64,000 bases of DNA from contig CALJGV010000010.1 in the NCBI GenBank assembly GCA_938075305.1, forward strand, positions 62,001 to 126,000. The letters run 5' to 3'. A program made the position numbers and the translations under genes. This DNA is from an uncultured bacterium. GTDB taxonomy: Bacteria > Planctomycetota > UBA1135 > GCA-002686595. Below, one piece after another: positions 1-64,000 of the stretch. Below the pieces are notes generated by a model. The model ran no database searches and was not told where the DNA came from. It worked only from the letters and a program-made list of their open reading frames with translations. The stretch's first letter is position 1; each line of letters begins with the position of its first letter.

Positions 1-1528
1 ACACGCCGCCCACCAGGTCGAACCAGTCCACCCCCGAGCGCACCGAGAGGCTGACCGACCCCATGCCGCGCACCAGTTGATCGCGGGCGGTGACCTGCCA
101 GCCCTCGTCGACGAGGGTGCCCACCATGCCGAGGAAGCGTCCGCCGGGGACCGCTGCTGCGGCTCCTGTGCCGCCGCCGGCGGGGCGACCACCGAGGTCC
201 CGGAAGCGGAGGATGGCGGCGGCCTCGAAGAGCGGCTGGCGGGGCACCGACCGCCCGTCGAGCCCGGGCACCACCTTGGTGCGGTCGTCAGGCCGGACAC
301 GGGTCCCCGAGTAGTCGAAGGTCACCTCGCACTCCACGCGCGCTTCGCCCTCGGCCTCGAGGGGGGCTTCAGCACGCAGGCAGGGCACCGGGCGCGCTGG
401 CTCGGCGATCTCCGCCAGGCGGGGGCCGACCAGGGTGACGGTCCCCGCGATGGCCGAGAGGCTGGGGGCCTCCTCGGCAGGGAGCTCGAGCGGCCCGCCC
501 GAGAGCTCGATGACCACGGCCGTGGCCTCGCCCTGGGGGAGGAGCAGCAGCCGGCCCGACCCGCCGAGCACGCAGAGCCCGTCATGGGTGACCCGGGCGA
601 CCTCCTCCGCGCGGATGCGCTCCGCGCCGTTCACCACCAGGCTCGCGTGGACGCGCCAGAGCGAGCGAGCCTCGTCCTCGGCCTCGAGCTCGAGGCCCAC
701 CTCGCGGTCCAGCTCGAGGTGGAGTGGCCCGGGGGCGGCCCCTGCCTCGAGGGACACCAGCAGGGGCGCAGCCGCTTCGGCGGCGGCCAGGAGCGGCCGC
801 GCCACCTCCCGGGTGACAGCGGCTACCGTCACGGCCCGGTGGGTCGGGTCCTTGCGCCAGCCGGCATCGCTGGCGCCGCTCGCGACGGCGGCGACCGCCG
901 CATGGGCGGGGCCGAGGAGGGAGAGGTCCACGTCTCCCGCGTCGGCGCCGGAGAAGGGGATCGGCACCCAGTTCGCCTCCGGTCCACCTCGCCGGACCTG
1001 GCACTCCAGGCGAGCCCCCAGTCCCTCACGGCGATCCCCGAAGCGCAGCACGTAGCGGACCTCGAGGCTGGCTGGGTCAGGGGCGCGCCACGGGTCGAGG
1101 CGGCGTCCGCTGCCGGCCTCGATCCGTTGGGTCACACGCTCGAGGCGCGTGAGCCAACGGGGCGCTGAGCGGTCCTGGGGCTCGGGGGTGTTGGCTTCAT
1201 CGAGGGCAGAGAGCGCGGCTTCAAGGAGGGCGACGACGTGGGGGCAGGTGCCGCGGCGGCGGAAGTCCGCGCATGGGCACCGCGCCGAACCAGGATCTTC
1301 CCAGCGCAGCTCGACCCGGATCGCCTCGCCATCGTCGTCGCAGACGGCCGCGGCACCGCCGGGGTCCACGGTGACGGCGGTGAGGTGAGCTCCCGCGACG
1401 AGGCGCCGTGCGCGCTCGCGCACCCTGGCCGTGGCGTCTCCCCGGAACTGGGCCAGGAAACGCCGGGCCTGGGTCTGGATCTTGGCCCGGTCTGAGGGGC
1501 TGAGGGAGCGGGGGTCGGGGGACGCCAT
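1..1528 (-). CDS. SWIM zinc-finger SNF2-family helicase, N-terminal part (cut by window edge)
   Basis: Reading the minus strand from an ATG at 1526-1528 gives 509 uninterrupted codons to the left edge, so the C-terminal part lies outside the window. Residues C84, C86, C95 and H97 form CPC-x8-CPH, the SWIM zinc-binding motif. The last residues visible (RSGVDWFDLVGG) match the sgiDWFel stretch that precedes the ATPase core in bacterial SWI2/SNF2 proteins. Family knowledge: these are ATP-dependent DNA translocases; the helicase motifs themselves cannot be seen here. It is divergent from the microcompartment operon, with 206 bases between the two starts, and no functional link is implied. The plus-strand frames over this region are shadows with poor codon patterns. 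Confidence 0.82.
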   Translation of the reverse strand, partial: MASPDPRSLSPSDRAKIQTQARRFLAQFRGDATARVRERARRLVAGAHLTAVTVDPGGAAAVCDDDGEAIRVELRWEDPGSARCPCADFRRRGTCPHVVALLEAALSALDEANTPEPQDRSAPRWLTRLERVTQRIEAGSGRRLDPWRAPDPASLEVRYVLRFGDRREGLGARLECQVRRGGPEANWVPIPFSGADAGDVDLSLLGPAHAAVAAVASGASDAGWRKDPTHRAVTVAAVTREVARPLLAAAEAAAPLLVSLEAGAAPGPLHLELDREVGLELEAEDEARSLWRVHASLVVNGAERIRAEEVARVTHDGLCVLGGSGRLLLLPQGEATAVVIELSGGPLELPAEEAPSLSAIAGTVTLVGPRLAEIAEPARPVPCLRAEAPLEAEGEARVECEVTFDYSGTRVRPDDRTKVVPGLDGRSVPRQPLFEAAAILRFRDLGGRPAGGGTGAAAAVPGGRFLGMVGTLVDEGWQVTARDQLVRGMGSVSLSVRSGVDWFDLVGGV

Positions 1529-1734
1529 CGGTCAGAGTGTAGACGGAGGGGGCCCCTGTGCCGCGCGGCGCTCGGGCGCAGCCTCCCAGGTGAGGTTCTC
1601 GTCCGGACCTTCCAGCAACCGCGGGACCTCGTTGCCCGCAGATGGGGCCAGCCCTAGACTTGCAGGCCGCAATCCACCGCGGGGGCCCAGGGGCCGCCGC
1701 GACCCCATCTTCCGACGAGCCAGGAGCTCCACCC

Positions 1735-2058
1735 ATGGCGAACCCCGCCGCGACCTCGAAGAAGCCGATGGCACTCGGCATGGTCGAAACCAAAGGACTG
1801 GTCGGTGCCATCGAGGCTGCCGACGCCATGGTCAAGGCCGCGATGGTCGACCTCAGCGGACACGAGCGCGTCTCGGCTGGCCTCGTGACGTTCTTCGTCC
1901 AGGGCGAGGTCGGGGCCGTCAAGGCCGCGACCGACGCTGGCGCCGCCGCTGCGCGGCGCGTTGGCGAGCTCGTGAGCGTGCACGTGATCCCGCGCCCGCA
2001 CGACCAGCTGTGCAAGATCCTCCCGGAGATGCGTCCGACCTCGGGCGCCTCCAGCTGA
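1735..2058 (+). CDS. BMC-H hexameric shell protein 1
   Basis: 107-aa single BMC-domain protein (Pfam BMC family), the building block of hexagonal shell tiles. After a short N-terminal tail it has the canonical opening [23 protein letters not shown], visible in two adjoining parts ([11 protein letters not shown] and [12 protein letters not shown]), then [17 protein letters not shown] and a C-terminal VHVIPRPHD. The ATG at 1735 has an AGGAG at 1722-1726, 8 bases upstream, which decides this start over longer in-frame options. First gene of the operon; the aldehyde dehydrogenase starts 37 bases after its stop. The pore region reads ERVSAGL, unlike KSGAGL in the second BMC-H, so the two hexamers may differ in permeability (inference). 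Confidence 0.95.
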
Positions 2059-2095
2059 TCGACTCCGGGGGCCACCACGGCCTCCCTGGACGATC

Positions 2096-3982
2096 ATGAA
2101 GGGCCTCGATCCGGACCTGCGCGCCTTGCAAGAGGTGCGCGACGCCGTCTCCCGCGCGAAAGCCGCGCAGGTGGTGGCGGCTTCGTGGACCCAGGAGCAG
2201 ACGGATCGGGTCTGTGCTGCCATGGCGGCCGCGGCCGCGGCTGCGGCCCACGACCTCGCGCGGCTCGCCGTGGACGAGACGGGGATCGGGCGCGTCCACT
2301 ACAAGATCCTGAAGAACCTCTTCGGGTCCGAGGGGGTCTGGGACTCCATCCGGGACGAGCGGACCGTGGGCTTCGTGAAGCGCGACGAGCGCAGCGGGCT
2401 GCACGAGGTCGCGACGCCGGTGGGGGTGGTGGCCGGGATCGTCCCGACCACGAACCCGACGTCCACGACCATGTACAAGGCGCTGATCTCCGTGAAGGCG
2501 CGCAACGCGGTCGTGATCAGTCCGCATCCCCGGGCCAAGCGCTGCATCGCGGAGACCTGCGAGATCATCCGGCGCGCCATCGAGCGCGCGGGCGGCCCGC
2601 CGGACCTGGTGGTCTGCCTGAACCACCCGACCATCGAGTCCACCGGGGCGCTGATGAAGCACCGCGACGTGGCGGTCATCCTCTCTACCGGGGGCAGCGG
2701 CCTCGTACGCGCGGCGTACTCCAGCGGCAAGCCGGCCTATGGCGTGGGCCCCGGGAACGTGCCCTGCTACGTGGACCGGACCGCGGACCTCGGCAAGGCG
2801 GCCGAGGCGGTGGTGTCGAGCCAGAGCTTCGACAACGCCACGCTCTGCTGCTCGGAGCAGGCCCTCGTCCTCGACCGGCCCATCGCCCAGCGCTTTCTGG
2901 CCGAGATGCAGGCCCGGGGGGCGCACGTGGCCACCGACGCCGAGCGCAAGCGCCTGGAGGCCTACTGCAACCGCGGCGGCCAGATGAACGCCGACATCGT
3001 GGGGATCGACCCCTGGCGGGTTGCCGACCAGGCGGGGTTCCACGTGCCTCAGTCGACCACCGTGCTGCTCGCCTTCCAGGATGGCGTCGGACGGGACCAC
3101 CCCCTCTCCATCGAGATCCTCTGCCCGCTGCTCTCGGTGCACGTGGTGGACGGCTGGGAGGAGGGCTGCAAGGTCGCCAAGCAGCTGCTTCACTTCGGCG
3201 GGCTTGGGCACACCATGAGCGTCCACGCCATGGACCAGGGCGTGCTCGACTCCTTCTTCCTCCAGAAGCCGGCCAGCCGCATCGTGGCCAACGGGCCGTC
3301 GTCCATGGGCGCGGTGGGCTTCTCCACCAACCTCGTGCCGTCCTTCTCCCTGGGCTGTGGCCCCCAGGCGGGCAACATCACGAGCGACAACATCACCGCC
3401 CGCCACCTGGTCAACATCAAGCGGGTGGCGTTCCCCACGGGGGACTGGAAGGAGCGTGAGCGCAAGGCCCACGAGCGCGCCGCCGCCATGACGGGCGCTG
3501 GCATGCCCCGCGGGTCGATGATGGACGGAGACCCCGGCCACCGCGGTTCCACCGCCCCTGTCCCTGACCTGCCCGCCGCCCCCGCGTCGACCCCGCGCGT
3601 CCCGGGCGGGACCTCGTTCACGCCCCCCGCTCCTCCCGTGGTGAGCGCACGGCCCGCCGAGCCCGCGCACCGCCCCGCGCCCCCGGTCGTGAAGGCGCCC
3701 GCCGCGGCAGCCCCGGCCGGACCGGACCCCACCAAGGTGGGGGGCCTCGGCTCGGCGCCCCGCTTCACCGCGGACCGCCCCGGGGCGGCAGCGCCGTCGC
3801 CCGCCGTCCGCACCGCGGCGCCCAAGGCGGCGCCTCCGGCGCCGGGGCGGGCAGAGTCTGGGGCCTCCCTCTCTGCCTTCGAGATCGAGAAGATGCTCGA
3901 GAACGCCGGTGCTGGCTGCCCGTTGGGCCCCTGCCAGGGCTGCCCGCACCACGACGTCCAATCCCACACGTGCACCGCCTGA
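2096..3982 (+). CDS. Acylating aldehyde dehydrogenase of microcompartment type with C-terminal targeting helix and Cys/His tail
   Basis: 628 aa. Residues about 1-465 are a CoA-acylating aldehyde dehydrogenase core of the PduP/EutE/AdhE type: VGVVAGIVPTTNPTSTT, STGGSGLVRAAYSSGKP, YGVGPGNVP, and the catalytic loop FDNATLCCSEQ with C251 in the family's nucleophile position (C252 follows). Family role: aldehyde + CoA + NAD to acyl-CoA + NADH inside the compartment. Residues about 466-590 are a Pro/Ala-rich linker. Residues 593-607 (SAFEIEKMLENAGAG) look like an amphipathic encapsulation helix. The last 21 residues carry C608, C613, C616, C626 and H618, H619, H624, a possible metal-binding tail. 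It lies between the two BMC-H genes, which supports lumen targeting. The true substrate is unknown. Confidence 0.93.
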   Translation: MKGLDPDLRALQEVRDAVSRAKAAQVVAASWTQEQTDRVCAAMAAAAAAAAHDLARLAVDETGIGRVHYKILKNLFGSEGVWDSIRDERTVGFVKRDERSGLHEVATPVGVVAGIVPTTNPTSTTMYKALISVKARNAVVISPHPRAKRCIAETCEIIRRAIERAGGPPDLVVCLNHPTIESTGALMKHRDVAVILSTGGSGLVRAAYSSGKPAYGVGPGNVPCYVDRTADLGKAAEAVVSSQSFDNATLCCSEQALVLDRPIAQRFLAEMQARGAHVATDAERKRLEAYCNRGGQMNADIVGIDPWRVADQAGFHVPQSTTVLLAFQDGVGRDHPLSIEILCPLLSVHVVDGWEEGCKVAKQLLHFGGLGHTMSVHAMDQGVLDSFFLQKPASRIVANGPSSMGAVGFSTNLVPSFSLGCGPQAGNITSDNITARHLVNIKRVAFPTGDWKERERKAHERAAAMTGAGMPRGSMMDGDPGHRGSTAPVPDLPAAPASTPRVPGGTSFTPPAPPVVSARPAEPAHRPAPPVVKAPAAAAPAGPDPTKVGGLGSAPRFTADRPGAAAPSPAVRTAAPKAAPPAPGRAESGASLSAFEIEKMLENAGAGCPLGPCQGCPHHDVQSHTCTA

Positions 3983-4026
3983 CCGCGCGCGCGTCTTTCC
4001 CCTGAACCGAATCCTCAAGTCATCCC

Positions 4027-4308
4027 ATGGCTATTGAATCCCAGATCGCCCTCGGCCTGATCGAGACCAAGGGTCTCGTCGGCTCCGTCGAGGCCGCGGA
4101 CGCGATGTGCAAGGCCGCGAAGGTCACGCTCCTTTCCAAGGAGAAGTCCGGCGCGGGCCTCGTCACCGTGATGGTGCGCGGCGAAGTTGGCGCGGTGAAG
4201 GCCGCGACCGAAGCCGGCGCGGCCGCCGCCCGACGCGTCGGCGAGCTCGTCAGCGTGCACGTCATCCCGCGCCCGTCCACGGACCTCGAAGGCTACCTGC
4301 CCGAGTAG
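4027..4308 (+). CDS. BMC-H hexameric shell protein 2
   Basis: 93-aa single BMC domain: [20 protein letters not shown] near the start, [20 protein letters not shown] in the middle and [17 protein letters not shown] at the end. This is the standard BMC-H length. It resembles the first BMC-H but lacks its N-terminal extension and has a pore stretch KEKSGAGL with an extra Lys. It begins 44 bases after the aldehyde dehydrogenase and is followed within 7 bases by the next shell gene, so it is in the same operon. Expected role: main facet tile of the shell. Confidence 0.95.
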
Positions 4309-4315
4309 GCGGACC

Positions 4316-4966
4316 TTGTCCGGATCGCTTCATGCCGTGGAGCTGCGCGGGGCTGTGCATCTTGACCAGATGCAGCCGCAGCTCACCGCGATCAGCGCCC
4401 TGAAGTCGGACGGCTACTTCCCCGTGGAGGGGGAGAGCGCGTTCTGGCTGGAGGTGCGTCCCGGCATCGTCGTGAACCGGCTCCTGGACATCGCGTTGAA
4501 GCGCTGCGATGTCACGCCTGGAGCGCTCACCACCGAGCGCCACTACGGCAGCCTCGAGGTGCACGGCCCCGACCAGGGGCAGGTGCTCCAGGCCGGCGCC
4601 GAGGTGCTGAAGGCCATCGGGCGCAGCTGGGCGGACCAGCCCGCCCCTGAGGTGTTGACGGACGAGGTGATCCGGAAGGTCACGTCACACCACGCCAACC
4701 TCCTCAACCAGGCCCGCGGGGGCATGCTGGTCCTGGCGGACGACGCCCTCTACACCCTCGAGGTCTCGCCGGCCGTCCACGTGGTGCGCTGCGCCAACGA
4801 GGCGGAGAAGGCTGCGCCGATTCGAATCGCCTCCATGCGTACCACGGGTGCTGTGGGGCGGCTGCGGCTGGCTGGCGGTGACGCCGAAATCGACGAGGCT
4901 GTGCGCGCCGTGCGCCGCGCGCTCGAGACTGTTCGAGAGGACCCGATCCGGTCCGGGGGGCGCTGA
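4316..4966 (+). CDS. BMC-T tandem-domain (trimeric) shell protein 1
   Basis: 216 aa from TTG 4316; an in-frame GTG at 4337 would give the N-terminus usual for this group (ELRGAVHLDQMQPQL) and may be the true start. The first half (LDQMQPQLTA, VEVRPGIVVNRLLDIALKR-like strands, ERHYGSLEVHG) and the second half (ALYTLEVSPAVHVV, CANEAEKAAPIRIASMRTTG, AVGRLRLAGGDAEIDEAV) are two BMC-type domains. From memory this arrangement matches the larger trimeric shell proteins in Haliangium and PVM-type loci, some of which stack as double trimers with gated pores; stacking here is inference. It starts 7 bases after the BMC-H stop and ends 3 bases before the first pentamer gene. Confidence 0.85.
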   Translation: MSGSLHAVELRGAVHLDQMQPQLTAISALKSDGYFPVEGESAFWLEVRPGIVVNRLLDIALKRCDVTPGALTTERHYGSLEVHGPDQGQVLQAGAEVLKAIGRSWADQPAPEVLTDEVIRKVTSHHANLLNQARGGMLVLADDALYTLEVSPAVHVVRCANEAEKAAPIRIASMRTTGAVGRLRLAGGDAEIDEAVRAVRRALETVREDPIRSGGR

Positions 4967-4969
4967 GCC

Positions 4970-5293
4970 ATGTTCCTCGGACGCGTCGTCGGACAGGTCT
5001 GGGCCACCCGAGAGGTGGACGATCTCAGGGGCAAGCGCCTGCTCGTGGTCGAGGCCCTCGACGACGCCTCGGAGCCTGGGGCCCCGAAGGTCACCCCGGT
5101 GATCGCCGTGGATCCGGTCGGCGCCGACGTGGGCGAGCACGTCATGGTCGCCTTCGGAAAGGCCGCCCGCGTGGCCTGCGGCGGAGACGGAGACCTCGCG
5201 TACGAGGCCGCCATCGTGGGCATCGTGGACGACGTCCACGCCCCCGGAGCGCCCGAGTCCTGGAGGCCCGAGTCGGCCAGGGGACGAGCCTGA
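4970..5293 (+). CDS. BMC-P (EutN/CcmL) pentameric vertex protein 1
   Basis: 107-aa EutN/CcmL-family protein: GRVVGQVWATREVDDLRGKRLLVV at the start (seen as GRVVGQVWATR then LRGKRLLVVEAL), PVIAVDPVGADVGEHVMVA in the middle, and AYEAAIVGIVDDVH near the end. Members form pentamers that cap the icosahedral vertices of the shell. It has a 16-residue C-terminal tail (PESWRPESARGRA region) absent from the second copy. Its TGA overlaps the ATG of the second pentamer gene by one base, implying translational coupling. Confidence 0.94.
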   Translation: MFLGRVVGQVWATREVDDLRGKRLLVVEALDDASEPGAPKVTPVIAVDPVGADVGEHVMVAFGKAARVACGGDGDLAYEAAIVGIVDDVHAPGAPESWRPESARGRA

Positions 5294-5604
5294 TGCACGT
5301 CGCCACGGTCATCGGCTCCGTTTGGGCCACCAAGAAGGACTCCTCCCTGGACGGGCTGCGGCTGCTGGTCGTGCGTCCCTACACCACGGACGGCGAACCC
5401 TCCGCCGAGACCATGATCGCCGCCGATCCGATCGGCGCCGGCGAGGGCGAGCGCGTCCTCGTGGTGCACGGCCGCGCCGCGCGCCACGCCATCGGGAAGG
5501 GGCATGACATCGGCTTCCAGACGGCCATCGTGGGCATCATCGACAGGATGGAGCTCGCGGACGGACGGACCGTCGGGCCGCACGTCGACTTTGACGAGGG
5601 CTGA
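5293..5604 (+). CDS. BMC-P (EutN/CcmL) pentameric vertex protein 2
   Basis: 103-aa EutN/CcmL-family protein: HVATVIGSVWATKKDSSLDG, LRLLVVRPYTT, MIAADPIGAGEGERVLVVHG and FQTAIVGIIDRME. It is clearly paralogous to the preceding gene and overlaps it by one base. Known BMC loci often carry two or three pentamer genes. The 88-base gap that follows is the longest one inside the operon. Confidence 0.94.
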   Translation: MHVATVIGSVWATKKDSSLDGLRLLVVRPYTTDGEPSAETMIAADPIGAGEGERVLVVHGRAARHAIGKGHDIGFQTAIVGIIDRMELADGRTVGPHVDFDEG

Positions 5605-5692
5605 GACTTCGACGAGGGCCACAGGGCTCGCCAGGCAACCGCGCACAGAACACACGACTCCAGGATTCAGCGAACGCACGGGACGACCCGCC

Positions 5693-6289
5693 ATGCAGAA
5701 CAACGACCACAACCCGACGCTCTCCGGAGCGGAACTGCAGCCCGCCATCGCGCTGCTCGAGACCGCGAGCGTCGCGGCCGGGATCGAGATGACGGACGCG
5801 ATCCTCTGGGAGTCCGACATCGAGCTCCTCTTCGCGACGCCGGTCCAGCCCGGCAAGTACGTGGTGCTCTTCACCGGGAGCATCGAGGACCTGCGCAGCG
5901 CCCTGCGGCGCGGGGCCGAGGTCGCCCGCGGTGACCTCGTCGACCAGCTGCTCATTCCACAGGTGGAGGCCGGCGTCTGCGAGGCGCTTCGGCGCCAAGG
6001 CGAGCCGCTCCCTGCCGGCGAGCTGGACGCGGTGGGGGTCGTCGAGACCACCACGGTGGCCTCGAGCATCCTGGCCGCGGACATCGCCCTCAAGGAGGCG
6101 AGCGTCGACCTGATCGACCTGCGGGTGGCCAACGGGCTCGGCGGCAAGAGCTTCCTGACGATCACCGGCGAGGTGAGCGACGTGCGGAGCTCGGTGCAGG
6201 CCGCCGCGGGTAGCGCGGAATCCTCCGGGCGCCTCGCCCGGCACGTGGTCATCCCGCGTCCGCACCCCGAACTCTCGGCGCACCTCTGA
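5693..6289 (+). CDS. BMC-T tandem-domain (trimeric) shell protein 2
   Basis: 198 aa from ATG 5693, with two BMC domains: residues about 15-100 (PAIALLETASVAAGIEMTDA and a degenerate core) and about 112-198 (AVGVVETTTVASSILAADIA, ITGEVSDVRSSVQAAAG, HVVIPRPHPELSAHL). Tandem BMC proteins form trimers that look like hexamers. It is shorter and of a different subtype from the first BMC-T. PduT-like members bind an Fe-S cluster through a pore cysteine; the only Cys here (AGVCEALRR) lies at the end of domain 1, so that role is not supported. An in-frame upstream extension exists but lacks shell-protein character. Confidence 0.9.
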   Translation: MQNNDHNPTLSGAELQPAIALLETASVAAGIEMTDAILWESDIELLFATPVQPGKYVVLFTGSIEDLRSALRRGAEVARGDLVDQLLIPQVEAGVCEALRRQGEPLPAGELDAVGVVETTTVASSILAADIALKEASVDLIDLRVANGLGGKSFLTITGEVSDVRSSVQAAAGSAESSGRLARHVVIPRPHPELSAHL

Positions 6290-6315
6290 TCCCTCGAGGT
6301 CGGGCGGAGTGATCC

Positions 6316-6609
6316 ATGGCGTCGAGGAAGAAGCTCGTGACGGAGGCGGACGTGCGGCGCATGGCGTCCGGCACGCGCGAGCTTGTCCTTGGCCCCGAAC
6401 GGATCGCGACCCCCGCGGCCCTCGACCTCGCCTTCTCCAGGGGGATGAAGGTGATCTACGCGGAGGCCGACGCGGCGTCTCCGCTCCCCAGCGACCTCTG
6501 GTCGCGCATCAAGTCACGGGACGGCACCTACGTCGTCCAGGTCGAGAGCGGGCGGGCCACCGTCACGCGGCTCGGTCCGGCCGGCCCCGAGCCCATCGGC
6601 GGAGAGTGA
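6316..6609 (+). CDS. 97-aa microcompartment-associated protein sharing a domain with the downstream ACT protein
   Basis: Small soluble protein with no recognised family assignment. Residues 5-50 read K-LVTEADVRRM-x-G-x-ELVLGPERIATPAALDLAF-x-x-GMKVI, closely similar to residues 2-50 of the next gene ([29 protein letters not shown]); both are followed by a PLP triplet. A similar TEaDVR...G...TPaA...A...G pattern is recalled from the N-termini of some BMC-associated enzymes such as EutT, but this was not checked. The C-terminal half (DLWSRIKSRDGTYVVQVESG) is predicted beta-rich. It starts 26 bases after the shell gene and ends 7 bases before the ACT gene. A scaffold or cargo-adaptor role is possible but unproven. 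Confidence 0.8.
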   Translation: MASRKKLVTEADVRRMASGTRELVLGPERIATPAALDLAFSRGMKVIYAEADAASPLPSDLWSRIKSRDGTYVVQVESGRATVTRLGPAGPEPIGGE

Positions 6610-6616
6610 ACGAGCT

Positions 6617-7117
6617 ATGACGAAGAGATTCCTGACAGCAGAGGACGTCCGCCGCCTCGGCGGCCCCGAGATCCTCCTCGAAGAGGGGACCGTGGTGACG
6701 CCGCAGGCCGCGGAGGCCGCGGCCACCGCTGGAGTGCGCCTCATCGGGCCCGCCGGTGCGTACGCGCCGCCGCTCCCCGATCGGGGGCCAGATGCGGCGC
6801 GGGCCAAGGCGACCCTGCCCCATCTCCCCGAGCCCTCGACCACCGACGGCATCGGGCTCGTGGTGACCGTCGTTGGGCGCAACCGTCCAGGCGTGCTGGC
6901 CGAGATCACCGCCGCGCTCGCCTCCCACGAGTGCGACGTCGCGGACATCAGCCAGCGCAACGTGGGCGGCTACTTCCACACGGTGTTCACGTGCGCGGTG
7001 CCCCCCGGGCGAGACTTCGGTTCGATCAAGGACAGCCTCCAGTGCCTTGGCGGCGAGGGCGACTACGTCGTCCGCGTCATGCACGAGAGCGTCTTCCGCT
7101 TCATGCACCGCGTCTAG
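6617..7117 (+). CDS. ACT-domain (UPF0237-type) protein with N-terminal microcompartment-linked domain
   Basis: 166 aa. Residues about 78-166 form an ACT domain of the UPF0237 kind: [39 protein letters not shown], then [20 protein letters not shown]. Free-standing UPF0237 proteins are about 90 aa and sit next to UPF0210 genes in many bacteria, exactly as here. The extra first 70 residues ([29 protein letters not shown]) match the preceding 97-aa protein and are not part of ordinary UPF0237 proteins as I know them. ACT domains usually bind small ligands such as amino acids, so a regulatory role on the UPF0210 partner is likely. It ends 13 bases before the UPF0210 start. Confidence 0.88.
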
Positions 7118-7130
7118 CGGAGAGTTCACG

Positions 7131-8495
7131 ATGCCGTTCACTGATCACGAGATCCTCGAGACCGTCAGGATGTTCGAGCTGGAGACGTTCGACATCCGAA
7201 CGACCACGCTCGGCATCAACTTGCTCGACTGTGCTGACCCCGATCTCGAGTCCTCCTGCGAGAAGGTGTACGCCAAGATCGTCCACCATGGCCGCAACCT
7301 CGTGGAGACGGCGGGCAGCATCGAGTCGGACCTGGGCATCCCGATCATCAACAAGCGGGTCGCCACCACGCCGATCGCGCTGGTCGCGGCGGCCTCCGGC
7401 TCCAAGGACCTCGTCCCCTTCGCGCGCGCGATGGACGCGGCCGCGGAGGAGATCGGGATCGACTACATCGGCGGCTACACCGCGTACGTGCACAAGGGGT
7501 ACTCCAACGCGGACCACGCTCTTATGGAGTCCATCCCGGAGGCGCTCGCGTCCACTTCGCGGGTCTGCTCGTCGGTGTCCCTGGCGACCACCAAGGCCGG
7601 GATCAACATGGACGCGGTGTCCCACTTCTCCAAGGTGGTCCTCGACACCGCGCGTCTCACCGCCAGCGAGGGCGGCCTGGGCTGCGCGAAGCTGGTCTGC
7701 TTCTCCAACCCGGTGGAGGACAACCCGTTCATCGCCGGAGCCCACATCGGCATCGGTGAGCCCGAGACGGTCCTCAATGTCGGCGTGTCCGGTCCGGGCG
7801 TCGTGCGCTCCGCGTTGGAGCGCCTCGGCCCCGAGGCGGACCTGCTCGCGGTGGCGGAGACCATCAAGAGGACCGCCTTCAAGATCACCCGCATGGGGGA
7901 GCTGGTGGGCCGAGAGGCCGCGCGCCGCCTCGGTACGGTGTTCGGGATCGTCGATGTCTCCCTCGCGCCGACGCCGGCGGTGGGGGACTCGGTGGCTGAC
8001 ATCCTCGAGCTGATCGGCGTCGAGCGCACCGGGGCTCCGGGCACCACCGCCGCCCTCGCGCTGCTGACCGACGCGGTCAAGAAGGGGGGCGCCATGGCTT
8101 CCTCCAGCGTTGGCGGCCTCTCCGGGGCGTTCATCCCGGTTTCCGAGGACGCGGGGATGATCCAGGCCGTGGCGGACGGCGCCCTTAGCCTCGCGAAGCT
8201 CGAGGCCATGACGACCGTGTGTTCGGTGGGCCTGGACATGATCGCGGTCCCCGGAGACACCAGCCAGGCGACGCTCGCGGGCATCATCGCGGATGAGATG
8301 GCGATCGGCATGGTCAACCAGAAGACCACCGCCGTGCGCGCGATCCCGGTGCCCGGCAAGGCGCCCGGGGAGACCCACGACTGGGGCGGGCTTCTGGGTA
8401 CGGCGATCGTGCAGGACCCCGGGAGGTTCGGGAGCGACGTCTTCCACGCCCGCGGCGGGCGGATCCCTGCGCCGCTCCAGAGCTATCGGAACTGA
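7131..8495 (+). CDS. UPF0210/DUF711 family protein (PFL-like fold), candidate signature enzyme of the microcompartment
   Basis: 454 aa from ATG 7131 with GGAGAG at 7119-7124; upstream in-frame ATGs lie inside the ACT gene and are rejected. It matches the UPF0210 family along its full usual length: [143 protein letters not shown] and the ending [13 protein letters not shown]. The reaction is unknown; a structure of a pneumococcal member is recalled as having a pyruvate-formate-lyase-like barrel. There is no glycyl radical motif and no radical-SAM activase in the window. As the last gene of the BMC operon and its only enzyme besides the dehydrogenase, it is the best candidate for producing the aldehyde (inference). 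Confidence 0.92.
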
Positions 8496-8586
8496 GGAAG
8501 GTGTCGGGCGCGCCGGTCCTCGGGAGCCCGAGGACTCCCGTTCCGGCCCGGGGGTCGGCCTCCTGCTAGGGGGGAGCCTCTTCCTC

Positions 8587-8856
8587 GTGGCGGCGGCGCT
8601 GGCCCTGGCGATCAAGGACATGAGCGGGGCCAACCGGCCCCACGAGCTCACCCTCTCCCCGCTGGTCGCACTGCTGCTGCTCGTGAACGGTGGCGTGTTG
8701 GTCGCGGCCATTCGAGCGCACGGAGAGCGCCTCGCGCGGCGGCGAACCGTCCTGCGAGGCCTGCACCACGCGGGGCTCTGGCTGTACGCCGCTGGCTGCA
8801 CGCTGCTCCTGGTCATCGCCACCTCCACGGCGATCGACGTGTTCCTCGCTCGCTAG
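8587..8856 (+). CDS. Small membrane protein of unknown function
   Basis: 89 aa from GTG 8587, chosen because AGGGGGGAG at 8568-8575 precedes it; no ATG start lies between the UPF0210 stop and 8587 in this frame, and the coding-like frame extends somewhat further upstream, so the start is uncertain. Two hydrophobic segments are clear (LSPLVALLLLVNGGVLVAAI and LWLYAAGCTLLLVIATSTA), separated by an Arg-rich loop (HGERLARRRTVLRG); a third segment would exist if translation starts further upstream. No family recognised. It lies 91 bases after the BMC operon and could be cotranscribed. Confidence 0.5.
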   Translation: MAAALALAIKDMSGANRPHELTLSPLVALLLLVNGGVLVAAIRAHGERLARRRTVLRGLHHAGLWLYAAGCTLLLVIATSTAIDVFLAR

Positions 8857-8916
8857 GTCACCGGCCACGGAGCGCGTTCCGGTGCGCTGGCTCCGGGGAA
8901 GTCGTCCGCTCATGAG

Positions 8917-8945
8917 ACCCGGGCGGCGCTGGCGCGTGCCCGGGT
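8917..8945 (+). terminator. Hairpin between membrane-protein gene and Asp-box gene
   Basis: Inverted arms ACCCGGG (8917-8923) and CCCGGGT (8939-8945) enclose a GC-rich 15-base loop. It follows the end of the BMC region. There is no T run, so factor-independent termination is not certain. Confidence 0.35.
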
Positions 8946-9015
8946 CCACGGTTTCCCGAGGGGCGCCTACGATGGCAGCGCCCCCGCTCCCCCCAGCGTC
9001 TCCAGCTTCAGCGCC

Positions 9016-11472
9016 ATGCGTCACCCCCTGCTCCTCGCCGCCGCGTCCGCCCTCCTCCTCGCTCCGCTCGCCGCAGCGCCCCAGGGGGAGGGTCCGGGGC
9101 GAACCGACGCCGACACCCGCATGCGCCTGTACGGCGAGCACCTCGACCTCGTGGCGCGCTCGCCCCACAGCGACCTCGGCTGGCAGTTCGCCGGCCCCAC
9201 CAATATCAGCGGTCGCATCACGGACGTGGCCGTCACGAGCCCGCGGGGCGATACCTACACCCTGTATGTCGCGGGTGCGTCCTCCGGTGTCTGGAAGTCG
9301 ATCAACGAGGGGGTCTCATGGGAGTGCGTGTTTGACGAGGCGCCGAGCATGTCCATCGGCGACGTCACCCTGGACCCCTCGAACCAGGAGACGGTCTGGG
9401 TCGGTACGGGCGAGGCCAACATCTTCCGAAGCTCAATGGCCGGCGCCGGGGTCTACCGCTCGCTGGACGGCGGGGCGACCTGGGAGCACCGCGGCCTCGC
9501 GGAGACCCACACCATCGCGCGTATCGTCGTGCACCCCGCCGACTCCGACACGGTCTACGTGGCCGCGTCCGGCAACGAGTGGACCCCGAACCCCGAGCGC
9601 GGCGTGTATCGGAGCCGGGACGGGGGCGAGAACTGGATCCAGGTCCTCTCCGTGGACGAGGAGTCCGGCGCTATCGACCTCGTGCTCGATCCCGCGGACC
9701 CCGACACGGTCTACGCCTCGACCTGGCAGCGCACGCGGCAGCGCTGGAACGACCCCCGCAACACGCCGACGACCGCCGGGAGCGGCGTCTGGCGCAGCGA
9801 CGATGGCGGAGACAGCTGGAGCGCCATCAACGAGGGGCTCCCGGAGCCGCGCTTTCGCGGTCGGATCGGGATCGACCTGTGCGCCTCGGCGCCGGAGACG
9901 GTCTACGCCTTCGTCGACAACTACGAGCTTGGGGAGGTCGGCGAGGATGAGGTCGACTCCTACAACCGCAAGCGCAAGGCCTCGATCAAGGGCGCCGAGG
10001 TCTACCGATCTGATGACCGCGGGGCGAGCTGGCGCCGGGTCTCCGAGAGCAGCGAGTACATGCGTCGGCTCTCCGCGACCTACGGCTGGGTCTTCGGCCA
10101 GCTGCGCGTCGACCCGACCGACCCCGAGCGTGTCTACGTCATGGGGCTCGGGCTCAACGTCTCGGAGGACGGCGGTAAGACCTTCCGCCGGCTGCGCGGC
10201 ATGCACGGTGATCACCACGCGCTCTGGATCGACCCCGAGAACCCGCGCTACCTCGTCAACGGCAATGATGGCGGGGTCGCTATCTCCTACGACGGCGGCG
10301 AGCGCTGGCGCACGTTCTACGACAACCTCCCGCTGGCGCAGTTTTACAACGTGGGCCTCGACATGGCGGTGCCGTTCCGCGTGTACGGGTCCGTCCAGGA
10401 CCACGGGTCCTATCGGGCGGAGGTCGATCTCCGTCGAGGTCGCGACCGCGTGCGCGCGGTGGACTTCGAGCGGGCGCCGGGCGGTGAGGCCAGCTATCAC
10501 GCCGTGGATCCCACGGACGCCGACGTGGTCTACCACGAGGGCTTCTACGGTTCGATCCGCCGCGCTCACATGGCGAGCGGAGAGCGCGTGACCCTCGACC
10601 TCCCGGTGGCGGATGGAGAGGAGGACCTGCGCGGTCAGTGGCTGGCGCCCTTCATGATCTCTCACCACAACCCGCGGGTCATCTACCACGGCATGAACAA
10701 GGTGTTCCGTTCCCTCGACAGGGGGGAGAACTTCGAGGCCATCAGCCCGGACCTCTCCTTCGCCAGGGACGAGCGCAAGGGGGATATCCCCTTCCAGACG
10801 ATCACGACCCTCGCGGAGTCACCGCTCCGCTTCGGGGTGCTCTACGCGGGCACGGACGACGGCCGGCTGCACCTGACCCGCGACAGCGGCGCCACTTGGA
10901 CAGAGCTTGGGGACCGGTTCGCCCCGGATCGAGCCTTCTCGCGGGTCGAGGCGTCGAGGCACACGGAGGGGGTGGTCTTCGCGGCGCAGAACGGCAAGCG
11001 CAACGAGGACTTCACGCCCTACCTGTGGATGTCCCATGACCACGGCGAGACCTGGCGGAGCATCGCTGGCGGGATCCCCCTCGGCCCGATCAACGTGGTC
11101 CGCGAGGATCCGAAGAACCCCGAGGTGCTCTACGTGGGCACCGACCTCGGGGTCTACGTCACCTCCGATCGCGGGGCCAGCTGGGACGCGCTCGTCGCCG
11201 GGCTCCCCAACACCTTCGTCCATGACCTCGTCGTCCACCCCCGCGACGACATGCTGGTGGCCGGGACCCACGGGCGCGGGGTTTGGGTGCTCGATGTCCG
11301 TCCGATCCAGGACCCCGAAGCGGCCCGCGCCGCCCGGGAGGCGGCGGAAGCAGCGGCGGCGGCCGCTGCCGAGGAGACGGACGGAGAGGAGGAGGAAGAG
11401 GAGGAGGAAGACCCTGCGGAGGAAGAGGCCGCGGCGGCTCGAGCACGGGCTGCGGGCGGCACGGGGGCCTGA
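9016..11472 (+). CDS. Secreted Asp-box (BNR/sortilin-like) beta-propeller protein
   Basis: 818 aa with a signal peptide (LLLAAASALLLAPLAAAP). Eleven S/T-x-D-x-G-x-T-W-type Asp boxes are visible from residue 95 to about 723, for example SLDGGATW, SRDGGENW, SDDGGDSW, SEDGGKTF, TRDSGATW and TSDRGASW, with intervening DPxDPxTVYV-type strands. This is the VPS10/sortilin-like or BNR-repeat beta-propeller architecture. Proteins of this kind are often annotated as glycosyl hydrolases, but no catalytic residue set can be assigned. The C-terminal 60 residues are an Ala- and Glu-rich tail (EEEEEEEEDPAEEEAAAA). Probably periplasmic or extracellular; substrate unknown. Confidence 0.88.
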   Translation: MRHPLLLAAASALLLAPLAAAPQGEGPGRTDADTRMRLYGEHLDLVARSPHSDLGWQFAGPTNISGRITDVAVTSPRGDTYTLYVAGASSGVWKSINEGVSWECVFDEAPSMSIGDVTLDPSNQETVWVGTGEANIFRSSMAGAGVYRSLDGGATWEHRGLAETHTIARIVVHPADSDTVYVAASGNEWTPNPERGVYRSRDGGENWIQVLSVDEESGAIDLVLDPADPDTVYASTWQRTRQRWNDPRNTPTTAGSGVWRSDDGGDSWSAINEGLPEPRFRGRIGIDLCASAPETVYAFVDNYELGEVGEDEVDSYNRKRKASIKGAEVYRSDDRGASWRRVSESSEYMRRLSATYGWVFGQLRVDPTDPERVYVMGLGLNVSEDGGKTFRRLRGMHGDHHALWIDPENPRYLVNGNDGGVAISYDGGERWRTFYDNLPLAQFYNVGLDMAVPFRVYGSVQDHGSYRAEVDLRRGRDRVRAVDFERAPGGEASYHAVDPTDADVVYHEGFYGSIRRAHMASGERVTLDLPVADGEEDLRGQWLAPFMISHHNPRVIYHGMNKVFRSLDRGENFEAISPDLSFARDERKGDIPFQTITTLAESPLRFGVLYAGTDDGRLHLTRDSGATWTELGDRFAPDRAFSRVEASRHTEGVVFAAQNGKRNEDFTPYLWMSHDHGETWRSIAGGIPLGPINVVREDPKNPEVLYVGTDLGVYVTSDRGASWDALVAGLPNTFVHDLVVHPRDDMLVAGTHGRGVWVLDVRPIQDPEAARAAREAAEAAAAAAAEETDGEEEEEEEEDPAEEEAAAARARAAGGTGA

Positions 11473-11611
11473 GCCCCTCGGGTGGTCACGGGCCGATGGG
11501 CGCGGACGAGCACGCCAGGGGCATCAGGAGGGGGAGCCCAAAGAAACTCGGCCCGCAGAAGTCGTAAACGGCTATCGGACCTCATGCTAGAGACAGACTC
11601 TTCGAGGGCGC

Positions 11612-12802
11612 ATGAAAGCGCCTGCGGACCTTGCCCACCAAGTCGCCATGACGATCAGCCTCCTGCTGACTGCCCTCCTCGCACCCGCCCCGGCGGGCGA
11701 GCTCACCCTGCTCGACGTGAAGGCGTACCGAACATGGAAGATCGAGCTCCCCGCGGATCCGTTCCAGACGGTGTCCGGCTCGATCCCGGTGCCCCACGCG
11801 GGCGGTGACGGCTTCCTCGTGGAGCCGCGCGGCCAGGGCCTCGCGGTGGACACGGACGGGGACGGTGAGGTGGATCGAGAGCTCAACGGTCGCAAGGACC
11901 CCGACACCCAGGTCCGTCATGCGCGGGTGGTCCTGACTGGCGAGGCCGTGGACGGCGGCGAGCTCCGCTACCCCGTTCGATTCAAGGACGAGGGCGCCGG
12001 CTGGACCTGGGCCTCCGGCGGTGCGCTCGTCGGCCAGGTGGGCGGCGTCGGTCTCCAGGTCATCGACCTGGATGGGAATGGTTCATTCCACGACGTGGGC
12101 CGGGACGCGGTGGTCGTCGGCGGGACAGGCGTCGCGCATTTCCTGGGAGAGACCCTCGCTGTGGGCGATCAGCTCATGCGCGTCACCCTGGACGACAGCG
12201 ACCGGAGCCTGCTCGCGCAGCCCTTCGACGGGGCCACGGGCACCCTGGACCTCGCCTCCGACTTCGGGGGCAAGGGCGTCATGCTCTCCGCGGTGGTGCA
12301 GTCCGTGGACGGTCGTCAGAGCTTCGAGCTCGGCGCCCACGACGGCAAGGTCACGGTCCCCGAGGGCCGCTACCGCCTGGTCACTGCGGCGCTCGGCCTT
12401 GGTGACGCACGGGTCGAGGTCGACCCGGCGCGGATGAAGGCGGTCGAGGTCTCCGGAGACGCCACCGCCAAGCTCGGATGGGGCGCGCCGATCCGCGCGA
12501 CCTTCGACTACAAGCGTGAGGGCGGCGAGCTGACCTTCGACCCGCGCCAGGTGAGCTACGTCGGCGCTGGCGGCGAACGCTGGATCGGCTGGAATCCGAT
12601 CGGCAAGAGCCCGAAGTTCCAGGTCAAGGAGAAGGACACCGGCGACGTCCTGGTGGACGTTGTGTTCCCGGGCTCTTGCTGAGGCAAGGGCTTCGTTCCG
12701 GCCACCGTGAGTGTGCCGGCCACCAAGGACATCACCGTCGACATGACCGCCCAGACCTGGGCCTTTGGTGAGATCAAGGGGGCTCCGCTGGCGAGCCGCT
12801 GA
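11612..12802 (+). CDS. Secreted protein, candidate selenoprotein with C-U motif (TGA at 12680 read through)
   Basis: Codons run from ATG 11612 (GAGGG at 11604-11608; ATG 11648 is an alternative giving a cleaner signal peptide MTISLLLTALLAPAPAGE) to an in-frame TGA at 12680-12682, then continue 39 more sense codons to TGA 12800-12802. Across the TGA the protein reads FPGSC-U-GKGFVPATVSV. The downstream part keeps the high third-position GC of real coding sequence. A hairpin starts 15 bases after the TGA. The body has an acidic DTDGDGEVDRELNG loop and a late beta-rich part (TFDYKREGGELTF, GERWIGWNPIG). No family recognised. If the TGA is a true stop, the protein is 356 aa and ends in Cys. Confidence 0.65.
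12698..12719 (+). promoter_or_regulatory. SECIS-like hairpin downstream of in-frame TGA 12680
   Basis: CCGGC-CAC (12698-12705) pairs with GTG-(T bulge)-GCCGG (12711-12719), leaving the apical loop CGTGA (12706-12710). The loop is 23 bases after the TGA and carries a G in its second position. Bacterial SECIS elements are stem-loops within the coding region shortly after UGA with a G early in a small apical loop, so position and shape fit. Function is inferred. Confidence 0.5.
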
Positions 12803-12893
12803 GCCCCGAGCATCAAGAGACGACCCGGTGGGAGCACCGGGCGTCCCGTCACGCGCTCGATTGCGAGTTCGCGTGGGCGGTCCCGACAACACC

Positions 12894-12921
12894 TTCGGCG
12901 GGCCCCTTCGGGCCCGCCGAA
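12894..12921 (+). terminator. Strong 12-bp hairpin between genes
   Basis: TTCGGCGGGCCC (12894-12905) and GGGCCCGCCGAA (12910-12921) are perfectly complementary around a CTTC loop. It lies 91 bases after the end of the candidate selenoprotein and 17 bases before the next start. No T run follows, so it may act as a terminator or processing barrier. Confidence 0.5.
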
Positions 12922-12938
12922 AACACTCCCTTCCTACC

Positions 12939-15332
12939 GTGCCCTCCGCTGCCCACTTGCACCTCGGCGTCTCCCTGCTCCTCCTTGCCCCGGCCGTCGG
13001 CCACGCCTACCCGACCGAGGTGCAGGCTGGCGGCTCCATGGCGGTCTCGGTGGTCGGGCAGCGACTCATCGTCTCCTGCGACCTCTCCACGGCGGCGAAC
13101 CGGATTCCGGTCAACCTCTTCGTGGAGCTGGAAGGGCGCCATGGCCTTCAGCTGGCCAACAAGGCCGCGGCGGGGCTGAAGGCCGAGACGAGCGACGGCA
13201 AGCCGCGCCCGATCACCATGCACTTCGGCGACTTCGAGGTCGTCGTGCCCGCCCGGGAACTCGGGGACGAGGACCTCTTCGCCGCCTTCACCAAGTACCA
13301 CTCCGCCGAGATGGGGGAGAACGCCCTGGTGGGCTCCATCGGGGTCGAGGTCCTCAGGGACTGGGACCTCACGCTGCGGGTGGGCGATGGCCGGATCGAC
13401 CTCAGCCCGATCCGGGCCGACGCCTCCGCGCCGCCGATGGCCCTCGACGTCATGGACGACGGCACCGTCGTCACGCCCCTGACGCTGATCGACGACATGG
13501 CGTGGATCCCTGTCCGCTGGAGCGACGGGGCGGCGGGGGGGCTGATGGTGGGGACCGCCGTGTACGACACGCGCATCGACGCCCGCGCCGCAGCCCGCCG
13601 TGGGCGACCCGCCGGGGACGTGGGCCCGATCAAGCTGGCGGACATTGACCTGCATCGCTTCGTGGCGTTCCGGCCCGAGCCGGTGGTGCAGGTGCACCCC
13701 GACAGCGTCGTCGGCGTCACCGGGATCAACCTCCTGCGCTGCCTCGAGGTGTCGCTGGACAGGAGCAAGAACGAGCTCCGGGTGCGACCGGTCCGCGAGC
13801 CCCAGTTCCCGGACGCCGACCTGCAGTTCTTTCAGGCCCGCGCGGACGAGGACCCCGAGGCCGTCCTCGACTTCCTCGAGGACCACCCCGAGGAGCGCCT
13901 GGCCAGTGAGGCGGCGCGCCTCCTGCTCGACTACCGCATCGAGGACGCCGCCCCTTCGGCCGAGATCGACGCTGCGGTGGCCTGGGTCTTCGAGACCGAG
14001 GTCGGCGACCTGCGGACCACGCGCATGCTCGACCTGATGAAGGAGATGAGCGACGCCGGCGAGGTCGGGGTCGTGATCGCAGCCGGCAGGCTTGGCGTGG
14101 ACGCGGGCCGCGACGACCGCTACCCCAACGCCGTGCATGAGGTGCACGGCCTGCTTGGTCGGACGCTCCTCGACGAGGGCGAGGGCGACGAGGCCTGGCG
14201 GCACCTGCTCTCGGCGGCCTTCGGGCTGCCGGAGGACGGCAGCATCAACCTGGACCTCGGCCGCTTCTACGAGCAGCAGGGCCGCTACCGCCGGGCCTTC
14301 TCCCGCTACGTCCAGGCCGTCATCCGGCCCGAGTCGGGCGCGGGCGGGCTCGAGGGCCTGCAGCGGGTGCAGTCGCTGCTGAAGAACGAGGAGGGGGACG
14401 CGGAGCCCTTCTCGGTGCGGACCATCGAGCGGATGATCGCGGGCAAGGTGCGCAACTTCGGCGCCTCCAGCCGCTTCGTCCCCGACGAGGAGAACCCCGC
14501 GCTGCGCACGGTGCTCTGTGAGTTCTTCACCAACGGGCACCTGGGCTCCGAGGAGCGCGGCGGCGCCATCGGCGGGGCCCTGGCCTTCGAGGGCCTCGAG
14601 GGCCGCTTCGATCCCGACCACGTGGTGCTCCTGCAGTACCACCTCCCCGCGCCTCAACCGGACGCCCTCTGCACCAGCGTGGCGCGGACCCGCGCCTCGG
14701 TCCTCGGCGTGGGGGATCCGACGGTGATGGTGCTCGACGGCAAGACGGGCTCGCCCGGGGCCGGACGCTGGCGCCAGGCCGAGGAGATCTACGACCGCGC
14801 GCGCAAGATCGCCGTGAAGCGCATGGCGAAGCTCACCGACTACGATGTGGACATCTCCGCGCGGATCGAGGGCGACCGGGTGGTGGGTTCCGCGATCGTG
14901 ACCGGCGCGGAGGAGACCGGACTGCGGGTCCAGGTGCTGCTCGCCGAGGCCGCCGTGCTTTACCCCGGCTCCAGCGGGGTGGTCGTGCACCGTCACGTGG
15001 CCCGCGCCTCGTTGCTCGGCGATGACATGGGGGAGTGGTTCGAGCCCGAGGACTTCGAGCAGGAGTTCACCTTCGAGAGGAGCCTCACGGAGATCGAGTC
15101 CGAGCAGATCGCCTTCCTCGGCGAGCTGGAGGCCGAGGGCCTCGGGACCGCGCCGCTGATCTCCACCCGGGTGGACCCGGCGGAGGCGCGGGTCGTGGCG
15201 TTCCTCTACGACGGGAGTACGGGAGAGGTCCTCGCGGCCTATTCAGTCAAGCCGACGGCGGCGGACGAGGCCGCGGTCGTCACCGAGCCGAGCGCGCAGG
15301 GCGCGGACGGCGCCGGGAGCGGCGGGCGGTGA
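12939..15332 (+). CDS. Secreted protein with aspartyl-protease-fold-like N-terminal half and TPR-like middle
   Basis: 797 aa from GTG 12939, chosen because a signal peptide (LHLGVSLLLLAPAVGHAYP) follows directly; the frame is open further upstream but crosses the hairpin. Residues about 30-290 show strand patterns recalled from retropepsin-like proteins (VNLFVELEGRHG, and SVVGVTGINLLRCLEVSLD around residue 255-273), but the catalytic D-T/S-G is not evident, so it may be a non-catalytic relative. The middle has helical repeats (DLGRFYEQQGRYRRAFSRYV). First gene of the MoxR operon; its TGA overlaps the next GTG. Function unknown. Confidence 0.75.
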   Translation: MPSAAHLHLGVSLLLLAPAVGHAYPTEVQAGGSMAVSVVGQRLIVSCDLSTAANRIPVNLFVELEGRHGLQLANKAAAGLKAETSDGKPRPITMHFGDFEVVVPARELGDEDLFAAFTKYHSAEMGENALVGSIGVEVLRDWDLTLRVGDGRIDLSPIRADASAPPMALDVMDDGTVVTPLTLIDDMAWIPVRWSDGAAGGLMVGTAVYDTRIDARAAARRGRPAGDVGPIKLADIDLHRFVAFRPEPVVQVHPDSVVGVTGINLLRCLEVSLDRSKNELRVRPVREPQFPDADLQFFQARADEDPEAVLDFLEDHPEERLASEAARLLLDYRIEDAAPSAEIDAAVAWVFETEVGDLRTTRMLDLMKEMSDAGEVGVVIAAGRLGVDAGRDDRYPNAVHEVHGLLGRTLLDEGEGDEAWRHLLSAAFGLPEDGSINLDLGRFYEQQGRYRRAFSRYVQAVIRPESGAGGLEGLQRVQSLLKNEEGDAEPFSVRTIERMIAGKVRNFGASSRFVPDEENPALRTVLCEFFTNGHLGSEERGGAIGGALAFEGLEGRFDPDHVVLLQYHLPAPQPDALCTSVARTRASVLGVGDPTVMVLDGKTGSPGAGRWRQAEEIYDRARKIAVKRMAKLTDYDVDISARIEGDRVVGSAIVTGAEETGLRVQVLLAEAAVLYPGSSGVVVHRHVARASLLGDDMGEWFEPEDFEQEFTFERSLTEIESEQIAFLGELEAEGLGTAPLISTRVDPAEARVVAFLYDGSTGEVLAAYSVKPTAADEAAVVTEPSAQGADGAGSGGR

Positions 15333-16855
15333 GCGCCGAGCAGAACCTCACCCGCGACCTCGACCAGATCGAGGGGCGCGCAGGGACGATGCTCCAGGGC
15401 GTCGAGTCCCGGGCGGCCTTCATGGCGGCGGGCTTCCGCGCCTTGCCGCTGCTGGCGGCCGTGCCGGCGGCCTTCGTGGTCGCGCAGCTCATGCGGTGGG
15501 CCGTGGGCGGCGAGCCTGCGCTCCTCCCGCTGCCCTTCGTGCTCCTGCTCAGCCTCCTCGCGCCGGGGATCCCCGCCGCGAGAGCGGCGGCCACCGCTCG
15601 TGCCCGTCGAATCTCACGGTCCCGCGCCCTCGCGGAGGCCGACCGGCAGCTGGACCTCGCGGACCGGCTCGTGACCGCCGACGAGTTCCTGCGCCACGGC
15701 GCCCGCACGGGCTTCCAGCAGGCCGCCGTGGAGGACGCGGCGCGGCGCAGCGAGGCTGCGGCGGGCGCTGCGCTCGAGGCCCCCGAGGCGGCCATCGCGG
15801 GGTCGCGAAGGCTCCCTGCGTGGGGCGCGCTCTCGCTCCTCCTGCTGGCGCTCTCCGCGTGGGTCAGCACGTTCGAGCCGCGGCACGTGGGCGGCGGAGG
15901 GTTGACCGAGACCGCGGCCGCCGAGGCCGGAGAACCGCTCGACGAGGAGGCCGCCGAGGACGCGGTGACGGCCGAGGAACGCGCGGCCCCCGCGCCGCCC
16001 GAGGCCGTGCCCACGGAGCGCCGCGCGCAGGACCCCGCCGAGGCCAAGCGGTCGGAGAGCGGCGAGGACGTGGACGACTCCGTCAAGGAGTCGTCGGGGC
16101 GGACGGGCGCGGGGCGCTCTTCGGGAGCGCTCTCCTCCTCCGCGGCCAGCGAATCGCGCAGCGCGCCCTCCACCCAGGGCCAGTCGTCGAAGCCCGCCGA
16201 GCGCGACAAGAAGAAGCGCGAGTCCAAGAAGAAGAAGGAGCGCAAGACCGGCGAGCAGCCCACACCGGAGCGCCGCCCTGAGGACGAGCAGTCGGGCGCG
16301 ACGGCGGGGAAGGGCTCCTCCAAGGGCTCGAACCGCAACCCCACGGCGTCCGAGTGGCAGAGCAAGGACCAGGTGACCGAGGTCGACGACCAGGAGGTCG
16401 AGGACGACGAGGACACCGACGAGGACGAGGAGGAGCAGGAGAACCGCGGCGGCGTACAGCCGAGCCTCCGCGACCGCCGTCCGCCGGTGAGCCGTGACCT
16501 CCAGATCGGCTTCGGCAACCGTCCCAACCCCGACGCCAACGGACGGGGCGGCCCCTCCGAGCAGAAGAAGTCACGGGGCGTCGCGTCCCTCGTCCTCGGC
16601 GTCCCTGTCCCCGACCGGGTCAAGGGGCGCCCCGGTCCCGGCCCCACGAAGATCACCCAGGAGCGCATCGAGCCCCAGGCCGAGGAGGCGGGCGCCCTCG
16701 TGGCCTCCGCTCGGGCCGCGCGCTCGCGCCCCGTCCCCGCTCTCTCCAGCGTCGAACTCGGCCCCCAGCTCCGTGAGCTGGTGCGCGCCTACTTCCTCGC
16801 GCGCCGCGCCGCGGCGCCCCCGGCTGCAGCGCCCCCGGCACGCAAGCCGCAATAG
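15329..16855 (+). CDS. Membrane protein with long charged low-complexity region, MoxR-operon member
   Basis: 508 aa from GTG 15329, overlapping the previous stop as GTGA. Three hydrophobic segments lie in the first 190 residues (LPLLAAVPAAFVVAQLM, LPLPFVLLLSLLAPGIPAA, WGALSLLLLALSAWV), with a helical stretch between the second and third. From residue about 195 it is mostly charged low complexity: KKKRESKKKKERKTGEQP and DDEDTDEDEEEQENRGG. A short ordered tail (LGPQLRELVRAYFLARRAA) ends the protein. From memory, MoxR/DUF58 operons of related bacteria have a large coiled-coil membrane protein (DUF4175-like) in this place; similarity is positional only. 44 bases separate it from the ATPase gene. 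Confidence 0.75.
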   Translation: MSAEQNLTRDLDQIEGRAGTMLQGVESRAAFMAAGFRALPLLAAVPAAFVVAQLMRWAVGGEPALLPLPFVLLLSLLAPGIPAARAAATARARRISRSRALAEADRQLDLADRLVTADEFLRHGARTGFQQAAVEDAARRSEAAAGAALEAPEAAIAGSRRLPAWGALSLLLLALSAWVSTFEPRHVGGGGLTETAAAEAGEPLDEEAAEDAVTAEERAAPAPPEAVPTERRAQDPAEAKRSESGEDVDDSVKESSGRTGAGRSSGALSSSAASESRSAPSTQGQSSKPAERDKKKRESKKKKERKTGEQPTPERRPEDEQSGATAGKGSSKGSNRNPTASEWQSKDQVTEVDDQEVEDDEDTDEDEEEQENRGGVQPSLRDRRPPVSRDLQIGFGNRPNPDANGRGGPSEQKKSRGVASLVLGVPVPDRVKGRPGPGPTKITQERIEPQAEEAGALVASARAARSRPVPALSSVELGPQLRELVRAYFLARRAAAPPAAAPPARKPQ

Positions 16856-16899
16856 CCCCCTCACCGTCTCCTCCGAGCCACGGTCCAGCCCCTGTTCCC

Positions 16900-17916
16900 A
16901 TGACTGATTCCAACGCCGACGCCGCGCGCGCCGATGCCCAGCGTTTCCGCGAGACCTACGAGTCCATCCGAGCCGAGGTCTCCCGCCGCATGGTCGGCCA
17001 GGCCGACGTGATCGAGGGGGTGCTGACGGCGCTCCTCGCGGGCGGCCACGTGCTGCTCGAGGGCGTCCCGGGCCTCGGCAAGACCATGCTGGTCTCCTCC
17101 CTGGGCGAGGCCCTGAAGCTGAGCTTCAGCCGAATCCAGTTCACCCCCGACATGATGCCGGCGGACGTGCGCGGCACGTCGGTGCTGGTGGAGAGCGAGG
17201 GCGGCGGCCACGAGCTGCAGTTCGAGCAGGGGCCCATCGTGGCCAACCTGGTGCTCGCGGACGAGATCAACCGCGCGACGCCCAAGACCCAGTCGGCGCT
17301 CCTCGAGGCCATGCAGGAGCGGCAGCTCACCATCGGGCGGCGCACCATCAAGCTCGAGGAGCCGTTCTGCGTCATGGCGACCCAGAACCCGGTGGAGCAG
17401 GAGGGCACCTACCCCCTGCCCGAGGCCCAGTTGGACCGCTTCCTCTTCAAGCTCGTGGTGGGCTACCCCGAGGAAGGAGACTACCGGGAGATCCTCCGCC
17501 GGACGACCGGCGAGCAGGAGGTCGAGCTCAGCTCGGTCTCCAACGCCGAGACCATCAACGCCATGCGCAGCACCGTGCGCCAGGTCCCCGTCCCCGAGCA
17601 CGCCGAGGACTACGCCATCCGGCTCGTCATGGGGACCCAGCCGGGCAGCGCCTACGCGCCCGAGCTCGTGGACCGCTACGTCTCCCTCGGCTCCAGCCCC
17701 CGCGGCGCTCAGGCGCTCCTGCTCGGCGCCAAGGTCAAGGCGCTGCTCGCAGGCCGCTTCGCCGTGGCCACCGAGGACATCGCCGCCGTCGCGCGCCCGG
17801 TGCTCCGCCACCGCGTGCTCCTCGGCTTCGAGGGGCTCTCCGAGGGCGTCACCACCGACCAGGTGGTGGACGAGGTCCTCGCCAAGCTCCCGGTCCCCGA
17901 GGAGGCGGCCGGTTGA
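16900..17916 (+). CDS. MoxR-family AAA+ ATPase
   Basis: 338 aa. Walker A GVPGLGKT at residues 55-62, Walker B LVLADEIN with D121 and E122, then the family signature ATPKTQSALLEAMQERQLTI, sensor 1 ATQNPVEQEGTYPLPEAQLD and DRFLFK. MoxR AAA+ proteins act as chaperone-like ATPases that activate or assemble VWA-domain protein complexes, usually with DUF58 and VWA proteins encoded next door, as here. Its TGA overlaps the TTG of the DUF58 gene. Confidence 0.95.
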   Translation: MTDSNADAARADAQRFRETYESIRAEVSRRMVGQADVIEGVLTALLAGGHVLLEGVPGLGKTMLVSSLGEALKLSFSRIQFTPDMMPADVRGTSVLVESEGGGHELQFEQGPIVANLVLADEINRATPKTQSALLEAMQERQLTIGRRTIKLEEPFCVMATQNPVEQEGTYPLPEAQLDRFLFKLVVGYPEEGDYREILRRTTGEQEVELSSVSNAETINAMRSTVRQVPVPEHAEDYAIRLVMGTQPGSAYAPELVDRYVSLGSSPRGAQALLLGAKVKALLAGRFAVATEDIAAVARPVLRHRVLLGFEGLSEGVTTDQVVDEVLAKLPVPEEAAG

Positions 17917-18830
17917 TCGAGGAGGGCCGCGACCCCGCCGGCCTCGAGTCGGGCCAGCTGTTCGACGCCGCGTTCCTCGCGGCGGCGCAGCGGCTCCGTC
18001 TCGTGGCTCGACGCGTGGCGCCCCGCGGCCGCTTCGCCGACCAGCGCTCCAAGGACCGCGGCTCCGGCCTCGAGTTCCAGGACTACCGCCCCTACGTGGC
18101 GGGCGATGACCTGCGGGCCATCGACTGGACCGTGTACCGGCGGCTCGGCCGCGTCTTCCTGCGCCTCTTCGAGGAGCACGAGGACCTGCCGCTCTACCTG
18201 CTCCCGGACGTCTCGCGGAGCGCCTGGGTGGAGAGCGAGCCGCGCGCCGTCCCCGGCCTGCAGGCGTGCCTCGCCCTCGCGGCGGTGGCCCTGGGCCAGC
18301 ACGACAGCGTGGGCGTGTTCCCCTTCGCGGACGACCTCACCGTCCTCCAGCGCCCCACCTCCGGCAAGAACCGGGTCATGGAGCTCGCGCACCGGCTCGA
18401 GAGCGTCACGCCGGGCGGCGAGACCGACCTCGGCACGGCGCTGCGCCGCTTCCGGGGCCTCGGCCTGCGCGAGGGCCTGGTGGTCATCGTCTCGGACTTC
18501 TTCGACCCCGGCGGGATCGACGCGGTGGTGGAGGCCCTCTCGGGGCTCCGACACCGCCTCCTCCTGGTCCAGCTCGTGCGCAGCTCCGACCGCGACCCAT
18601 CCTGGGCGCGCGGGGACCTGCGGCTCGTGGACTGCGAGAGCGGGGATGCCCAGGACGTGTCGGTCACGCCGCAGGTGCTCGACCGCTACCGCGCGGCCTA
18701 TGACCGCTTCGCCGAGGGGCTCGCGGACCTCGCGCGCCGCCGCGGCGCTGGACTGCTCGCCCTGGACGTGGAGTCCGACGTGATCCCCCAGGTGGCGGAC
18801 CTCTTCGAGAACGGGAGGCGAGAGGTTTGA
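17913..18830 (+). CDS. DUF58 domain protein (VWA-like), MoxR partner
   Basis: 305 aa from TTG 17913, overlapping the ATPase stop as TTGA. It contains the DUF58 signature GSGLEFQDYRPYVAGDDLRA followed by IDWTVYRRLGRVFLRLFEEH, then a VWA-like fold with LLPDVSRSA in place of DxSxS and a SDFFDPGGID strand. DUF58 proteins are coupled to MoxR ATPases and to BatA/BatB-type membrane proteins; the molecular role is not settled. The next gene also begins with TTG at a four-base overlap, a repeated coupling style in this operon. Confidence 0.93.
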   Translation: MIEEGRDPAGLESGQLFDAAFLAAAQRLRLVARRVAPRGRFADQRSKDRGSGLEFQDYRPYVAGDDLRAIDWTVYRRLGRVFLRLFEEHEDLPLYLLPDVSRSAWVESEPRAVPGLQACLALAAVALGQHDSVGVFPFADDLTVLQRPTSGKNRVMELAHRLESVTPGGETDLGTALRRFRGLGLREGLVVIVSDFFDPGGIDAVVEALSGLRHRLLLVQLVRSSDRDPSWARGDLRLVDCESGDAQDVSVTPQVLDRYRAAYDRFAEGLADLARRRGAGLLALDVESDVIPQVADLFENGRREV

Positions 18831-20509
18831 GCTTCACCGCGCTCTCCGGCTCCGCGCTCCTCGGCGGGCTCGTCGCCACGGCCGCCGTGCTCTATGCGCT
18901 ACAGCGCCTGCGCGTACGCCATGAGTCGCGCACGGTGGTGACCTCGCTCTTCTGGCGCGAGGCCACCGAGGAGACCCGCGCGCGCTCGCTCTTCGAACGC
19001 TTCCGCCACCCGCTGGCTTACGCCATGGCGCTCCTCTGCGCCGGCCTGATGCTCCTTGGCATCGGGCGACCGGACTCGGACCGCGAGGAGGGGCTACGCC
19101 ACGTCCTCCTTCTGGACGCGTCCGCGGGCATGGCCCGCGCGTCGGGGGAGACCAACCGCTTCGAGCAAGCCCAGGCCGCGCTCGCCGCGGAGTTGGAGCA
19201 GAGCCCCCGCGACCGCACGGAGGTGCTGTGGTGCGGCGAGCACGTGCGGACGATCCTCGCGCCTGGGGAGGACCGCGCCCTCCTGGGCCCGCGGCTCGCC
19301 GGCCGCTCGCCCGACCTCGCGCCGGGGACCCTCGACCGCGCGCTCCGCTCGAGGGCCAGCATGGGGGACGGAGAAGGGGCCGGTCGCCGCTTCGTCCTCT
19401 TCGGCGACGCGCCGGTGGCGCCCGCCACCCTGGCCGCGCTCGGCGCGGACGAGCGGGTGGAGCGAGCGGCCCTAGAGCCCGCCGTGGACGGTGGCATCGG
19501 CATCACCGCCCTCGGCGTCTCGGAGCCCGCCTCGGGGCGCTGGGGCGTGGTCGACCTGTTCATCGAGACCCGCGGAGGCGCGCCCGGCGTCTTCGACCTG
19601 ACCCTGACCCTCGACGGCGAGCGCTTCGAGCGCGGCGGTGTGTCAGGCACGGACGGGGATCGTCGTTCCTTCCTGATCTCCGATGTCCCCGCTGCGGGGG
19701 CGCTGCTCGAAGTGCGCCTCAACACGGACGGGGGAGCCGCGGGCGCGGGCCTCAGCGCCGACGACGTGGCGTCGATCCGGCTCCCGAGTCGCCCGCCGAT
19801 CCGCGTGGTGGTGGATGGGCTGGACCCGGCCTTCGGGGACGCCGTCCGGGCCGTGCTGGCGGCGGACGCCGCCGTGGAGCTGGTCGAGGGGGCCGGAGAG
19901 GCCGACGTGGTCGTCGGCGGTGCTTCAGCCGGGCGGCCGTCCCTGCGCTTCCCTTCCTCTGCTGACCAGGAGGAGGCGATCCTCATCGGGCACGACCAGG
20001 ACGTGGACTCCTCCGCGGCGCTCTCGAGCGCGGTGGGGGAGCTGGGCCTCGACCGGGTCGACGCCTCCGCCCTCGCCGAGTCCCTCGGCCGTCCCCTCGC
20101 CGTCGGCGCGCTCCCCTCGGGGCGCCGGAGCGTCGCCATCTGGTCCGAGCTCATGGACCCCGCCCGCACGAGCTTCCTGGAGAGCCGGGCGTTCCCAGTG
20201 CTGCTGGGCCGGTCGATCCGTTGGCTCGCGCAGGCTCCCGTGCTGACGCCCTACCGGGCCATCGGCCGGCTCGAACCCTCCACCCTCGAGCGGGCGCGGC
20301 CTCCGCTCTCGGCGATGATCACCTCGGACCTCGAGGCGGCCTCGCTGCTCGACCCGACGACGACGGTGCCAGTGACGGCAGGTGCGGCCCTCGCAGAGCC
20401 CAGCCCGGAAGGCGCTGGCCCGTGGCGCCTGTACACCTGGATCCTCCTCCTCGCCCTCGCCGCCCTCTCGGCGGAGTGGGCCCTCTTCCAGCGCGGACGC
20501 ATGCCCTGA
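18827..20509 (+). CDS. BatA-like membrane protein (aerotolerance-type N-terminal domain)
   Basis: 560 aa from TTG 18827 (TTGA overlap with DUF58). The N-terminal 85 residues have the BatA N-terminal layout: a first membrane segment (LLGGLVATAAVLYALQRL), the loop RTVVTSLFWREATEETRARS, and a second segment (HPLAYAMALLCAGLMLLGIG) ending before the VWA-like domain (HVLLLDASAGMARA, where DASAG replaces DxSxS). Middle domains are beta-rich and Asp-rich. A last membrane segment (YTWILLLALAALSAEWALF) is at the C-terminus. Likely works with the MoxR/DUF58 pair at the inner membrane (family inference). Confidence 0.85.
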   Translation: MSFTALSGSALLGGLVATAAVLYALQRLRVRHESRTVVTSLFWREATEETRARSLFERFRHPLAYAMALLCAGLMLLGIGRPDSDREEGLRHVLLLDASAGMARASGETNRFEQAQAALAAELEQSPRDRTEVLWCGEHVRTILAPGEDRALLGPRLAGRSPDLAPGTLDRALRSRASMGDGEGAGRRFVLFGDAPVAPATLAALGADERVERAALEPAVDGGIGITALGVSEPASGRWGVVDLFIETRGGAPGVFDLTLTLDGERFERGGVSGTDGDRRSFLISDVPAAGALLEVRLNTDGGAAGAGLSADDVASIRLPSRPPIRVVVDGLDPAFGDAVRAVLAADAAVELVEGAGEADVVVGGASAGRPSLRFPSSADQEEAILIGHDQDVDSSAALSSAVGELGLDRVDASALAESLGRPLAVGALPSGRRSVAIWSELMDPARTSFLESRAFPVLLGRSIRWLAQAPVLTPYRAIGRLEPSTLERARPPLSAMITSDLEAASLLDPTTTVPVTAGAALAEPSPEGAGPWRLYTWILLLALAALSAEWALFQRGRMP

Positions 20510-20514
20510 ACGTC

Positions 20515-23001
20515 ATGCAGTTCCTCCAGCCCGCACTGCTCGTCCTCTGCGTCGTGGCGCTCCTCCCCTGGGTGGGACCGCTGCGGACCCGCGACCGGAC
20601 CCACGCGCTGCTTCGGTCCCTCGTGCTCCTGCTCATGGTGCTCGCGGCCGCTCGACCGGTCGGGCGGGTGGTCGACGCCACGGCTCACCGCGTGGTGGTG
20701 ATCGATCGAACCGAGAGCGTCACCGCAGAGGCCGACGGGGCGGCGCGCGAGCTCGTGGCGGCGGCCATCGCCGGACGGCAGCCGCAGGAGTCCTACACGT
20801 TGGTTGAGCTCGGCGGCGACGGCCGACCGGCCCTCGAGGGATTCGAGGACGTCGAGCGGCGCACGGTGATGGGCTCGGGCGGGTCCTCCCTCGGGCGCGC
20901 CCTCGAGGCGGCCCTGCGGGAGATCCCCGAGGGGGCGCAGGACGCCTCGGTGACCGTGCTCTCCGACGGCCTCGCCACCGAGGACCCCGGCGGCGCCCAT
21001 TGGGCCGCAGCCCTGGCGGACGCGGCGGCCCGCGGGGTCGGCGTGGAGTGGAAGGCCCTCGACGGGGCAGCAGGCAACCTCTGCCCCGTGGGTCTCGACG
21101 TCGTCGGCGGCTCGGGCCGGGTCGGGCAGCAGGTGAACCTGGACGTCACCCTCCTGGGCGGCGGGCAGGTGGTGAGCTGCGCCCTGATCGGGCCGGAGGG
21201 CGAGCTCGACCGGGCGGAGGGGATCGCCGTGAACGGGCGGACGCGCCTGCGCCTGGGCTTCGAGCCCGAGGTCGCTGGATTCATGGACCTCGCCGTCGAG
21301 GTCACGGTCACCGACGGAGCGGACCCGGTGGGCGGCGACCTCCGGATGGAACGAACCCTCTGCGTCCAGGACCCCACCCGGGTCCTCTACCTCGGCGACC
21401 GCGTGGCGGGCGGCGGCGCGGCGCTGGCGGACCTCGTGGGCGGCGGGTTCGAGCTCGACGTGGCGGACGGCATGCCCACGGCGGAGTCCCTGAACCGCGC
21501 GGAGCTGGTGGTCCTGGATGACCGCCCCGCGACCGCCGTGCCCGAGGCGTGGCAGGAGGAGATCGTCCAGCGCGTCTCCTCAGGTCGCGTCGGCCTGCTG
21601 GCCGCGGGCGGCGACGCCGCCTTCGGTCCCGGCGGCTTCCACGACCAGCCCCTGGAGGAACTCCTCCCGGTGGAGTTCGTCCAGAAGGAGGAGAAGCGCG
21701 ACCCCAGCACGACGCTCGTGGTGATCATCGACACCTCGGGCTCCATGGGGGGCAACCGCGTGCAGCTCGCCAAGGAGGTGGCGCGGCTCTCCATCCGGCG
21801 GCTCCTGCCCCACGACAAGGTGGGCCTGGTGGAGTTCTACGGCGCCAAGCGCTGGGCGGTGCCGATCCAGCCCGCGTCGAACTCCATCGAGATCGAGCGC
21901 GCCCTCAACCGCCTCGACGCGGGCGGCGGCACGGTGATCCTGCCCGCCATCGAGGAGGCCTACTACGGGCTCAAGAACGTCCGCACGCGCTTCAAGCACG
22001 TGATGATCCTCACCGACGGCGGCGTGGAGACGGGCGCCTTCGAGCCGCTCCTGCGCCGTATGGCCCAGGAGGGCATGAACGTCTCCACGGTCCTGATCGG
22101 ATCGGATGCCCACTCCGAGTTCCTCGTGGGGCTCGCGAACTGGGGGCAGGGGCGCTTCTACTCGGTGCCCAACCGATTCAACCTCCCCGAGATCCTCCTC
22201 AAGCAGCCGGCGAGCGCCAAGCTCCCCGCCTACCGCCCCGGCGTCGTCCAGGTGCGCGCCCGCGGCGGCGCCGCATGGTGGGGGGAGGTGGACCCCGAGT
22301 CGACCCCGCCGCTGGGGGGATACGTGGAGACACGGGCCCGCCCGGGGGCCGAGCGGGTCCTCGAGACCGCCGACGAGGGGCACCCGATTCTCGCCTCCTG
22401 GCGCTACGGGCTGGGCCGGGTGAGCGCCATGACCACCGAGCCCACGGGGCCGGGAACCGAGCCCTGGCAGGGCTGGGACGGCTACGGCGAGCTCATGGCC
22501 CGCGCCCTCGCGCGGACCGCTTCGGACACCGCCGCCCCCTTCGCGTTCCGCCTCGACCGGGACCCCGATGGCGTCCTCCTCGTGGCGGAGCGCCGCGCAG
22601 CGGCCGCCGGCGCGCAACCCGCCGCCGAGCGCTGGGTCGACGGCGCGGATGAACCCGACCGCCTCTCCTTCGAGCAGGTCTCGCCGGACCGTTTCGAGGC
22701 GCGCCTACCCGTCCGCCACGACGAGGGGCTCCGGGTCCTCGCGGGCGCCGCGGATCGGCCGGCTCGGGAGCGCCTCGCCCTCGATGCCCTCGGCGGCAGC
22801 GTCCGCGAGCTGCAGGTCGACCCCGTCGTTGCCAGACGGTTCGGCGCGGCGCTGGCCGCCTCGCCCGCCGCGGAGCGGCAGGGCGGCGTGAGCGCGTTGA
22901 AGGAGCTCTCCCCCTGGTTCGCCTTCCTCGCGCTCCTCGTCTACTTCCTCGACATCGCGTATCGACGCTGGCCCCGGGGCGAGACCCGACGCTCCTCATG
23001 A
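20515..23001 (+). CDS. VWA-domain membrane protein with amidotransferase-like fold region
   Basis: 828 aa from ATG 20515, 5 bases after the previous stop; a longer upstream frame lies inside the preceding gene. Two N-terminal membrane segments (LQPALLVLCVVALLPWVG and HALLRSLVLLLMVLAAA) precede a degenerate VWA (VVVIDRTESV). A second, intact VWA has the MIDAS sequence DTSGS at residues 406-410 with ILTDGG later. The stretch before it (VLYLGDRVAGG, LVVLDDRPATAVPEAW) resembles the glutamine-amidotransferase-like fold found in related VWA proteins. A C-terminal membrane segment (WFAFLALLVYFLDIAYRRW) closes it. Its stop overlaps the giant TPR gene by four bases. Confidence 0.88.
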   Translation: MQFLQPALLVLCVVALLPWVGPLRTRDRTHALLRSLVLLLMVLAAARPVGRVVDATAHRVVVIDRTESVTAEADGAARELVAAAIAGRQPQESYTLVELGGDGRPALEGFEDVERRTVMGSGGSSLGRALEAALREIPEGAQDASVTVLSDGLATEDPGGAHWAAALADAAARGVGVEWKALDGAAGNLCPVGLDVVGGSGRVGQQVNLDVTLLGGGQVVSCALIGPEGELDRAEGIAVNGRTRLRLGFEPEVAGFMDLAVEVTVTDGADPVGGDLRMERTLCVQDPTRVLYLGDRVAGGGAALADLVGGGFELDVADGMPTAESLNRAELVVLDDRPATAVPEAWQEEIVQRVSSGRVGLLAAGGDAAFGPGGFHDQPLEELLPVEFVQKEEKRDPSTTLVVIIDTSGSMGGNRVQLAKEVARLSIRRLLPHDKVGLVEFYGAKRWAVPIQPASNSIEIERALNRLDAGGGTVILPAIEEAYYGLKNVRTRFKHVMILTDGGVETGAFEPLLRRMAQEGMNVSTVLIGSDAHSEFLVGLANWGQGRFYSVPNRFNLPEILLKQPASAKLPAYRPGVVQVRARGGAAWWGEVDPESTPPLGGYVETRARPGAERVLETADEGHPILASWRYGLGRVSAMTTEPTGPGTEPWQGWDGYGELMARALARTASDTAAPFAFRLDRDPDGVLLVAERRAAAAGAQPAAERWVDGADEPDRLSFEQVSPDRFEARLPVRHDEGLRVLAGAADRPARERLALDALGGSVRELQVDPVVARRFGAALAASPAAERQGGVSALKELSPWFAFLALLVYFLDIAYRRWPRGETRRSS

Positions 23002-26000
23002 CCGACGCCCTCCGCGCCATGAACCGCCTCGCCCTCGGGCTCGTGCTCGTCCTCACGGGCTCCGTGCCCATGGAGCCCCTGGCGGCGCAGTCCATCCAGG
23101 GCATCAGGCTCTCCCCGGCCCAGGGGCGCTCCGTGCTCAAGGGGATCGCCGCCGCGAAGGGGAGCGGCGCGGTCATTGTGATCAACAACGGGGCGACCCA
23201 GGGGGTGCCGGTGGCCCCCGAGGAGGAGCCGGTGGTCAAGGAGCTCCCCCCTGAGCTCCTGGCGCGGCTCAGCGGGCTTGAGGGGCAGGGCCTCGGCTCG
23301 GCCGAGGCCCGCACCGAGGCCGGCGCCCTCTTCAGCGCCGCGGCGGCCTACCCGGGGGGCGTCGACCTCCTCAAGGACGAGCTCCGCAAGCTCTCCCGTG
23401 GGAAGAGCGATGCCGTCACGACGCGCCGGATCCTGGGCTGGGTGGCCTGGCGTCACGGCGACCTGAAGGACGCCACGCGCGAGTTCAAGCGCCTCGCCAA
23501 GGACGAGGGGGACCTCGACAGCCGGCTGGCGTATGCGCAGCTCCTCGACGCCCGCGGCGAGACGGCCGACGCCCTCGAGGCTTACGGCGCGCTGCTGCCC
23601 GACGTCGAGGACTCCGAGCAGCGCACCCGCCTGCGCCTGCGTATGGCGCTCATGTCCATGGAGACCGGAGGGGAGGACCAGAAGGACGCCCTCGCCCGCT
23701 TCGCGACGGAGCCCGATGTCACGCCGGAGCTCCGGAACCGCTGCGCCACCGTGCTCGCGCTCCTCGGGCGCCCCGGGGAGGCGGCCGCGCTCTACGTCGT
23801 GCCGGCCGTGGCGCCGGAGGGCGCGCCCACGGACGAGGTCAAGCGGCGCCGCAAGGCCGCGGCCAACGGGGAGCTTCGCGTCGCCGAGTGGTCCATCGGC
23901 GCCCGGGACTGGGCGCGGGCCCAGGACGCCGCCTGGCGCGGCGTGCACCTCTCCACGGTGGCTCGGGAGCGGCGCTACGGCCTGACGCTCCTGGCCGAGG
24001 CGCACCGCGGCGACGGCACCCTTCCGGCGCTCCTCGCGCGCTTCGACTCCGAGCGGGAGGGCCTCCCGCCCGAGGCGCGCCGCATGTGGATCGAGCTGCT
24101 GCGGGAGACCGGGGAGACCGACGAGGCCATCGCCATGACCCAGGGGGACTCCGCGGCGACCTTCAGCCGCGAGGACCGGGTCCGGCTGCTGGAGATGTAC
24201 CGCGAGGCGGACCGCGTGCAGGAGATGCTCGGGGTCTACCGGGACTGGATCGCAGGCGAACCTGACGAGCTGCTCTGGCGCCAGGGGCTCTGCCGCCACC
24301 ACCTCGAGAACGGGAACCGGGCCGCGGCCATCGAAGTGTGGGAGTCGTGGTTCCCGGCAGACGGCACCGGGTCCATCGAGCCGGGCGCGCTCCTCGAGGC
24401 CGCGGAGATGCTGCGCAGCCTCGGGCTCGACGAGCTGGCCGTCCGCGCCGCCGAGCGCGTTGTCGAAGGCGCCGACCTGCGGGAGACGGCGCTGCTCTTC
24501 CTCTTCGAGCTTCGCCTCGAGCGCGGGCAGATCGACGCCGCCCGGGAGAGCCTGGATCGCCTCGATGGGATGGCGCCGGCCGGGTCCGCCGCGCGCATGC
24601 CGCTCTCCGACGGGTACGAGCGCATCGGCGAGCTGGAGAGCGCGGTCCGGACCCTGGAGGGGGTCCGCGCCGCCCGCGGCGAGGGCCGCGCGGGCGAGGA
24701 CCTTGAGATGCGGCTGGCGTGGCTGTACTCGGAGGTCGGTAGGGAGGAGCAGGCGCTGGAGCTGTGGCGAGAGCTGTGGCTGCGGGTGAAGTCCCTCTCC
24801 CGCCGACGCTTCGTGGAGGACCGCATGATGACCGTGGCCGCCCGGCTCGGCGTGCTGGCGGACATCGCCATCGACATCGAGCGCAAGCTCGTGGGCGGCG
24901 AGGCCACCGATCGGGACAGCGGGCTCCTCGTGCGCCTCTACACCAAGGTGGGGGACGCGGTCTCGGCCGCTGAGATCATCGACGAGTTCCTCAAGCTGAA
25001 GGGCGGGTCCGAGCTGGAGGCCCTGTCGGAGAAGGCGCGGGTCTACCTCGCCTGCAACGACTTCTTCAACTACGAGGAGGCGGTCGGACGCCTCATCGAG
25101 ATCGACCCGGACGGCCGCCCCGACTACTACCGTCAGCTCGCCATGAGCCAGCTCGAGCGGGGCCGGCCGGACGAGGCGCGGACCACGCTCATGCGGCTCC
25201 AGGAGCTGCCCGGGGGCGACGACTCCTCGGCCGAGTTCGAGGCGGGGGTGCTCTCCCTCTCGGGCATGCGCGAGGAGGCCATCGACGCCTACCGGCGCGG
25301 GCTGGTGGCGCACCCCGAGCGCATCGACTCGTACCTGCTCATGGCGGGCCTGATGAAGCAGGTCAAGCAGGCGGACCGTGCGGTGGGGATGTTCCAGTTC
25401 CTGGCGGAGACGGCGCCCAAGGACGACGTGTTCACCATCGCCATCGACGGGCTCCTCAACATGCTCGTGGACGCGCCGCCCCGCCCGGAGATGGTGCAGT
25501 GGGCGCGCCGCATCACCCTCGAGCGCCTCGCGGGACGCGAGGATGCGGCGTACCTCTACCAGCTCCTGGCTGACCTCGCGGAGGAGACCGGGGACGACAA
25601 GGGGCAGGTCACGGCCCTCCAGAGCCTGCTCGCGTCCGCCGGGCCGCGCCGCGCGTCGGTGCTGCGCGAGCTCATGGAGCTCTCCAAGCCTGCCCGGGCG
25701 AGCTTCAACGTGAAGGGGCGAGAGGGTGACGAGGAGCAGCTGCTCGCCTTCGGTCGCCGGCTGGTCGGGCTCGGCGAGCTGGTCCCGCCGGAGGTCTTCC
25801 TGGACCTCGGCGACGCCTTTCTGGAGGCGGGGGACGAGCGGTCCGCGGCGCGGACCTTCGATCTCACCCGTGAGTTCCCCGACGGGGAGATGTATCAGAA
25901 GAGCGCGGCGGAGCGCTTCGAGAAGGCGGGCTACACCGAGCGGTCGCTGGAGCGTTACCAGGCGGTGCTCGCTGCGAGCCCGTCGGACATCGGACTGCTG

Positions 26001-29000
26001 ACCAAGGTCGGCGAGCTGCGTGAGGCACTAGGGGACGACGCCGCCGCGCTGGAGCTCTATCGGCGCGCCCACGGGATCCTCATCGGCCGCCGCTTGCTCC
26101 TGGAGAACAAGCGCGAGGAGGAGGAGGACAAGCTCCGCCGCTTCATGCCCCGCAACGTGGACGAGCTGGACCAGTTCGGTGAGCGTGTCTTGAGGGGCAT
26201 GCTCGCCACCATGACGGAGGCCGAGCTGGAGGGCTTCCTCGCGGACCAGGTCGGCGCCGTGGAGCTGGAGCTGCCGCGGGCCTTCGCGGCCGCGGACGCG
26301 GACCGCGGCGGAGAGGGGGTGGAGCCCTTGGCGCGGCGCATCGCCCAGCACCCGCGCCTCGGGAGCCGCGCCGAGATCGTGCGGCGCGTCAGCTTCGGGA
26401 CGGGCCGGGTGGACGCTGCCCAGGCCCTGGACGAGCTCTTGCTCGCGGCCTTCCCCGGGGACGATCGGCTCCTGGAGGACGCCATGGTGACCCGGGTCCG
26501 TTGGGGCCTGGTCCCGCAGGCGACGGTGCTCCTGGCGAGCCTCCCAGGGGACCGCGACGACGCGAACCGCTGGCGCTCGCGCCTCGGCGGAGGGAGCGCG
26601 GAGCTCGGAGACAACGGTGGCCAGATCCCCTTCGATGAGGCCGTCGCTGCGGCGCTACCCGCGGTCGCGGCGGGGGACCTCGAGCGGGTCCGCGCCGTCG
26701 TTCAACGGGCGAACGTGGGCCGGCTCGAGGAGGACGAGCTCCAGGGCATGGCGGTGCTCTTCGCGGCGGCGAGGAGCGCCGACGACGAGGAGCTGGCCCT
26801 CCGCGTCGCCCGCGATTGGCTGCGGCTCTCCCTGGCGAGCTCCCCGAATCCCTACCAGATCGAGGAGCTGATCGACGCCATGGTGCCAGCGCTCGGCGAG
26901 GAGACCGGCCTCGCCCTGGCCCGCTACCTGGTGGGCTTGATCGTGGGGGACCCGGAGAAGAACTCGCGCCTGGTGCGGGTCCTGCCGAAGCTCGCCGACC
27001 GCTTCGGCGAGGCGGCGGTCTCGGCCGAACAGGTCCAGGCGCTGGTGGACGGCTTCGGTGAGGCCTACGCCTTCGGGCTGGTCCCGGTCCTGCTCCTTCT
27101 GCCTGAGGAGGACCGCTCCTCGTCGCTGCGGTCCATCTGGTCGAAGCTGGAGGCCCAGGGGCGAGCGCGGTTCCTGCTCGGCATGATCGCCGAGGCCCCC
27201 GGGGAGCTCCCCGGGGAGATGGCGGACTTCATCCGCGATTCCCTCCCGGGGGCGCTGGAGGACGGCGCGGACCTCCTGGAGTTCTATGTGTCCCGGCTGG
27301 TCGACGTGCCGCACAGTCACCAGTTGGTGCTCGACGTGTGCCGTGAGATCCGGTCGACCCTGGGCTCCCAGGTGGAGATCCTGGACGCCGCGATCGTGAT
27401 CCACCGCTGCGCGCTCGAGGGGCCCGAGGGGCTCGTGGACGAGGGCGCCGCGGCGTTCGTGGCGCTCGCCGGGGATGCCGAAGACGACTACCAGCGGCGC
27501 CAGGCCACGGAGCAGCTCGCGGCTGCCTTCGATGGGCCCGCACGGGACGCGTTCATGGCCGCGCTCGCGGAAGAGGCCCCCCAGTCGCCGACGGCGACCC
27601 CCCTCGACTTCTCCCGGGCGATGCTCTACTTCAACTGGGACCTGCCCGCGGAGGCGCTCGCGCTGCTCGAGGGGTTCGAGCCGGACGAGGACACGGAGTG
27701 GAGGCGGCTCGACCTGATCCGCGATGCCCAGCTGCGGCTGGGCCAGGAGCTCGCCGCCGCGCAGACGCTCGTCCGCCGCGTCCCCGTCGCGAAAGACGAC
27801 GACGACAAGAAGCGCGTGCTTCGGCAGGCCGTGCGGGCCTGGGAGCGGCTCGAGGCCCCCGAGGTCGCTCTCGAGGCGCAGCGAATGCTCGACGACCTCG
27901 GCGACGGGTCCGAACCGGGTTCCGCTGGGTTCGTCCTCCCGCCGGGGACCCTGTCCCTCACGATCGGCGGCGTCACCTACAGTGCCGATGACAAGCCTGA
28001 GAAGGAGGGGCTGCCGCGGACGTTCCGTGAGGTCCGCGAGGCACTGGGCGCGGGGGAAGCGGAGGACGCGGCGCGCATCTTCCGTCGGCTCTGGCGAGAG
28101 TTCCCCGTGGGCCAGCCCGCGGCGCGCGTGTCGTCCTTCATCTTCTATCGCCGCTCTCCCCTCGGCAACCTGCGCTGGCCCGGGGAGCCTGCCCCGAGCG
28201 GGGATGACCCCGGGGCCGAGGACCGCAGGCGAGGAGGGCTCGTCGCCTTCCGTGCCCCCGCGGCTCCGGAGCGGCCGCCCGCGCCCGACGCCTACGAGAA
28301 GCTCGCCGCCTATCCCGAGATCGTGGCGGAGCAGGAGCGCTACCTGCGCGGAGTGCAGCCGGCAGAGCTGGACCGGATCCAGAAGCTCACCCGTGGCATG
28401 CTCCAGGCCGAGGTGGCCGAGGGCGGGGCCGAGGTGGTGCTCGAGCGGCTCCTGGCCGAGGTGAGCCGGTCCGGCGGGCGCCTGGCGCAGATCCAGCTCC
28501 TGACGCTCCTGGATCTCCATCCTGAGCTGATCTCCGGAGAGGCCGCGGTGGCGCTTGAGGGCCTCGTGAGCACCATGCCCCCCATGGACGCGGCCCAGGT
28601 CATGCGGCTGGCGCGGACCCTCCTGCGGAGCGGCGACCGCGGCATGGCGCTGCGGTTGTACGAGTGGTGCGCCCTGATCGGGATCGCCAGCGAGAGCCCC
28701 TTCGGTGACGACGGCGCCTACGTGATCTCGAGCGTCCCGCTGCCCGAGCTGATCGAGGACGTGAAGGAGAACCTCGTGGGCGAGGAGCGCATCGCGCCGA
28801 TCGCCGCGCTGCTCAGGAGCATGTCGGGGGGCCGTCCCTGGGAGGTCGAGCGAACCCAGGCGCTCGCGGTGAAGACCTGGGCCGAGCTCGTCGGACCCGC
28901 CGAGGCGCTCCAGCGGCTGGGCAGGATCGCCGTGGACAGCCTGGACCTCTCGAAGGGGCTCCAGCGCCCGGTGGCTGTGCAGCTCGCACCCCTGTACCTC

Positions 29001-29702
29001 GCCTCTGGCGACGAGGACCGCGCGCTCCGCGCCCTCGAGGTCGGGACCGCCCGGTTCAAGCCCGCCGAGGTCAGCAACCCCGATCGGTTCTGGATGTCCC
29101 AGCCTGAGGAGCCCATGACCCTCCCCCGGGACGTCCTCGAGGCGCTCCTGCCCGAGGGCGGCGCGGGGCTCGACGAGCCCGGACGGTGGTTCAAGCGGTT
29201 CGCCGAGAGCCACCTGGCGTGGCTCGGGGACGGCCGGCTGCGGGAGGACACGACCGTGGAGGCCCTCGCGCTGTGCGCCGTGCGCATGGGCGAGGTCGGG
29301 CTCGCCGACGAGGCCATGGGGCTCGCCCTCGGGCTCGCGCACCTCGAGGGCATCCCGGCCCGGGCGCGGCTCTGGGTCGTCGACGCCCTGCGTGAGCTGG
29401 GCGGGGCAGAGGAAGCGGAGCGGATCGAGTTGCAGATGCTCACGGACGGCGAGCTCCTCACCTCCAGGGTGGCGGGTGTGGTTGAGGGCGTGCTCGAGCG
29501 CGAGGGCCCCGAAGCCGCCCTCGCCGTCGGGGCTCCGACCGCGGCCTTCTCGCGCCCGGAGGCGCTCACCGGCGTCCTGATCCGCGCGGCCACCGAGGCC
29601 GGGGACGAGGACGCCGTGACCCGGTGGAGCACGGCCGCGGAGAAGGCGGCGCACGCCGCCGAGAAGCTCAAGGACCTGAAGGCCGAGGCCGCGAAGAAGT
29701 AG
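22998..29702 (+). CDS. Giant TPR-repeat secreted protein (2234 aa)
   Basis: Begins at ATG 22998 inside the previous stop (ATGA). The first 35 residues form a signal peptide (LALGLVLVLTGSVPMEPLAAQ). Most of the length is helical TPR-like repeat, for example LGWVAWRHGDLKDATREFKR, YAQLLDARGETADALEAYG, EAGVLSLSGMREEAIDAYRR and LTKVGELREALGDDAAALEL. There is no enzymatic motif. A linker around residues 1750-1770 is rich in Pro, Ala and Arg (FRAPAAPERPPAPDAYEKL). Such repeats serve as protein-binding scaffolds; placement at the end of a MoxR/VWA operon suggests it is a periplasmic assembly partner (inference). Composition matches its neighbours, with no sign of transfer. Confidence 0.88.
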   Translation: MTDALRAMNRLALGLVLVLTGSVPMEPLAAQSIQGIRLSPAQGRSVLKGIAAAKGSGAVIVINNGATQGVPVAPEEEPVVKELPPELLARLSGLEGQGLGSAEARTEAGALFSAAAAYPGGVDLLKDELRKLSRGKSDAVTTRRILGWVAWRHGDLKDATREFKRLAKDEGDLDSRLAYAQLLDARGETADALEAYGALLPDVEDSEQRTRLRLRMALMSMETGGEDQKDALARFATEPDVTPELRNRCATVLALLGRPGEAAALYVVPAVAPEGAPTDEVKRRRKAAANGELRVAEWSIGARDWARAQDAAWRGVHLSTVARERRYGLTLLAEAHRGDGTLPALLARFDSEREGLPPEARRMWIELLRETGETDEAIAMTQGDSAATFSREDRVRLLEMYREADRVQEMLGVYRDWIAGEPDELLWRQGLCRHHLENGNRAAAIEVWESWFPADGTGSIEPGALLEAAEMLRSLGLDELAVRAAERVVEGADLRETALLFLFELRLERGQIDAARESLDRLDGMAPAGSAARMPLSDGYERIGELESAVRTLEGVRAARGEGRAGEDLEMRLAWLYSEVGREEQALELWRELWLRVKSLSRRRFVEDRMMTVAARLGVLADIAIDIERKLVGGEATDRDSGLLVRLYTKVGDAVSAAEIIDEFLKLKGGSELEALSEKARVYLACNDFFNYEEAVGRLIEIDPDGRPDYYRQLAMSQLERGRPDEARTTLMRLQELPGGDDSSAEFEAGVLSLSGMREEAIDAYRRGLVAHPERIDSYLLMAGLMKQVKQADRAVGMFQFLAETAPKDDVFTIAIDGLLNMLVDAPPRPEMVQWARRITLERLAGREDAAYLYQLLADLAEETGDDKGQVTALQSLLASAGPRRASVLRELMELSKPARASFNVKGREGDEEQLLAFGRRLVGLGELVPPEVFLDLGDAFLEAGDERSAARTFDLTREFPDGEMYQKSAAERFEKAGYTERSLERYQAVLAASPSDIGLLTKVGELREALGDDAAALELYRRAHGILIGRRLLLENKREEEEDKLRRFMPRNVDELDQFGERVLRGMLATMTEAELEGFLADQVGAVELELPRAFAAADADRGGEGVEPLARRIAQHPRLGSRAEIVRRVSFGTGRVDAAQALDELLLAAFPGDDRLLEDAMVTRVRWGLVPQATVLLASLPGDRDDANRWRSRLGGGSAELGDNGGQIPFDEAVAAALPAVAAGDLERVRAVVQRANVGRLEEDELQGMAVLFAAARSADDEELALRVARDWLRLSLASSPNPYQIEELIDAMVPALGEETGLALARYLVGLIVGDPEKNSRLVRVLPKLADRFGEAAVSAEQVQALVDGFGEAYAFGLVPVLLLLPEEDRSSSLRSIWSKLEAQGRARFLLGMIAEAPGELPGEMADFIRDSLPGALEDGADLLEFYVSRLVDVPHSHQLVLDVCREIRSTLGSQVEILDAAIVIHRCALEGPEGLVDEGAAAFVALAGDAEDDYQRRQATEQLAAAFDGPARDAFMAALAEEAPQSPTATPLDFSRAMLYFNWDLPAEALALLEGFEPDEDTEWRRLDLIRDAQLRLGQELAAAQTLVRRVPVAKDDDDKKRVLRQAVRAWERLEAPEVALEAQRMLDDLGDGSEPGSAGFVLPPGTLSLTIGGVTYSADDKPEKEGLPRTFREVREALGAGEAEDAARIFRRLWREFPVGQPAARVSSFIFYRRSPLGNLRWPGEPAPSGDDPGAEDRRRGGLVAFRAPAAPERPPAPDAYEKLAAYPEIVAEQERYLRGVQPAELDRIQKLTRGMLQAEVAEGGAEVVLERLLAEVSRSGGRLAQIQLLTLLDLHPELISGEAAVALEGLVSTMPPMDAAQVMRLARTLLRSGDRGMALRLYEWCALIGIASESPFGDDGAYVISSVPLPELIEDVKENLVGEERIAPIAALLRSMSGGRPWEVERTQALAVKTWAELVGPAEALQRLGRIAVDSLDLSKGLQRPVAVQLAPLYLASGDEDRALRALEVGTARFKPAEVSNPDRFWMSQPEEPMTLPRDVLEALLPEGGAGLDEPGRWFKRFAESHLAWLGDGRLREDTTVEALALCAVRMGEVGLADEAMGLALGLAHLEGIPARARLWVVDALRELGGAEEAERIELQMLTDGELLTSRVAGVVEGVLEREGPEAALAVGAPTAAFSRPEALTGVLIRAATEAGDEDAVTRWSTAAEKAAHAAEKLKDLKAEAAKK

Positions 29703-29704
29703 AG

Positions 29705-30748
29705 ATGATTCAACTCGTGACGCTCATGGTGATGGGGGGGCTCCCGGCCCCCGACTCCGACCTCTGGGTCAGCTACCCCGGCGCTGGTGACGATGCGCCC
29801 CACGTGGTGCTCATTGCGGGCGACGAGGAGTACCGCAGCGAGCAGGCCCTCCCGCAGCTCGGCAAGATCCTGTCGGTGCACCACGGGGTTCGTTGCACGG
29901 TCCTGTTCCCGATCGACCCCGCAAGCGGCGAGATCGTCCCGACCTGCCTCGACAACATCCCCGGCCTCGAGGCCCTCGAGACCGCGGACCTGATGGTCAT
30001 CGCCACGCGCTTCCGGGACCTCTCCGACGAGCAAATGCGGCACATCGACGCCTACCTGAAGGCCGGTAAGCCGGTGCTGGGGATGCGGACGGCCACCCAC
30101 GGCTTCCGGAACGCGAAGGACGGGCCGTGGGCTCACTACGCGAACGGCTACAACGGGCCCAAGGCGGAGTGGAAGGGCGGCTTCGGCCGCCTCGTCCTCG
30201 GTGAGAAGTGGGTCGCCCACCACGGGGCCCACGGGAGCCAGAGCACCCGGGGGATCCTCGCCCCCGGGAAGTCGGAGCACCCCGCGCTCCGCGGCCTCTC
30301 TGACGGCGACGTGTGGGGCCCGAGCGACGTGTACCGGGTGCGGGTGCCCATGCTCGAGGGGACGGAGGTTGTGATGCTCGGCCAGTGCCTCGACCGCGCC
30401 GGTCCCGGCGAGGACGGGGACCCGCTCATGGGCATGCGCCCCGGGGACACGGTGGCAGAGGGAGCCCGAAACGACCCCCTGATGCCCCTCGCCTGGTTCC
30501 GGAGCTACGAAATCCCGGGCGGCAAGCCCGGCCGGGCCTTCACGACCACGCTGGGGGCCGCGACCGACCTCGTGGCGTCGGGGTCGCGGCGGATGATCGT
30601 CAACGCTGCGTTGCACCTCCTCGGGCGCGACCTCCCAGAGGGCGGCGCCGAGGTCACGCTCGTGGGGACGTACGAACCCACCCGGTTCGGGTTCGGGCAG
30701 TTCCAGCGCGGCCTCCGTCCTTCGGCGCACGCGCTCGCGCCCCGTTGA
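29705..30748 (+). CDS. ThuA-like domain protein
   Basis: 347 aa from ATG 29705, two bases after the giant TPR stop, with the purine-rich AAGAAGTAGAG just upstream. The core (PHVVLIAGDEEYRSEQALPQ, TADLMVIATRFRDLSDEQMR, YLKAGKPVLGMRTATHGFR) matches the ThuA-like fold, a class I glutamine-amidotransferase-like fold common in Planctomycetota, there annotated as trehalose-utilisation-like. The C-terminal part (FTTTLGAATDLVASGSRRMI, NAALHLLG) fits the same family. Substrate unknown. The N-terminus (LVTLMVMGGLPAPDSDL) is a weak signal peptide candidate. Confidence 0.85.
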   Translation: MIQLVTLMVMGGLPAPDSDLWVSYPGAGDDAPHVVLIAGDEEYRSEQALPQLGKILSVHHGVRCTVLFPIDPASGEIVPTCLDNIPGLEALETADLMVIATRFRDLSDEQMRHIDAYLKAGKPVLGMRTATHGFRNAKDGPWAHYANGYNGPKAEWKGGFGRLVLGEKWVAHHGAHGSQSTRGILAPGKSEHPALRGLSDGDVWGPSDVYRVRVPMLEGTEVVMLGQCLDRAGPGEDGDPLMGMRPGDTVAEGARNDPLMPLAWFRSYEIPGGKPGRAFTTTLGAATDLVASGSRRMIVNAALHLLGRDLPEGGAEVTLVGTYEPTRFGFGQFQRGLRPSAHALAPR

Positions 30749-30851
30749 GCCGCCGGGCCCGAGGCCCCGTGAGGGTTTGAGCGGCTCGGGGGGGTATCCA
30801 ATGGCCTCTTCGGCCCACAATGCGGCGCCACCGACCCACTGGCCACGACCG

Positions 30852-31910
30852 ATGATCACGAGAACCACCCTCACCCTCCTTCTACTCGCGGCGCCCCTCC
30901 AAGCCGCCGCCCCCGCGACCCAGCAGCAGAAGTCGAGCTGGCCGCCGCCCCGGGCGAGCGTCTCCGACGCCCTCAGGGACTGCCAGGTGGAGAAGCCCGA
31001 GAAGTTGTTCACGGTCGAGCGCGTGGTGGACGGCGACACGATCTACATCCAGCGCAACGGCGAGCGCGAGAAGCTCCGCCTGCTCTCGGTGGACACCGAA
31101 GAGAAGTACATGGGTGGCAAGGACATCTCTGCGTCCAAGCCCTCCACCCGCTTCGCCGAGCAGTCCACCGGCTGGGCCACGGGCTTCTTCCTGCCCCGGA
31201 GTCCGGACGAGGGCCCGGCGAAGGTCGGCCTTCGGTTCCCCGGCGGCGAGGAGGCCCGTGACATCTACGGCCGGCTCCTCTGCCACGTGGTCACGAAGGA
31301 GGGGATCGACTTCAACCTGCTCCTCGTCCGCATGGGGCACAGCCCGTACTTCAACAAGTACGGCAACAGCCGCCTCGACCACGAGCGCTTCCTGCAGGCC
31401 CAGCGCAAGGCCATGGCGGAGAAGCTCGGGATCTGGGACTCGAAGACGAACGAGGGCGGGAAGCGCCGGGACTACCCCCGGCTGATGGCCTGGTGGACCG
31501 CGCGCGCTGCGGCGATCGACGCGTTCCGCGCCCGCGCGGCGGCCAGCCCCGGGCTCTTCTTGGCGTGCGACGATCCGGACAGTCTGGAGGCCGCGCTGGA
31601 GGCCGGCGGCGGCGAGGTGACGCTGCTGGCATCGGTGGACCGCTTCTTCGACGAGGACGACGGCTCCTGGACGATCCTCTTGCGGTCGGGGGATCGCAAG
31701 CGAGCGGTACGGATCGGGGTCCCGGCGTCAGGCCGCGCGGCCCTCGAGGCCCTTGATCTGCCCGGGACCAAGGACGAGTTCCGGCAGAACTACCTGCTGG
31801 TGACCGGCGCGCTGACCCGGGGCCCGCGGGGCTTCCGGCTGGACGGCGTCGCGGCCTCCGACTGGCGGCGCGCAGGCCCGGAGCCGGCGACCGGGGGCCA
31901 GGGCCGGTGA
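30852..31910 (+). CDS. Secreted thermonuclease (SNase-like) protein
   Basis: 352 aa from ATG 30852; the start is chosen for the signal peptide TLTLLLLAAPLQAAAPA. Residues about 55-200 match the SNase-like OB fold: FTVERVVDGDTIYIQRNGE, KLRLLSVDTEEKY (Arg and Asp/Glu of the active site) and EEARDIYGRLLCHV (the second Arg), then GIDFNLLLVRMGHSPYFNKYG. Members cleave DNA and RNA with Ca2+. The second half (residues about 215-352) has no recognised match. Not in the preceding operon by spacing (103 bases). Confidence 0.88.
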   Translation: MITRTTLTLLLLAAPLQAAAPATQQQKSSWPPPRASVSDALRDCQVEKPEKLFTVERVVDGDTIYIQRNGEREKLRLLSVDTEEKYMGGKDISASKPSTRFAEQSTGWATGFFLPRSPDEGPAKVGLRFPGGEEARDIYGRLLCHVVTKEGIDFNLLLVRMGHSPYFNKYGNSRLDHERFLQAQRKAMAEKLGIWDSKTNEGGKRRDYPRLMAWWTARAAAIDAFRARAAASPGLFLACDDPDSLEAALEAGGGEVTLLASVDRFFDEDDGSWTILLRSGDRKRAVRIGVPASGRAALEALDLPGTKDEFRQNYLLVTGALTRGPRGFRLDGVAASDWRRAGPEPATGGQGR

Positions 31911-32075
31911 TTTGAGCCCGCCGGACATCTTTCGGTCGGCGATTGCGGGGGCCGGAGCCCAGCGGGAGGGTGTAAGTCCTTCAACTGCCGCTGGTGGGCG
32001 GGGTGATTTGTGAGCGGTGCCCCTTAAACTCCGGTCGGCCGCGAACAACTCCGAACCCGCGGCGTAGTTCACACC

Positions 32076-33638
32076 ATGCGAGCATCCCTCCGAATCGTCC
32101 TCCTCGCCATCGTCGTGCTGGTTGCCGTGCCCTCAACCGGCCTTGCCCAGAAGGTGGTGCGGAAACCGGTCGCGTGCCCGGAGCAGGGCTTCCAGTTCCG
32201 CCCGCTCGACCAGTTCGACGCCATCCCGATCGACGGCAAGGGGAGCGAGGAGGCGCTGAAGTTCGCCCTCGACCAGCGGAGCATCGTGGCGTACGCCTTC
32301 GGCAACGAGGAGAGCGACGAGGAGGTCGAGGAGGGCCGCACGTCCGCGAAGAAGCGGCGCAAGAGCATCCTCGGGACCCTCAAGGGCTACAGGGGCTTCA
32401 CGGACAAGGTCGGGAAGAACCCCGCCGTCGACGAGGAGGTCGAGATCGAAGGCCTCACGGCGAAGCACCTCCGCTTCGACGTCGATGCCGGCGACCTCCA
32501 GTACACGATCGAGGTCTACTCCTTCCCCCTGAAGCACGCGGACATCCACCTCGTGTACTTCCTCACCGGGGAGCTCGACCGGAAGTGGGCGAAGGCCATC
32601 AAGCAGTCGGCCGAGTCCTTCGAGGTGATCGAGCGGGTCGTCGCGGACGAGATCGACACGAGCTCGCGCAGCTTCGAGGACCAGCTCGCCTGGGCCGAGG
32701 CCGAGGCCGCCAAGGTCGAGGGTTGGCGCGCCATCGGCACCCCCTCCAAGCGCTTCGTGGTCCTCACCAACGCGACCAAGAAGGCCTTCATCAAGGAGGT
32801 CCTCAAGCGGCTCGAGGTGTCCCGTGACGTCTACGAGCAGGACTTCCCCCCGCCCGCGGACTTCAACGCGGTGTCGGTGATCCGCATCTGCAAGAGCCGC
32901 GAGGAGTTCCAGCGCTTCAGCGGCGCCAGGGGCGGCGTGGCCGGGTACTTCAGCCCGATGTCGGTGGAGCTCGTGCTCTACGACAACGTGGAGACCGACC
33001 GCAACTCCACCTATGCGGTGGTGAGTCACGAGGCCTTCCACCAGTACTGCCACTTCCTGTTCGGCCAGTCCGAGGCGCACCGCTGGTTCGACGAGGGCCA
33101 CGGGGACTACTACGGCGGGATGAAGATCGCGGGCAGCCGGGGGAAGATCACCCCCAAGATGCCCTCTGGCCTCGACCGCCTCTCGGTCATCCGGGACATG
33201 GTGCGGATGGAGACCTACAAGCCGCTCTCCGAGCACCTGTACTACAACCACAGCCAGTGGCAGTCCCAGGGGCCCTCCAACGTGAGCTGTTACGCCCAGT
33301 CCTGGTCGGTCATCTACATGCTCCGCCAGGGCGCCCTGCGCAAGGTGAGCCGCAAGGTCTGGAAGGACGAGTACGCGGACATCATTCCCAACTACGTCTC
33401 GACCCTGAACCAGGGCTTCCAGGACGCCTACAAGGAGATCCGCGACAAGCGGATCGAGCGCGCCGAGAAGAAGGGGGTCGAGCTGGACCCCAGCGACCTG
33501 AAGATCAATCGCTTCGACCTCGACCCGCGCCAGAAGCAGAAGATCTGGGACGCGGCCATGGAGGCCTCCTGGGGGCAGATCGACCTCGACGAGTTCGAGG
33601 CGGACTGGGCCCTGTACATCCAGAAGTACCTCAAGTGA
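32076..33638 (+). CDS. Secreted HExxH metallopeptidase-like protein (DUF1570-like)
   Basis: 520 aa with a signal peptide (LRIVLLAIVVLVAVPSTGLAQ). The zinc site is H318-E-A-F-H322 in VVSHEAFHQYCH, with E340 in RWFDEGHGDYY as the likely third ligand, a gluzincin arrangement. It looks like the DUF1570-type peptidases frequent in Planctomycetota. Around it are a strand-rich N-terminal half (residues 40-190) and a Lys-rich helical tail (KEIRDKRIERAEKKG). Substrate unknown. It has its own 165-base upstream region. Confidence 0.86.
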   Translation: MRASLRIVLLAIVVLVAVPSTGLAQKVVRKPVACPEQGFQFRPLDQFDAIPIDGKGSEEALKFALDQRSIVAYAFGNEESDEEVEEGRTSAKKRRKSILGTLKGYRGFTDKVGKNPAVDEEVEIEGLTAKHLRFDVDAGDLQYTIEVYSFPLKHADIHLVYFLTGELDRKWAKAIKQSAESFEVIERVVADEIDTSSRSFEDQLAWAEAEAAKVEGWRAIGTPSKRFVVLTNATKKAFIKEVLKRLEVSRDVYEQDFPPPADFNAVSVIRICKSREEFQRFSGARGGVAGYFSPMSVELVLYDNVETDRNSTYAVVSHEAFHQYCHFLFGQSEAHRWFDEGHGDYYGGMKIAGSRGKITPKMPSGLDRLSVIRDMVRMETYKPLSEHLYYNHSQWQSQGPSNVSCYAQSWSVIYMLRQGALRKVSRKVWKDEYADIIPNYVSTLNQGFQDAYKEIRDKRIERAEKKGVELDPSDLKINRFDLDPRQKQKIWDAAMEASWGQIDLDEFEADWALYIQKYLK

Positions 33639-33734
33639 CGGTTCTGCTGCGCGGCGCTCCGTGGGGGGCGACGCCGCGCAGGAGTCTTCCGCGCGAGCTG
33701 AATCGCATCCTCCTGCCGGGTCGAACATCCCCCC

Positions 33735-34646
33735 ATGGAGTTCGGTCGCCTTCCCGATGTTCGCGGCGTGGACTTCACCCTGCCCGCCGACCCCGCGCGC
33801 AACCGCTCGTTGCTGCGGGCGACCGAGGAGCGGGTCCCATGTGATCTGCGCATGGGCCTCCCGAGCTGGTCCGATCTGGGCCTCGCGGCCCGCCTGGGTG
33901 GGAAGAGCCCGGCCGGGGTCCTACGGGCGCACGGCGCCGCGGTACCCGCGAACGAGCTCAACTCCACGTTCTATGGGTACACGGCCGAACGCTTCCGTCG
34001 CTGGGCCGCGTCCGTGCCCGAGGGCTTCCTGTTCTGCCCCAAGCTCCCCCGGACCGTCACCCACGATGGGATGCTGGAGGGCGTGGAGGAGGAGATGGGG
34101 GCCTTCGTCGAGGCCACCGCGTCCCTCGGCGCCCGACGCGGGCTGACCTGGTTCGCGCTGCCCCCGTACTTCGGTGCGGCTCGCCTTGGGACCCTCGCCG
34201 CCTTCCTCGACGAGTGGGCCCGCGAGCTGCCGCTGGCGGTGGAGGTGCGGGACCCCAGCTGGTTCCAGGACCAGGGCGCCACGGACGCGCTCTTCGGTCT
34301 GCTGGAGTCGCTCTCGGTGACCGCGATCATCACCGACACCGCCGGGCGCCGGGACTGTGCCCACATGACCCTCTCGACGTCGCGGACCCTCATCCGCTTC
34401 GTGGGCAATGCCCTGCACCCCTCCGACTTCCAGCGGCTCGACCGCTGGGCCGAGCGGCTCACCAGCTGGGCGGACGGGGGGCTGGAGCAGGCCTACTTCT
34501 TCTTTCACCAGCAGGACGAGGCCCAGACCCTGGACCTCGCCGAGCACCTCGAGCGCCGGCTCGCCGAGGCGGGCCGCCCCGTGCTGGGACCCTGGCGGGC
34601 CGGGTCCGGCTTCATCCCACCGGGGGCGCAGCTGGGGCTCTTCTGA
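33735..34646 (+). CDS. DUF72 family protein (YecE-like)
   Basis: 303 aa. Matches DUF72, a TIM-barrel-like family of unknown function: RMGLPSWSDLG near the start, ANELNSTFYGYTAERFRRWA, FLFCPKLPRTVTHDG, LPLAVEVRDPSWFQD, LIRFVGNALHPSDFQRLDRW and YFFFHQQDEAQTLDLAEHLE. The usual family length is about 230-300. No operon partner is evident; flanking gaps are 96 and 151 bases. Confidence 0.9.
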   Translation: MEFGRLPDVRGVDFTLPADPARNRSLLRATEERVPCDLRMGLPSWSDLGLAARLGGKSPAGVLRAHGAAVPANELNSTFYGYTAERFRRWAASVPEGFLFCPKLPRTVTHDGMLEGVEEEMGAFVEATASLGARRGLTWFALPPYFGAARLGTLAAFLDEWARELPLAVEVRDPSWFQDQGATDALFGLLESLSVTAIITDTAGRRDCAHMTLSTSRTLIRFVGNALHPSDFQRLDRWAERLTSWADGGLEQAYFFFHQQDEAQTLDLAEHLERRLAEAGRPVLGPWRAGSGFIPPGAQLGLF

Positions 34647-34797
34647 CGGGGTCCAGGCCGCCCTTTCCCAACCGATACAGCGCCGTTGGCTGGATCTCCA
34701 TGGGTGAGCGTGACCTCGTGCCGACAGAACGGTTCAGATCACCATGCCCGACCAGGGCCCGTCCTCCCGGCGGCCCGTAGTCCCAGACCCCAGACCC

Positions 34798-36339
34798 ATG
34801 CTCCGATCCCTCGCCCTGCTCGCCGTCTCCGTGGCGGCTCCCTCGCTCTCTGCCAGCGTGGCTGACATCCGGTGGTCGCCTTCGTTCGAGGACGCCCTGG
34901 AGGTCGCTGCGAGCGAGGAGAAGGTGATCTTCATCGCCGTCAACATGGACGGCGAGCGGGCCAACGACCAGATGGCCGAGAAGGTCTACAAGGATCGAGA
35001 CATCAAGGAGCTCGCGGCCGCGACCGTCAACCTCGTCGCCTCCGCGGACCGGCACCGCAAGAGCGGCAAGTGTCCGCGCTTCGGATGCGAGTCCTGTGAG
35101 CAGCATCGGTTCGTGGACGTCGCCGTGCGGGAGCAGGTCCTCAAGCCCTCGGCGACGGGCGCGGTGATCGCGCCCCAGCACGTGTTCTGCAAGCCCGACG
35201 GGAGCGTGATCCTCTCGGTGCCCTACGGGATCTCGGCCTCCGAGCTGGAGTGGTGCTTCCACGAGGCCGCCGCGATTCAAGGGGGCGTCGAGCTCGCGGA
35301 TCGGTCTCACCCGGGGCGCAGGCCTCGGCGCCTGATCGTGGGGGACGTGGCGCAGCTCGGAGGAGGGGGCGGCCCGGTCACCCGCGACGAGGCGCTGGAG
35401 CTCATCGCCACCCTCAAGAAGGGGGGCAACGGCGGCGAGCAACGGGAGATGATCCGGCGGCTCGCGACCTCCGACGAGCCGGAGGCGAGGGAGTACGTCC
35501 TCAGCGTCCTCCGCGCGGGCGGCGGCGGCGCCCGCGGTGGGGGCGGCGGTCGTGGCGGGCGCGGCGGCGGTGGCGGACGCGGGGGCAACTCTGACCGGGA
35601 GCGGTTCCAGCTCCTGCGGTGGATCGGCGAGCAGTCGCCGGCCAGCTACTGGGAGGTCTGTGTCGAGTTCGCGGACAGCGGAGCAGATCAGGTCAAGCAG
35701 GAGGCGATCGTGGCGCTGGAGCAGCTGGGCGCGGAGGACTCGCTCTCGGTGCTCATGAAGGCCCTGCGGCGGAGCGGATCGGAGCCCGAGCGTCAGAAGA
35801 ACGTGCTCCGCGCCATTGGCTCGGTGGCCCGCGACGACCGCAAGGCCCGCTCGGCGCTCCTCAAGGCCTCGGCGGACCGCAAGCAGCCCTTGATCCGGGC
35901 CAACGCGCTCATCGCCCTCGGCTGGCTGGACGCGGACGACGACGTGGCGGACCGCCTCAAGGCGGCGGCCATGCCGGCGGTCCACGGGGACCTCGCCAAG
36001 ATCGACGCGGAGGAGGTCACCGAGGAGGAGCGGTTGGGGGCCGTTGTCGCCATGGGGATCTCCCGTCAGCCTGAATGGAAGCCCTTTCTCGAGCAGCTGG
36101 TCGCCTCGGAGGAGGAGCCGGCGTTGAAGGAGGCTGCCCAGGCGAGCCTCAGCGTGCTCTCCGGGAAGCCCTACGCCGGACTCCGCTCGTTCCTGGAGAC
36201 CGCCGGGTCCGACGAGATCCCCAGGGAGCGCCTCTTCGGTCGCGGCCGTGGAGGCCGTGGTGACCGTGGGGAGGGGGAGCGCGAGGGCGGCCGTCCGGGT
36301 CGAGGCGGAGATGAGGGCGGCGAGGGCGAGGACGGCTGA
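34798..36339 (+). CDS. Secreted thioredoxin-like/HEAT-repeat fusion protein
   Basis: 513 aa from ATG 34798, chosen for the signal peptide LRSLALLAVSVAAPSLSAS; an ATG at 34744 would add 18 Pro-rich residues. Residues 20-160 look like a thioredoxin-like fold (SFEDALEVAASEEKVIFIAV, QHVFCKPDGSVILSVPYG). Instead of CxxC there is a cluster C92-x4-C97-x2-C100 in KCPRFGCESCEQH. A Gly/Arg-rich linker (residues about 239-264) separates it from HEAT-like helical repeats (VKQEAIVALEQLGAEDSLS, IRANALIALGWLDADDDV), and a second Gly/Arg/Glu tail ends the protein. Redox function is uncertain given the altered motif. Confidence 0.75.
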   Translation: MLRSLALLAVSVAAPSLSASVADIRWSPSFEDALEVAASEEKVIFIAVNMDGERANDQMAEKVYKDRDIKELAAATVNLVASADRHRKSGKCPRFGCESCEQHRFVDVAVREQVLKPSATGAVIAPQHVFCKPDGSVILSVPYGISASELEWCFHEAAAIQGGVELADRSHPGRRPRRLIVGDVAQLGGGGGPVTRDEALELIATLKKGGNGGEQREMIRRLATSDEPEAREYVLSVLRAGGGGARGGGGGRGGRGGGGGRGGNSDRERFQLLRWIGEQSPASYWEVCVEFADSGADQVKQEAIVALEQLGAEDSLSVLMKALRRSGSEPERQKNVLRAIGSVARDDRKARSALLKASADRKQPLIRANALIALGWLDADDDVADRLKAAAMPAVHGDLAKIDAEEVTEEERLGAVVAMGISRQPEWKPFLEQLVASEEEPALKEAAQASLSVLSGKPYAGLRSFLETAGSDEIPRERLFGRGRGGRGDRGEGEREGGRPGRGGDEGGEGEDG

Positions 36340-36439
36340 AGCGCCGCCTCCCGGGAGCGTCCAGGAGCGAAGCGCTCTCGGAAGACGGCCCACTCCGCAC
36401 GGGTCCCTCCAGCCCATCTCCCAAAGCACCACCGATTCC

Positions 36440-36979
36440 ATGACCAGCTTCACCCTCCCCAAGGCCCTCCTGGAGCGGCCGATCCACGTCTCCCGGGCCC
36501 TCGCTGGCACGCCTGATCTCCGAGCTGCCCTTGGCGACAAGCCGACGATCGTGGTCTTCGTGCGGCACCTGGGGTGAACGTTCTGCCGGCGTGACGTCGA
36601 GAACCTGCGCGCCCGCGCCGCCGACCCGGCCTTCCCGCCGGCGCTGGTGGTGCACATGGGCACCCCCGAGGAGGGGGAGCGATTCTTCGACGAGCGCTGG
36701 CCGGAGGCGCGTGCCGTCTCCGACCCGGAGAAGATCCTCTTCGACGCCTTCGGGCTGGAGCGCGGATCGCTCGGTCAGCTGATCGGGCCGAAGACCTGGC
36801 TCGCGGGCTTCAAGGCCCGCCGTCACGGCGTCGGGCTCCCCAAGGGGGACCCGCGGGTTCTGGCTGGGTCCTTCCTCGTGCGCGGGGCGGAGGTCCTCGA
36901 GGCGGACCTCGCGACCACGTCGGCCTCGACCCCGGACCTGGACCGGCTGGCGAGCGCGGCCCTCGCCCTAAGGGAATGA
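36440..36979 (+). CDS. Peroxiredoxin-like (thioredoxin-fold) selenoprotein, U-x-x-C active site
   Basis: 179 aa if TGA 36575-36577 is read as selenocysteine (residue 46). Across the TGA the protein reads VVFVRHLG-U-TFCRRDVENLR, aligning with the RHfGCpFCre motif of peroxiredoxin-like/AhpC-TSA-type proteins, so U46 replaces the first Cys and C49 the second. Both sides are coding: 45 codons before and 133 after, ending ALALRE-TGA. After the site there is a thioredoxin-like fold (ALVVHMGTPEEGERFFDERW, FDAFGLERG, AGSFLVRGAEVLE). A stem-loop 2 bases past the TGA supports selenocysteine insertion. Known family role: thiol/selenol-based reduction of peroxides or disulfides; substrate unknown. The alternative is a nonsense-disrupted gene. 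Confidence 0.85.
36580..36604 (+). promoter_or_regulatory. SECIS-like hairpin for selenocysteine at TGA 36575
   Basis: GTTCT (36580-36584) pairs with AGAAC (36600-36604); after a two-base bulge CGGC (36587-36590) pairs with GTCG (36596-36599, one G-U), giving the loop GTGAC (36591-36595). The loop starts 13 bases after the TGA with a G first, close to the bacterial SECIS arrangement. Confidence 0.65.
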
Positions 36980-37007
36980 CGGGAGGCGGGCGCGAGCTCG
37001 CCTCCCG
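36980..37007. terminator. Bidirectional terminator hairpin between convergent genes
   Basis: CGGGAGGCG (36980-36988) and CGCCTCCCG (36999-37007) pair, with inner pairs extending to a GCGA tetraloop (36992-36995). It sits exactly between the stop of the selenoprotein gene and the stop of the minus-strand lipoprotein gene. There is no T run on either side. Confidence 0.6.
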
Positions 37008-37019
37008 TGGGGCCACTCC

Positions 37020-38987
37020 TCAGGGGAGGCGGTAGTAGCGGACCACGTTGTCGTTCAGGTCGCCGTCGCCGTTGAGATCCACCCCTGCCATGAACTCGTC
37101 GGTCAGCAGCGCTCCGAATTCGGCGTCACCCACCTGGAAGTAGCTCGCCGGGGTGGGGGCGTTGTCCGCGGTGGCCATGTAGGTGCTCGCGAAGGCACCC
37201 ACGAGGCTGAAGCGCTGGAGGATGAAGTCCGTGCTGTCGCCGTCGCCGTTGAGGTCCGAATTGCCCTGGGCGGCCTCCGAGATCCGGTGCACGCCCACGT
37301 TCTGCTTGGCCCGGAGACCCGGACGGGTGGCCGCGTTGGCGAATGCGACCCCGGGGAAGGTGAGGCGGTTGCCGGAGGCGACCAAGGGAATGGTCGAGAT
37401 CGAGTCCACGAAGTCTCCGTCGTTGTTGCCCGTGTAGCCCGCACCGAGCCCGTCGAGGAGGCTCTCCTCGGTGATCGCCGCGAAGAACCGCGCGGGGTCC
37501 TCGCTGTCCGGCTGGACCCAGGTGACACCGACGGGGGTCAACGTGCTGGACCCGTGGTCGAAGTTCCAGGACTGCCCGCTGGCGGAGGGGACGTGGGCGG
37601 CCACGAGGTCCTGGTCGAGGCCAGGGTTGCCGTCGTGCTCCCTGCCGTCGGCGACCTCGTCGACGACGATGGCCCAGGTGTCCTCGAGGGCGATGACGCC
37701 GCCCGTGCCGCCCGCGATGTTGCCTCGCACGGCGTGCAGGCGGGCGGCGTTGGTGACCGGGAGGACCGGGGCGAGCGGGTCCGAAGCCGCGACCCAGCGG
37801 AAGATCCCGTCGGTCGAGTCGCCGTCCCCGTTGAGGTCGCAGCCCGGGCCGCTGCCCTCGTCCGCCTCTGGGGAGACCGTGCCGACGAACTGGTCGATCA
37901 TCGCGTAGGCCTGGTTCGTGCCCACGAGTCCCGTGTTGACGGCGGGGGTCCCGGCGAGGAGGTCCCCGAGCTGGAACCAGTGCAGGACGGCGTCCGTCTC
38001 GTCGACGTCTGCGACGGCCGCGCAGTTGGCGGGCTGCCACGCCCCAGTGAACAGGGCAGGGTCATTGAGGTTGGCGTTCTGGGACCCCTCGTCGACGAGG
38101 AAGGCGGCGAGCCACTCGCCCCCCCCCGTGACCGGAACCGCGTCCGGCGTCGAGGCGGTGTCCAGGGCGAGGGCCACGTTGACGATCTGCGGCGTCAGGG
38201 CGCCTGCGTCGACCGCGGCGAGGATGTTGTTGTCCTGGGGATCCCCGTCTCCGTTCAGCTCGCCGTCCACGGTCTCGTCGGCCAGTAGAAAGACGAAGCC
38301 CGCGTGCTCGCTGTGGATCGAGTAGGTGACCCCGTCGGCGTTCGGGTCACTCTCGGTGAGGATCATCGCGCGCGCCGAGGGTGCGGCGCCCGCCGCCGTG
38401 ACCGCGGCGAGATAGAGGTTCGACTCCATGTCCGCCGTGGGCGTGGTGGCCGAGGGGTAGAGCAGGCGGTCCGCGGCGCTCACGAGCCCACCGCCCAAGT
38501 TGGCGGGGACCTCGTCGTAGTAGACCGGGTTGGCGGCGCCGACGGCGTGGTAGAGCAGGACCCGGTCCGTCTTGTCCAGGTCGCCGTTCCAGTCCACATC
38601 GTCCTGGGCCTCGTCCACGAGGATGAAGAGCGTCTCGTTGACGAAGATCAGCTCGAGCGCAGCCACGTTCAGCACCTCGGAGACACGGGTCTTGGTGTTC
38701 TGCCGCACGGCGATCGAGTCGAGGAAGTCACCGTCCCCGTTGAAGTCGGTCCCGGGGGCTGCACCCTGGCCAGCCTCGGAGAGGCGATACGCCAGCCAGT
38801 CGTCGTCGGCGAGGAGCCGCTCCGTCGTGGTTGCCGCGGCGTGCTCCGTGCTCCTCACGATGAAGGCCTCCGAGGGCTCCTCGTCGCTGGAGCAGCCGGC
38901 GGCTGCGGCGCAGGCGAGCGCCAGGCTCAGCAGGGTGGGGCGGAACGGGAACGAAGGGGAAGGGATGGCGCGGGTCACGGTGCTCAT
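37020..38987 (-). CDS. Lipoprotein with Asp-rich DxNGDGD repeats
   Basis: 655 aa. Signal peptide with lipobox (LALACAAAAGC-SSDEEP), so likely lipid-anchored. At least six acidic loops of the form DFNGDGDFLD, DWNGDLDKTD, ELNGDGDPQD, DLNGDGDSTD and DLNGDGDLND occur along the chain, spaced by beta-rich blocks (VVDEVADG, FLVDEGSQN). They look like Ca2+-binding loops of dockerin or EF-hand style, each leading into a similar block, so the protein is an internally repetitive array. No enzyme motif. Probably an outer-surface structural or binding protein. Minus strand, 76 bases downstream of the ABC-F gene. Confidence 0.8.
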   Translation of the reverse strand: MSTVTRAIPSPSFPFRPTLLSLALACAAAAGCSSDEEPSEAFIVRSTEHAAATTTERLLADDDWLAYRLSEAGQGAAPGTDFNGDGDFLDSIAVRQNTKTRVSEVLNVAALELIFVNETLFILVDEAQDDVDWNGDLDKTDRVLLYHAVGAANPVYYDEVPANLGGGLVSAADRLLYPSATTPTADMESNLYLAAVTAAGAAPSARAMILTESDPNADGVTYSIHSEHAGFVFLLADETVDGELNGDGDPQDNNILAAVDAGALTPQIVNVALALDTASTPDAVPVTGGGEWLAAFLVDEGSQNANLNDPALFTGAWQPANCAAVADVDETDAVLHWFQLGDLLAGTPAVNTGLVGTNQAYAMIDQFVGTVSPEADEGSGPGCDLNGDGDSTDGIFRWVAASDPLAPVLPVTNAARLHAVRGNIAGGTGGVIALEDTWAIVVDEVADGREHDGNPGLDQDLVAAHVPSASGQSWNFDHGSSTLTPVGVTWVQPDSEDPARFFAAITEESLLDGLGAGYTGNNDGDFVDSISTIPLVASGNRLTFPGVAFANAATRPGLRAKQNVGVHRISEAAQGNSDLNGDGDSTDFILQRFSLVGAFASTYMATADNAPTPASYFQVGDAEFGALLTDEFMAGVDLNGDGDLNDNVVRYYRLP

Positions 38988-39063
38988 GGGGTGGCGGTGT
39001 GTCGACGAGGAGGTGAGCGATGGCGGAGGCCGTCGCCCTGTGACGCATTGTGCATGAAGAGGA

Positions 39064-41001
39064 CTACCCCCGCAGGTCTTCCAGTTCCTCCCAACGGGCG
39101 AAGACTTCGTCCAGACGGCTCTGGGCGGCGTCCCGCTCGGCGGTGAGGGCCTTGGGTCGCTTCGGGTCGGCGCCAGGGGCGTAGAGGTCAGGGCTACCTA
39201 GGGATCGGTCCAGCTCGGCGATCTGCTGTTCTAGCTTGCCCACCTCGGCCTCGACCTCCACGAGCTCCTTCTCCTGCCATGGGGTGAGCCGCTTGCGGGC
39301 CCGGGCGTCCGGGCTCGGCTCCCCGGTGGCGTCCGGGGCCGGCTCCTGGCTCGCTCCCTTGCGAGCGCGCTGCTCCGCGAGCCGGTCGGCCTCGCGCTCC
39401 GCCGTGATCTGGGGCAGGAGCTCCGCGAGGCCGCCGTGGTGGAGCCGGACGCCGCCCTTGCCGTCGAGGTACAAGAGGTGGGTCGCCACGCGGTCCAGGA
39501 ACCAGCGGTCGTGGCTCACGACGACTGCTGCGCCGGGGAAGAGGGCGAGGGACTCCTCCAGTGCGCGGAGGGTGGTCAGGTCGAGGTCGTTGGTGGGCTC
39601 ATCGAGCACGAGGACATTGCCGCCCTGGAGGAGGAGCTTGGCCAGCAGGACTCGCGCGCGCTCTCCACCGGAGAGGGTCTTGACCAGCGAATCCCTGCGG
39701 CGCGCGTCGAACCCGAACTTGTCCAGGAAGCTCTCCACGCGCACGGTGCGGTCGCCCACGGCGACCACGCCCTGCCGGCCCGCGACGTTCTCGGCCACGG
39801 TGGCCTGGGGATCCAGCTCCGTGCGCTCCTGGTCGACGCCCATGAATGAGACCGTCTCCCCGACCTCGCGGCTGCCGGTGTCCGGTGGCTCCTGGCCCAG
39901 GAGTAGCCTCAGGAAGGTCGACTTCCCCGCGCCGTTGGGCCCGATCACGCCCAGGCGCATGCCGGGGCCGAGCTCCAGGTCGAACGGGGAGAGGATGGTG
40001 CGCTCGCCGTAGCTCTTGGTGACGCCCTCGAGGTGGACCACCCGTGCACCCAGGCGCGGCCCGGGGGGGAGGCTGAATTCGAGGTCCTCGGGGCGCAGCT
40101 CGGGGGCCGCCTCCACGAGGTCGTCGTAGCGCTGGATGCGGGCCTTGGACTTCGTGGTCCGTGCGGGGGGGCCGCGGCGGATCCAGGCGGTCTCTCGCCT
40201 GAGGACCGCGAGTCGGCCAGCCTCCGCGCGCTGCTCCGCGATGAGGCGCGCTGCGCGCTGCTCGAGGTAGTCGCTGTAGCCGCCCTGATAGGACCAGAGC
40301 TTGGACGCGTCGAGCTCGACGATTCGATCGCAGACACGCTCCAGCAGGTAGCGGTCGTGGGTGACGAGGACCAGCGGGATGCGGGTCTCCAGGAACCAGT
40401 CCTCGAGCCAGTCGGTGACGAAGGCGTCGAGGTGGTTGGTGGGCTCGTCCAGGAGGAGCACGTCGGGCCGTGACACCAGCAGGCGTGCGAGCGCGACCCG
40501 GCGCTTCTCACCGCCCGAGAACGGTCCGCACTTGGCGTCGGGGTCCGGGATGTCGAGGGAGGTCAGGGCCTCCTCGATGCGGTGCTCCACGTCGTGGCCG
40601 CCCGAGTCCTCGAGGCGTTGCTCCAGTCGCTCCAGGCGAGCCAAGAGCTTCTCCATGGCCTCGCCCTCAACCTCGCCCAGCTGCTCATGGACCGCGGCGA
40701 GCTCGGTCAGGATCTTCTCCCGGCCGGCCAGGCCCTTGCGAACGGCCTCACGGGCCGAGAGCTGTCCATCCAGCTCCGGCTCCTGCTCCAGAAAGCCTAC
40801 GCGGCGTCCGGAACGCAGGGTCACCACGCCCTCGTCCGGCGGGTCGACCCCGGCGAGGATCCGCAGCAGCGACGACTTGCCCGAGCCGTTGCGGCCCACG
40901 AGGCCCACGCGCTCACCCTCGCCCAGCTCGAAGCTGACTCCCTCGAATAGGGTCCGGTCGTTGAACCCCTTGGTCCCGTTCTCGAGGGCGATGAGCGTCA
41001 T
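39064..41001 (-). CDS. uup: ABC-F family ATPase, Uup-like
   Basis: 645 aa; the start at 41001 is chosen because the ABC domain begins immediately (ALENGTKGFNDRTLFEGVSF) and the upstream frame lacks family character. Two ABC domains: Walker A GRNGSGKSS, signature FSGGEKRRVALARLLV, Walker B LLLDEPTNHLD in the first; GPNGAGKST, LSGGERARVLLAKLLL, VLVLDEPTNDLD in the second. The P-site-type linker lies between, and a C-terminal Lys/Glu-rich coiled coil (WQEKELVEVEAEVGKLEQQ) is typical of Uup. ABC-F proteins act at the ribosome or on branched DNA; there are no membrane segments. Confidence 0.9.
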   Translation of the reverse strand: MTLIALENGTKGFNDRTLFEGVSFELGEGERVGLVGRNGSGKSSLLRILAGVDPPDEGVVTLRSGRRVGFLEQEPELDGQLSAREAVRKGLAGREKILTELAAVHEQLGEVEGEAMEKLLARLERLEQRLEDSGGHDVEHRIEEALTSLDIPDPDAKCGPFSGGEKRRVALARLLVSRPDVLLLDEPTNHLDAFVTDWLEDWFLETRIPLVLVTHDRYLLERVCDRIVELDASKLWSYQGGYSDYLEQRAARLIAEQRAEAGRLAVLRRETAWIRRGPPARTTKSKARIQRYDDLVEAAPELRPEDLEFSLPPGPRLGARVVHLEGVTKSYGERTILSPFDLELGPGMRLGVIGPNGAGKSTFLRLLLGQEPPDTGSREVGETVSFMGVDQERTELDPQATVAENVAGRQGVVAVGDRTVRVESFLDKFGFDARRRDSLVKTLSGGERARVLLAKLLLQGGNVLVLDEPTNDLDLTTLRALEESLALFPGAAVVVSHDRWFLDRVATHLLYLDGKGGVRLHHGGLAELLPQITAEREADRLAEQRARKGASQEPAPDATGEPSPDARARKRLTPWQEKELVEVEAEVGKLEQQIAELDRSLGSPDLYAPGADPKRPKALTAERDAAQSRLDEVFARWEELEDLRG

Positions 41002-41161
41002 GGGGGCACGGTCCTCGCTGCGCGCTCGCAGGTCAAGGCCGAGAGGGGAGGCTCTCGTGAGGTTCTCGCCCACCACGGCGGAGATCCTGAAGGGAGACGC
41101 CGCTCCCCCGCACTTGCCGTGCCTATGCTCCAGAGGGCCACGACCGCCGTCCGCCCAGCCC

Positions 41162-41911
41162 ATGTCGAGCCTCCTCCGTCCAGCGATCCACATGACGTGG
41201 CGCGACCTCAGCTTCATGCACTGGCGCGTTGACCCCGCCGCGCTGCGGCCGTGGATCCCCGAGCCCCTTGAGGTCGACCTGTTCGAGGGCGAGGCCTGGG
41301 CGGGGGTGGTGCCGTTCGAGATGAGGGGGACGCGGCTCTGGCCGCTCCCCGCCGTCCCCGGCCTGCGGCACTTCCCCGAGCTCAACCTGCGCACCTACGT
41401 CCGCCATGGCGACCGGCGGGGCGTGTGGTTCTTCAGCCTCGACGCCTGCTCCAAGATCGCGGTGCGGGTGGCGCGCCAGACCTTCGCGCTGCCGTACCTC
41501 GATGCGCGCATGTCGATCGAGCGTGAGCCGGACGCCGGGGAGGACGGGTGGATCCGGTATTCGAGCCAGCGCCGGGGCGCTTTCGGCGCCCCGCGCGGCG
41601 TCTTCCGCGGGCGATATCGCCCGTGCGGTCCCGCGGCGCCGGCCGCCGAGGGGACCCTCGAGCACTTCCTGACGGAGCGCTACTCCCTCTTCGCGCAGCG
41701 GGGCTTCGGCGTCCCCCGGAGCCTCCGCGGTGGGCTGGTGCGGGGCGACATCGAGCACGACCCCTGGCCCCTGCAGCCGGCGGAGGTCGAGCTGGAGGAG
41801 CTCGACATGTTCCGGATCATCGGCCTCCCCGTCCCCGAGGAGGCCCCGCTGGTGCACTTCGCCCGGGAGCTGCGGGTCCGGGCCTTCCCGCCCCGCAGGG
41901 TCGATCCCTGA
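41162..41911 (+). CDS. DUF2071 (YqjF-like) protein
   Basis: 249 aa from ATG 41162. Matches DUF2071: MTWRDLSFMHWRVDPAALRP (LxFxHWxVdP), PEPLEVDLFEGEAWAGVVPF, LRTYVRHGDRRGVWFFSLDA, and the late stretch GLPVPEEAPLVHFARELRVR. Members are about 230-260 aa and of unknown function. The upstream region (41002-41161) separates it from the divergent ABC-F gene and should hold promoters for both. It ends 10 bases before the convergent gene's stop, with a hairpin at 41914-41930. Confidence 0.9.
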   Translation: MSSLLRPAIHMTWRDLSFMHWRVDPAALRPWIPEPLEVDLFEGEAWAGVVPFEMRGTRLWPLPAVPGLRHFPELNLRTYVRHGDRRGVWFFSLDACSKIAVRVARQTFALPYLDARMSIEREPDAGEDGWIRYSSQRRGAFGAPRGVFRGRYRPCGPAAPAAEGTLEHFLTERYSLFAQRGFGVPRSLRGGLVRGDIEHDPWPLQPAEVELEELDMFRIIGLPVPEEAPLVHFARELRVRAFPPRRVDP

Positions 41912-41913
41912 CG

Positions 41914-41930
41914 CTCCCGCTCAGCGGGAG
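41914..41930. terminator. Hairpin between convergent genes
   Basis: CTCCCGC (41914-41920) and GCGGGAG (41924-41930) enclose a three-base loop TCA that contains the stop codon of the minus-strand gene. Probably a short shared terminator; there is no T run. Confidence 0.45.
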
Positions 41931-43708
41931 GTCTTCACCTCGGGCGGGTCGCCCTCGAGCTCGAGGGTCGTGGTCTCGCCCGCCCGCACCTGGACCTCCG
42001 CGACGTCGGCGCCGTCGATCCGGAGTCGGTAGTCGCCCGCCGGGGTCGGGCCGAAGTGGAACTCGCCGCGGGCGCCCGCGAGGCTGAGGGGCACCGCGCG
42101 CGTCCCCGCGAGGCCACGGGCCTTCATCTCCTCGTCCCCTGGAACGAGCATCAGGACGCGCCCCGCGGCGCCTCGGATGGCCCAGCGACCGCGGACCGTG
42201 CCCACCGATCCGTCGAGGGTCAGGGTGGGGGGCTCCTCGCCTTCGCCGAGCGGACGAACGGTGATCCGGTCGGCGAGGTTCCCCAGGGCGAGGACCTCGA
42301 CCCCGGGGCCCGTGGCGCCGCGGACCTCCAGGCGCCCCTGGTCGTCGGTGAGGGCCCGGAAGGTGGGAAGGGGAGGGCTCACCACGAGCACCTCCCGGTG
42401 CGCCGCAGGCTCGCCTCCGGGTGAAGCTACCTGGAGGAATGATGGCTCCTGGGGCGTGCCCGGTGCGCGGATCGCGCCGGCGTAGATCCGGTCGAGCCGC
42501 GCCACGCCGGGCTGGCTCCGGAGCGGAGCCGCGCCGGGGCGGATGGAGAACGGCTGGGACGTGAGGAACAGGTTCCCCTGCTGGGCGAGGCGGATCCACC
42601 CCTGCTCCACCTCGGGAAAGCGGAGCTTGCCGCCGAGGTCCACGGGGAAGACCACCAGAACGGGGGCGCGCTCCACGCCGGGGCGGGTGCCGGCGGGCGG
42701 GGCCTGGTCCGGGCCGAGGGAGGAGAGGGACGCGGGGGCGTCCACCGCGCGCATCAGGTGCTTGGGGAGGCGCGGGCGGGCACCCGGCCGGCCGTCGAGG
42801 TCCCCGTCCACGCTGACCGGGATCACCGAGGGGACCCTCAGCGGCGAGGACTCGAAGTCGAGATCCGCCACCACCAGCTCACCGTCCGGCGCGAGCGCCT
42901 GCAGGCGCTGGAACTGGATGGTGTCGAACGGGGCGAGGAACAGGGTCTCCGGCCCGTCCTCCAGCCGGACCCGCGCCGTGGAGGTCTCGCCGGCGGTCAC
43001 GCTCACGAGTAGCGGGGCGCCGTTGCGCAGCGTCGCGGCGCCGAGGGACCCCTCGCGGGTGACGTACAGCGTGCCGCGCCCGGCCCGGGCGCGCAGGCGC
43101 CCGCGGGGTCCGGTGAAGGTGACCGAGGCCTGGGCCTTGCGGTGGCTCGCGGGCTCCGGCCGGGCGTCCGTCCACGTGGCGTGGAACCGATCGTCCGGTC
43201 GGGCGCCGACGACCTCGATATCCAGGGTCCCCGTCCGCTCGAGGACGCACACCGCGGACTGGCGCAGGTCGAGGGTCGCGAGGCGCTCGGCGCCGCCCTC
43301 GTCGTCCTCGATGTCCCGCTCCGCGTGCACGTAGGCCACTGCCCATTCGGGGTCGCCGGAGCGAACATCGAGGGCCTCGGGCGCCTGGCCCGAGGGCCAC
43401 CGAATCCAGCCTGTGTCGTCGCTGCGGGCGCCGCCTGCGAGCCTCGCGGAGAGGCTGGTGCCCGGGAGTCGGTCGAGGAAGGCGAGCTCGACACCAGGGA
43501 CCGGAGCGCCGGAGGTGTCGACCACCAGCAGCGCCTCGGGGGCCTCGTCGCCGCTGCCGGAGTCCTGCGCCTCGACGCGCCCACAGAGGAGCATCGCGCC
43601 CATCGCCGCCAGGCCGAGCGCGGCAAGGGGACCACCCTGGACCGCCGAGGGGGCGTGGGGGCGGCGCGTGGACGGGGCGGCGGCGGGCAGCGTGCGGCGG
43701 GGGGTCAT
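41921..43708 (-). CDS. Secreted hypothetical protein with regulatory-like beta domains
   Basis: 595 aa. A long N-terminus with a hydrophobic segment (LAALGLAAMGAMLLCGRV) ending EAQ suggests export. The chain has repeated beta-sandwich-like blocks with G-x-V-x-G patterns (LLVVDTSGAPVPGVELAFLD near residue 65, ending GDYRLRIDGADVAEVQVRAG) that resemble carboxypeptidase-regulatory-like folds. No enzyme motif. Convergent with DUF2071 and divergent from the MFS gene. Confidence 0.7.
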   Translation of the reverse strand: MTPRRTLPAAAPSTRRPHAPSAVQGGPLAALGLAAMGAMLLCGRVEAQDSGSGDEAPEALLVVDTSGAPVPGVELAFLDRLPGTSLSARLAGGARSDDTGWIRWPSGQAPEALDVRSGDPEWAVAYVHAERDIEDDEGGAERLATLDLRQSAVCVLERTGTLDIEVVGARPDDRFHATWTDARPEPASHRKAQASVTFTGPRGRLRARAGRGTLYVTREGSLGAATLRNGAPLLVSVTAGETSTARVRLEDGPETLFLAPFDTIQFQRLQALAPDGELVVADLDFESSPLRVPSVIPVSVDGDLDGRPGARPRLPKHLMRAVDAPASLSSLGPDQAPPAGTRPGVERAPVLVVFPVDLGGKLRFPEVEQGWIRLAQQGNLFLTSQPFSIRPGAAPLRSQPGVARLDRIYAGAIRAPGTPQEPSFLQVASPGGEPAAHREVLVVSPPLPTFRALTDDQGRLEVRGATGPGVEVLALGNLADRITVRPLGEGEEPPTLTLDGSVGTVRGRWAIRGAAGRVLMLVPGDEEMKARGLAGTRAVPLSLAGARGEFHFGPTPAGDYRLRIDGADVAEVQVRAGETTTLELEGDPPEVKTSR

Positions 43709-43822
43709 GATCGCCTGAGATTATCCGAGTGACGGGTCGGTGTTTCGGGTCTCTCCGTGGCTTCTGATCGGTTCTGCAGGCACCCTCATCGCCCGCGGAG
43801 AGCTTCGGCACTCTCGCTCCCC

Positions 43823-45127
43823 ATGGAGAGTCACTGGAAGCGAACGTACTGGGTGGTGTGGACCGCCAACCTGATCACCTCGATCGGGATGATGAGCTTC
43901 CTGCCCTTCTTCCCGAGCCTGCTCGAGGAGATGGGCGTCGAGGGCGAGGCCTCCATCAGCCGGTGGGCGGGGGTCTGCTTCGCCGCCGCTCCGCTCTCCG
44001 CCACGGTCTCCGCACCCCTGTGGGGAGCCATCGGTGACCGGTTCGGCCGCAAGGTGATGGTGTGCCGCGCCATGCTTGCCATCGCCGTGTTCGTGGGGGG
44101 GATGGGCCTCGTCCAGACCCCCGGTCAGCTGCTCGCCATGCGCTTCGGTCAGGGCCTGTTCTCCGGGTTCATCCCGCCGAGCATCACCCTCGTGAGCGTG
44201 GTCGCGCCGGAGGACCGGCAGGGACGGGTCGCCGGTAACCTGTCCACGGCTCTCGCGGTCGGGGGCCTGCTCGGCCCGCTCCTCGGCGGGTTCCTCGTGG
44301 CGCTGCTGGGTTCCTATCAGTCGGTGTTCTTCGTCGTGGGCTCCATGGCGTTCGTGGGCGCCGTGATCGTCTGGTTGGGCGCAGTTGAAGACACCTCCAA
44401 GCGCGAGGTCCGCGGCAGCAAGAGCGGTGAGGGCCGGACGGGCGCCGCCGCGGTCCTGCGGACGACGGCCAGTGACATCGGGGACGTGCTCCGGCTCCGG
44501 GCCCTGCGCTCGGCCGTGCTGGTCGTCTTCGCCCTCCAGTTCGGCCTGGGCGCGGTGAACCCGACCCTCGAGATCTACGTCGAGGAGCTCTTCGCCGGAC
44601 GCGTCCTGGAAGGGACCTTCTGGGAGACGCTCACCTCGGCGGCGGGCACGGAGGGCCTCGGACTGCACGAGCGCGCCGTGGCGCTCGCCACCAGCCTCTC
44701 CTTCGCGGTGATGGCGATCGCCAACCTGCTCAGCCTCTCCATGTGGGGGAGGTACGGCGACTCCATCGGTCACCGCCGCGCGCTGATTCACTGCGCGGTG
44801 CTCTCGGTGCTGGCGATCCTCATCCAGGCCGCGGCGCCCGTCTTCGCCCTCCTGCTCGTCGGCCGCTTCGTCATGGGGATCGGCATGGCTGGGGTCGGCC
44901 CCCTCGCCTTCGGGCTGGCGGCCGGTGAGGCGACCGTCGGCCGCCGAGGCGGCGCCTTCGGCGTGGTCTTCTCCGCGCGGACCCTCGCTGCGGCCACGGG
45001 GGGAATGATCGGAGGGGCCCTCTATCCGCTTCTAGGCGCCCGCGGCGTGATGATGATGTGCGCGGTGTTCCTGGTCGCTACTCTGGGGACGTTCCGGTTC
45101 GCCAGGCGCGCATCGGATGCGTCCTGA
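43823..45127 (+). CDS. MFS transporter
   Basis: 434 aa from ATG 43823 (a GTG at 43757 would add 22 poorly conserved residues). Twelve hydrophobic segments can be placed; the MFS motif A is present as GAIGDRFGRKVMV after segment 2 and as GRYGDSIGHRRALI after segment 7. Drug- or sugar-exporter subclass cannot be decided from sequence. Its TGA overlaps the ATG of the methyltransferase by one base. Confidence 0.92.
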   Translation: MESHWKRTYWVVWTANLITSIGMMSFLPFFPSLLEEMGVEGEASISRWAGVCFAAAPLSATVSAPLWGAIGDRFGRKVMVCRAMLAIAVFVGGMGLVQTPGQLLAMRFGQGLFSGFIPPSITLVSVVAPEDRQGRVAGNLSTALAVGGLLGPLLGGFLVALLGSYQSVFFVVGSMAFVGAVIVWLGAVEDTSKREVRGSKSGEGRTGAAAVLRTTASDIGDVLRLRALRSAVLVVFALQFGLGAVNPTLEIYVEELFAGRVLEGTFWETLTSAAGTEGLGLHERAVALATSLSFAVMAIANLLSLSMWGRYGDSIGHRRALIHCAVLSVLAILIQAAAPVFALLLVGRFVMGIGMAGVGPLAFGLAAGEATVGRRGGAFGVVFSARTLAAATGGMIGGALYPLLGARGVMMMCAVFLVATLGTFRFARRASDAS

Positions 45128-45858
45128 TGCAGCCCCCCGACGAGACCCCGCACAGAATCCGGCGCGCCGAGGCCGTCCTCCAGCGGCGCACCTCTCGGCT
45201 CGTGCTCATCCTCGAGCGCCCCTGGAACGACGACAACGTCCAGGCGGTCCTGCGCACGGCTGAGGCCTTCGGGATCCAGCACGTGTGGAGCATCAAGCAC
45301 CCTCACAAGCGGGTCCGCGCCCATCGGTCGGTGACCAAGGGCAGCCACCTCTGGCTCACGCGGCGCTTCTTCTCCGAGATCGACGAGTGCGTCGCCGCCG
45401 CGCGGGAGGAGGGCCTCGAGCTGTGGGCCACGGACCTGGACGACGGCGCCCTCGAGCTGACGGGTCCGGAGGTCCTGCGGCCGTTCCCCGATCGGGTCGG
45501 CCTGGTCATGGGCCGCGAGATGGCCGGGGTCAGCGACGAGCTCCGCGCCGCCACGGACCGGCAGATCTACCTCCCCATGCACGGCTTCACCGAGTCCTTC
45601 AACCTCTCCGTGGCCGCGGCGCTCGTGATCCAGCGCTGCTTCGACGCGGAGCCCGCGCTCGTCGGGGCCATGGGGGAGGAGGAGCGCAGCGAGCTTCGGC
45701 GTGGCTGGTACTCGCGGCTCGCCGGGAAGAGTGACGCCAAGCGCGAGGTGTATGCGCGGCTGGCCGAGGAGGGCGTCGCCCCCCTGGACTCCACGCGCCC
45801 CTCCAGCGAGAGCCGGACGCCGCGCATCAAGAAGTCCATGCACGGCTACTTCGACTGA
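45127..45858 (+). CDS. trmH: SpoU/TrmH-type RNA 2'-O-methyltransferase
   Basis: 243 aa. Carries the SPOUT motifs: NDDNVQAVLRTAEAFGIQHV, PDRVGLVMGREMAGVSDE, and IYLPMHGFTESFNLSVAAAL. The N- and C-terminal extensions and length fit TrmH (tRNA Gm18 methyltransferase, E. coli 229 aa); rRNA methyltransferases of the same family are possible, so the symbol is tentative. It overlaps the MFS gene by one base at its start and the convergent MBL gene by 13 bases at its end. Confidence 0.88.
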   Translation: MQPPDETPHRIRRAEAVLQRRTSRLVLILERPWNDDNVQAVLRTAEAFGIQHVWSIKHPHKRVRAHRSVTKGSHLWLTRRFFSEIDECVAAAREEGLELWATDLDDGALELTGPEVLRPFPDRVGLVMGREMAGVSDELRAATDRQIYLPMHGFTESFNLSVAAALVIQRCFDAEPALVGAMGEEERSELRRGWYSRLAGKSDAKREVYARLAEEGVAPLDSTRPSSESRTPRIKKSMHGYFD

Positions 45859-46718
45859 TCGTCGCCGAGCTCCGCCAGCACGCGCCGGGCGTTGTCACGG
45901 TCCTGGCGCGCCCGTGGTCCCAGGTCCACACCCCGGCGCTCGCCCATGAAGTCGGCGGCGGCGCGCATGGCGCGGTCCGGAGAGTCTCCGTCCGCGAGGC
46001 GTGCGGAAAGGTGTGCGCGGAGGGCCGTGAAGTAGTCGAGCTCCTCGTCGATGGCGGCGAGGGCCGCGTCTCGACCGTTGATCATGTCGTTGTGGGCCGG
46101 GATCACGCGCTCTACGCCCTGGGTCGCCACAAGCTCGCGCAGACGGCGGTTCGCCGCCTCGAAGGGAGCGGCCTCCCAGCGACAGTACGGGAGGCCGGGC
46201 GAGACCAGGTAATCGGCGGTGAGCAGAGCCTTAAGAACCGGGACGTGGACCACGCTCGTGCAGTTGGAATGCCCCGGCAGGAACTCGAGCGCGAGGTCGA
46301 GGGCGCCGACCCGGACCTCGAGCCGTTCGTCGAAGGTGCAGTCGACCTCGGGATAGCGGAAGGCCGAGTCCTCGACGCCCAGGCGCTCGTCCACCTTGGC
46401 CTTGCCTGCGAGGATCCGCGCCCGGGGGCCGGCCTCCTTCTCCGCCACGATGCGCGGGGCGATCACCTCTGCCCCGGGGAAGGCGTCCCAGCCCCGGATG
46501 TGGTCGTGGTGGCTGTGGGTGAGGATGACCCGGGTCACGCGGCGGCCGCCGGTCTCCAGGGCCGCGCGGAAGGAGGCGACTTCGTCCGGGGTGATCCCGG
46601 GGTCCACGGCGCAGGCCTCGTCCCCTGAGACCACGCCGATGGAGTTGTAGCCCCACAGGCTGCAGCGCTGGACCACCAGGCCGTCGGCCCCCGGGGCAGT
46701 GTCGACCAGGAGGGTCAT
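45846..46718 (-). CDS. Metallo-beta-lactamase-fold hydrolase
   Basis: 290 aa from the ATG at 46718. The metal site HSHHDH (ILTHSHHDHIRGWD), then FLPGHSNCTSVVHVP and AHNDMING follow the MBL order, and a Cys sits next to the third His-containing motif (GHSNCT). Glyoxalase-II-like or lactonase-like hydrolases share this pattern. It is the last gene of a minus-strand operon and overlaps the previous stop by four bases. Confidence 0.9.
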   Translation of the reverse strand: MTLLVDTAPGADGLVVQRCSLWGYNSIGVVSGDEACAVDPGITPDEVASFRAALETGGRRVTRVILTHSHHDHIRGWDAFPGAEVIAPRIVAEKEAGPRARILAGKAKVDERLGVEDSAFRYPEVDCTFDERLEVRVGALDLALEFLPGHSNCTSVVHVPVLKALLTADYLVSPGLPYCRWEAAPFEAANRRLRELVATQGVERVIPAHNDMINGRDAALAAIDEELDYFTALRAHLSARLADGDSPDRAMRAAADFMGERRGVDLGPRARQDRDNARRVLAELGDDQSK

Positions 46719-47764
46719 ACGGCGAAGATGTCCTCGTCGTCCGCCGCCTCGTCGTCGTCGTCGGGGAGCACCCACGCGTCGCGGACGGCGTCGAGCACAT
46801 GCCGCTTGATCTCGAGGGCGTCGAGGCCGCTCCAGCCGAGCGCCTTGCCGGCGTGCTCCGCGTAGAGGTGGAGGCGCTCGTCCCCGAACCACAGCTCGGG
46901 GGTGGCCCCTGCCTGGGGCTGGTGGTGCCAGCGTTGGCCGTCCTCGCGTTCGCCCTCGAGGCCGTTGAGCCGCGCGGCAAGGGCGGCGAGGTCCGGGCGT
47001 CCTGAGGCGGGGCGCGAGACGATGTCGAAGAAGGAGCGCGTCCCCACAACGAACCGCGCGGAGGTGCCCTCGGGCCCGGTCCCCAGGAGCAGCCCCCGAT
47101 CGTGCCGACCCGAGCCCAGGAAGGCGTGGCGGCCGGGATCGAAGGGCGAGGGGCTGGGCCCGGGGAGGGCGGCGCTCCAGACGCCGAGGTCCATGTAGAC
47201 GAGGTCGTCGAAGAGCGCGCCCTCCAGGGCCTTGCGGTCGGCGCGGAGTCGCTCGAGGGCCGCCTGCCAGCGGTCAGGCTCCGCCTCCTCGTCGTCGAGG
47301 AGGGAGGCCAGCAGGTCGAGGGCCGCTTCCAAGAGGGCACCCCGGTCTCCGGTCCACCGACGGCCGAGGTCCTGCAGGGCCATGTCCACCGCGAAGGCCC
47401 GGTCGGAGCGAACCTCGAAGAGGTCCCCCGAGGCGGCGACCTCGTTGAGCAGCTCGCGGTGGGGGCGGCAGACCTCCGGTCGGCTCAGCGCCAGGAGGGC
47501 GCAGACGCCGTCGGTGTCGTAGTGGTTCAGCACCAGGGCCTCGCAGCCGCTGGTGAGCTCTCGGCGCCTGGCCTCCTCGAGGTCAAGGAACGCGAAGGCG
47601 ATCTCCGTGGAGAGGTCCCGCCGGAGTTCCTGGGGCGTGCGGTTACCCGGCCAATGCGCCAGGTGCAAGCCGCCCGCGGGCGCGGCGCCGAAGGAGCCGT
47701 CGACCATCACCACGGCGCGGCCCTCGACCTCGGTGGGGCCGGAGGCGAAGCGGATGGGGAGCAT
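46715..47764 (-). CDS. DUF6687-like protein of unknown function
   Basis: 349 aa. The start region (GLHLAHWPGNRTPQELRRDL, ALVLNHYDTDGVCALLALS) resembles the DUF6687 group as recalled; this was not verified. The middle is helical and acidic, and the tail is Asp-rich (PDDDDEAADDEDIFAV). HYDTDG looks like a metal-binding or phosphoesterase-type loop but no activity is known. Translationally coupled to the MBL gene by a four-base overlap. Confidence 0.75.
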   Translation of the reverse strand: MLPIRFASGPTEVEGRAVVMVDGSFGAAPAGGLHLAHWPGNRTPQELRRDLSTEIAFAFLDLEEARRRELTSGCEALVLNHYDTDGVCALLALSRPEVCRPHRELLNEVAASGDLFEVRSDRAFAVDMALQDLGRRWTGDRGALLEAALDLLASLLDDEEAEPDRWQAALERLRADRKALEGALFDDLVYMDLGVWSAALPGPSPSPFDPGRHAFLGSGRHDRGLLLGTGPEGTSARFVVGTRSFFDIVSRPASGRPDLAALAARLNGLEGEREDGQRWHHQPQAGATPELWFGDERLHLYAEHAGKALGWSGLDALEIKRHVLDAVRDAWVLPDDDDEAADDEDIFAV

Positions 47765-47775
47765 TGGAGGCTCGC

Positions 47776-49467
47776 TCAGGGGCGGCTGCCGTCGCCGCCT
47801 TTCTTCGCGTCCTTCTTCTTCTGGCGCTCGAGCGCGGCCTTCAGGAGCTTGCGGTTGTTGCGCGCGTCTCGGAGGGCGATCTTGACGATCTCCTCCTCGC
47901 CCTCGGCGAACTCGCCCTTGGCCTGCATCTCGAGGGCGAGCTTCTCGGCCTCGTCGTACATGGCGATGGCCAGCTCGGGGTTGCGCTGGAGCCCGTAGTG
48001 GAGGATGACCGCGCCGTCGTTGAGGTACTGCGGCTTGCGGTCGAGCTCGAGGGCCTTCTGGTAGGCCTCCCAGGCTCGCTCGTAGTAATCGGCGGGCGAC
48101 GTCTCGGGGTCCTCGGCCTTCGAGCGCCGGACGAAGTCCCCGGCGTCGCGGCTCATGAGGCCGACGTCATTCCAGAGCAGCGGGTCGGTGCGGTCGGCGA
48201 TGAGCCGCACCTCGGCGAGGTCGGCTGCGGCCACGAACTTCTGGGAGTCCCAGAGGCGGAAGAGCAGGCGGCCGGGGTAGGCCTTGTTCTGGGCGCTGGA
48301 GTTCACCATCTGGGCGAAGCTCCCGGCGTCCGCCTCCGCATACCGACGGAAGGCGCGTCCCGCCTCCTCGTCGTGCTCCTTGCCGCGGAAGTACTGGCTG
48401 AGGGCGATGTACCAGTGGGCGTTGGAGTAGGCGGGGAACTTGGAGACCGCACGCTCGAAGGAGGTGATGGCCGGCTCGTAGCGCCCCAGGGAGTACTGTC
48501 CGTACCCCAGCCACCAGAGCAGGCCCGCGTCGGAGCTGATGTTCTTGCCCCAGCGCTTCTCGAACTGGGCGGCGCCGTCCTTGAGGGCCTCGACGAAGGG
48601 AGCCACGGTCCCCTCCGAGTCCGCGAGGCTGCCGAGGAGTTGACCGAAGTCGACCTGGGTCGGATCCCAGCCCATGGCCGTCGAGTACGCAGTCGCGGCC
48701 TCGTCCTTCTTCTCGAGGAAGAGCAGCCCAACGCCGAGCTGGAGGTGCACGTCGGCCTGCTGTCGGGCGAGCTCCTTCTTGGTCCCCATGGCCTTGGCGG
48801 CCTCCCGTGCGTCGCGGACTCCCTGCTCGATGGCGCGGACGCCCGCGGAGCGCGTCTCCTCGGCCCCCATCAATCCGGCGCCTCGGGCGATGCGAATCTT
48901 GGCCGCGAGGCCGAGCGTCTCGCCATCGCGGGAGACCTCGAGGGCGCGGTCGATGGACGAGGAGGCGGTCTCCATGTCGCCCACCCACCGCGCGGACGCG
49001 GCCAGGCGGAACCACCCGTCGGGGAACTGCTCCCCTTCGCTGGCCATGACTTCCTTCAGGTAGGCGGCGGCCTCCTGGTACGCCCCGCCGGCTTGGGGGC
49101 TGCCCTGGAGCTCGAGGCGGCGGCCGAACTCGTAGCGCGCGACCCCGATGAGATATTGCACGCCGACTCCGCCGCGGCCCTCGGACTCAAGCTCGATGAC
49201 CCGCTCGAACGCGGCGTCGAGCTCACCCTTGGCGATCCGCGCCCGCAGCACCCAGATCTCCGTGTCGACCTCGCCGCCGTTCTTGTCGTTGGCCTCGCGG
49301 AAGGTGGCGAGGGCCGCGTCGAACTTGCCCGCGAGCAGCTCCGCCTTGCCCCTGCGGACGAGGTCTGCGACGTCGTCATGGACGGACACGGAGGCGAGCA
49401 CGGGCACGGACTGTGGGGCCGTCGCGAGCGGGGCGCAGGTGGCCAGGAGGGTGAGTTGAAGCAGCAT
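47776..49467 (-). CDS. Secreted TPR-repeat protein 1
   Basis: 563 aa from the ATG at 49467, chosen for the signal peptide LQLTLLATCAPLATAPQ. Repeats include KAELLAGKFDAALATFREA, LWWLGYGQYSLGRYEPAITS and ERAVSKFPAYSNAHWYIALS, followed by a Lys-rich end (ALERQKKKDAKKGGDGSRP). No catalytic motif. Second gene of the minus operon, 11 bases upstream of the DUF6687-like gene and 83 bases downstream of another TPR gene. Confidence 0.83.
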   Translation of the reverse strand: MLLQLTLLATCAPLATAPQSVPVLASVSVHDDVADLVRRGKAELLAGKFDAALATFREANDKNGGEVDTEIWVLRARIAKGELDAAFERVIELESEGRGGVGVQYLIGVARYEFGRRLELQGSPQAGGAYQEAAAYLKEVMASEGEQFPDGWFRLAASARWVGDMETASSSIDRALEVSRDGETLGLAAKIRIARGAGLMGAEETRSAGVRAIEQGVRDAREAAKAMGTKKELARQQADVHLQLGVGLLFLEKKDEAATAYSTAMGWDPTQVDFGQLLGSLADSEGTVAPFVEALKDGAAQFEKRWGKNISSDAGLLWWLGYGQYSLGRYEPAITSFERAVSKFPAYSNAHWYIALSQYFRGKEHDEEAGRAFRRYAEADAGSFAQMVNSSAQNKAYPGRLLFRLWDSQKFVAAADLAEVRLIADRTDPLLWNDVGLMSRDAGDFVRRSKAEDPETSPADYYERAWEAYQKALELDRKPQYLNDGAVILHYGLQRNPELAIAMYDEAEKLALEMQAKGEFAEGEEEIVKIALRDARNNRKLLKAALERQKKKDAKKGGDGSRP

Positions 49468-49550
49468 GTCGCCGGAGGCTTGGTGGTGGACGGGGGCGTC
49501 GCGCCGCGGGGCGCGCCGGGAATGATGGCCAAGTCGGCCCGAAAATGCTC

Positions 49551-51578
49551 TCAGGGTCTGTGAGCCCAGATGGTTCTGGCCTCGATTTCGTCGAGGGCGG
49601 CCGGGCGGACGCCGGTCTCGATCCACTCATCCAGCCTCGGGAGAACCTCGGTCCGCAGCCACTCCCGCGACGGCGGCCCGATCTCCAGGGCCTTCACGAA
49701 CCAGTCGCGGGCCGGCGCCGGGTTGTCCCGGAGCGTCATCTCGAGGATGCCCATGTTCTGGTGGGCGTCGCCCCAGGCCTCGTTGAGGGCGTAGCGCTCC
49801 TTGTCGTCCATGTCGGCCTGGACTTGAATCGTGCCGTCGGCCACGGCATCGAGCAGGTAGCGCTCGGCAGCCTCGGCGTCGGTCCGGAGGTAGTACGTCA
49901 TGATGAGGCCCGTGTCGTTCACGACTCGCACGTCATCGGGCGTCATGGCAGCGGCGATGCAGTAGGCGGCCCAGCTGCGCTCGATGAGCTCCTGGGCGCG
50001 GGCACGGCTGGCGGCTGCCGCGGCGCGTTCCTCGTCAGACTCCGCGCGGGCGAAGCGCGCGCTCGCGTCCATCTCCCGGAGCACGGCAGCGTCGCGGTTC
50101 ACGAAGCCGACATTGTTGGCGAGGTTCGGGTTCTCCGGACGCGACGAGAACATGCGGTCGGCGAGGCGCGCGCCGCGCTCGAGGCCCACGAGACTCGTCG
50201 GGTCGGCGGTCGCCCGCCGGACGAGGAAGTCGAGGCCGGCGAGGGCGGAGGGGAGCCGCTTGGAACCATTGGTCCCCGACAGGAAGAGGTCGAGCCCCGC
50301 TGCGCGGCCGCGACGCACGGCCTCCGAGCCGAGGGGGCGCAGGTCCTCGGCGGAGAAGAACATGGCCTCGGCGTCTGCGTCGCGCTCGAGCTGGTAGAGG
50401 CACCAGCCCGCTGCGGTTCGGCAGAGGATCTCGTAGTCGACGCAGGCGTCTGTGAACCCGGGCTCGCGCGTGCGGCAGGCCTCGAACAGGCGCTCGGCCT
50501 CCTCGAACCCGGCGACCTCGTAGCCGCCGTCGGCGCCGGACTCGAAGCGGTCGAGGGCCTGATAGAAGGTCTCGAACGCGCTGTACCAAAAGCCCAGCGC
50601 GTTCTCGGGGTGGCGCTCGCGGAACGTGGCGTAGGCCCCCAGGATCGCGTCGTAGCGGGCCTGAAGCGCCGCCGCGGAGTCGGCGCCGGCGGCGGTCGCC
50701 TGGGCCTGGGAGAGGTCGCCCAGTTGGCGGACGAACGCGGTGTGGATCGCCTCGTTGTCGGGGAGGATCGCGAGGGCGGTGCGGAGGGTCTGCAGGGCCT
50801 CCGGACCCCGCTGCTCCCAGAGGAAGAGGTTCGAGAGCTGCTCGTAGCCCCAGGGCGAGGTCGGCGATTCACCGATGGACCGCTCGATGGCGCGCCGGGT
50901 CTCGTTGAACAGGTTGGCCCTGGTCTGGAGCGAGCCCGGCGCCCCGTCAGTGGCCTGCCGGTGCTCGACGTAGCGGCTGAAGGCCGCCTCACCCCAGGTG
51001 CGGGCGAAGGGCTGGTCCACGTCGAGTCCGGCGGACCGTCCGGGTACGGCGTCGATCCAGTTCACGGCGGCGCGGGCGTCGTCGAGGGCCTGTTGGTTGA
51101 GGTTGAGCATCCGCGCCGCGCGGCTCGCCCGGAGGGCCGCGCTCACGCCCGCCCCCGTCTGTGCCGCCCTTTCAAACGTCTCGAGCGCCTCCTCGAAGAG
51201 CGACGCGTAGCGGGTCGAGGCGCTTGCGGCCGCGAAGGCGGCGCGGCCGCGGACCATCAGCATCGCCGCCTGACGCTCGCGTCCGACCAGGTCGAGCTCC
51301 AGGGCCTGGTCGATGGCGCCCAGGGCTCCGAGCCCATCTCCCTCCTGGAGCAAACGGAGGGCGGTGCGCTCCCGCTCGTCGACGAACAGCGCGTCCACCA
51401 AACGCCGGGCGGTCGTCATGTCCCCGCGACGCAGCGCGTCCACCGCCTCGTCCAGCCTGGGGTCCTGCTCGGACTGGGGGAGGAGGAGCGGGGCCGTGGG
51501 GTGAGCCGTCGAGGGGCTCGCGGCGCCCAGGGCGAGGAGCGCCGCGGCGAGGAAGGAGGGCGTTTGAGGAGAGGTCAT
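49551..51578 (-). CDS. Secreted TPR-repeat protein 2
   Basis: 675 aa from the ATG at 51578; signal peptide SFLAAALLALGAASPSTAHP. Helical TPR-like repeats (LDEAVDALRRGDMTTARRLV, NLFLWEQRGPEALQTLRTAL, NEAWGDAHQNMGILEMTLRD) cover most of the protein. First gene of the four-gene minus operon and divergent from the Ig-like lipoprotein gene across 315 bases. It shares overall design with the preceding TPR protein, including a late block with NNVGFVNRDA versus WNDVGLMSRDA, suggesting an old duplication. Confidence 0.83.
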   Translation of the reverse strand: MTSPQTPSFLAAALLALGAASPSTAHPTAPLLLPQSEQDPRLDEAVDALRRGDMTTARRLVDALFVDERERTALRLLQEGDGLGALGAIDQALELDLVGRERQAAMLMVRGRAAFAAASASTRYASLFEEALETFERAAQTGAGVSAALRASRAARMLNLNQQALDDARAAVNWIDAVPGRSAGLDVDQPFARTWGEAAFSRYVEHRQATDGAPGSLQTRANLFNETRRAIERSIGESPTSPWGYEQLSNLFLWEQRGPEALQTLRTALAILPDNEAIHTAFVRQLGDLSQAQATAAGADSAAALQARYDAILGAYATFRERHPENALGFWYSAFETFYQALDRFESGADGGYEVAGFEEAERLFEACRTREPGFTDACVDYEILCRTAAGWCLYQLERDADAEAMFFSAEDLRPLGSEAVRRGRAAGLDLFLSGTNGSKRLPSALAGLDFLVRRATADPTSLVGLERGARLADRMFSSRPENPNLANNVGFVNRDAAVLREMDASARFARAESDEERAAAAASRARAQELIERSWAAYCIAAAMTPDDVRVVNDTGLIMTYYLRTDAEAAERYLLDAVADGTIQVQADMDDKERYALNEAWGDAHQNMGILEMTLRDNPAPARDWFVKALEIGPPSREWLRTEVLPRLDEWIETGVRPAALDEIEARTIWAHRP

Positions 51579-51893
51579 GGGGCCGAGGGGAGGCTCGTCG
51601 CTGGAGGGCAGGTGGATGGGGCGCTGGCGGGGTGGCCAGGGCTCACGGTCGGCCGCTGGCCCGCCAGGGCGGCCCCGTCGATGTTTTGTAGCCCCGGGAG
51701 AGCCGAGAGTCACCTGGGTCCGGCGGCCCCGGGCCCTATAGACTAGGGACCGCCGGCAGCGAGGGCGCCCCGCCCCCCGCCGGTTCAAGGTCCGCAATGC
51801 CCGGGAAGATCCCCCGGGCCCCGGCGTCCCACACGGGCCGCCGGGAGCCCTCCCCGCCAGGCCGCGGCCCCCTCACCCCGCCCCTCGACCTCG
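51579..51893. promoter_or_regulatory. 315-base divergent intergenic region
   Basis: Separates the start of the TPR operon (minus) from the Ig-like lipoprotein (plus). An AT-richer island around 51680-51690 (GATGTTTTGTAG) and TATAGA at 51737-51742 inside the small inverted repeat CCCTA (51734-51738) / TAGGG (51744-51748) are the only promoter-like or operator-like marks. No clear -35 box pairs with them. No gene is seen. Confidence 0.35.
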
Positions 51894-54800
51894 ATGCTCG
51901 ACCGCCGTCCGCTCTCCGGAGCCCTCCTCCTCGCTGCCCTGGGCCTCGGCCTCGTGTCGAGTTGTGACAATCCCACCTGCGTGTTCGTCGACGGTTGCAC
52001 CGGTTCGAACAGCGGCAACGGACCCGGGGGGCTCGGGAACGCGGGCGCGACCTTCCCGGCCGAGGGTGCCTTCCTGGCCGCCGGTGCCCCGACCCTCGTG
52101 GCCGCCGCCCCACAGATCCAGGACCTCCACCCCCGGAGCCCGGTGTTCCTCGAGTTCTCCGAGAGCCTGAGCCCCGAGGGCCTCGGTGACGCCTTCAGGA
52201 TCATCGACGTGATCTTCCAGCAGGAGATCCCCCTGTCGCCGCCGGCCCTGGTGGGGGACGGCCGCGTCGTGGTCCTCATTCCCGCCACGGGCTACGCCCC
52301 CGACCGTCAGTATCAGCTCCTCTACGCCGAGGATGCCAAGGTCGTGGACCTCAACGGTGAGGCGCTGAGCACGAACCAGAACGAGGTGCTCCTCGACTTC
52401 GCCGTCGTGGACGCGTCGCTCCTGCCGGAGCCGCGCCTGCTCTACTCGTACCCGCCCGACCTCTCCACGCTCCAGGGTGACGCGAGCGAGATCGTGATCG
52501 GGTTCGACCGGCGCATGGAGACCTCCACGATCACGGCGGACACCTTCGACGTGCTCGTCGACGGGTTCCCTCCGGCCTTCGATCCTGCGCCGGAGTCGCT
52601 CCAGCTCGGCACCTCGGGGCTCGGCTTCGGGTTGACCCAGGTGTGGCGCTGGATCCCGCGCGATGCCGACGGGCGAGCGGTCCCCCTCGGCACGGACGTG
52701 CGGGTCCAGGTCAAGCTGGCCCAGGGTGCCGATGAGCTCACCTCCGAGGAAGGTGACCCCCTGCCTCCCTCGGAGACCGAGTTCCAGACGCTCGGGCTGA
52801 GCCTGGCCGCAGAGGTCCAGAAGTTCGCCGGGGCAGGGAACCCCGACACCTTCAGCGCGGCCGACGTCTTCAGCGGGGCGCCCATCGTCGAGGTCACCCT
52901 GTCCGAGCCTGCGCCGAGCGGCGTGATCGCCGAGGCGTTCCTCTTCGGCACGAGCCCCGAGAACCCCCAGCTGTTGAAGGCGACCGTCGCCACGGTGGAC
53001 TTCCCCGAGGGGACCTCGGCGCTGAGCCTGACCCCGAGCGAGCTGGGGATGATCGACGCCGTCGGAGACGCGGAGTTCGCGGATGGTGACTTCGAGTGCG
53101 CGATCCAGCTGCGCCGCTTCGGCTCCCCGACGGGCGTGCGCCTGTTCGACGGAGACCCGGCCACGAACGCCGCAGAGCGCCCCTACTTCGACACGGTGGC
53201 GCCCATTCTCCTGGGGCTCGGCGCCGCGGGCGCGGAGGTCTCGAGCTTCGTCGGGGACCTGCGGGACCTCGCCCTCGTGGGCAGGGCCAGCGAGCCGGTC
53301 GCCTTCGCCTTCGTGGACGCGGGCGCCAGCGGGACCAACGGTGGGAGCCTCGCCAGCCCGCCCCGGACGGCCTTCGCAGGGGAGCTGGACGCCTCCGGGG
53401 AGGCCCTCTTCGTCACCGCAGCGGTGCCGCTCGGCGCGATCAACCCGGGCAGCGGGGGCGTGAACTACGACCTCTCGATCTTCGACCGGGCCGGGAATTC
53501 GACCACCGTGCCCGCCTCCGGTACCTACCTCCAGCGCGGGGTCATCGGGCCCGGTGCGGACCCGACCGGGGGAAACGTGCAGGTCCGCGTCTACGACCGC
53601 CGCTCGCTGCGCGGGATCAGCGGCGCAACGGTCTACAGCCACTCGGAGAGCGGCGGGGCCGTGGTCTTCGTGGACTCGAACACGACGAGCATCATCGGCC
53701 AGGCCCAGGTGCAAGGCGCGCCAGCGGGGGACACCGTCATCACGGTGGACGCTCCGGGCTACGACCTCTTCACCTTCCACGGCGTCCCCCGGAACTCCCT
53801 GGAGGTCCTGCTCGACGTCTCGAGCGAGCCGGCGGCGGCGGTCCAGGGCAAGGTGACCAGCGTCTTCCCGACCGGCAACTTCTCCGGCGCGGCCACCAAG
53901 GTGGCGGACACGAGGGCGCCGCGCCTGCTGCGCCTGAGCGACGTCTCGCTCTGCTCGCCGAACTCCAACGCGACGCTCTTCGAGTGCAACTACGGGCCCG
54001 TGCTCATCGAGGGCTCCACCCTCGGAGCGATCTCGTTCCTCGCGACCCAGGACGACCTGCCCCAGTTCACCTTCAACCCCGTGACCTACCTGCGGGGCTT
54101 CGGCTTGAGCGCGCCGCTCCTTCCGGTGGCGGCGGGTGAGACTGCCCTGGACGTGGATATCGACGCGGGGGACCAGCTGGCCTTCTCGGCCCCCGATCTG
54201 CAGCCCTTCGCCCTCACCCCGCACGTCCTCGACATCTCGGGCCTCGTCAACTTTGGCGCGCCTGCCGACGTGCCCAGCATCACGGCGGAGGCCGTGGGCA
54301 CGGGCCTCGCGGGGCCGGTGGTCGTGGGGCGAGCAAATCCCTATCCGCTCGGGGGGGGAGGGACCACCTGGACCGCCCTCGGCGCGGCCTCCGGGCTGGC
54401 GAACGTGGGGGGGGAGTTGGATGCTCGTGGTGCCATCGACCCCGACCTGCTGCTGCGCGCCGCCGTGAAGGACGTGGCCGGCAACGAGGTGTCTGCGCGC
54501 CCGCGGCTCTCCACCAGCGCCAATCAGCTGCAGCCCATCGATGTGCCTCGACTCCTCTCCCCGAGCCCCGGTGGCACGACCGGTCCAGGTGGGTTCAACA
54601 TCGTGGTCGAGGACACCCTGTCGGACAGCGTCGGCGGGGACGGGATCGCGGAGGTCCAGCTCACGTCGAGCACCGGTCGGAAGTGGAAGCTCTGGACGCT
54701 GGATACGCCCGATGCGAGCGGAGACCTGCTCCTGTCGGTCCCGGACCTCGCCGCCGAGGGGGGCGCGGGGCTCGAACCGGGGATCCTCTCGGCGGAGGTC

Positions 54801-54908
54801 ACCCTCTGGGGCTGGGACTTCGACCGCAATGAATTCCTCTGGAGCGACATCGAGCGGGAGCACGAGCGCGCGGGCTTCGCCGCGGCCGTGACCTTCACCC
54901 TGGACTGA
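51894..54908 (+). CDS. Large lipoprotein with bacterial Ig-like domains
   Basis: 1004 aa. Lipobox LGLVSSC-DNPTC follows a signal peptide. The first 120 residues have the Big_5/SbsA-type pattern (PVFLEFSESLSPEGLGDAF, then GDGRVVVLIPATGYAPDRQY), repeated around residues 190-300 (EIVIGFDRRMETSTITADT). Further blocks are beta-sandwich-like, with a carboxypeptidase-regulatory-like one near residue 560 (VQVRVYDRRSLRGISGATVY). No enzyme motif. Likely cell-surface. A hairpin follows the stop. Confidence 0.8.
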   Translation: MLDRRPLSGALLLAALGLGLVSSCDNPTCVFVDGCTGSNSGNGPGGLGNAGATFPAEGAFLAAGAPTLVAAAPQIQDLHPRSPVFLEFSESLSPEGLGDAFRIIDVIFQQEIPLSPPALVGDGRVVVLIPATGYAPDRQYQLLYAEDAKVVDLNGEALSTNQNEVLLDFAVVDASLLPEPRLLYSYPPDLSTLQGDASEIVIGFDRRMETSTITADTFDVLVDGFPPAFDPAPESLQLGTSGLGFGLTQVWRWIPRDADGRAVPLGTDVRVQVKLAQGADELTSEEGDPLPPSETEFQTLGLSLAAEVQKFAGAGNPDTFSAADVFSGAPIVEVTLSEPAPSGVIAEAFLFGTSPENPQLLKATVATVDFPEGTSALSLTPSELGMIDAVGDAEFADGDFECAIQLRRFGSPTGVRLFDGDPATNAAERPYFDTVAPILLGLGAAGAEVSSFVGDLRDLALVGRASEPVAFAFVDAGASGTNGGSLASPPRTAFAGELDASGEALFVTAAVPLGAINPGSGGVNYDLSIFDRAGNSTTVPASGTYLQRGVIGPGADPTGGNVQVRVYDRRSLRGISGATVYSHSESGGAVVFVDSNTTSIIGQAQVQGAPAGDTVITVDAPGYDLFTFHGVPRNSLEVLLDVSSEPAAAVQGKVTSVFPTGNFSGAATKVADTRAPRLLRLSDVSLCSPNSNATLFECNYGPVLIEGSTLGAISFLATQDDLPQFTFNPVTYLRGFGLSAPLLPVAAGETALDVDIDAGDQLAFSAPDLQPFALTPHVLDISGLVNFGAPADVPSITAEAVGTGLAGPVVVGRANPYPLGGGGTTWTALGAASGLANVGGELDARGAIDPDLLLRAAVKDVAGNEVSARPRLSTSANQLQPIDVPRLLSPSPGGTTGPGGFNIVVEDTLSDSVGGDGIAEVQLTSSTGRKWKLWTLDTPDASGDLLLSVPDLAAEGGAGLEPGILSAEVTLWGWDFDRNEFLWSDIEREHERAGFAAAVTFTLD

Positions 54909-54912
54909 TCGG

Positions 54913-54929
54913 CCCGGCTTCCTGCCGGG
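54913..54929 (+). terminator. Short hairpin after the Ig-like lipoprotein gene
   Basis: CCCGGC (54913-54918) pairs with GCCGGG (54924-54929) around TTCCT, four bases past the stop. Only six base pairs and no T run; a weak terminator at best. Confidence 0.35.
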
Positions 54930-55050
54930 GCTGCCGGGGTTACCGGGGCTCAGAGGGCCCTCCATGGGCCCGCAGGCCCCCTGGCGGCGCCCTAGACCAA
55001 TGGGGGCAACAGGGGCCCAGCGCGCCAGGCGGCGGCCCTCGGTCGGCCTG

Positions 55051-55072
55051 CGGGAGGTCCGCGGACCTCCCG
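55051..55072. promoter_or_regulatory. 22-bp perfect palindrome upstream of a small lipoprotein gene
   Basis: CGGGAGGTCCG (55051-55061) is followed by its exact reverse complement to 55072. It lies 95 bases before the ATG at 55167, in the 258-base gap after the Ig-like lipoprotein. It could be an operator for a dimeric regulator or a terminator stem; there is no loop or T run, which favours a protein-binding site slightly. Confidence 0.45.
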
Positions 55073-55166
55073 ATAGCTCGTCCCGGCGGGCGCCCGGCGA
55101 CCGCGCCCCACCGGAACGGGCACTGGACCCTCGAAATCCCGCGGTCGGTTCCCGTAGCATCCGTCC

Positions 55167-55802
55167 ATGCAGAGCGCGATTCGAACCCTCACCCTCGTTG
55201 CGGTCCTCGTCGGGGGCGGGACCGCTTGCCAGACCACTCCGAGCCCGACGGGCTCCCTAGTGGAGACGACCTCCGTTGGCGAAATCGCCGCGGTGAACCC
55301 GGTGGACATTGCCGTGCTCCCCGTGGAATCGGCCCCCGACGTCCTGAGGGCTCCGACGGGGCTGATCCGGAACTCCGCGGCGAAGGCCCTGGTCCGTCGG
55401 CGCTATTCACCCCTCGCCATGGATGTGGTGGACGAGACCATCGCCATGGCTGCCCCTGCGGGCGGTGGAGTGCTGGAGGCCAGCTACTCTCCGGGAGCCC
55501 TCGGCGAGGACGCCTACCTCGAGCTCATGATCGAGCGTTGGGACATGCCGGACTGGATGGCTTTCCACTCCATCGATGCGTCCATCTCCGCGAAGCTCAT
55601 TGACCCCCGGAATCCCGCGGGACCGGCTCTCTGGGAGGCCCGCGTGAACCGTGAGTTCCGTTTCTCGACGTCCGGCGGCACCGCGAGCAGCTCCGATCGG
55701 GACCTGCGCGAGGCGTGCGACGAGATCCTCCGGGTCCTCCTCTCGACCCTGCCTGGACGCACCCTGGCGCCCGAGATGCTCGATGGGCTCTCGGGTAACT
55801 GA
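55167..55802 (+). CDS. Small lipoprotein of unknown function
   Basis: 211 aa. Signal peptide and lipobox [14 protein letters not shown]. The mature part ([49 protein letters not shown]) resembles lipoproteins of the DUF799/GNA1162 or CsgG-like sort in which an AVLP strand is followed by R-x-L-x-x-x-x-Y-x-P; this is a weak resemblance. It has its own upstream region with a palindrome and is followed by a hairpin. Confidence 0.75.
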
Positions 55803-56161
55803 GGCTGTCCAGTGAGGCGGCGCGCCCCTTCCGGGGGCGCTGGCAGCCATCCAGGCTAGCTGAGGGTCGTTCTGCTCCCCGCCGGACCAGGCCCTGGGAC
55901 CGGGCCCTGGGACCGGGCGCCCAGGCGGGGCGTCGGGGCGAGTCGCGTGCGGAAATCGAGCTGGCGAGCCCCCTCCGCGGCGGGCTCCCCGCTAAGCTCT
56001 TTGGCCTCAGAGGCGCGCGCACCCATTCTCGCACCCCGGAACCGAGGTTCCCGCCCCCCCCGATCGGAGGGCGGCTCTTCGATCGGGGCAAGTCCGCTCC
56101 GCTGATCCCATGCGTCGCCTCGCTGCGGGGATCAAGGAGCCCAGCTAACCGCTACATACCC
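55803..56161. other. 359-base gap before rpsO
   Basis: Holds a hairpin GCGCCCC (55822-55828) / GGGGCGC (55834-55840) suitable as a terminator for the lipoprotein gene, a perfect tandem duplication of GGCCCTGGGACCG (55890-55902 and 55903-55915), and the rpsO leader. No protein gene apart from a 12-codon frame at 56110-56148. Confidence 0.6.
56058..56088 (+). promoter_or_regulatory. rpsO leader stem-loop
   Basis: CCCCGATCG (56058-56066) and CGATCGGGG (56080-56088) pair perfectly around a 13-base loop (56067-56079), ending 73 bases before the rpsO ATG. S15 is known to autoregulate through structured leaders in several bacteria; whether this stem is such an element is inference. Confidence 0.45.
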
Positions 56162-56431
56162 ATGGCAATCGCCACCGATCGAAAGGCCGAGATCATCAAG
56201 GAGTTCGCGAAGGCGGACGGTGACACCGGCTCCCCCGAGGTCCAGGTCGCGCTCCTCACCGAGGACATTCGCTGCCTCACCGAGCACCTCAAGGTGCACC
56301 GCAAGGACTTCACCTCTCGCCGCGGCCTGCTCGTCAAGGTCGGCCGCCGCACGAAGCTGCTGCGCTACTTGCGCGATCGCTCCCCCGAGAGCTACGCGCA
56401 GCTGATCGGCCGCCTCGGCCTGCGCCGCTGA
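56162..56431 (+). CDS. rpsO: 30S ribosomal protein S15
   Basis: 89 aa, the standard S15 length, with the family pattern [40 protein letters not shown] and [20 protein letters not shown]. It binds 16S rRNA and helps assemble the 30S platform. Its position just before pnp is the usual bacterial order. An AAGGAG at 56134-56139 is 22 bases before the ATG, too far for a normal ribosome binding site. Confidence 0.97.
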
Positions 56432-56694
56432 TCCCCCGCTCGGTCCCCGAACCCGTGCTCCGCGCCCCCAGCCTCCCGCGCCCCACCCCTGATGGGGCCT
56501 GTGGGCTCCCGGGCGGCACGAGCGCGATCCGGGTCCGGGCGCAGGGGAGGGACCAGCGAGTCCAGTCGCCCCCGGTCCTCCGCGCATGGCGCGGCGCCCG
56601 GTGGGCCTGATGGTCCGGCGACCGCCCACGGGGCGGGGCGCTGGATCCACACGTACAACCCACTGTTATTAGCAAGAAGAGAAACCGAGGCGAG

Positions 56695-58941
56695 ATGAGC
56701 CTCAACAACACCATGAGCATGAAACCGACACGAGTCGAAGCGACGATCGCTGGCAAGAAACTCACGCTGGAGACCGGCCAGGTGGCCCGTCAGGCCGGCG
56801 GCGCCGTGATCGCAACCCTCGGAGATACGCGCTGCTTCGCAGCCGCCACTGCGGGCAACGCGCGGGACGATATCGACTTCTTCCCCCTCGTCTGCGACTA
56901 CCGCGAGAAGACCGAGGCCGCGGGCAAGATCCCCGGCGGCTTCTTCAAGCGCGAGGGACGTCCGACCACCAAGGAGATCCTCACCATGCGCCTGATCGAT
57001 CGCTCGATCCGGCCCATGTTCGCCGAGGGCTTCAAGGCCGAGGTCCAGGTCATGACCAGCGTCATGCAGTACGACGGGGAGAACAACCCCGACGTCGTCG
57101 CCATGATCGCGGCCTTCACGGCCATCCGCATCGCGGGCATGCCCTTCGAGACGACCCTCGGGGCCGTCCGGATCGCCCACATCGACGGCAAGCTCGTCGC
57201 CTTCCCCTCCGACTCCGATCGCCGGGAGAACAGCCGCCTCGACCTCGTGGTCTCCGGTCACGAGAATGGCCTCTGCATGGTGGAGTCCTCCGCCCAGGAG
57301 CTCCCCGAGGCGGAGATGATCGACGCCCTGGCCGAGGCCCAGCGCGTCGTGCTGGAGATCATCGATCTCGCCAACGAACTCGTCGACCGCTGCGCCAAGC
57401 CGGCCATGGAGTTCGCCGCCCCGAGCATCGACGAGGACCTCAAGGCCCGCGTCTTCGAGTTCGAAGGTGACCTCGCCGACGCGATGAAGACCGACGGCAA
57501 GCACGAGCGCGGTGCGGCCATGAGCGACGTCAAGAAGAAGGCCGTCACGGCCCTGACCTCGGGCCTCGAGGGCGAGGACCTCAAGGCCCAGACGAAGGCG
57601 GTCAAGGACTTCTTCGGTGACCTGAAGAAGCACTGTGAGCGCTCCGCGATCCTCTCCGGGCGCCGCGTGGATGGCCGCGAGTGGGACGAGATCCGTCAGA
57701 TCACCGTGGTCCCGAACTTCAACGAGCGGCAGCACGGCTCCGTGCTCTTCACCCGGGGCGAGACCCAGGCGCTCGTGAGCGCCACCCTCGGCACGCCGGA
57801 CGACGAGCAGATCATCGATGGGGTCGAGGAGGAGTACAAGAAGCACTTCTACCTGCACTACAACTTCCCCGCGTACTCGGTGGGTGAGACCCGCCGGATC
57901 ATGGGCCCGGGCCGACGTGAGATCGGCCACGGCATGCTCGCCGAGCGCTCCCTGAACTCGGTGCTGCCGGAGAAGGAGTCGTTCCCCTACACGATCCGCG
58001 TCGTTTCGGACATCACCGAGTCGAACGGCTCGTCCTCGATGGCCAGCGTCTGCGGTGGTTGCCTCTCGATGATGCTGGCCGGTGTTCCGCTGACCCAGCC
58101 CGTCGCGGGCATCGCCATGGGGCTCGTGCAGGAGGGCGGCAAGACCGCCATCCTGTCCGACATCCTCGGCTCCGAGGACCACAGCGGAGACATGGACTTC
58201 AAGGTGGCCGGTTCCGGCGTCGGGATCACCGCCCTGCAGATGGACATCAAGATCAAGGGCGTGTCCCGCGATCTGCTGGAGAACGCGCTGGAGCAGGCCA
58301 AGAAGGGCCGGATCCACATCCTCCGCAAGATGCTCGAGGCCGTCCCGGCCCCGTCCCCCGAGGTCAGCCGGTTCGCGCCGCGCATGGAGACGATCAAGAT
58401 CCCGAGCGATCGCATCGGCTTCCTCATCGGCCCCGGCGGCAAGAACATCCGACAGCTCCAGGCGGACTACGGCGTCCGGATCTCCATCGTCGACGACGAG
58501 GGCCACGTCCAGATCTACGGCACTGACGCCGACAAGACCCTGGCCTGCCGCGACGCGATCTCGGCAACCATGGAGACCCCGGAGATCGGCTCGAAGTACA
58601 AGGGCACGGTCAAGAGCGTGCGCGACTTCGGCGCGTTCATCGAGATCCTCCCCGGTGTCGAGGCGCTCTGCCACATCTCCGAGCTCGGCGAAGGCTTCAT
58701 CGAGCAGGTCTCTGACGTGGTCAACGTCGGCGACGAGATCGAGGTCGTCATCATCAACGTCGACGATCGCGGGAAGATCAAGGTCTCCCACAAGGCCCTC
58801 ACGCAGCCCAAGGAAGAGGGCGGCGAGGGTGACAGTGGCGGTGACGATCGGCCGCGCCGCGGCGACCGTGACCGCGGCCGCGAGGACGGCGAGCGAGGCG
58901 GCGGAGGTCGCCGTCGCCGTCGCCGCGCCCCGAGCCGGTGA
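56695..58941 (+). CDS. pnp: Polyribonucleotide nucleotidyltransferase (PNPase)
   Basis: 748 aa with GAGGCGAG just before ATG 56695. Two RNase PH-like domains (ETGQVARQAGGAVIATLGDT early; VDGREWDEIRQITVVPNFNE and RGETQALVSATLGTPDDEQ in the second), KH domain (IGFLIGPGGKNIRQLQADYG) and S1 domain (YKGTVKSVRDFGAFIEILPG). It degrades RNA 3' to 5' with phosphate and is part of mRNA turnover. It has a C-terminal Arg/Gly-rich tail (RRGDRDRGREDGERGGGG). The 263-base gap after rpsO may contain an internal promoter or processing hairpin. Confidence 0.97.
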   Translation: MSLNNTMSMKPTRVEATIAGKKLTLETGQVARQAGGAVIATLGDTRCFAAATAGNARDDIDFFPLVCDYREKTEAAGKIPGGFFKREGRPTTKEILTMRLIDRSIRPMFAEGFKAEVQVMTSVMQYDGENNPDVVAMIAAFTAIRIAGMPFETTLGAVRIAHIDGKLVAFPSDSDRRENSRLDLVVSGHENGLCMVESSAQELPEAEMIDALAEAQRVVLEIIDLANELVDRCAKPAMEFAAPSIDEDLKARVFEFEGDLADAMKTDGKHERGAAMSDVKKKAVTALTSGLEGEDLKAQTKAVKDFFGDLKKHCERSAILSGRRVDGREWDEIRQITVVPNFNERQHGSVLFTRGETQALVSATLGTPDDEQIIDGVEEEYKKHFYLHYNFPAYSVGETRRIMGPGRREIGHGMLAERSLNSVLPEKESFPYTIRVVSDITESNGSSSMASVCGGCLSMMLAGVPLTQPVAGIAMGLVQEGGKTAILSDILGSEDHSGDMDFKVAGSGVGITALQMDIKIKGVSRDLLENALEQAKKGRIHILRKMLEAVPAPSPEVSRFAPRMETIKIPSDRIGFLIGPGGKNIRQLQADYGVRISIVDDEGHVQIYGTDADKTLACRDAISATMETPEIGSKYKGTVKSVRDFGAFIEILPGVEALCHISELGEGFIEQVSDVVNVGDEIEVVIINVDDRGKIKVSHKALTQPKEEGGEGDSGGDDRPRRGDRDRGREDGERGGGGRRRRRRAPSR

Positions 58942-58990
58942 GCGCCTGAGCCTCCAGGGCCCCGGCTGGGTCGTCTGAGGTCCCCTTCAG

Positions 58991-59027
58991 CGCCCCCGCC
59001 CCACCATGGGGTGGGGGCGTTTTTTTT
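58991..59027 (+). terminator. Rho-independent terminator after pnp
   Basis: CGCCCCCGCCCCA (58991-59003) pairs with TGGGGTGGGGGCG (59007-59019), a 13-pair stem with one G-U and a CCA loop, followed by eight T (59020-59027). It is the clearest intrinsic terminator in the window. Confidence 0.93.
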
Positions 59028-59029
59028 GC

Positions 59030-59246
59030 TTGGCGTTTTGGGTGGGGCGGCGCCGGGAGATGGAGGCTTTGAGTAGCCCTTACCTTCTTGCCAGACGGAA
59101 TCTGTGGGTTTTTGGCAAGGTGCGCCTACCACGGTCGAAGGTTCACATGACGGATCCTTAATCCGGGCTTCGGGCGACGTTCAGCGTAGGACGTCCTAAA
59201 ATGCTGCCCTACTGCCTGCTGGCGTCAGAACCCGATAGTTCCTCCT
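59030..59246 (+). promoter_or_regulatory. AT-richer regulatory region with three inverted repeats
   Basis: Contains CTTGCCA (59087-59093) / TGGCAAG (59113-59119); CGGAT (59151-59155) / ATCCG (59161-59165); and the 12-bp palindrome TAGGACGTCCTA (59187-59198), which overlaps TAAAAT (59197-59202), a -10-like box. It precedes the small secreted protein and secretin genes. Probable promoter plus operators. Confidence 0.5.
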
Positions 59247-59681
59247 TTGAAGCTCCTCGCACTCATCATCCTCACCCTCGCAGGGCTGCCTGCCAGTGCG
59301 ACGCCGCTTTCCACGGGAGAGGAGAGCGTCGCTCCGATGGTGTTCGGGGGGCGCGATGACGGTCGCGGGACGCCTTACCACGTCAACAAGGCGGACAACA
59401 TCTGCGGGCTCGACGAGCCGCGGCAGCTCACGAACCCGGCCTCGGTGAACTACTCCGCGCTGCTCGACGCCACGCCGGAGATGAAGCAGATCGCCAAGGA
59501 CAAGATCGATCCCACCTCGTCCGAGGGGATCACCCTCACGGCGAAGGCGCGCTCCAGGGTGCTCAGCGCCTGCGAGTCGGTGCGCCAGTCCGGGGGCTAC
59601 TGCAGCGTCTGGAAGTCCATCCGGCGCAGGGACAAGAAGGCGATCTCCGACGTCACGGACTCGGTGAAGCGCCTCCTTTGA
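59247..59681 (+). CDS. Small secreted protein of unknown function
   Basis: 144 aa from TTG 59247, chosen because a signal peptide (KLLALIILTLAGLPASAT) follows directly; no ribosome binding site is obvious. The mature part has Cys in NICGLDEP, SACESV and YCSVWK, and is Lys/Arg-rich at the end (SIRRRDKKAISD, SVKRLL). No family recognised. It is 16 bases upstream of the secretin gene, so probably cotranscribed. Confidence 0.65.
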   Translation: MKLLALIILTLAGLPASATPLSTGEESVAPMVFGGRDDGRGTPYHVNKADNICGLDEPRQLTNPASVNYSALLDATPEMKQIAKDKIDPTSSEGITLTAKARSRVLSACESVRQSGGYCSVWKSIRRRDKKAISDVTDSVKRLL

Positions 59682-59697
59682 CGGGGCCGAGCCGCGC

Positions 59698-61377
59698 ATG
59701 AGCCGCCCCGGGGAAGACCCCGAGCGCCCCGACGGGGACGTCCGCCCAGGCGGCACGTCTCCTGTTCGTGGGCCGGAACGGTGCGCCGACGCGCGTCTCG
59801 TGGGGCGCGCCCTGACCGGCGGCCGCGGTCGCCTGCAGGCGGTCGCTGCGGTCCTCGCCCCCCTGGTCCTCCTCCCGTCCTGCCTCGGAGGGGGCGGTGA
59901 CTCCCTCGACCGGGAGCGAAAGGCGCAGTCCATGTTCGAGGACCTCCTGACCCGGGGCCAAGACGCGCCCGCGGGGGTCGAGTCCTTCGATGACGAGGCC
60001 GCCTTCGAGGGGGTGGAGGCCGCCTACATGGACGACCCCATCACCGCCAACCCGCCCACGGGACCGGCGACGGCTGGCGGTGGAAAGGCTCCTGGGCCGG
60101 AGGCTGTTCCGCCGGTGGGGCCCGAGCTTCCTTCCGAGGTCGAGGACGCCGCTGCGGCCGGCGTGGCCGAGGGCGACGAGCTGGAGTTCTTGAGCGGACT
60201 GGTGGAGGAGGCGGTGCCAGCGGATCCGCCCCTCAATCCCTACCTCGAGTTCGGTCAGAACATCATCTGGTACGAGCTCCGCGACGGGGACACCGAGCGG
60301 CTGATCATGAAGCCGTACACGTTCCCCGCGGGAACGGGCTCCAAGATCTTCAGCCTCCTGCAGAGCTACGGTGACTTCCCGCTCTTCGCCGCAGTGATGG
60401 ACGGGGCGATGCCGGAGGGGAGCGGCCCACAACCGCAGGATTCGGTTCTCCTGGATCTACGGGAGGGCTTCTCGGTGGAGGCCTACTCCGACCCGCGGCA
60501 ACAGGGGCTCCGCGCCCCCCAGCCGATCGCCCTGAGCGATGTGCTCTTCGTGACGGCCGCGGCAGGTCGGCTGACCGATGTCGAGCACTTTATCGACCTG
60601 TTCGCCGCTGACGTCAGGCAGATCGAGATCGAGGCCAAGATCGTCGAGGTGACGACCCGTGAGGCGCTCGACCTGGGCGTCAAGCCGCTGGACGCGGCGA
60701 CGCCGATCTTCGGATTCCCCAACCCAGGGACCTTCGTCAATCAGATCGACTTCTCATTCGCCAACAGCACGGACGCCAGCAAGGCGCTCTTTCAGCTGGG
60801 GGCGGTCTTCGACGGCGTGACCTTCAACGCGGTGCTGGAGGCGGTGGCCTCGTTTGAGAACGTCTCGATCATCTCACGCCCGAAGGTGGCGGTCCGAGAG
60901 GGGGGGCGAGCCGACATCGTCAACGTCAAGAAGATCCCCTTCTACAACGTCACGGCGATCAGCGCGTCCGGCATCCCGACCACCTCCCTCCAGTTTCAGG
61001 ACGTGGGGGTCCAGATGTATGTGGTGCCTCGCGTGATCGGTCGGGACACCGTCATCCTGAACATCGACATCGAGGCGTCACAGTCCACCGGAACGGCCGT
61101 GAGCTTCACGGTGGGGGACTCGGTGATCTCGGTTCCGGAGATCTCCAGGCGGAACGCCCGCACGGTGGTCCGGCTGGAGCCTGGCCAGGCGGTCATCCTC
61201 GGGGGCCTGATCTCCGAGCGCTCGGTGGTGCGGGAGACCAAGGTCCCGTGGGTGGGGGACATCCCGATCCTCGGGACTCTCTTCAGGAGCAAGCTGACGA
61301 GCAAGGAGCAGACGAACGTGCTGTTCTTCATCCGCCCGCGGATCCTTGAGGGCTCCGACCTCTACAGCCCGTTCTGA
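59698..61377 (+). CDS. Secretin-family outer-membrane protein (GspD/PilQ-like)
   Basis: 559 aa from ATG 59698. A GTG at 59800 would give a cleaner lipoprotein signal (VLAPLVLLPSC-LGGGG) and may be the true start. The C-terminal half is a secretin domain: QIEIEAKIVEVTTREALDLG, ASFENVSIISRPKVAVREGG, LQFQDVGVQMYVVPRVIG, ARTVVRLEPGQAVILGGLIS and VPWVGDIPILGTLFRSKLTS. The N-terminal 270 residues are acidic and Pro/Ala-rich with few of the usual N0-N3 repeats, so it is shorter than typical GspD. Likely forms a channel for a type II-like or pilus-like system with the next gene. Confidence 0.9.
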   Translation: MSRPGEDPERPDGDVRPGGTSPVRGPERCADARLVGRALTGGRGRLQAVAAVLAPLVLLPSCLGGGGDSLDRERKAQSMFEDLLTRGQDAPAGVESFDDEAAFEGVEAAYMDDPITANPPTGPATAGGGKAPGPEAVPPVGPELPSEVEDAAAAGVAEGDELEFLSGLVEEAVPADPPLNPYLEFGQNIIWYELRDGDTERLIMKPYTFPAGTGSKIFSLLQSYGDFPLFAAVMDGAMPEGSGPQPQDSVLLDLREGFSVEAYSDPRQQGLRAPQPIALSDVLFVTAAAGRLTDVEHFIDLFAADVRQIEIEAKIVEVTTREALDLGVKPLDAATPIFGFPNPGTFVNQIDFSFANSTDASKALFQLGAVFDGVTFNAVLEAVASFENVSIISRPKVAVREGGRADIVNVKKIPFYNVTAISASGIPTTSLQFQDVGVQMYVVPRVIGRDTVILNIDIEASQSTGTAVSFTVGDSVISVPEISRRNARTVVRLEPGQAVILGGLISERSVVRETKVPWVGDIPILGTLFRSKLTSKEQTNVLFFIRPRILEGSDLYSPF

Positions 61378-61489
61378 GCCCGAGGTGTGACGCCGGGATG
61401 ACTGCCCTGAGCCCCGTCCGAAGTGCGGGGAAGAAGTCGTCCCCTGGCGCGTATGATCACGGCCAGCGGAGCACCGCACCGCCAGACCG

Positions 61490-62872
61490 ATGAAGATCTT
61501 CCGCAAGAGCCTCTCCGGGGCCCGGGACGCCTGCCGCGGCGCAGCCCTCCTGATGGCCTTCCTCGTGCTGATCGTGATCATCGCGATCGTCTACCAGATC
61601 AACACCGTCACCCTGACGGACGAGCGGATCACCTACAACGAGCTGACGCGGGCCCAGATGGACCTGGCCATCGAGTCGGTCCTGCTGCAGACCTACGAGG
61701 ACCTTCTCGAGGACGCGCGCGCGGCGCAGGCCTCCGAGGGGGAGGACCCCGCCGCAGGGGGGGGCGACCCCGGCGCCGCGTCGGAGCCCGGCGAGGCGCC
61801 GCGGAACCCGGACACGGTCGACTCCCAGATGGACCGCTGGTACACGCCACAGTCCACGAGCTTCGGCGACATCCAGCTGCGGATCTTCATCCGTGACGAG
61901 AACAGCAAGTACAACGTCCTCAACCTCCTGCAACCTGACGAGGAGCTGGCGGAGCTTGCTGTGCAGCGGGTGGCGCGGATCCTGGATTTTGCGCGCGGGG
62001 GAACCTCCGAGGACATCTCGACCGGCGACGCCGAGGAGATGGCGCTCTCGATGCAGGCCTACATGAGGGAGCGCATGAGCATGACGGACCTCCCTCAGCC
62101 GCAGCTCCTGACGACGGACCTGGAGAACTCGGAGCAGTCCGTCCCCTTCACGTTCAGCGAGTTCCGGATGCTCCCCGGGTTCGAGGACAAGATGTTCGAG
62201 GACTACTTCGGCCAGGACGAGGAGCGCATCCACGGCATCACGTCCTTCCTCACGGTCTACACATCTCCGGCGATGGGCGAGGAGGAGGAGGCGAGCGGGC
62301 TCCCGGTGGGGGGCGGCGGCTGGGGCGTCAACGTCAACACCGCGCCCTTCGCGGTGCTCTCCGGCCTCTTCTCTGGTCGCGAATACCCGATCTCCATCTG
62401 GGAGGGTGTGCGGGACTACCGCAACGAGCCCGAGGACCCGCTCGAGGAGGAGGAGGAGGAGGGCGTCGAGGACGTCGAACCCGAGCCCATGCTGGACGAG
62501 TTCGGCGAGGAGATCTACCCCAAGCAGATCTTCGACAGCCTCGACGAACTCGAGGAGATCTACGACTTCCAGGCGCTCAACGAGGGGGACAAGTCGACCA
62601 TCACCGAGTCGCTCGAGGTCACCAGCGACGTCTTCGAGATCGTGATCGCCGCGCGGATCTCGACAGCATCAGACGTGAACCAACGGCTGGACTTCGAGTC
62701 GCGCCGCGAGCAGGAGGAGTACTTCCGTTCAGGGGAGCACCTGGTCCGCGTCGTGCGCTCCGTGGTTTGGCGACGCCCCCAGGACGACGACGTGGTGATC
62801 TTGCCGCTCGTCCGCTGGGAGGTGCTCGACAACGCGCCGCTGCAGGTGCTCGACTTCCCGGACGAGGACTGA
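61490..62872 (+). CDS. gspK: Type II secretion GspK-like minor pseudopilin
   Basis: 460 aa. An N-terminal Ser/Arg/Gly leader and membrane segment (GAALLMAFLVLIVIIAIVY) as in pseudopilins, then IFIRDENSKYNVLNLLQPDE (the DexxKxNlN motif), helical repeats and GVNVNTAPFAVLSGLF, all typical of GspK. The insertions (Gly/Pro/Glu-rich, residues 80-107 and EEEEEEGVEDVEPE) are larger than usual. It follows the secretin by 112 bases. Other T2SS genes are not in the window. Confidence 0.85.
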   Translation: MKIFRKSLSGARDACRGAALLMAFLVLIVIIAIVYQINTVTLTDERITYNELTRAQMDLAIESVLLQTYEDLLEDARAAQASEGEDPAAGGGDPGAASEPGEAPRNPDTVDSQMDRWYTPQSTSFGDIQLRIFIRDENSKYNVLNLLQPDEELAELAVQRVARILDFARGGTSEDISTGDAEEMALSMQAYMRERMSMTDLPQPQLLTTDLENSEQSVPFTFSEFRMLPGFEDKMFEDYFGQDEERIHGITSFLTVYTSPAMGEEEEASGLPVGGGGWGVNVNTAPFAVLSGLFSGREYPISIWEGVRDYRNEPEDPLEEEEEEGVEDVEPEPMLDEFGEEIYPKQIFDSLDELEEIYDFQALNEGDKSTITESLEVTSDVFEIVIAARISTASDVNQRLDFESRREQEEYFRSGEHLVRVVRSVVWRRPQDDDVVILPLVRWEVLDNAPLQVLDFPDED

Positions 62873-62880
62873 CCGCGCCG

Positions 62881-64000
62881 ATGACGGAGCCCACGGAGTC
62901 GATCGACCCGCTCCGGGTCGAGGTCTTCCACCACCTCTTCGCCTCCGCGGCCGAGGAGATGGGGGTCGCGCTCCAGCGCTCCGCGTTCTCGGTCAACATC
63001 AAGGAGCGCCTCGACTTCTCCTGCGCCATCTTCGGTGCAGATGGGCGGGCCGTGGCCCAGGCGGCTCACCTCCCCGTGCACCTCGGGGCCACGCCCCTCT
63101 CCGTCGAGGCCGTGATCGCCACCCATGACCTTCGGCCGGGGGATATCGCCTTCCAGAACGACCCCTTCGGTGGCGGGACCCATCTGCCGGACATCACCTC
63201 CGTGGCACCGGTCTTCGCGCCGGGCGCGGACGGCCCCGACGATCGCCCCGCCTTCTACTGCGTCTCCCGTGCCCACCACGCCGACGTCGGCGGGGCATTC
63301 CCGGGCTCCATGGCGCCGGCGAGGGACGTACATGGTGAGGGGCTGCGGCTCCCGCCCATCCGCATGGTGCGCGGCGGAGAGATCGACGAGGACCTTCTGC
63401 GGGTGTTCCTCGCCAATATGAGGGTCCCGGACGAGCGGCGCGCGGACCTCTTCGCGCAGGTCGCGGCGAGCCACGCGGGGCACGCGCGGATGCAGGCGCT
63501 CATGGAGGAGCACGGTTCGGCCGAGCTGGCGGCCAGGGGGCGGGACCTCATCGCCTGGACGTCGATCCTCACCGGTCGCCGGATCGCCGACCTCCCCGAG
63601 GGGACCTGGTCATTCGAGGACTCCCTCGAGGGCGGCGCGGATGGGACGGGGGACCTGCTCCCGGTTCGCCTGACCCTGACGCGGAAGGGGAGCGGCTTGA
63701 CCTTCGACTTCCGCGAGAGCGCGCCCCAGGCGCTCGACGGGTCACCCGTGAACACCACGCGTGCGGTGACGGTCTCGGCGGTGGTCTACGGGATCCGGCT
63801 GCTCATGCCCGAGGGGACTCCGACCAACGCCGGACTGCTCGAGGGCGTCGAGGTCCTCACCACCCCAGGGACCGTGGTCGACGCGGCGTACCCTGCGCCG
63901 GTGGCAGCGGGGAACGTGGAGACGAGTCAGCGGCTGGTGGACGTCATCCTCGGCGCCTTCGGCCAGATGCTCCCTGGAGAGGTTCCCGCGGCGAGCGCCG
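62881..64000 (+). CDS. hyuB: Hydantoinase B/5-oxoprolinase-type subunit (cut by window edge)
   Basis: 373 codons are visible from ATG 62881 to the right edge. The opening EVFHHLFASAAEEMGVALQR, then ERLDFSCAIFGADGR, HLPVHLGATPLSVEAVIA, FQNDPFGGGTHLPDITSVAP and AHHADVGGAFPGSM match HyuB, and later GSPVNTTRAVTVSAVVYGIR supports it. HyuB pairs with HyuA to hydrolyse hydantoins or 5-oxoproline with ATP; HyuA would lie outside. It starts 8 bases after the GspK gene, an unexpected neighbour. Confidence 0.93.
   Translation, partial: MTEPTESIDPLRVEVFHHLFASAAEEMGVALQRSAFSVNIKERLDFSCAIFGADGRAVAQAAHLPVHLGATPLSVEAVIATHDLRPGDIAFQNDPFGGGTHLPDITSVAPVFAPGADGPDDRPAFYCVSRAHHADVGGAFPGSMAPARDVHGEGLRLPPIRMVRGGEIDEDLLRVFLANMRVPDERRADLFAQVAASHAGHARMQALMEEHGSAELAARGRDLIAWTSILTGRRIADLPEGTWSFEDSLEGGADGTGDLLPVRLTLTRKGSGLTFDFRESAPQALDGSPVNTTRAVTVSAVVYGIRLLMPEGTPTNAGLLEGVEVLTTPGTVVDAAYPAPVAAGNVETSQRLVDVILGAFGQMLPGEVPAASA

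What the first reader, a model, noticed from the sequence alone, without database searches (positions are those of the whole stretch)
1735..8495. Microcompartment operon whose only candidate signature enzyme is a UPF0210/DUF711 protein
Seen: ten closely packed genes with a full shell set (2 BMC-H, 2 tandem BMC, 2 BMC-P), an acylating aldehyde dehydrogenase and, at the end, an ACT (UPF0237) plus UPF0210 pair. Known: UPF0237 and UPF0210 are often adjacent in other bacteria, UPF0210 has no assigned reaction, and a member is recalled to have a pyruvate-formate-lyase-like barrel. Inference: UPF0210 makes an aldehyde consumed by the dehydrogenase inside the shell. This would be a metabolosome with an unknown substrate and could give the first function for UPF0210. 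I do not recall a described BMC class with this signature but cannot exclude one.
Basis: partly seen in the sequence, partly recalled or inferred. Interest (0 to 1): 0.92.

Follow-up and report, generated by a model that had tools for sequence, protein, structure and literature searches.

The report
Shell-docked UPF0210 pair in a metabolosome
A Planctomycetota bacterium carries genes for a protein-shelled organelle whose cluster includes UPF0210, a widespread protein of unknown job; its partner protein carries what looks like a shell-docking tag, but the reactive aldehyde that the organelle handles more probably comes from ordinary sugar-phosphate aldolases encoded elsewhere in the genome.

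Summary
In detail: ten packed + strand genes (window 1735-8495) encode 2 BMC-H, 2 tandem BMC, 2 BMC-P, an acylating aldehyde dehydrogenase, a 97-aa protein, an ACT protein and UPF0210/DUF711. The link recurs: shell genes lie within 3 kb of DUF711 in 31 of 35 regions read from the window's family (two of the four misses are contig breaks), and beside it in 13 of 35 sampled Planctomycetota genomes of other families that have it. The ACT protein has an added N-terminal module that matches the start of EutQ, whose published N-terminus docks cargo to Eut shells; 74 of 76 ACT ORFs in non-BMC loci lack it.

UPF0210 is not the only signature candidate. The same genome holds BMC-P genes with a class II aldolase, and an adjacent RpiB-DeoC pair, the catalogued signature of SPU microcompartments; the RpiB bears part of the same module. 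Five relatives keep shell, dehydrogenase and all three sugar enzymes yet lack UPF0210. Best reading: a scattered SPU/HO-like metabolosome that oxidises acetaldehyde from DeoC, with UPF0210-ACT as recurrent, probably shell-docked accessory cargo of unknown reaction. New variant of a known kind.

The parts
1735..2058 (+). BMC-H shell protein 1
   Evidence: PF00936 93.7 bits
2096..3982 (+). CoA-acylating aldehyde dehydrogenase with a long C-terminal extension (helix 'LSAFEIEKMLENAG' that by eye reads like an encapsulation peptide, then a Cys-rich tail)
   Evidence: PF00171; TIGR02518 515 bits; closest solved structure acetaldehyde dehydrogenase 5j78 E 8.2e-145; Cys alignment and tails
4027..4308 (+). 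BMC-H shell protein 2
   Evidence: PF00936 96.7 bits
4316..4966 (+). CcmP-like tandem-BMC shell protein (start codon uncertain)
   Evidence: NF053796 CcmP E 4.8e-55
4970..5293 (+). BMC-P vertex protein 1
   Evidence: PF03319 82.7 bits
5293..5604 (+). BMC-P vertex protein 2
   Evidence: PF03319 97.0 bits
5693..6289 (+). PduT-like tandem-BMC shell protein
   Evidence: PF00936 two stretches, TIGR02526 E 2.6e-32
6316..6609 (+). 97-aa protein; first ~50 aa are the EutQ-N-like module
   Evidence: weak match to C-end of TIGR02536; module hit E 5.7e-17 (the protein was in the training set)
6617..7117 (+). ACT (UPF0237-type) protein with added N-terminal module
   Evidence: PF13740 41.7 bits; module hit E 4.0e-18 (in the training set); AF2 pLDDT 82, ACT fold like 1zpv
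6617..6751 (+). EutQ-N-like module of the ACT protein (residues 1-45), proposed shell-docking tag
   Evidence: EutQ function from PMC12487888
7131..8495 (+). UPF0210/DUF711 protein (RNR/PFL-type barrel, reaction unknown)
   Evidence: PF05167 597 bits; 2ha9 51% identity in the Foldseek alignment

Best explanation
The cluster is the main shell locus of a metabolosome whose genes lie in three places of the genome, closest in make-up to the catalogued SPU and HO types. Probable flow: deoxyribose-5-phosphate is cleaved by DeoC (locus C) to acetaldehyde and glyceraldehyde-3-phosphate, a class II aldolase (locus B) may add a second aldehyde, and the acylating dehydrogenase of the window turns the aldehyde into acyl-CoA inside the shell. 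The ACT protein has gained a EutQ-N-like module that should dock it to the shell, and it brings UPF0210, its usual genetic partner, with it. UPF0210 is then accessory cargo that performs the reaction it performs elsewhere, most likely on a metabolite of this pathway (sugar phosphate or acyl-CoA), possibly under amino-acid control by the ACT domain. Shown by computation: gene content, recurrence, satellites, the module. Inferred: encapsulation, pathway direction, any UPF0210-ACT contact, sameness of the reaction. Not known: the UPF0210 reaction.
For: G000 holds locus B (BMC-P genes C28:15849-16721 beside its only PF00596, C28:15232-15756, 155.3 bits) and locus C (RpiB C33:57176-57589 and DeoC C33:56228-56833, adjacent). 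DeoC is over the TIGR00126 cut-off (275.6 vs 117.3). A whole-genome search with the module (150 of 179 first-look candidates scored) finds three G000 proteins: ACT, 97-aa protein, and an RpiB that matches positions 11-47 of 50, E 1.4e-7. In family f1 PF00596 of at least 137 bits is in 35 of 37 genomes, in 34 on one contig with BMC-P genes listed outside the main locus, within 7 kb (list was cut); RpiB in 29 of 37, within 1.4 kb of DeoC in 28. All 15 non-f1 genomes with module-ACT and DUF711 found in the phylum sample have a satellite: 10 a class II aldolase within 3.5 kb of BMC-P, 5 an RpiB/BMC-P/DeoC cluster. The module HMM hits E. coli EutQ (E 1.7e-9) and EutT (3.2e-7) among 17 Eut proteins, the other 15 at 0.04 or worse; among 31,571 ORFs 2.6e-6 and 4e-4. 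EutQ 1-99 suffices to target GFP to Eut BMCs and residues 9-41 act on the shell (PMC12487888 section 9 part 1).
Against: Two Bacillota ACT proteins (L081, L110) carry the module beside ileS and DUF711 with no shell gene in the stretch held, so the module may not be BMC-exclusive. 8 of 37 f1 genomes show no RpiB and 4 of these no DeoC either (many genomes are incomplete); none of the six f47 genomes has an RpiB-DeoC pair. PduL-type phosphotransacylase was found in 0 of 37 genomes (23 of f1, 14 of the order), so CoA recycling is unexplained. The class II aldolase passes no NCBIfam cut-off among the 25 models shown, so its substrate is open. Encapsulation of UPF0210 itself is not shown. Six positions of UPF0210 differ between BMC and other members at 75% on both sides, none at 85%, so a shifted reaction is not excluded.
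Confidence: 0.68

Rival explanations
1. One reading: UPF0210 is the signature enzyme and makes the aldehyde oxidised by the AldDH inside the shell.
For: Same operon, tight spacing, recurrent; RNR/PFL-type fold, a fold class that (recalled) includes aldehyde-forming radical enzymes.
Against: Five BMC genomes have the AldDH and shell without UPF0210 and with the aldolases; no radical glycine found in SP0239 according to PMC4390871; the near-invariant residues are shared with lineages that have no shell gene beside it; DeoC and class II aldolase present.
Confidence: 0.12
2. UPF0210 recycles CoA: a PFL-like barrel that moves the acetyl group of acetyl-CoA to an acceptor, standing in for the missing PduL.
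For: PF06130 found in 0 of 37 genomes searched; PFL/RNR superfamily fold.
Against: Three order-mates with the BMC (G039, G043, G047) lack both PduL and UPF0210, so something else must do it there; other phosphotransacylases (PF01515) were not searched; no CoA site identified.
Confidence: 0.13
3. The ACT-UPF0210 pair is a ligand sensor that reports a pathway metabolite and tunes the compartment; UPF0210 is not catalytically needed.
For: ACT domains commonly bind amino acids and regulate (recalled); module-ACT would sit at the shell; the pair is missing in 5 BMC genomes.
Against: UPF0210 keeps 110 invariant columns in 33 diverse sequences, as an enzyme would.
Confidence: 0.12
4. Chance adjacency: UPF0210 is cytosolic and rides in the operon.
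For: DUF711 is detached from the operon in G027 and G034; an incidental neighbour case exists (L082).
Against: 31 of 35 f1 regions and 13 of 35 non-f1 genomes linked; ACT partner altered by the module in BMC loci; DUF711 in 0 of 24 order-mates outside the family.
Confidence: 0.08

Closest known systems
SPU (sugar phosphate utilization) BMC type, PMC8217296
   Same: DeoC (PF01791) and RpiB (PF02502), both with added N-terminal parts here, AldDH of the acetaldehyde kind; in five related genomes they lie in one cluster with BMC-P genes
   Different: Here the signature pair lies on a separate contig from shell and AldDH; ACT and UPF0210 added; not checked against the catalogue's HMMs or locus table
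HO (Haliangium ochraceum) BMC type, PMC8217296
   Same: BMC-P triplet, CcmP-like BMC-T, satellite locus of BMC-P with an aldolase, DeoC elsewhere in the genome
   Different: ACT and UPF0210 cargo; the HO satellite is described with two BMC-P; AldDH clade not tested
EutQ N-terminal region (PMC12487888)
   Same: The module aligns to E. coli EutQ residues 2-52, which span the H1/H2 region (9-41) reported to act on the shell
   Different: Fused to ACT, RpiB or the 97-aa protein, not to a cupin; a counterpart of EutQ's H3/H4 cargo-binding part was not looked for
UPF0210 protein SP0239, PDB 2ha9
   Same: Same family, 51% identity in the Foldseek alignment, same fold
   Different: 2ha9 is from Streptococcus pneumoniae; the flanks of the Bacillota members held here show no shell genes except the incidental L082

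Membership tests
SPU-type BMC | DeoC (PF01791) and RpiB (PF02502) as signature enzymes | tested here: met
   G000:C33, adjacent; DeoC over TIGR00126 cut-off; RpiB over PF02502 cut-off
SPU-type BMC | signature enzymes in the same locus as shell genes | tested here: not met
   In the window genome they lie on C33, shell genes on C10 and C28; met in 5 genomes of other families. So it is not filed as SPU, only as SPU-like
SPU-type BMC | AldDH and shell proteins in SPU clades of the catalogue trees | not testable with these tools
   Catalogue HMMs and supplementary data not available
HO-type BMC | BMC-P triplet | tested here: met
   G000:C28, three BMC-P frames in L178
HO-type BMC | CcmP- or CsoS1D-like BMC-T | tested here: met
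   NF053796 CcmP E 4.8e-55, below that model's cut-off
HO-type BMC | AldDH nearest SPU5/SPU7 | not tested
   No reference sequences fetched
Glycyl radical enzyme (GRM-type signature) | radical glycine site and an activase | tested here: inconclusive
   No activase among the ten genes; absence of a radical glycine in SP0239 is from PMC4390871, not retested
UPF0210/DUF711 | PF05167 over gathering score | tested here: met
   597.1 bits vs 25
EutQ-N-like module | significant profile match to EutQ/EutT N-termini not used in training | tested here: met
   E 1.7e-9 and 3.2e-7 among 17 Eut proteins; 2.6e-6 and 4e-4 among 31,571 ORFs
EutQ-N-like module | binds the shell | not testable with these tools
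   reported for EutQ only

The most novel reading that the evidence does not exclude
UPF0210 is a genuine third enzyme of a nucleic-acid-sugar metabolosome: an RNR-superfamily barrel, docked to the shell by its ACT subunit, that converts a ribose-type phosphate (or another nucleic-acid sugar) into a substrate for DeoC or the class II aldolase. This would be the first function for UPF0210, and the same reaction would run without a shell in Bacillota and archaea.
Probability: 0.15. Interest if true: 0.88.

Novelty: new variant of a known kind. Interest (0 to 1): 0.6.

Why it matters
UPF0210 is found from archaea to Bacillota, has a solved structure (2ha9) and no reaction that I found in print. 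Recurrent pairing with a metabolosome whose chemistry can be guessed (nucleic-acid sugar, aldehyde, acyl-CoA), plus an ACT partner that has gained a EutQ-like module, narrows the substrates to a list that can be assayed. It also shows that a reader of one locus can take a scattered SPU/HO-like metabolosome for a new class, and it suggests that EutQ-N-like modules mark cargo in compartments other than Eut.

Tried and rejected
Conserved neighbours of UPF0210 outside BMC loci: only ACT is common (54 of 84 loci at -1); no functional hint. Class-specific residues of UPF0210: one search found none at 85%, but three non-BMC rows had been labelled BMC there; with labels mended (59 BMC, 92 other rows) still none at 85%, six at 75% (119, 205, 313, 418, 426, 428), which may only reflect that the BMC rows are Planctomycetota. 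L082 (Clostridiales): EUT-type operon several kb upstream of mscL-ACT-DUF711, judged incidental. Genes inside the L173 operon were read as sequence only and look unrelated to a BMC; not scanned. Glutamate dehydrogenase upstream of AldDH in f47 loci: could recycle NADH, not tested. Structure search of UPF0210: 2ha9 is strong; next is anaerobic RNR (8p2s, E 1e-3, TM 0.40), so no active-site transfer was made. PMC4207490 (passages) holds neither 'ACT domain' nor PF05167. Searches for SPU with deoxyribose found no paper.
Full report
What is there. The ten genes exist as described. The AldDH is of the acetaldehyde/AdhE kind with the catalytic Cys kept. One tandem BMC is CcmP-like, the other PduT-like.

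Recurrence of the UPF0210-shell link. In 61 genomes around the window (37 of its family f1, 24 of the same order) DUF711 is in 36 of 37 f1 genomes and 0 of 24 others. Of 35 f1 regions that I read round DUF711, a shell gene lies within 3 kb in 31; G013 and G033 end at a contig break, and in G027 and G034 DUF711 lies apart. In a sample of 392 genomes of the phylum, 54 have DUF711 over the cut-off: 19 of f1 and 35 of other families. Of these 35, 13 have shell genes in the stretch that I read; 2 more (G089, G232) have module-ACT and DUF711 without a shell gene in that stretch, and shell genes on another contig; 20 show no shell gene, one of them (G151) on a contig of only 3.8 kb. In the 80 best genome-contig loci, 8 show shell genes of this operon, L035 is a 4.5-kb contig with only the last three genes, L082 is an incidental EUT neighbour, and 70 show none. 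Several of these 80 seem to be the same genomes as in the other searches (equal contig lengths). The tree of 110 DUF711 rows (quick method) clusters the 21 BMC rows: 2 changes of the label, against 13.1 in shuffles; L168 (the second DUF711 of G083) and the two f52 rows, with no shell gene in the stretch read, branch among them.

The ACT partner is altered. In BMC loci the ACT protein starts with a 45-50 residue module of the form RxLTxxDV...TxVTPxAxxxAxxxGV, which also opens the 97-aa protein. A profile of it hits 57 of 58 ACT ORFs in BMC loci (partly circular, as many were in its training set and some genomes are held twice; the miss is cut by a contig end) and 2 of 76 ACT ORFs in non-BMC loci. 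A search of 31 whole genomes with an alignment of it (for many genomes, G000 too, only 150 of the first-look candidates were scored) finds in G000 three proteins: ACT, the 97-aa protein and an RpiB, the last a partial match. The profile hits E. coli EutQ residues 2-52 and EutT residues 2-47, neither in training; among 31,571 ORFs their E-values are 2.6e-6 and 4e-4. For EutQ of Salmonella LT2, PMC12487888 (passages and part 1 of 2 of section 9) reports that residues 1-99 suffice to bring GFP to the Eut compartment, that H1/H2 (9-41) act on the shell and H3/H4 (62-99) on cargo. The shell-docking reading of our module is an inference from that. AlphaFold2 (9 sequences, pLDDT 82) gives helix-strand-helix-strand for the module, then a weak linker and an ACT fold nearest to 1zpv. 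Against exclusivity: L081 and L110 (Bacillota) carry the module on an ACT between ileS and DUF711 with no shell gene in the stretch held.

The signature enzymes. Five genomes with a homologous shell-AldDH locus lack DUF711: f1 members G024 and G305 and order-mates G039, G043, G047. Their loci as read also lack ACT and in-locus BMC-P; the CcmP-like BMC-T was not seen in G305. A genome-wide module search covered only G039, G043 and G047 of the five: it gave RpiB in each, plus the small protein in G039, and no ACT. These genomes led to two satellites. Locus B: BMC-P genes (three in G000) beside a class II aldolase; in G000 it is the only PF00596. Locus C: RpiB with an EP-like helix (by eye) and the module, next to DeoC with an N-terminal extension; DeoC passes its equivalog cut-off. 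All five DUF711-less genomes have such an aldolase (149.9-157.8 bits; in G024 7 kb from the BMC-P genes) and adjacent RpiB-DeoC. G419 (f1) has neither shell nor DUF711. In the 15 non-f1 genomes, 10 have the class II aldolase near BMC-P and 5 (G078, G083, G104, G124, G175) have RpiB, two or three BMC-P and DeoC in one cluster. The catalogue PMC8217296 (outline, sections 8 and 10 and passages; [quoted passage not shown] So the aldehyde has ordinary candidate sources, and the window's locus looks like the shell part of an SPU/HO-like system.

What UPF0210 may do. It is in the RNR/PFL barrel superfamily: PMC4390871 (passages only) groups SP0239 there and found no radical glycine; Foldseek with our model gives 2ha9, then anaerobic RNR weakly. 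Cys146 and Cys364 are invariant in 33 sequences; in 151 rows they are kept in 145 and 147. No position differs between BMC and other members at 85% on both sides, six do at 75%; that the BMC recruited the ordinary reaction is an inference. PduL was found in 0 of 37 genomes, which leaves CoA recycling open, one rival role. My ranking of roles (accessory sugar-phosphate or acyl-CoA step, CoA recycling, sensor, aldehyde maker) is judgement, not measurement.

Limits. Genome-scale searches ended at their cap (12 of 12). Many genomes are MAGs of 65-95% completeness, so single absences are weak. Encapsulation, physical contact and reaction are untested. Absence from print rests over open-licence PMC text only.

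Noticed in passing
L081:9529-9981 and L110:9436-9903: Two Bacillota ACT proteins between ileS and DUF711 carry the EutQ-N-like module with no shell gene in the stretch held; whether their genomes have a BMC is unknown.
   Followed up: partly
window 2096-3982 (C-terminus): The AldDH ends in a Cys-rich tail (CPLGPCQGCPHHD...C) after the EP-like helix; the other f1 AldDHs shown have it, L232 (f37) has a looser one, most other families shown there do not.
   Followed up: no
L150:15543-17171 and five other f47 loci: A gene cluster of six f47 loci upstream of the AldDH; the one member scanned is a glutamate dehydrogenase-type protein (PF00208/PF02812). It could recycle NADH or link the BMC to amino acids.
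   Followed up: partly
L188:10874-13655: An HD-domain response regulator and an MFS transporter follow DUF711 here; their clusters occur in 20 and 17 of the 44 loci compared.
   Followed up: partly
L178:9095-9802 (G000:C28): The class II aldolase beside the BMC-P genes scores best, but below cut-off, with 3-oxo-tetronate 4-phosphate decarboxylase; its substrate is open.
   Followed up: partly
L174-L177 (family f32): Four divergent Planctomycetota DUF711 proteins branch far from the rest in the tree; the four rows of 151 that have Gly in place of Cys364 may be these, not checked.
   Followed up: no
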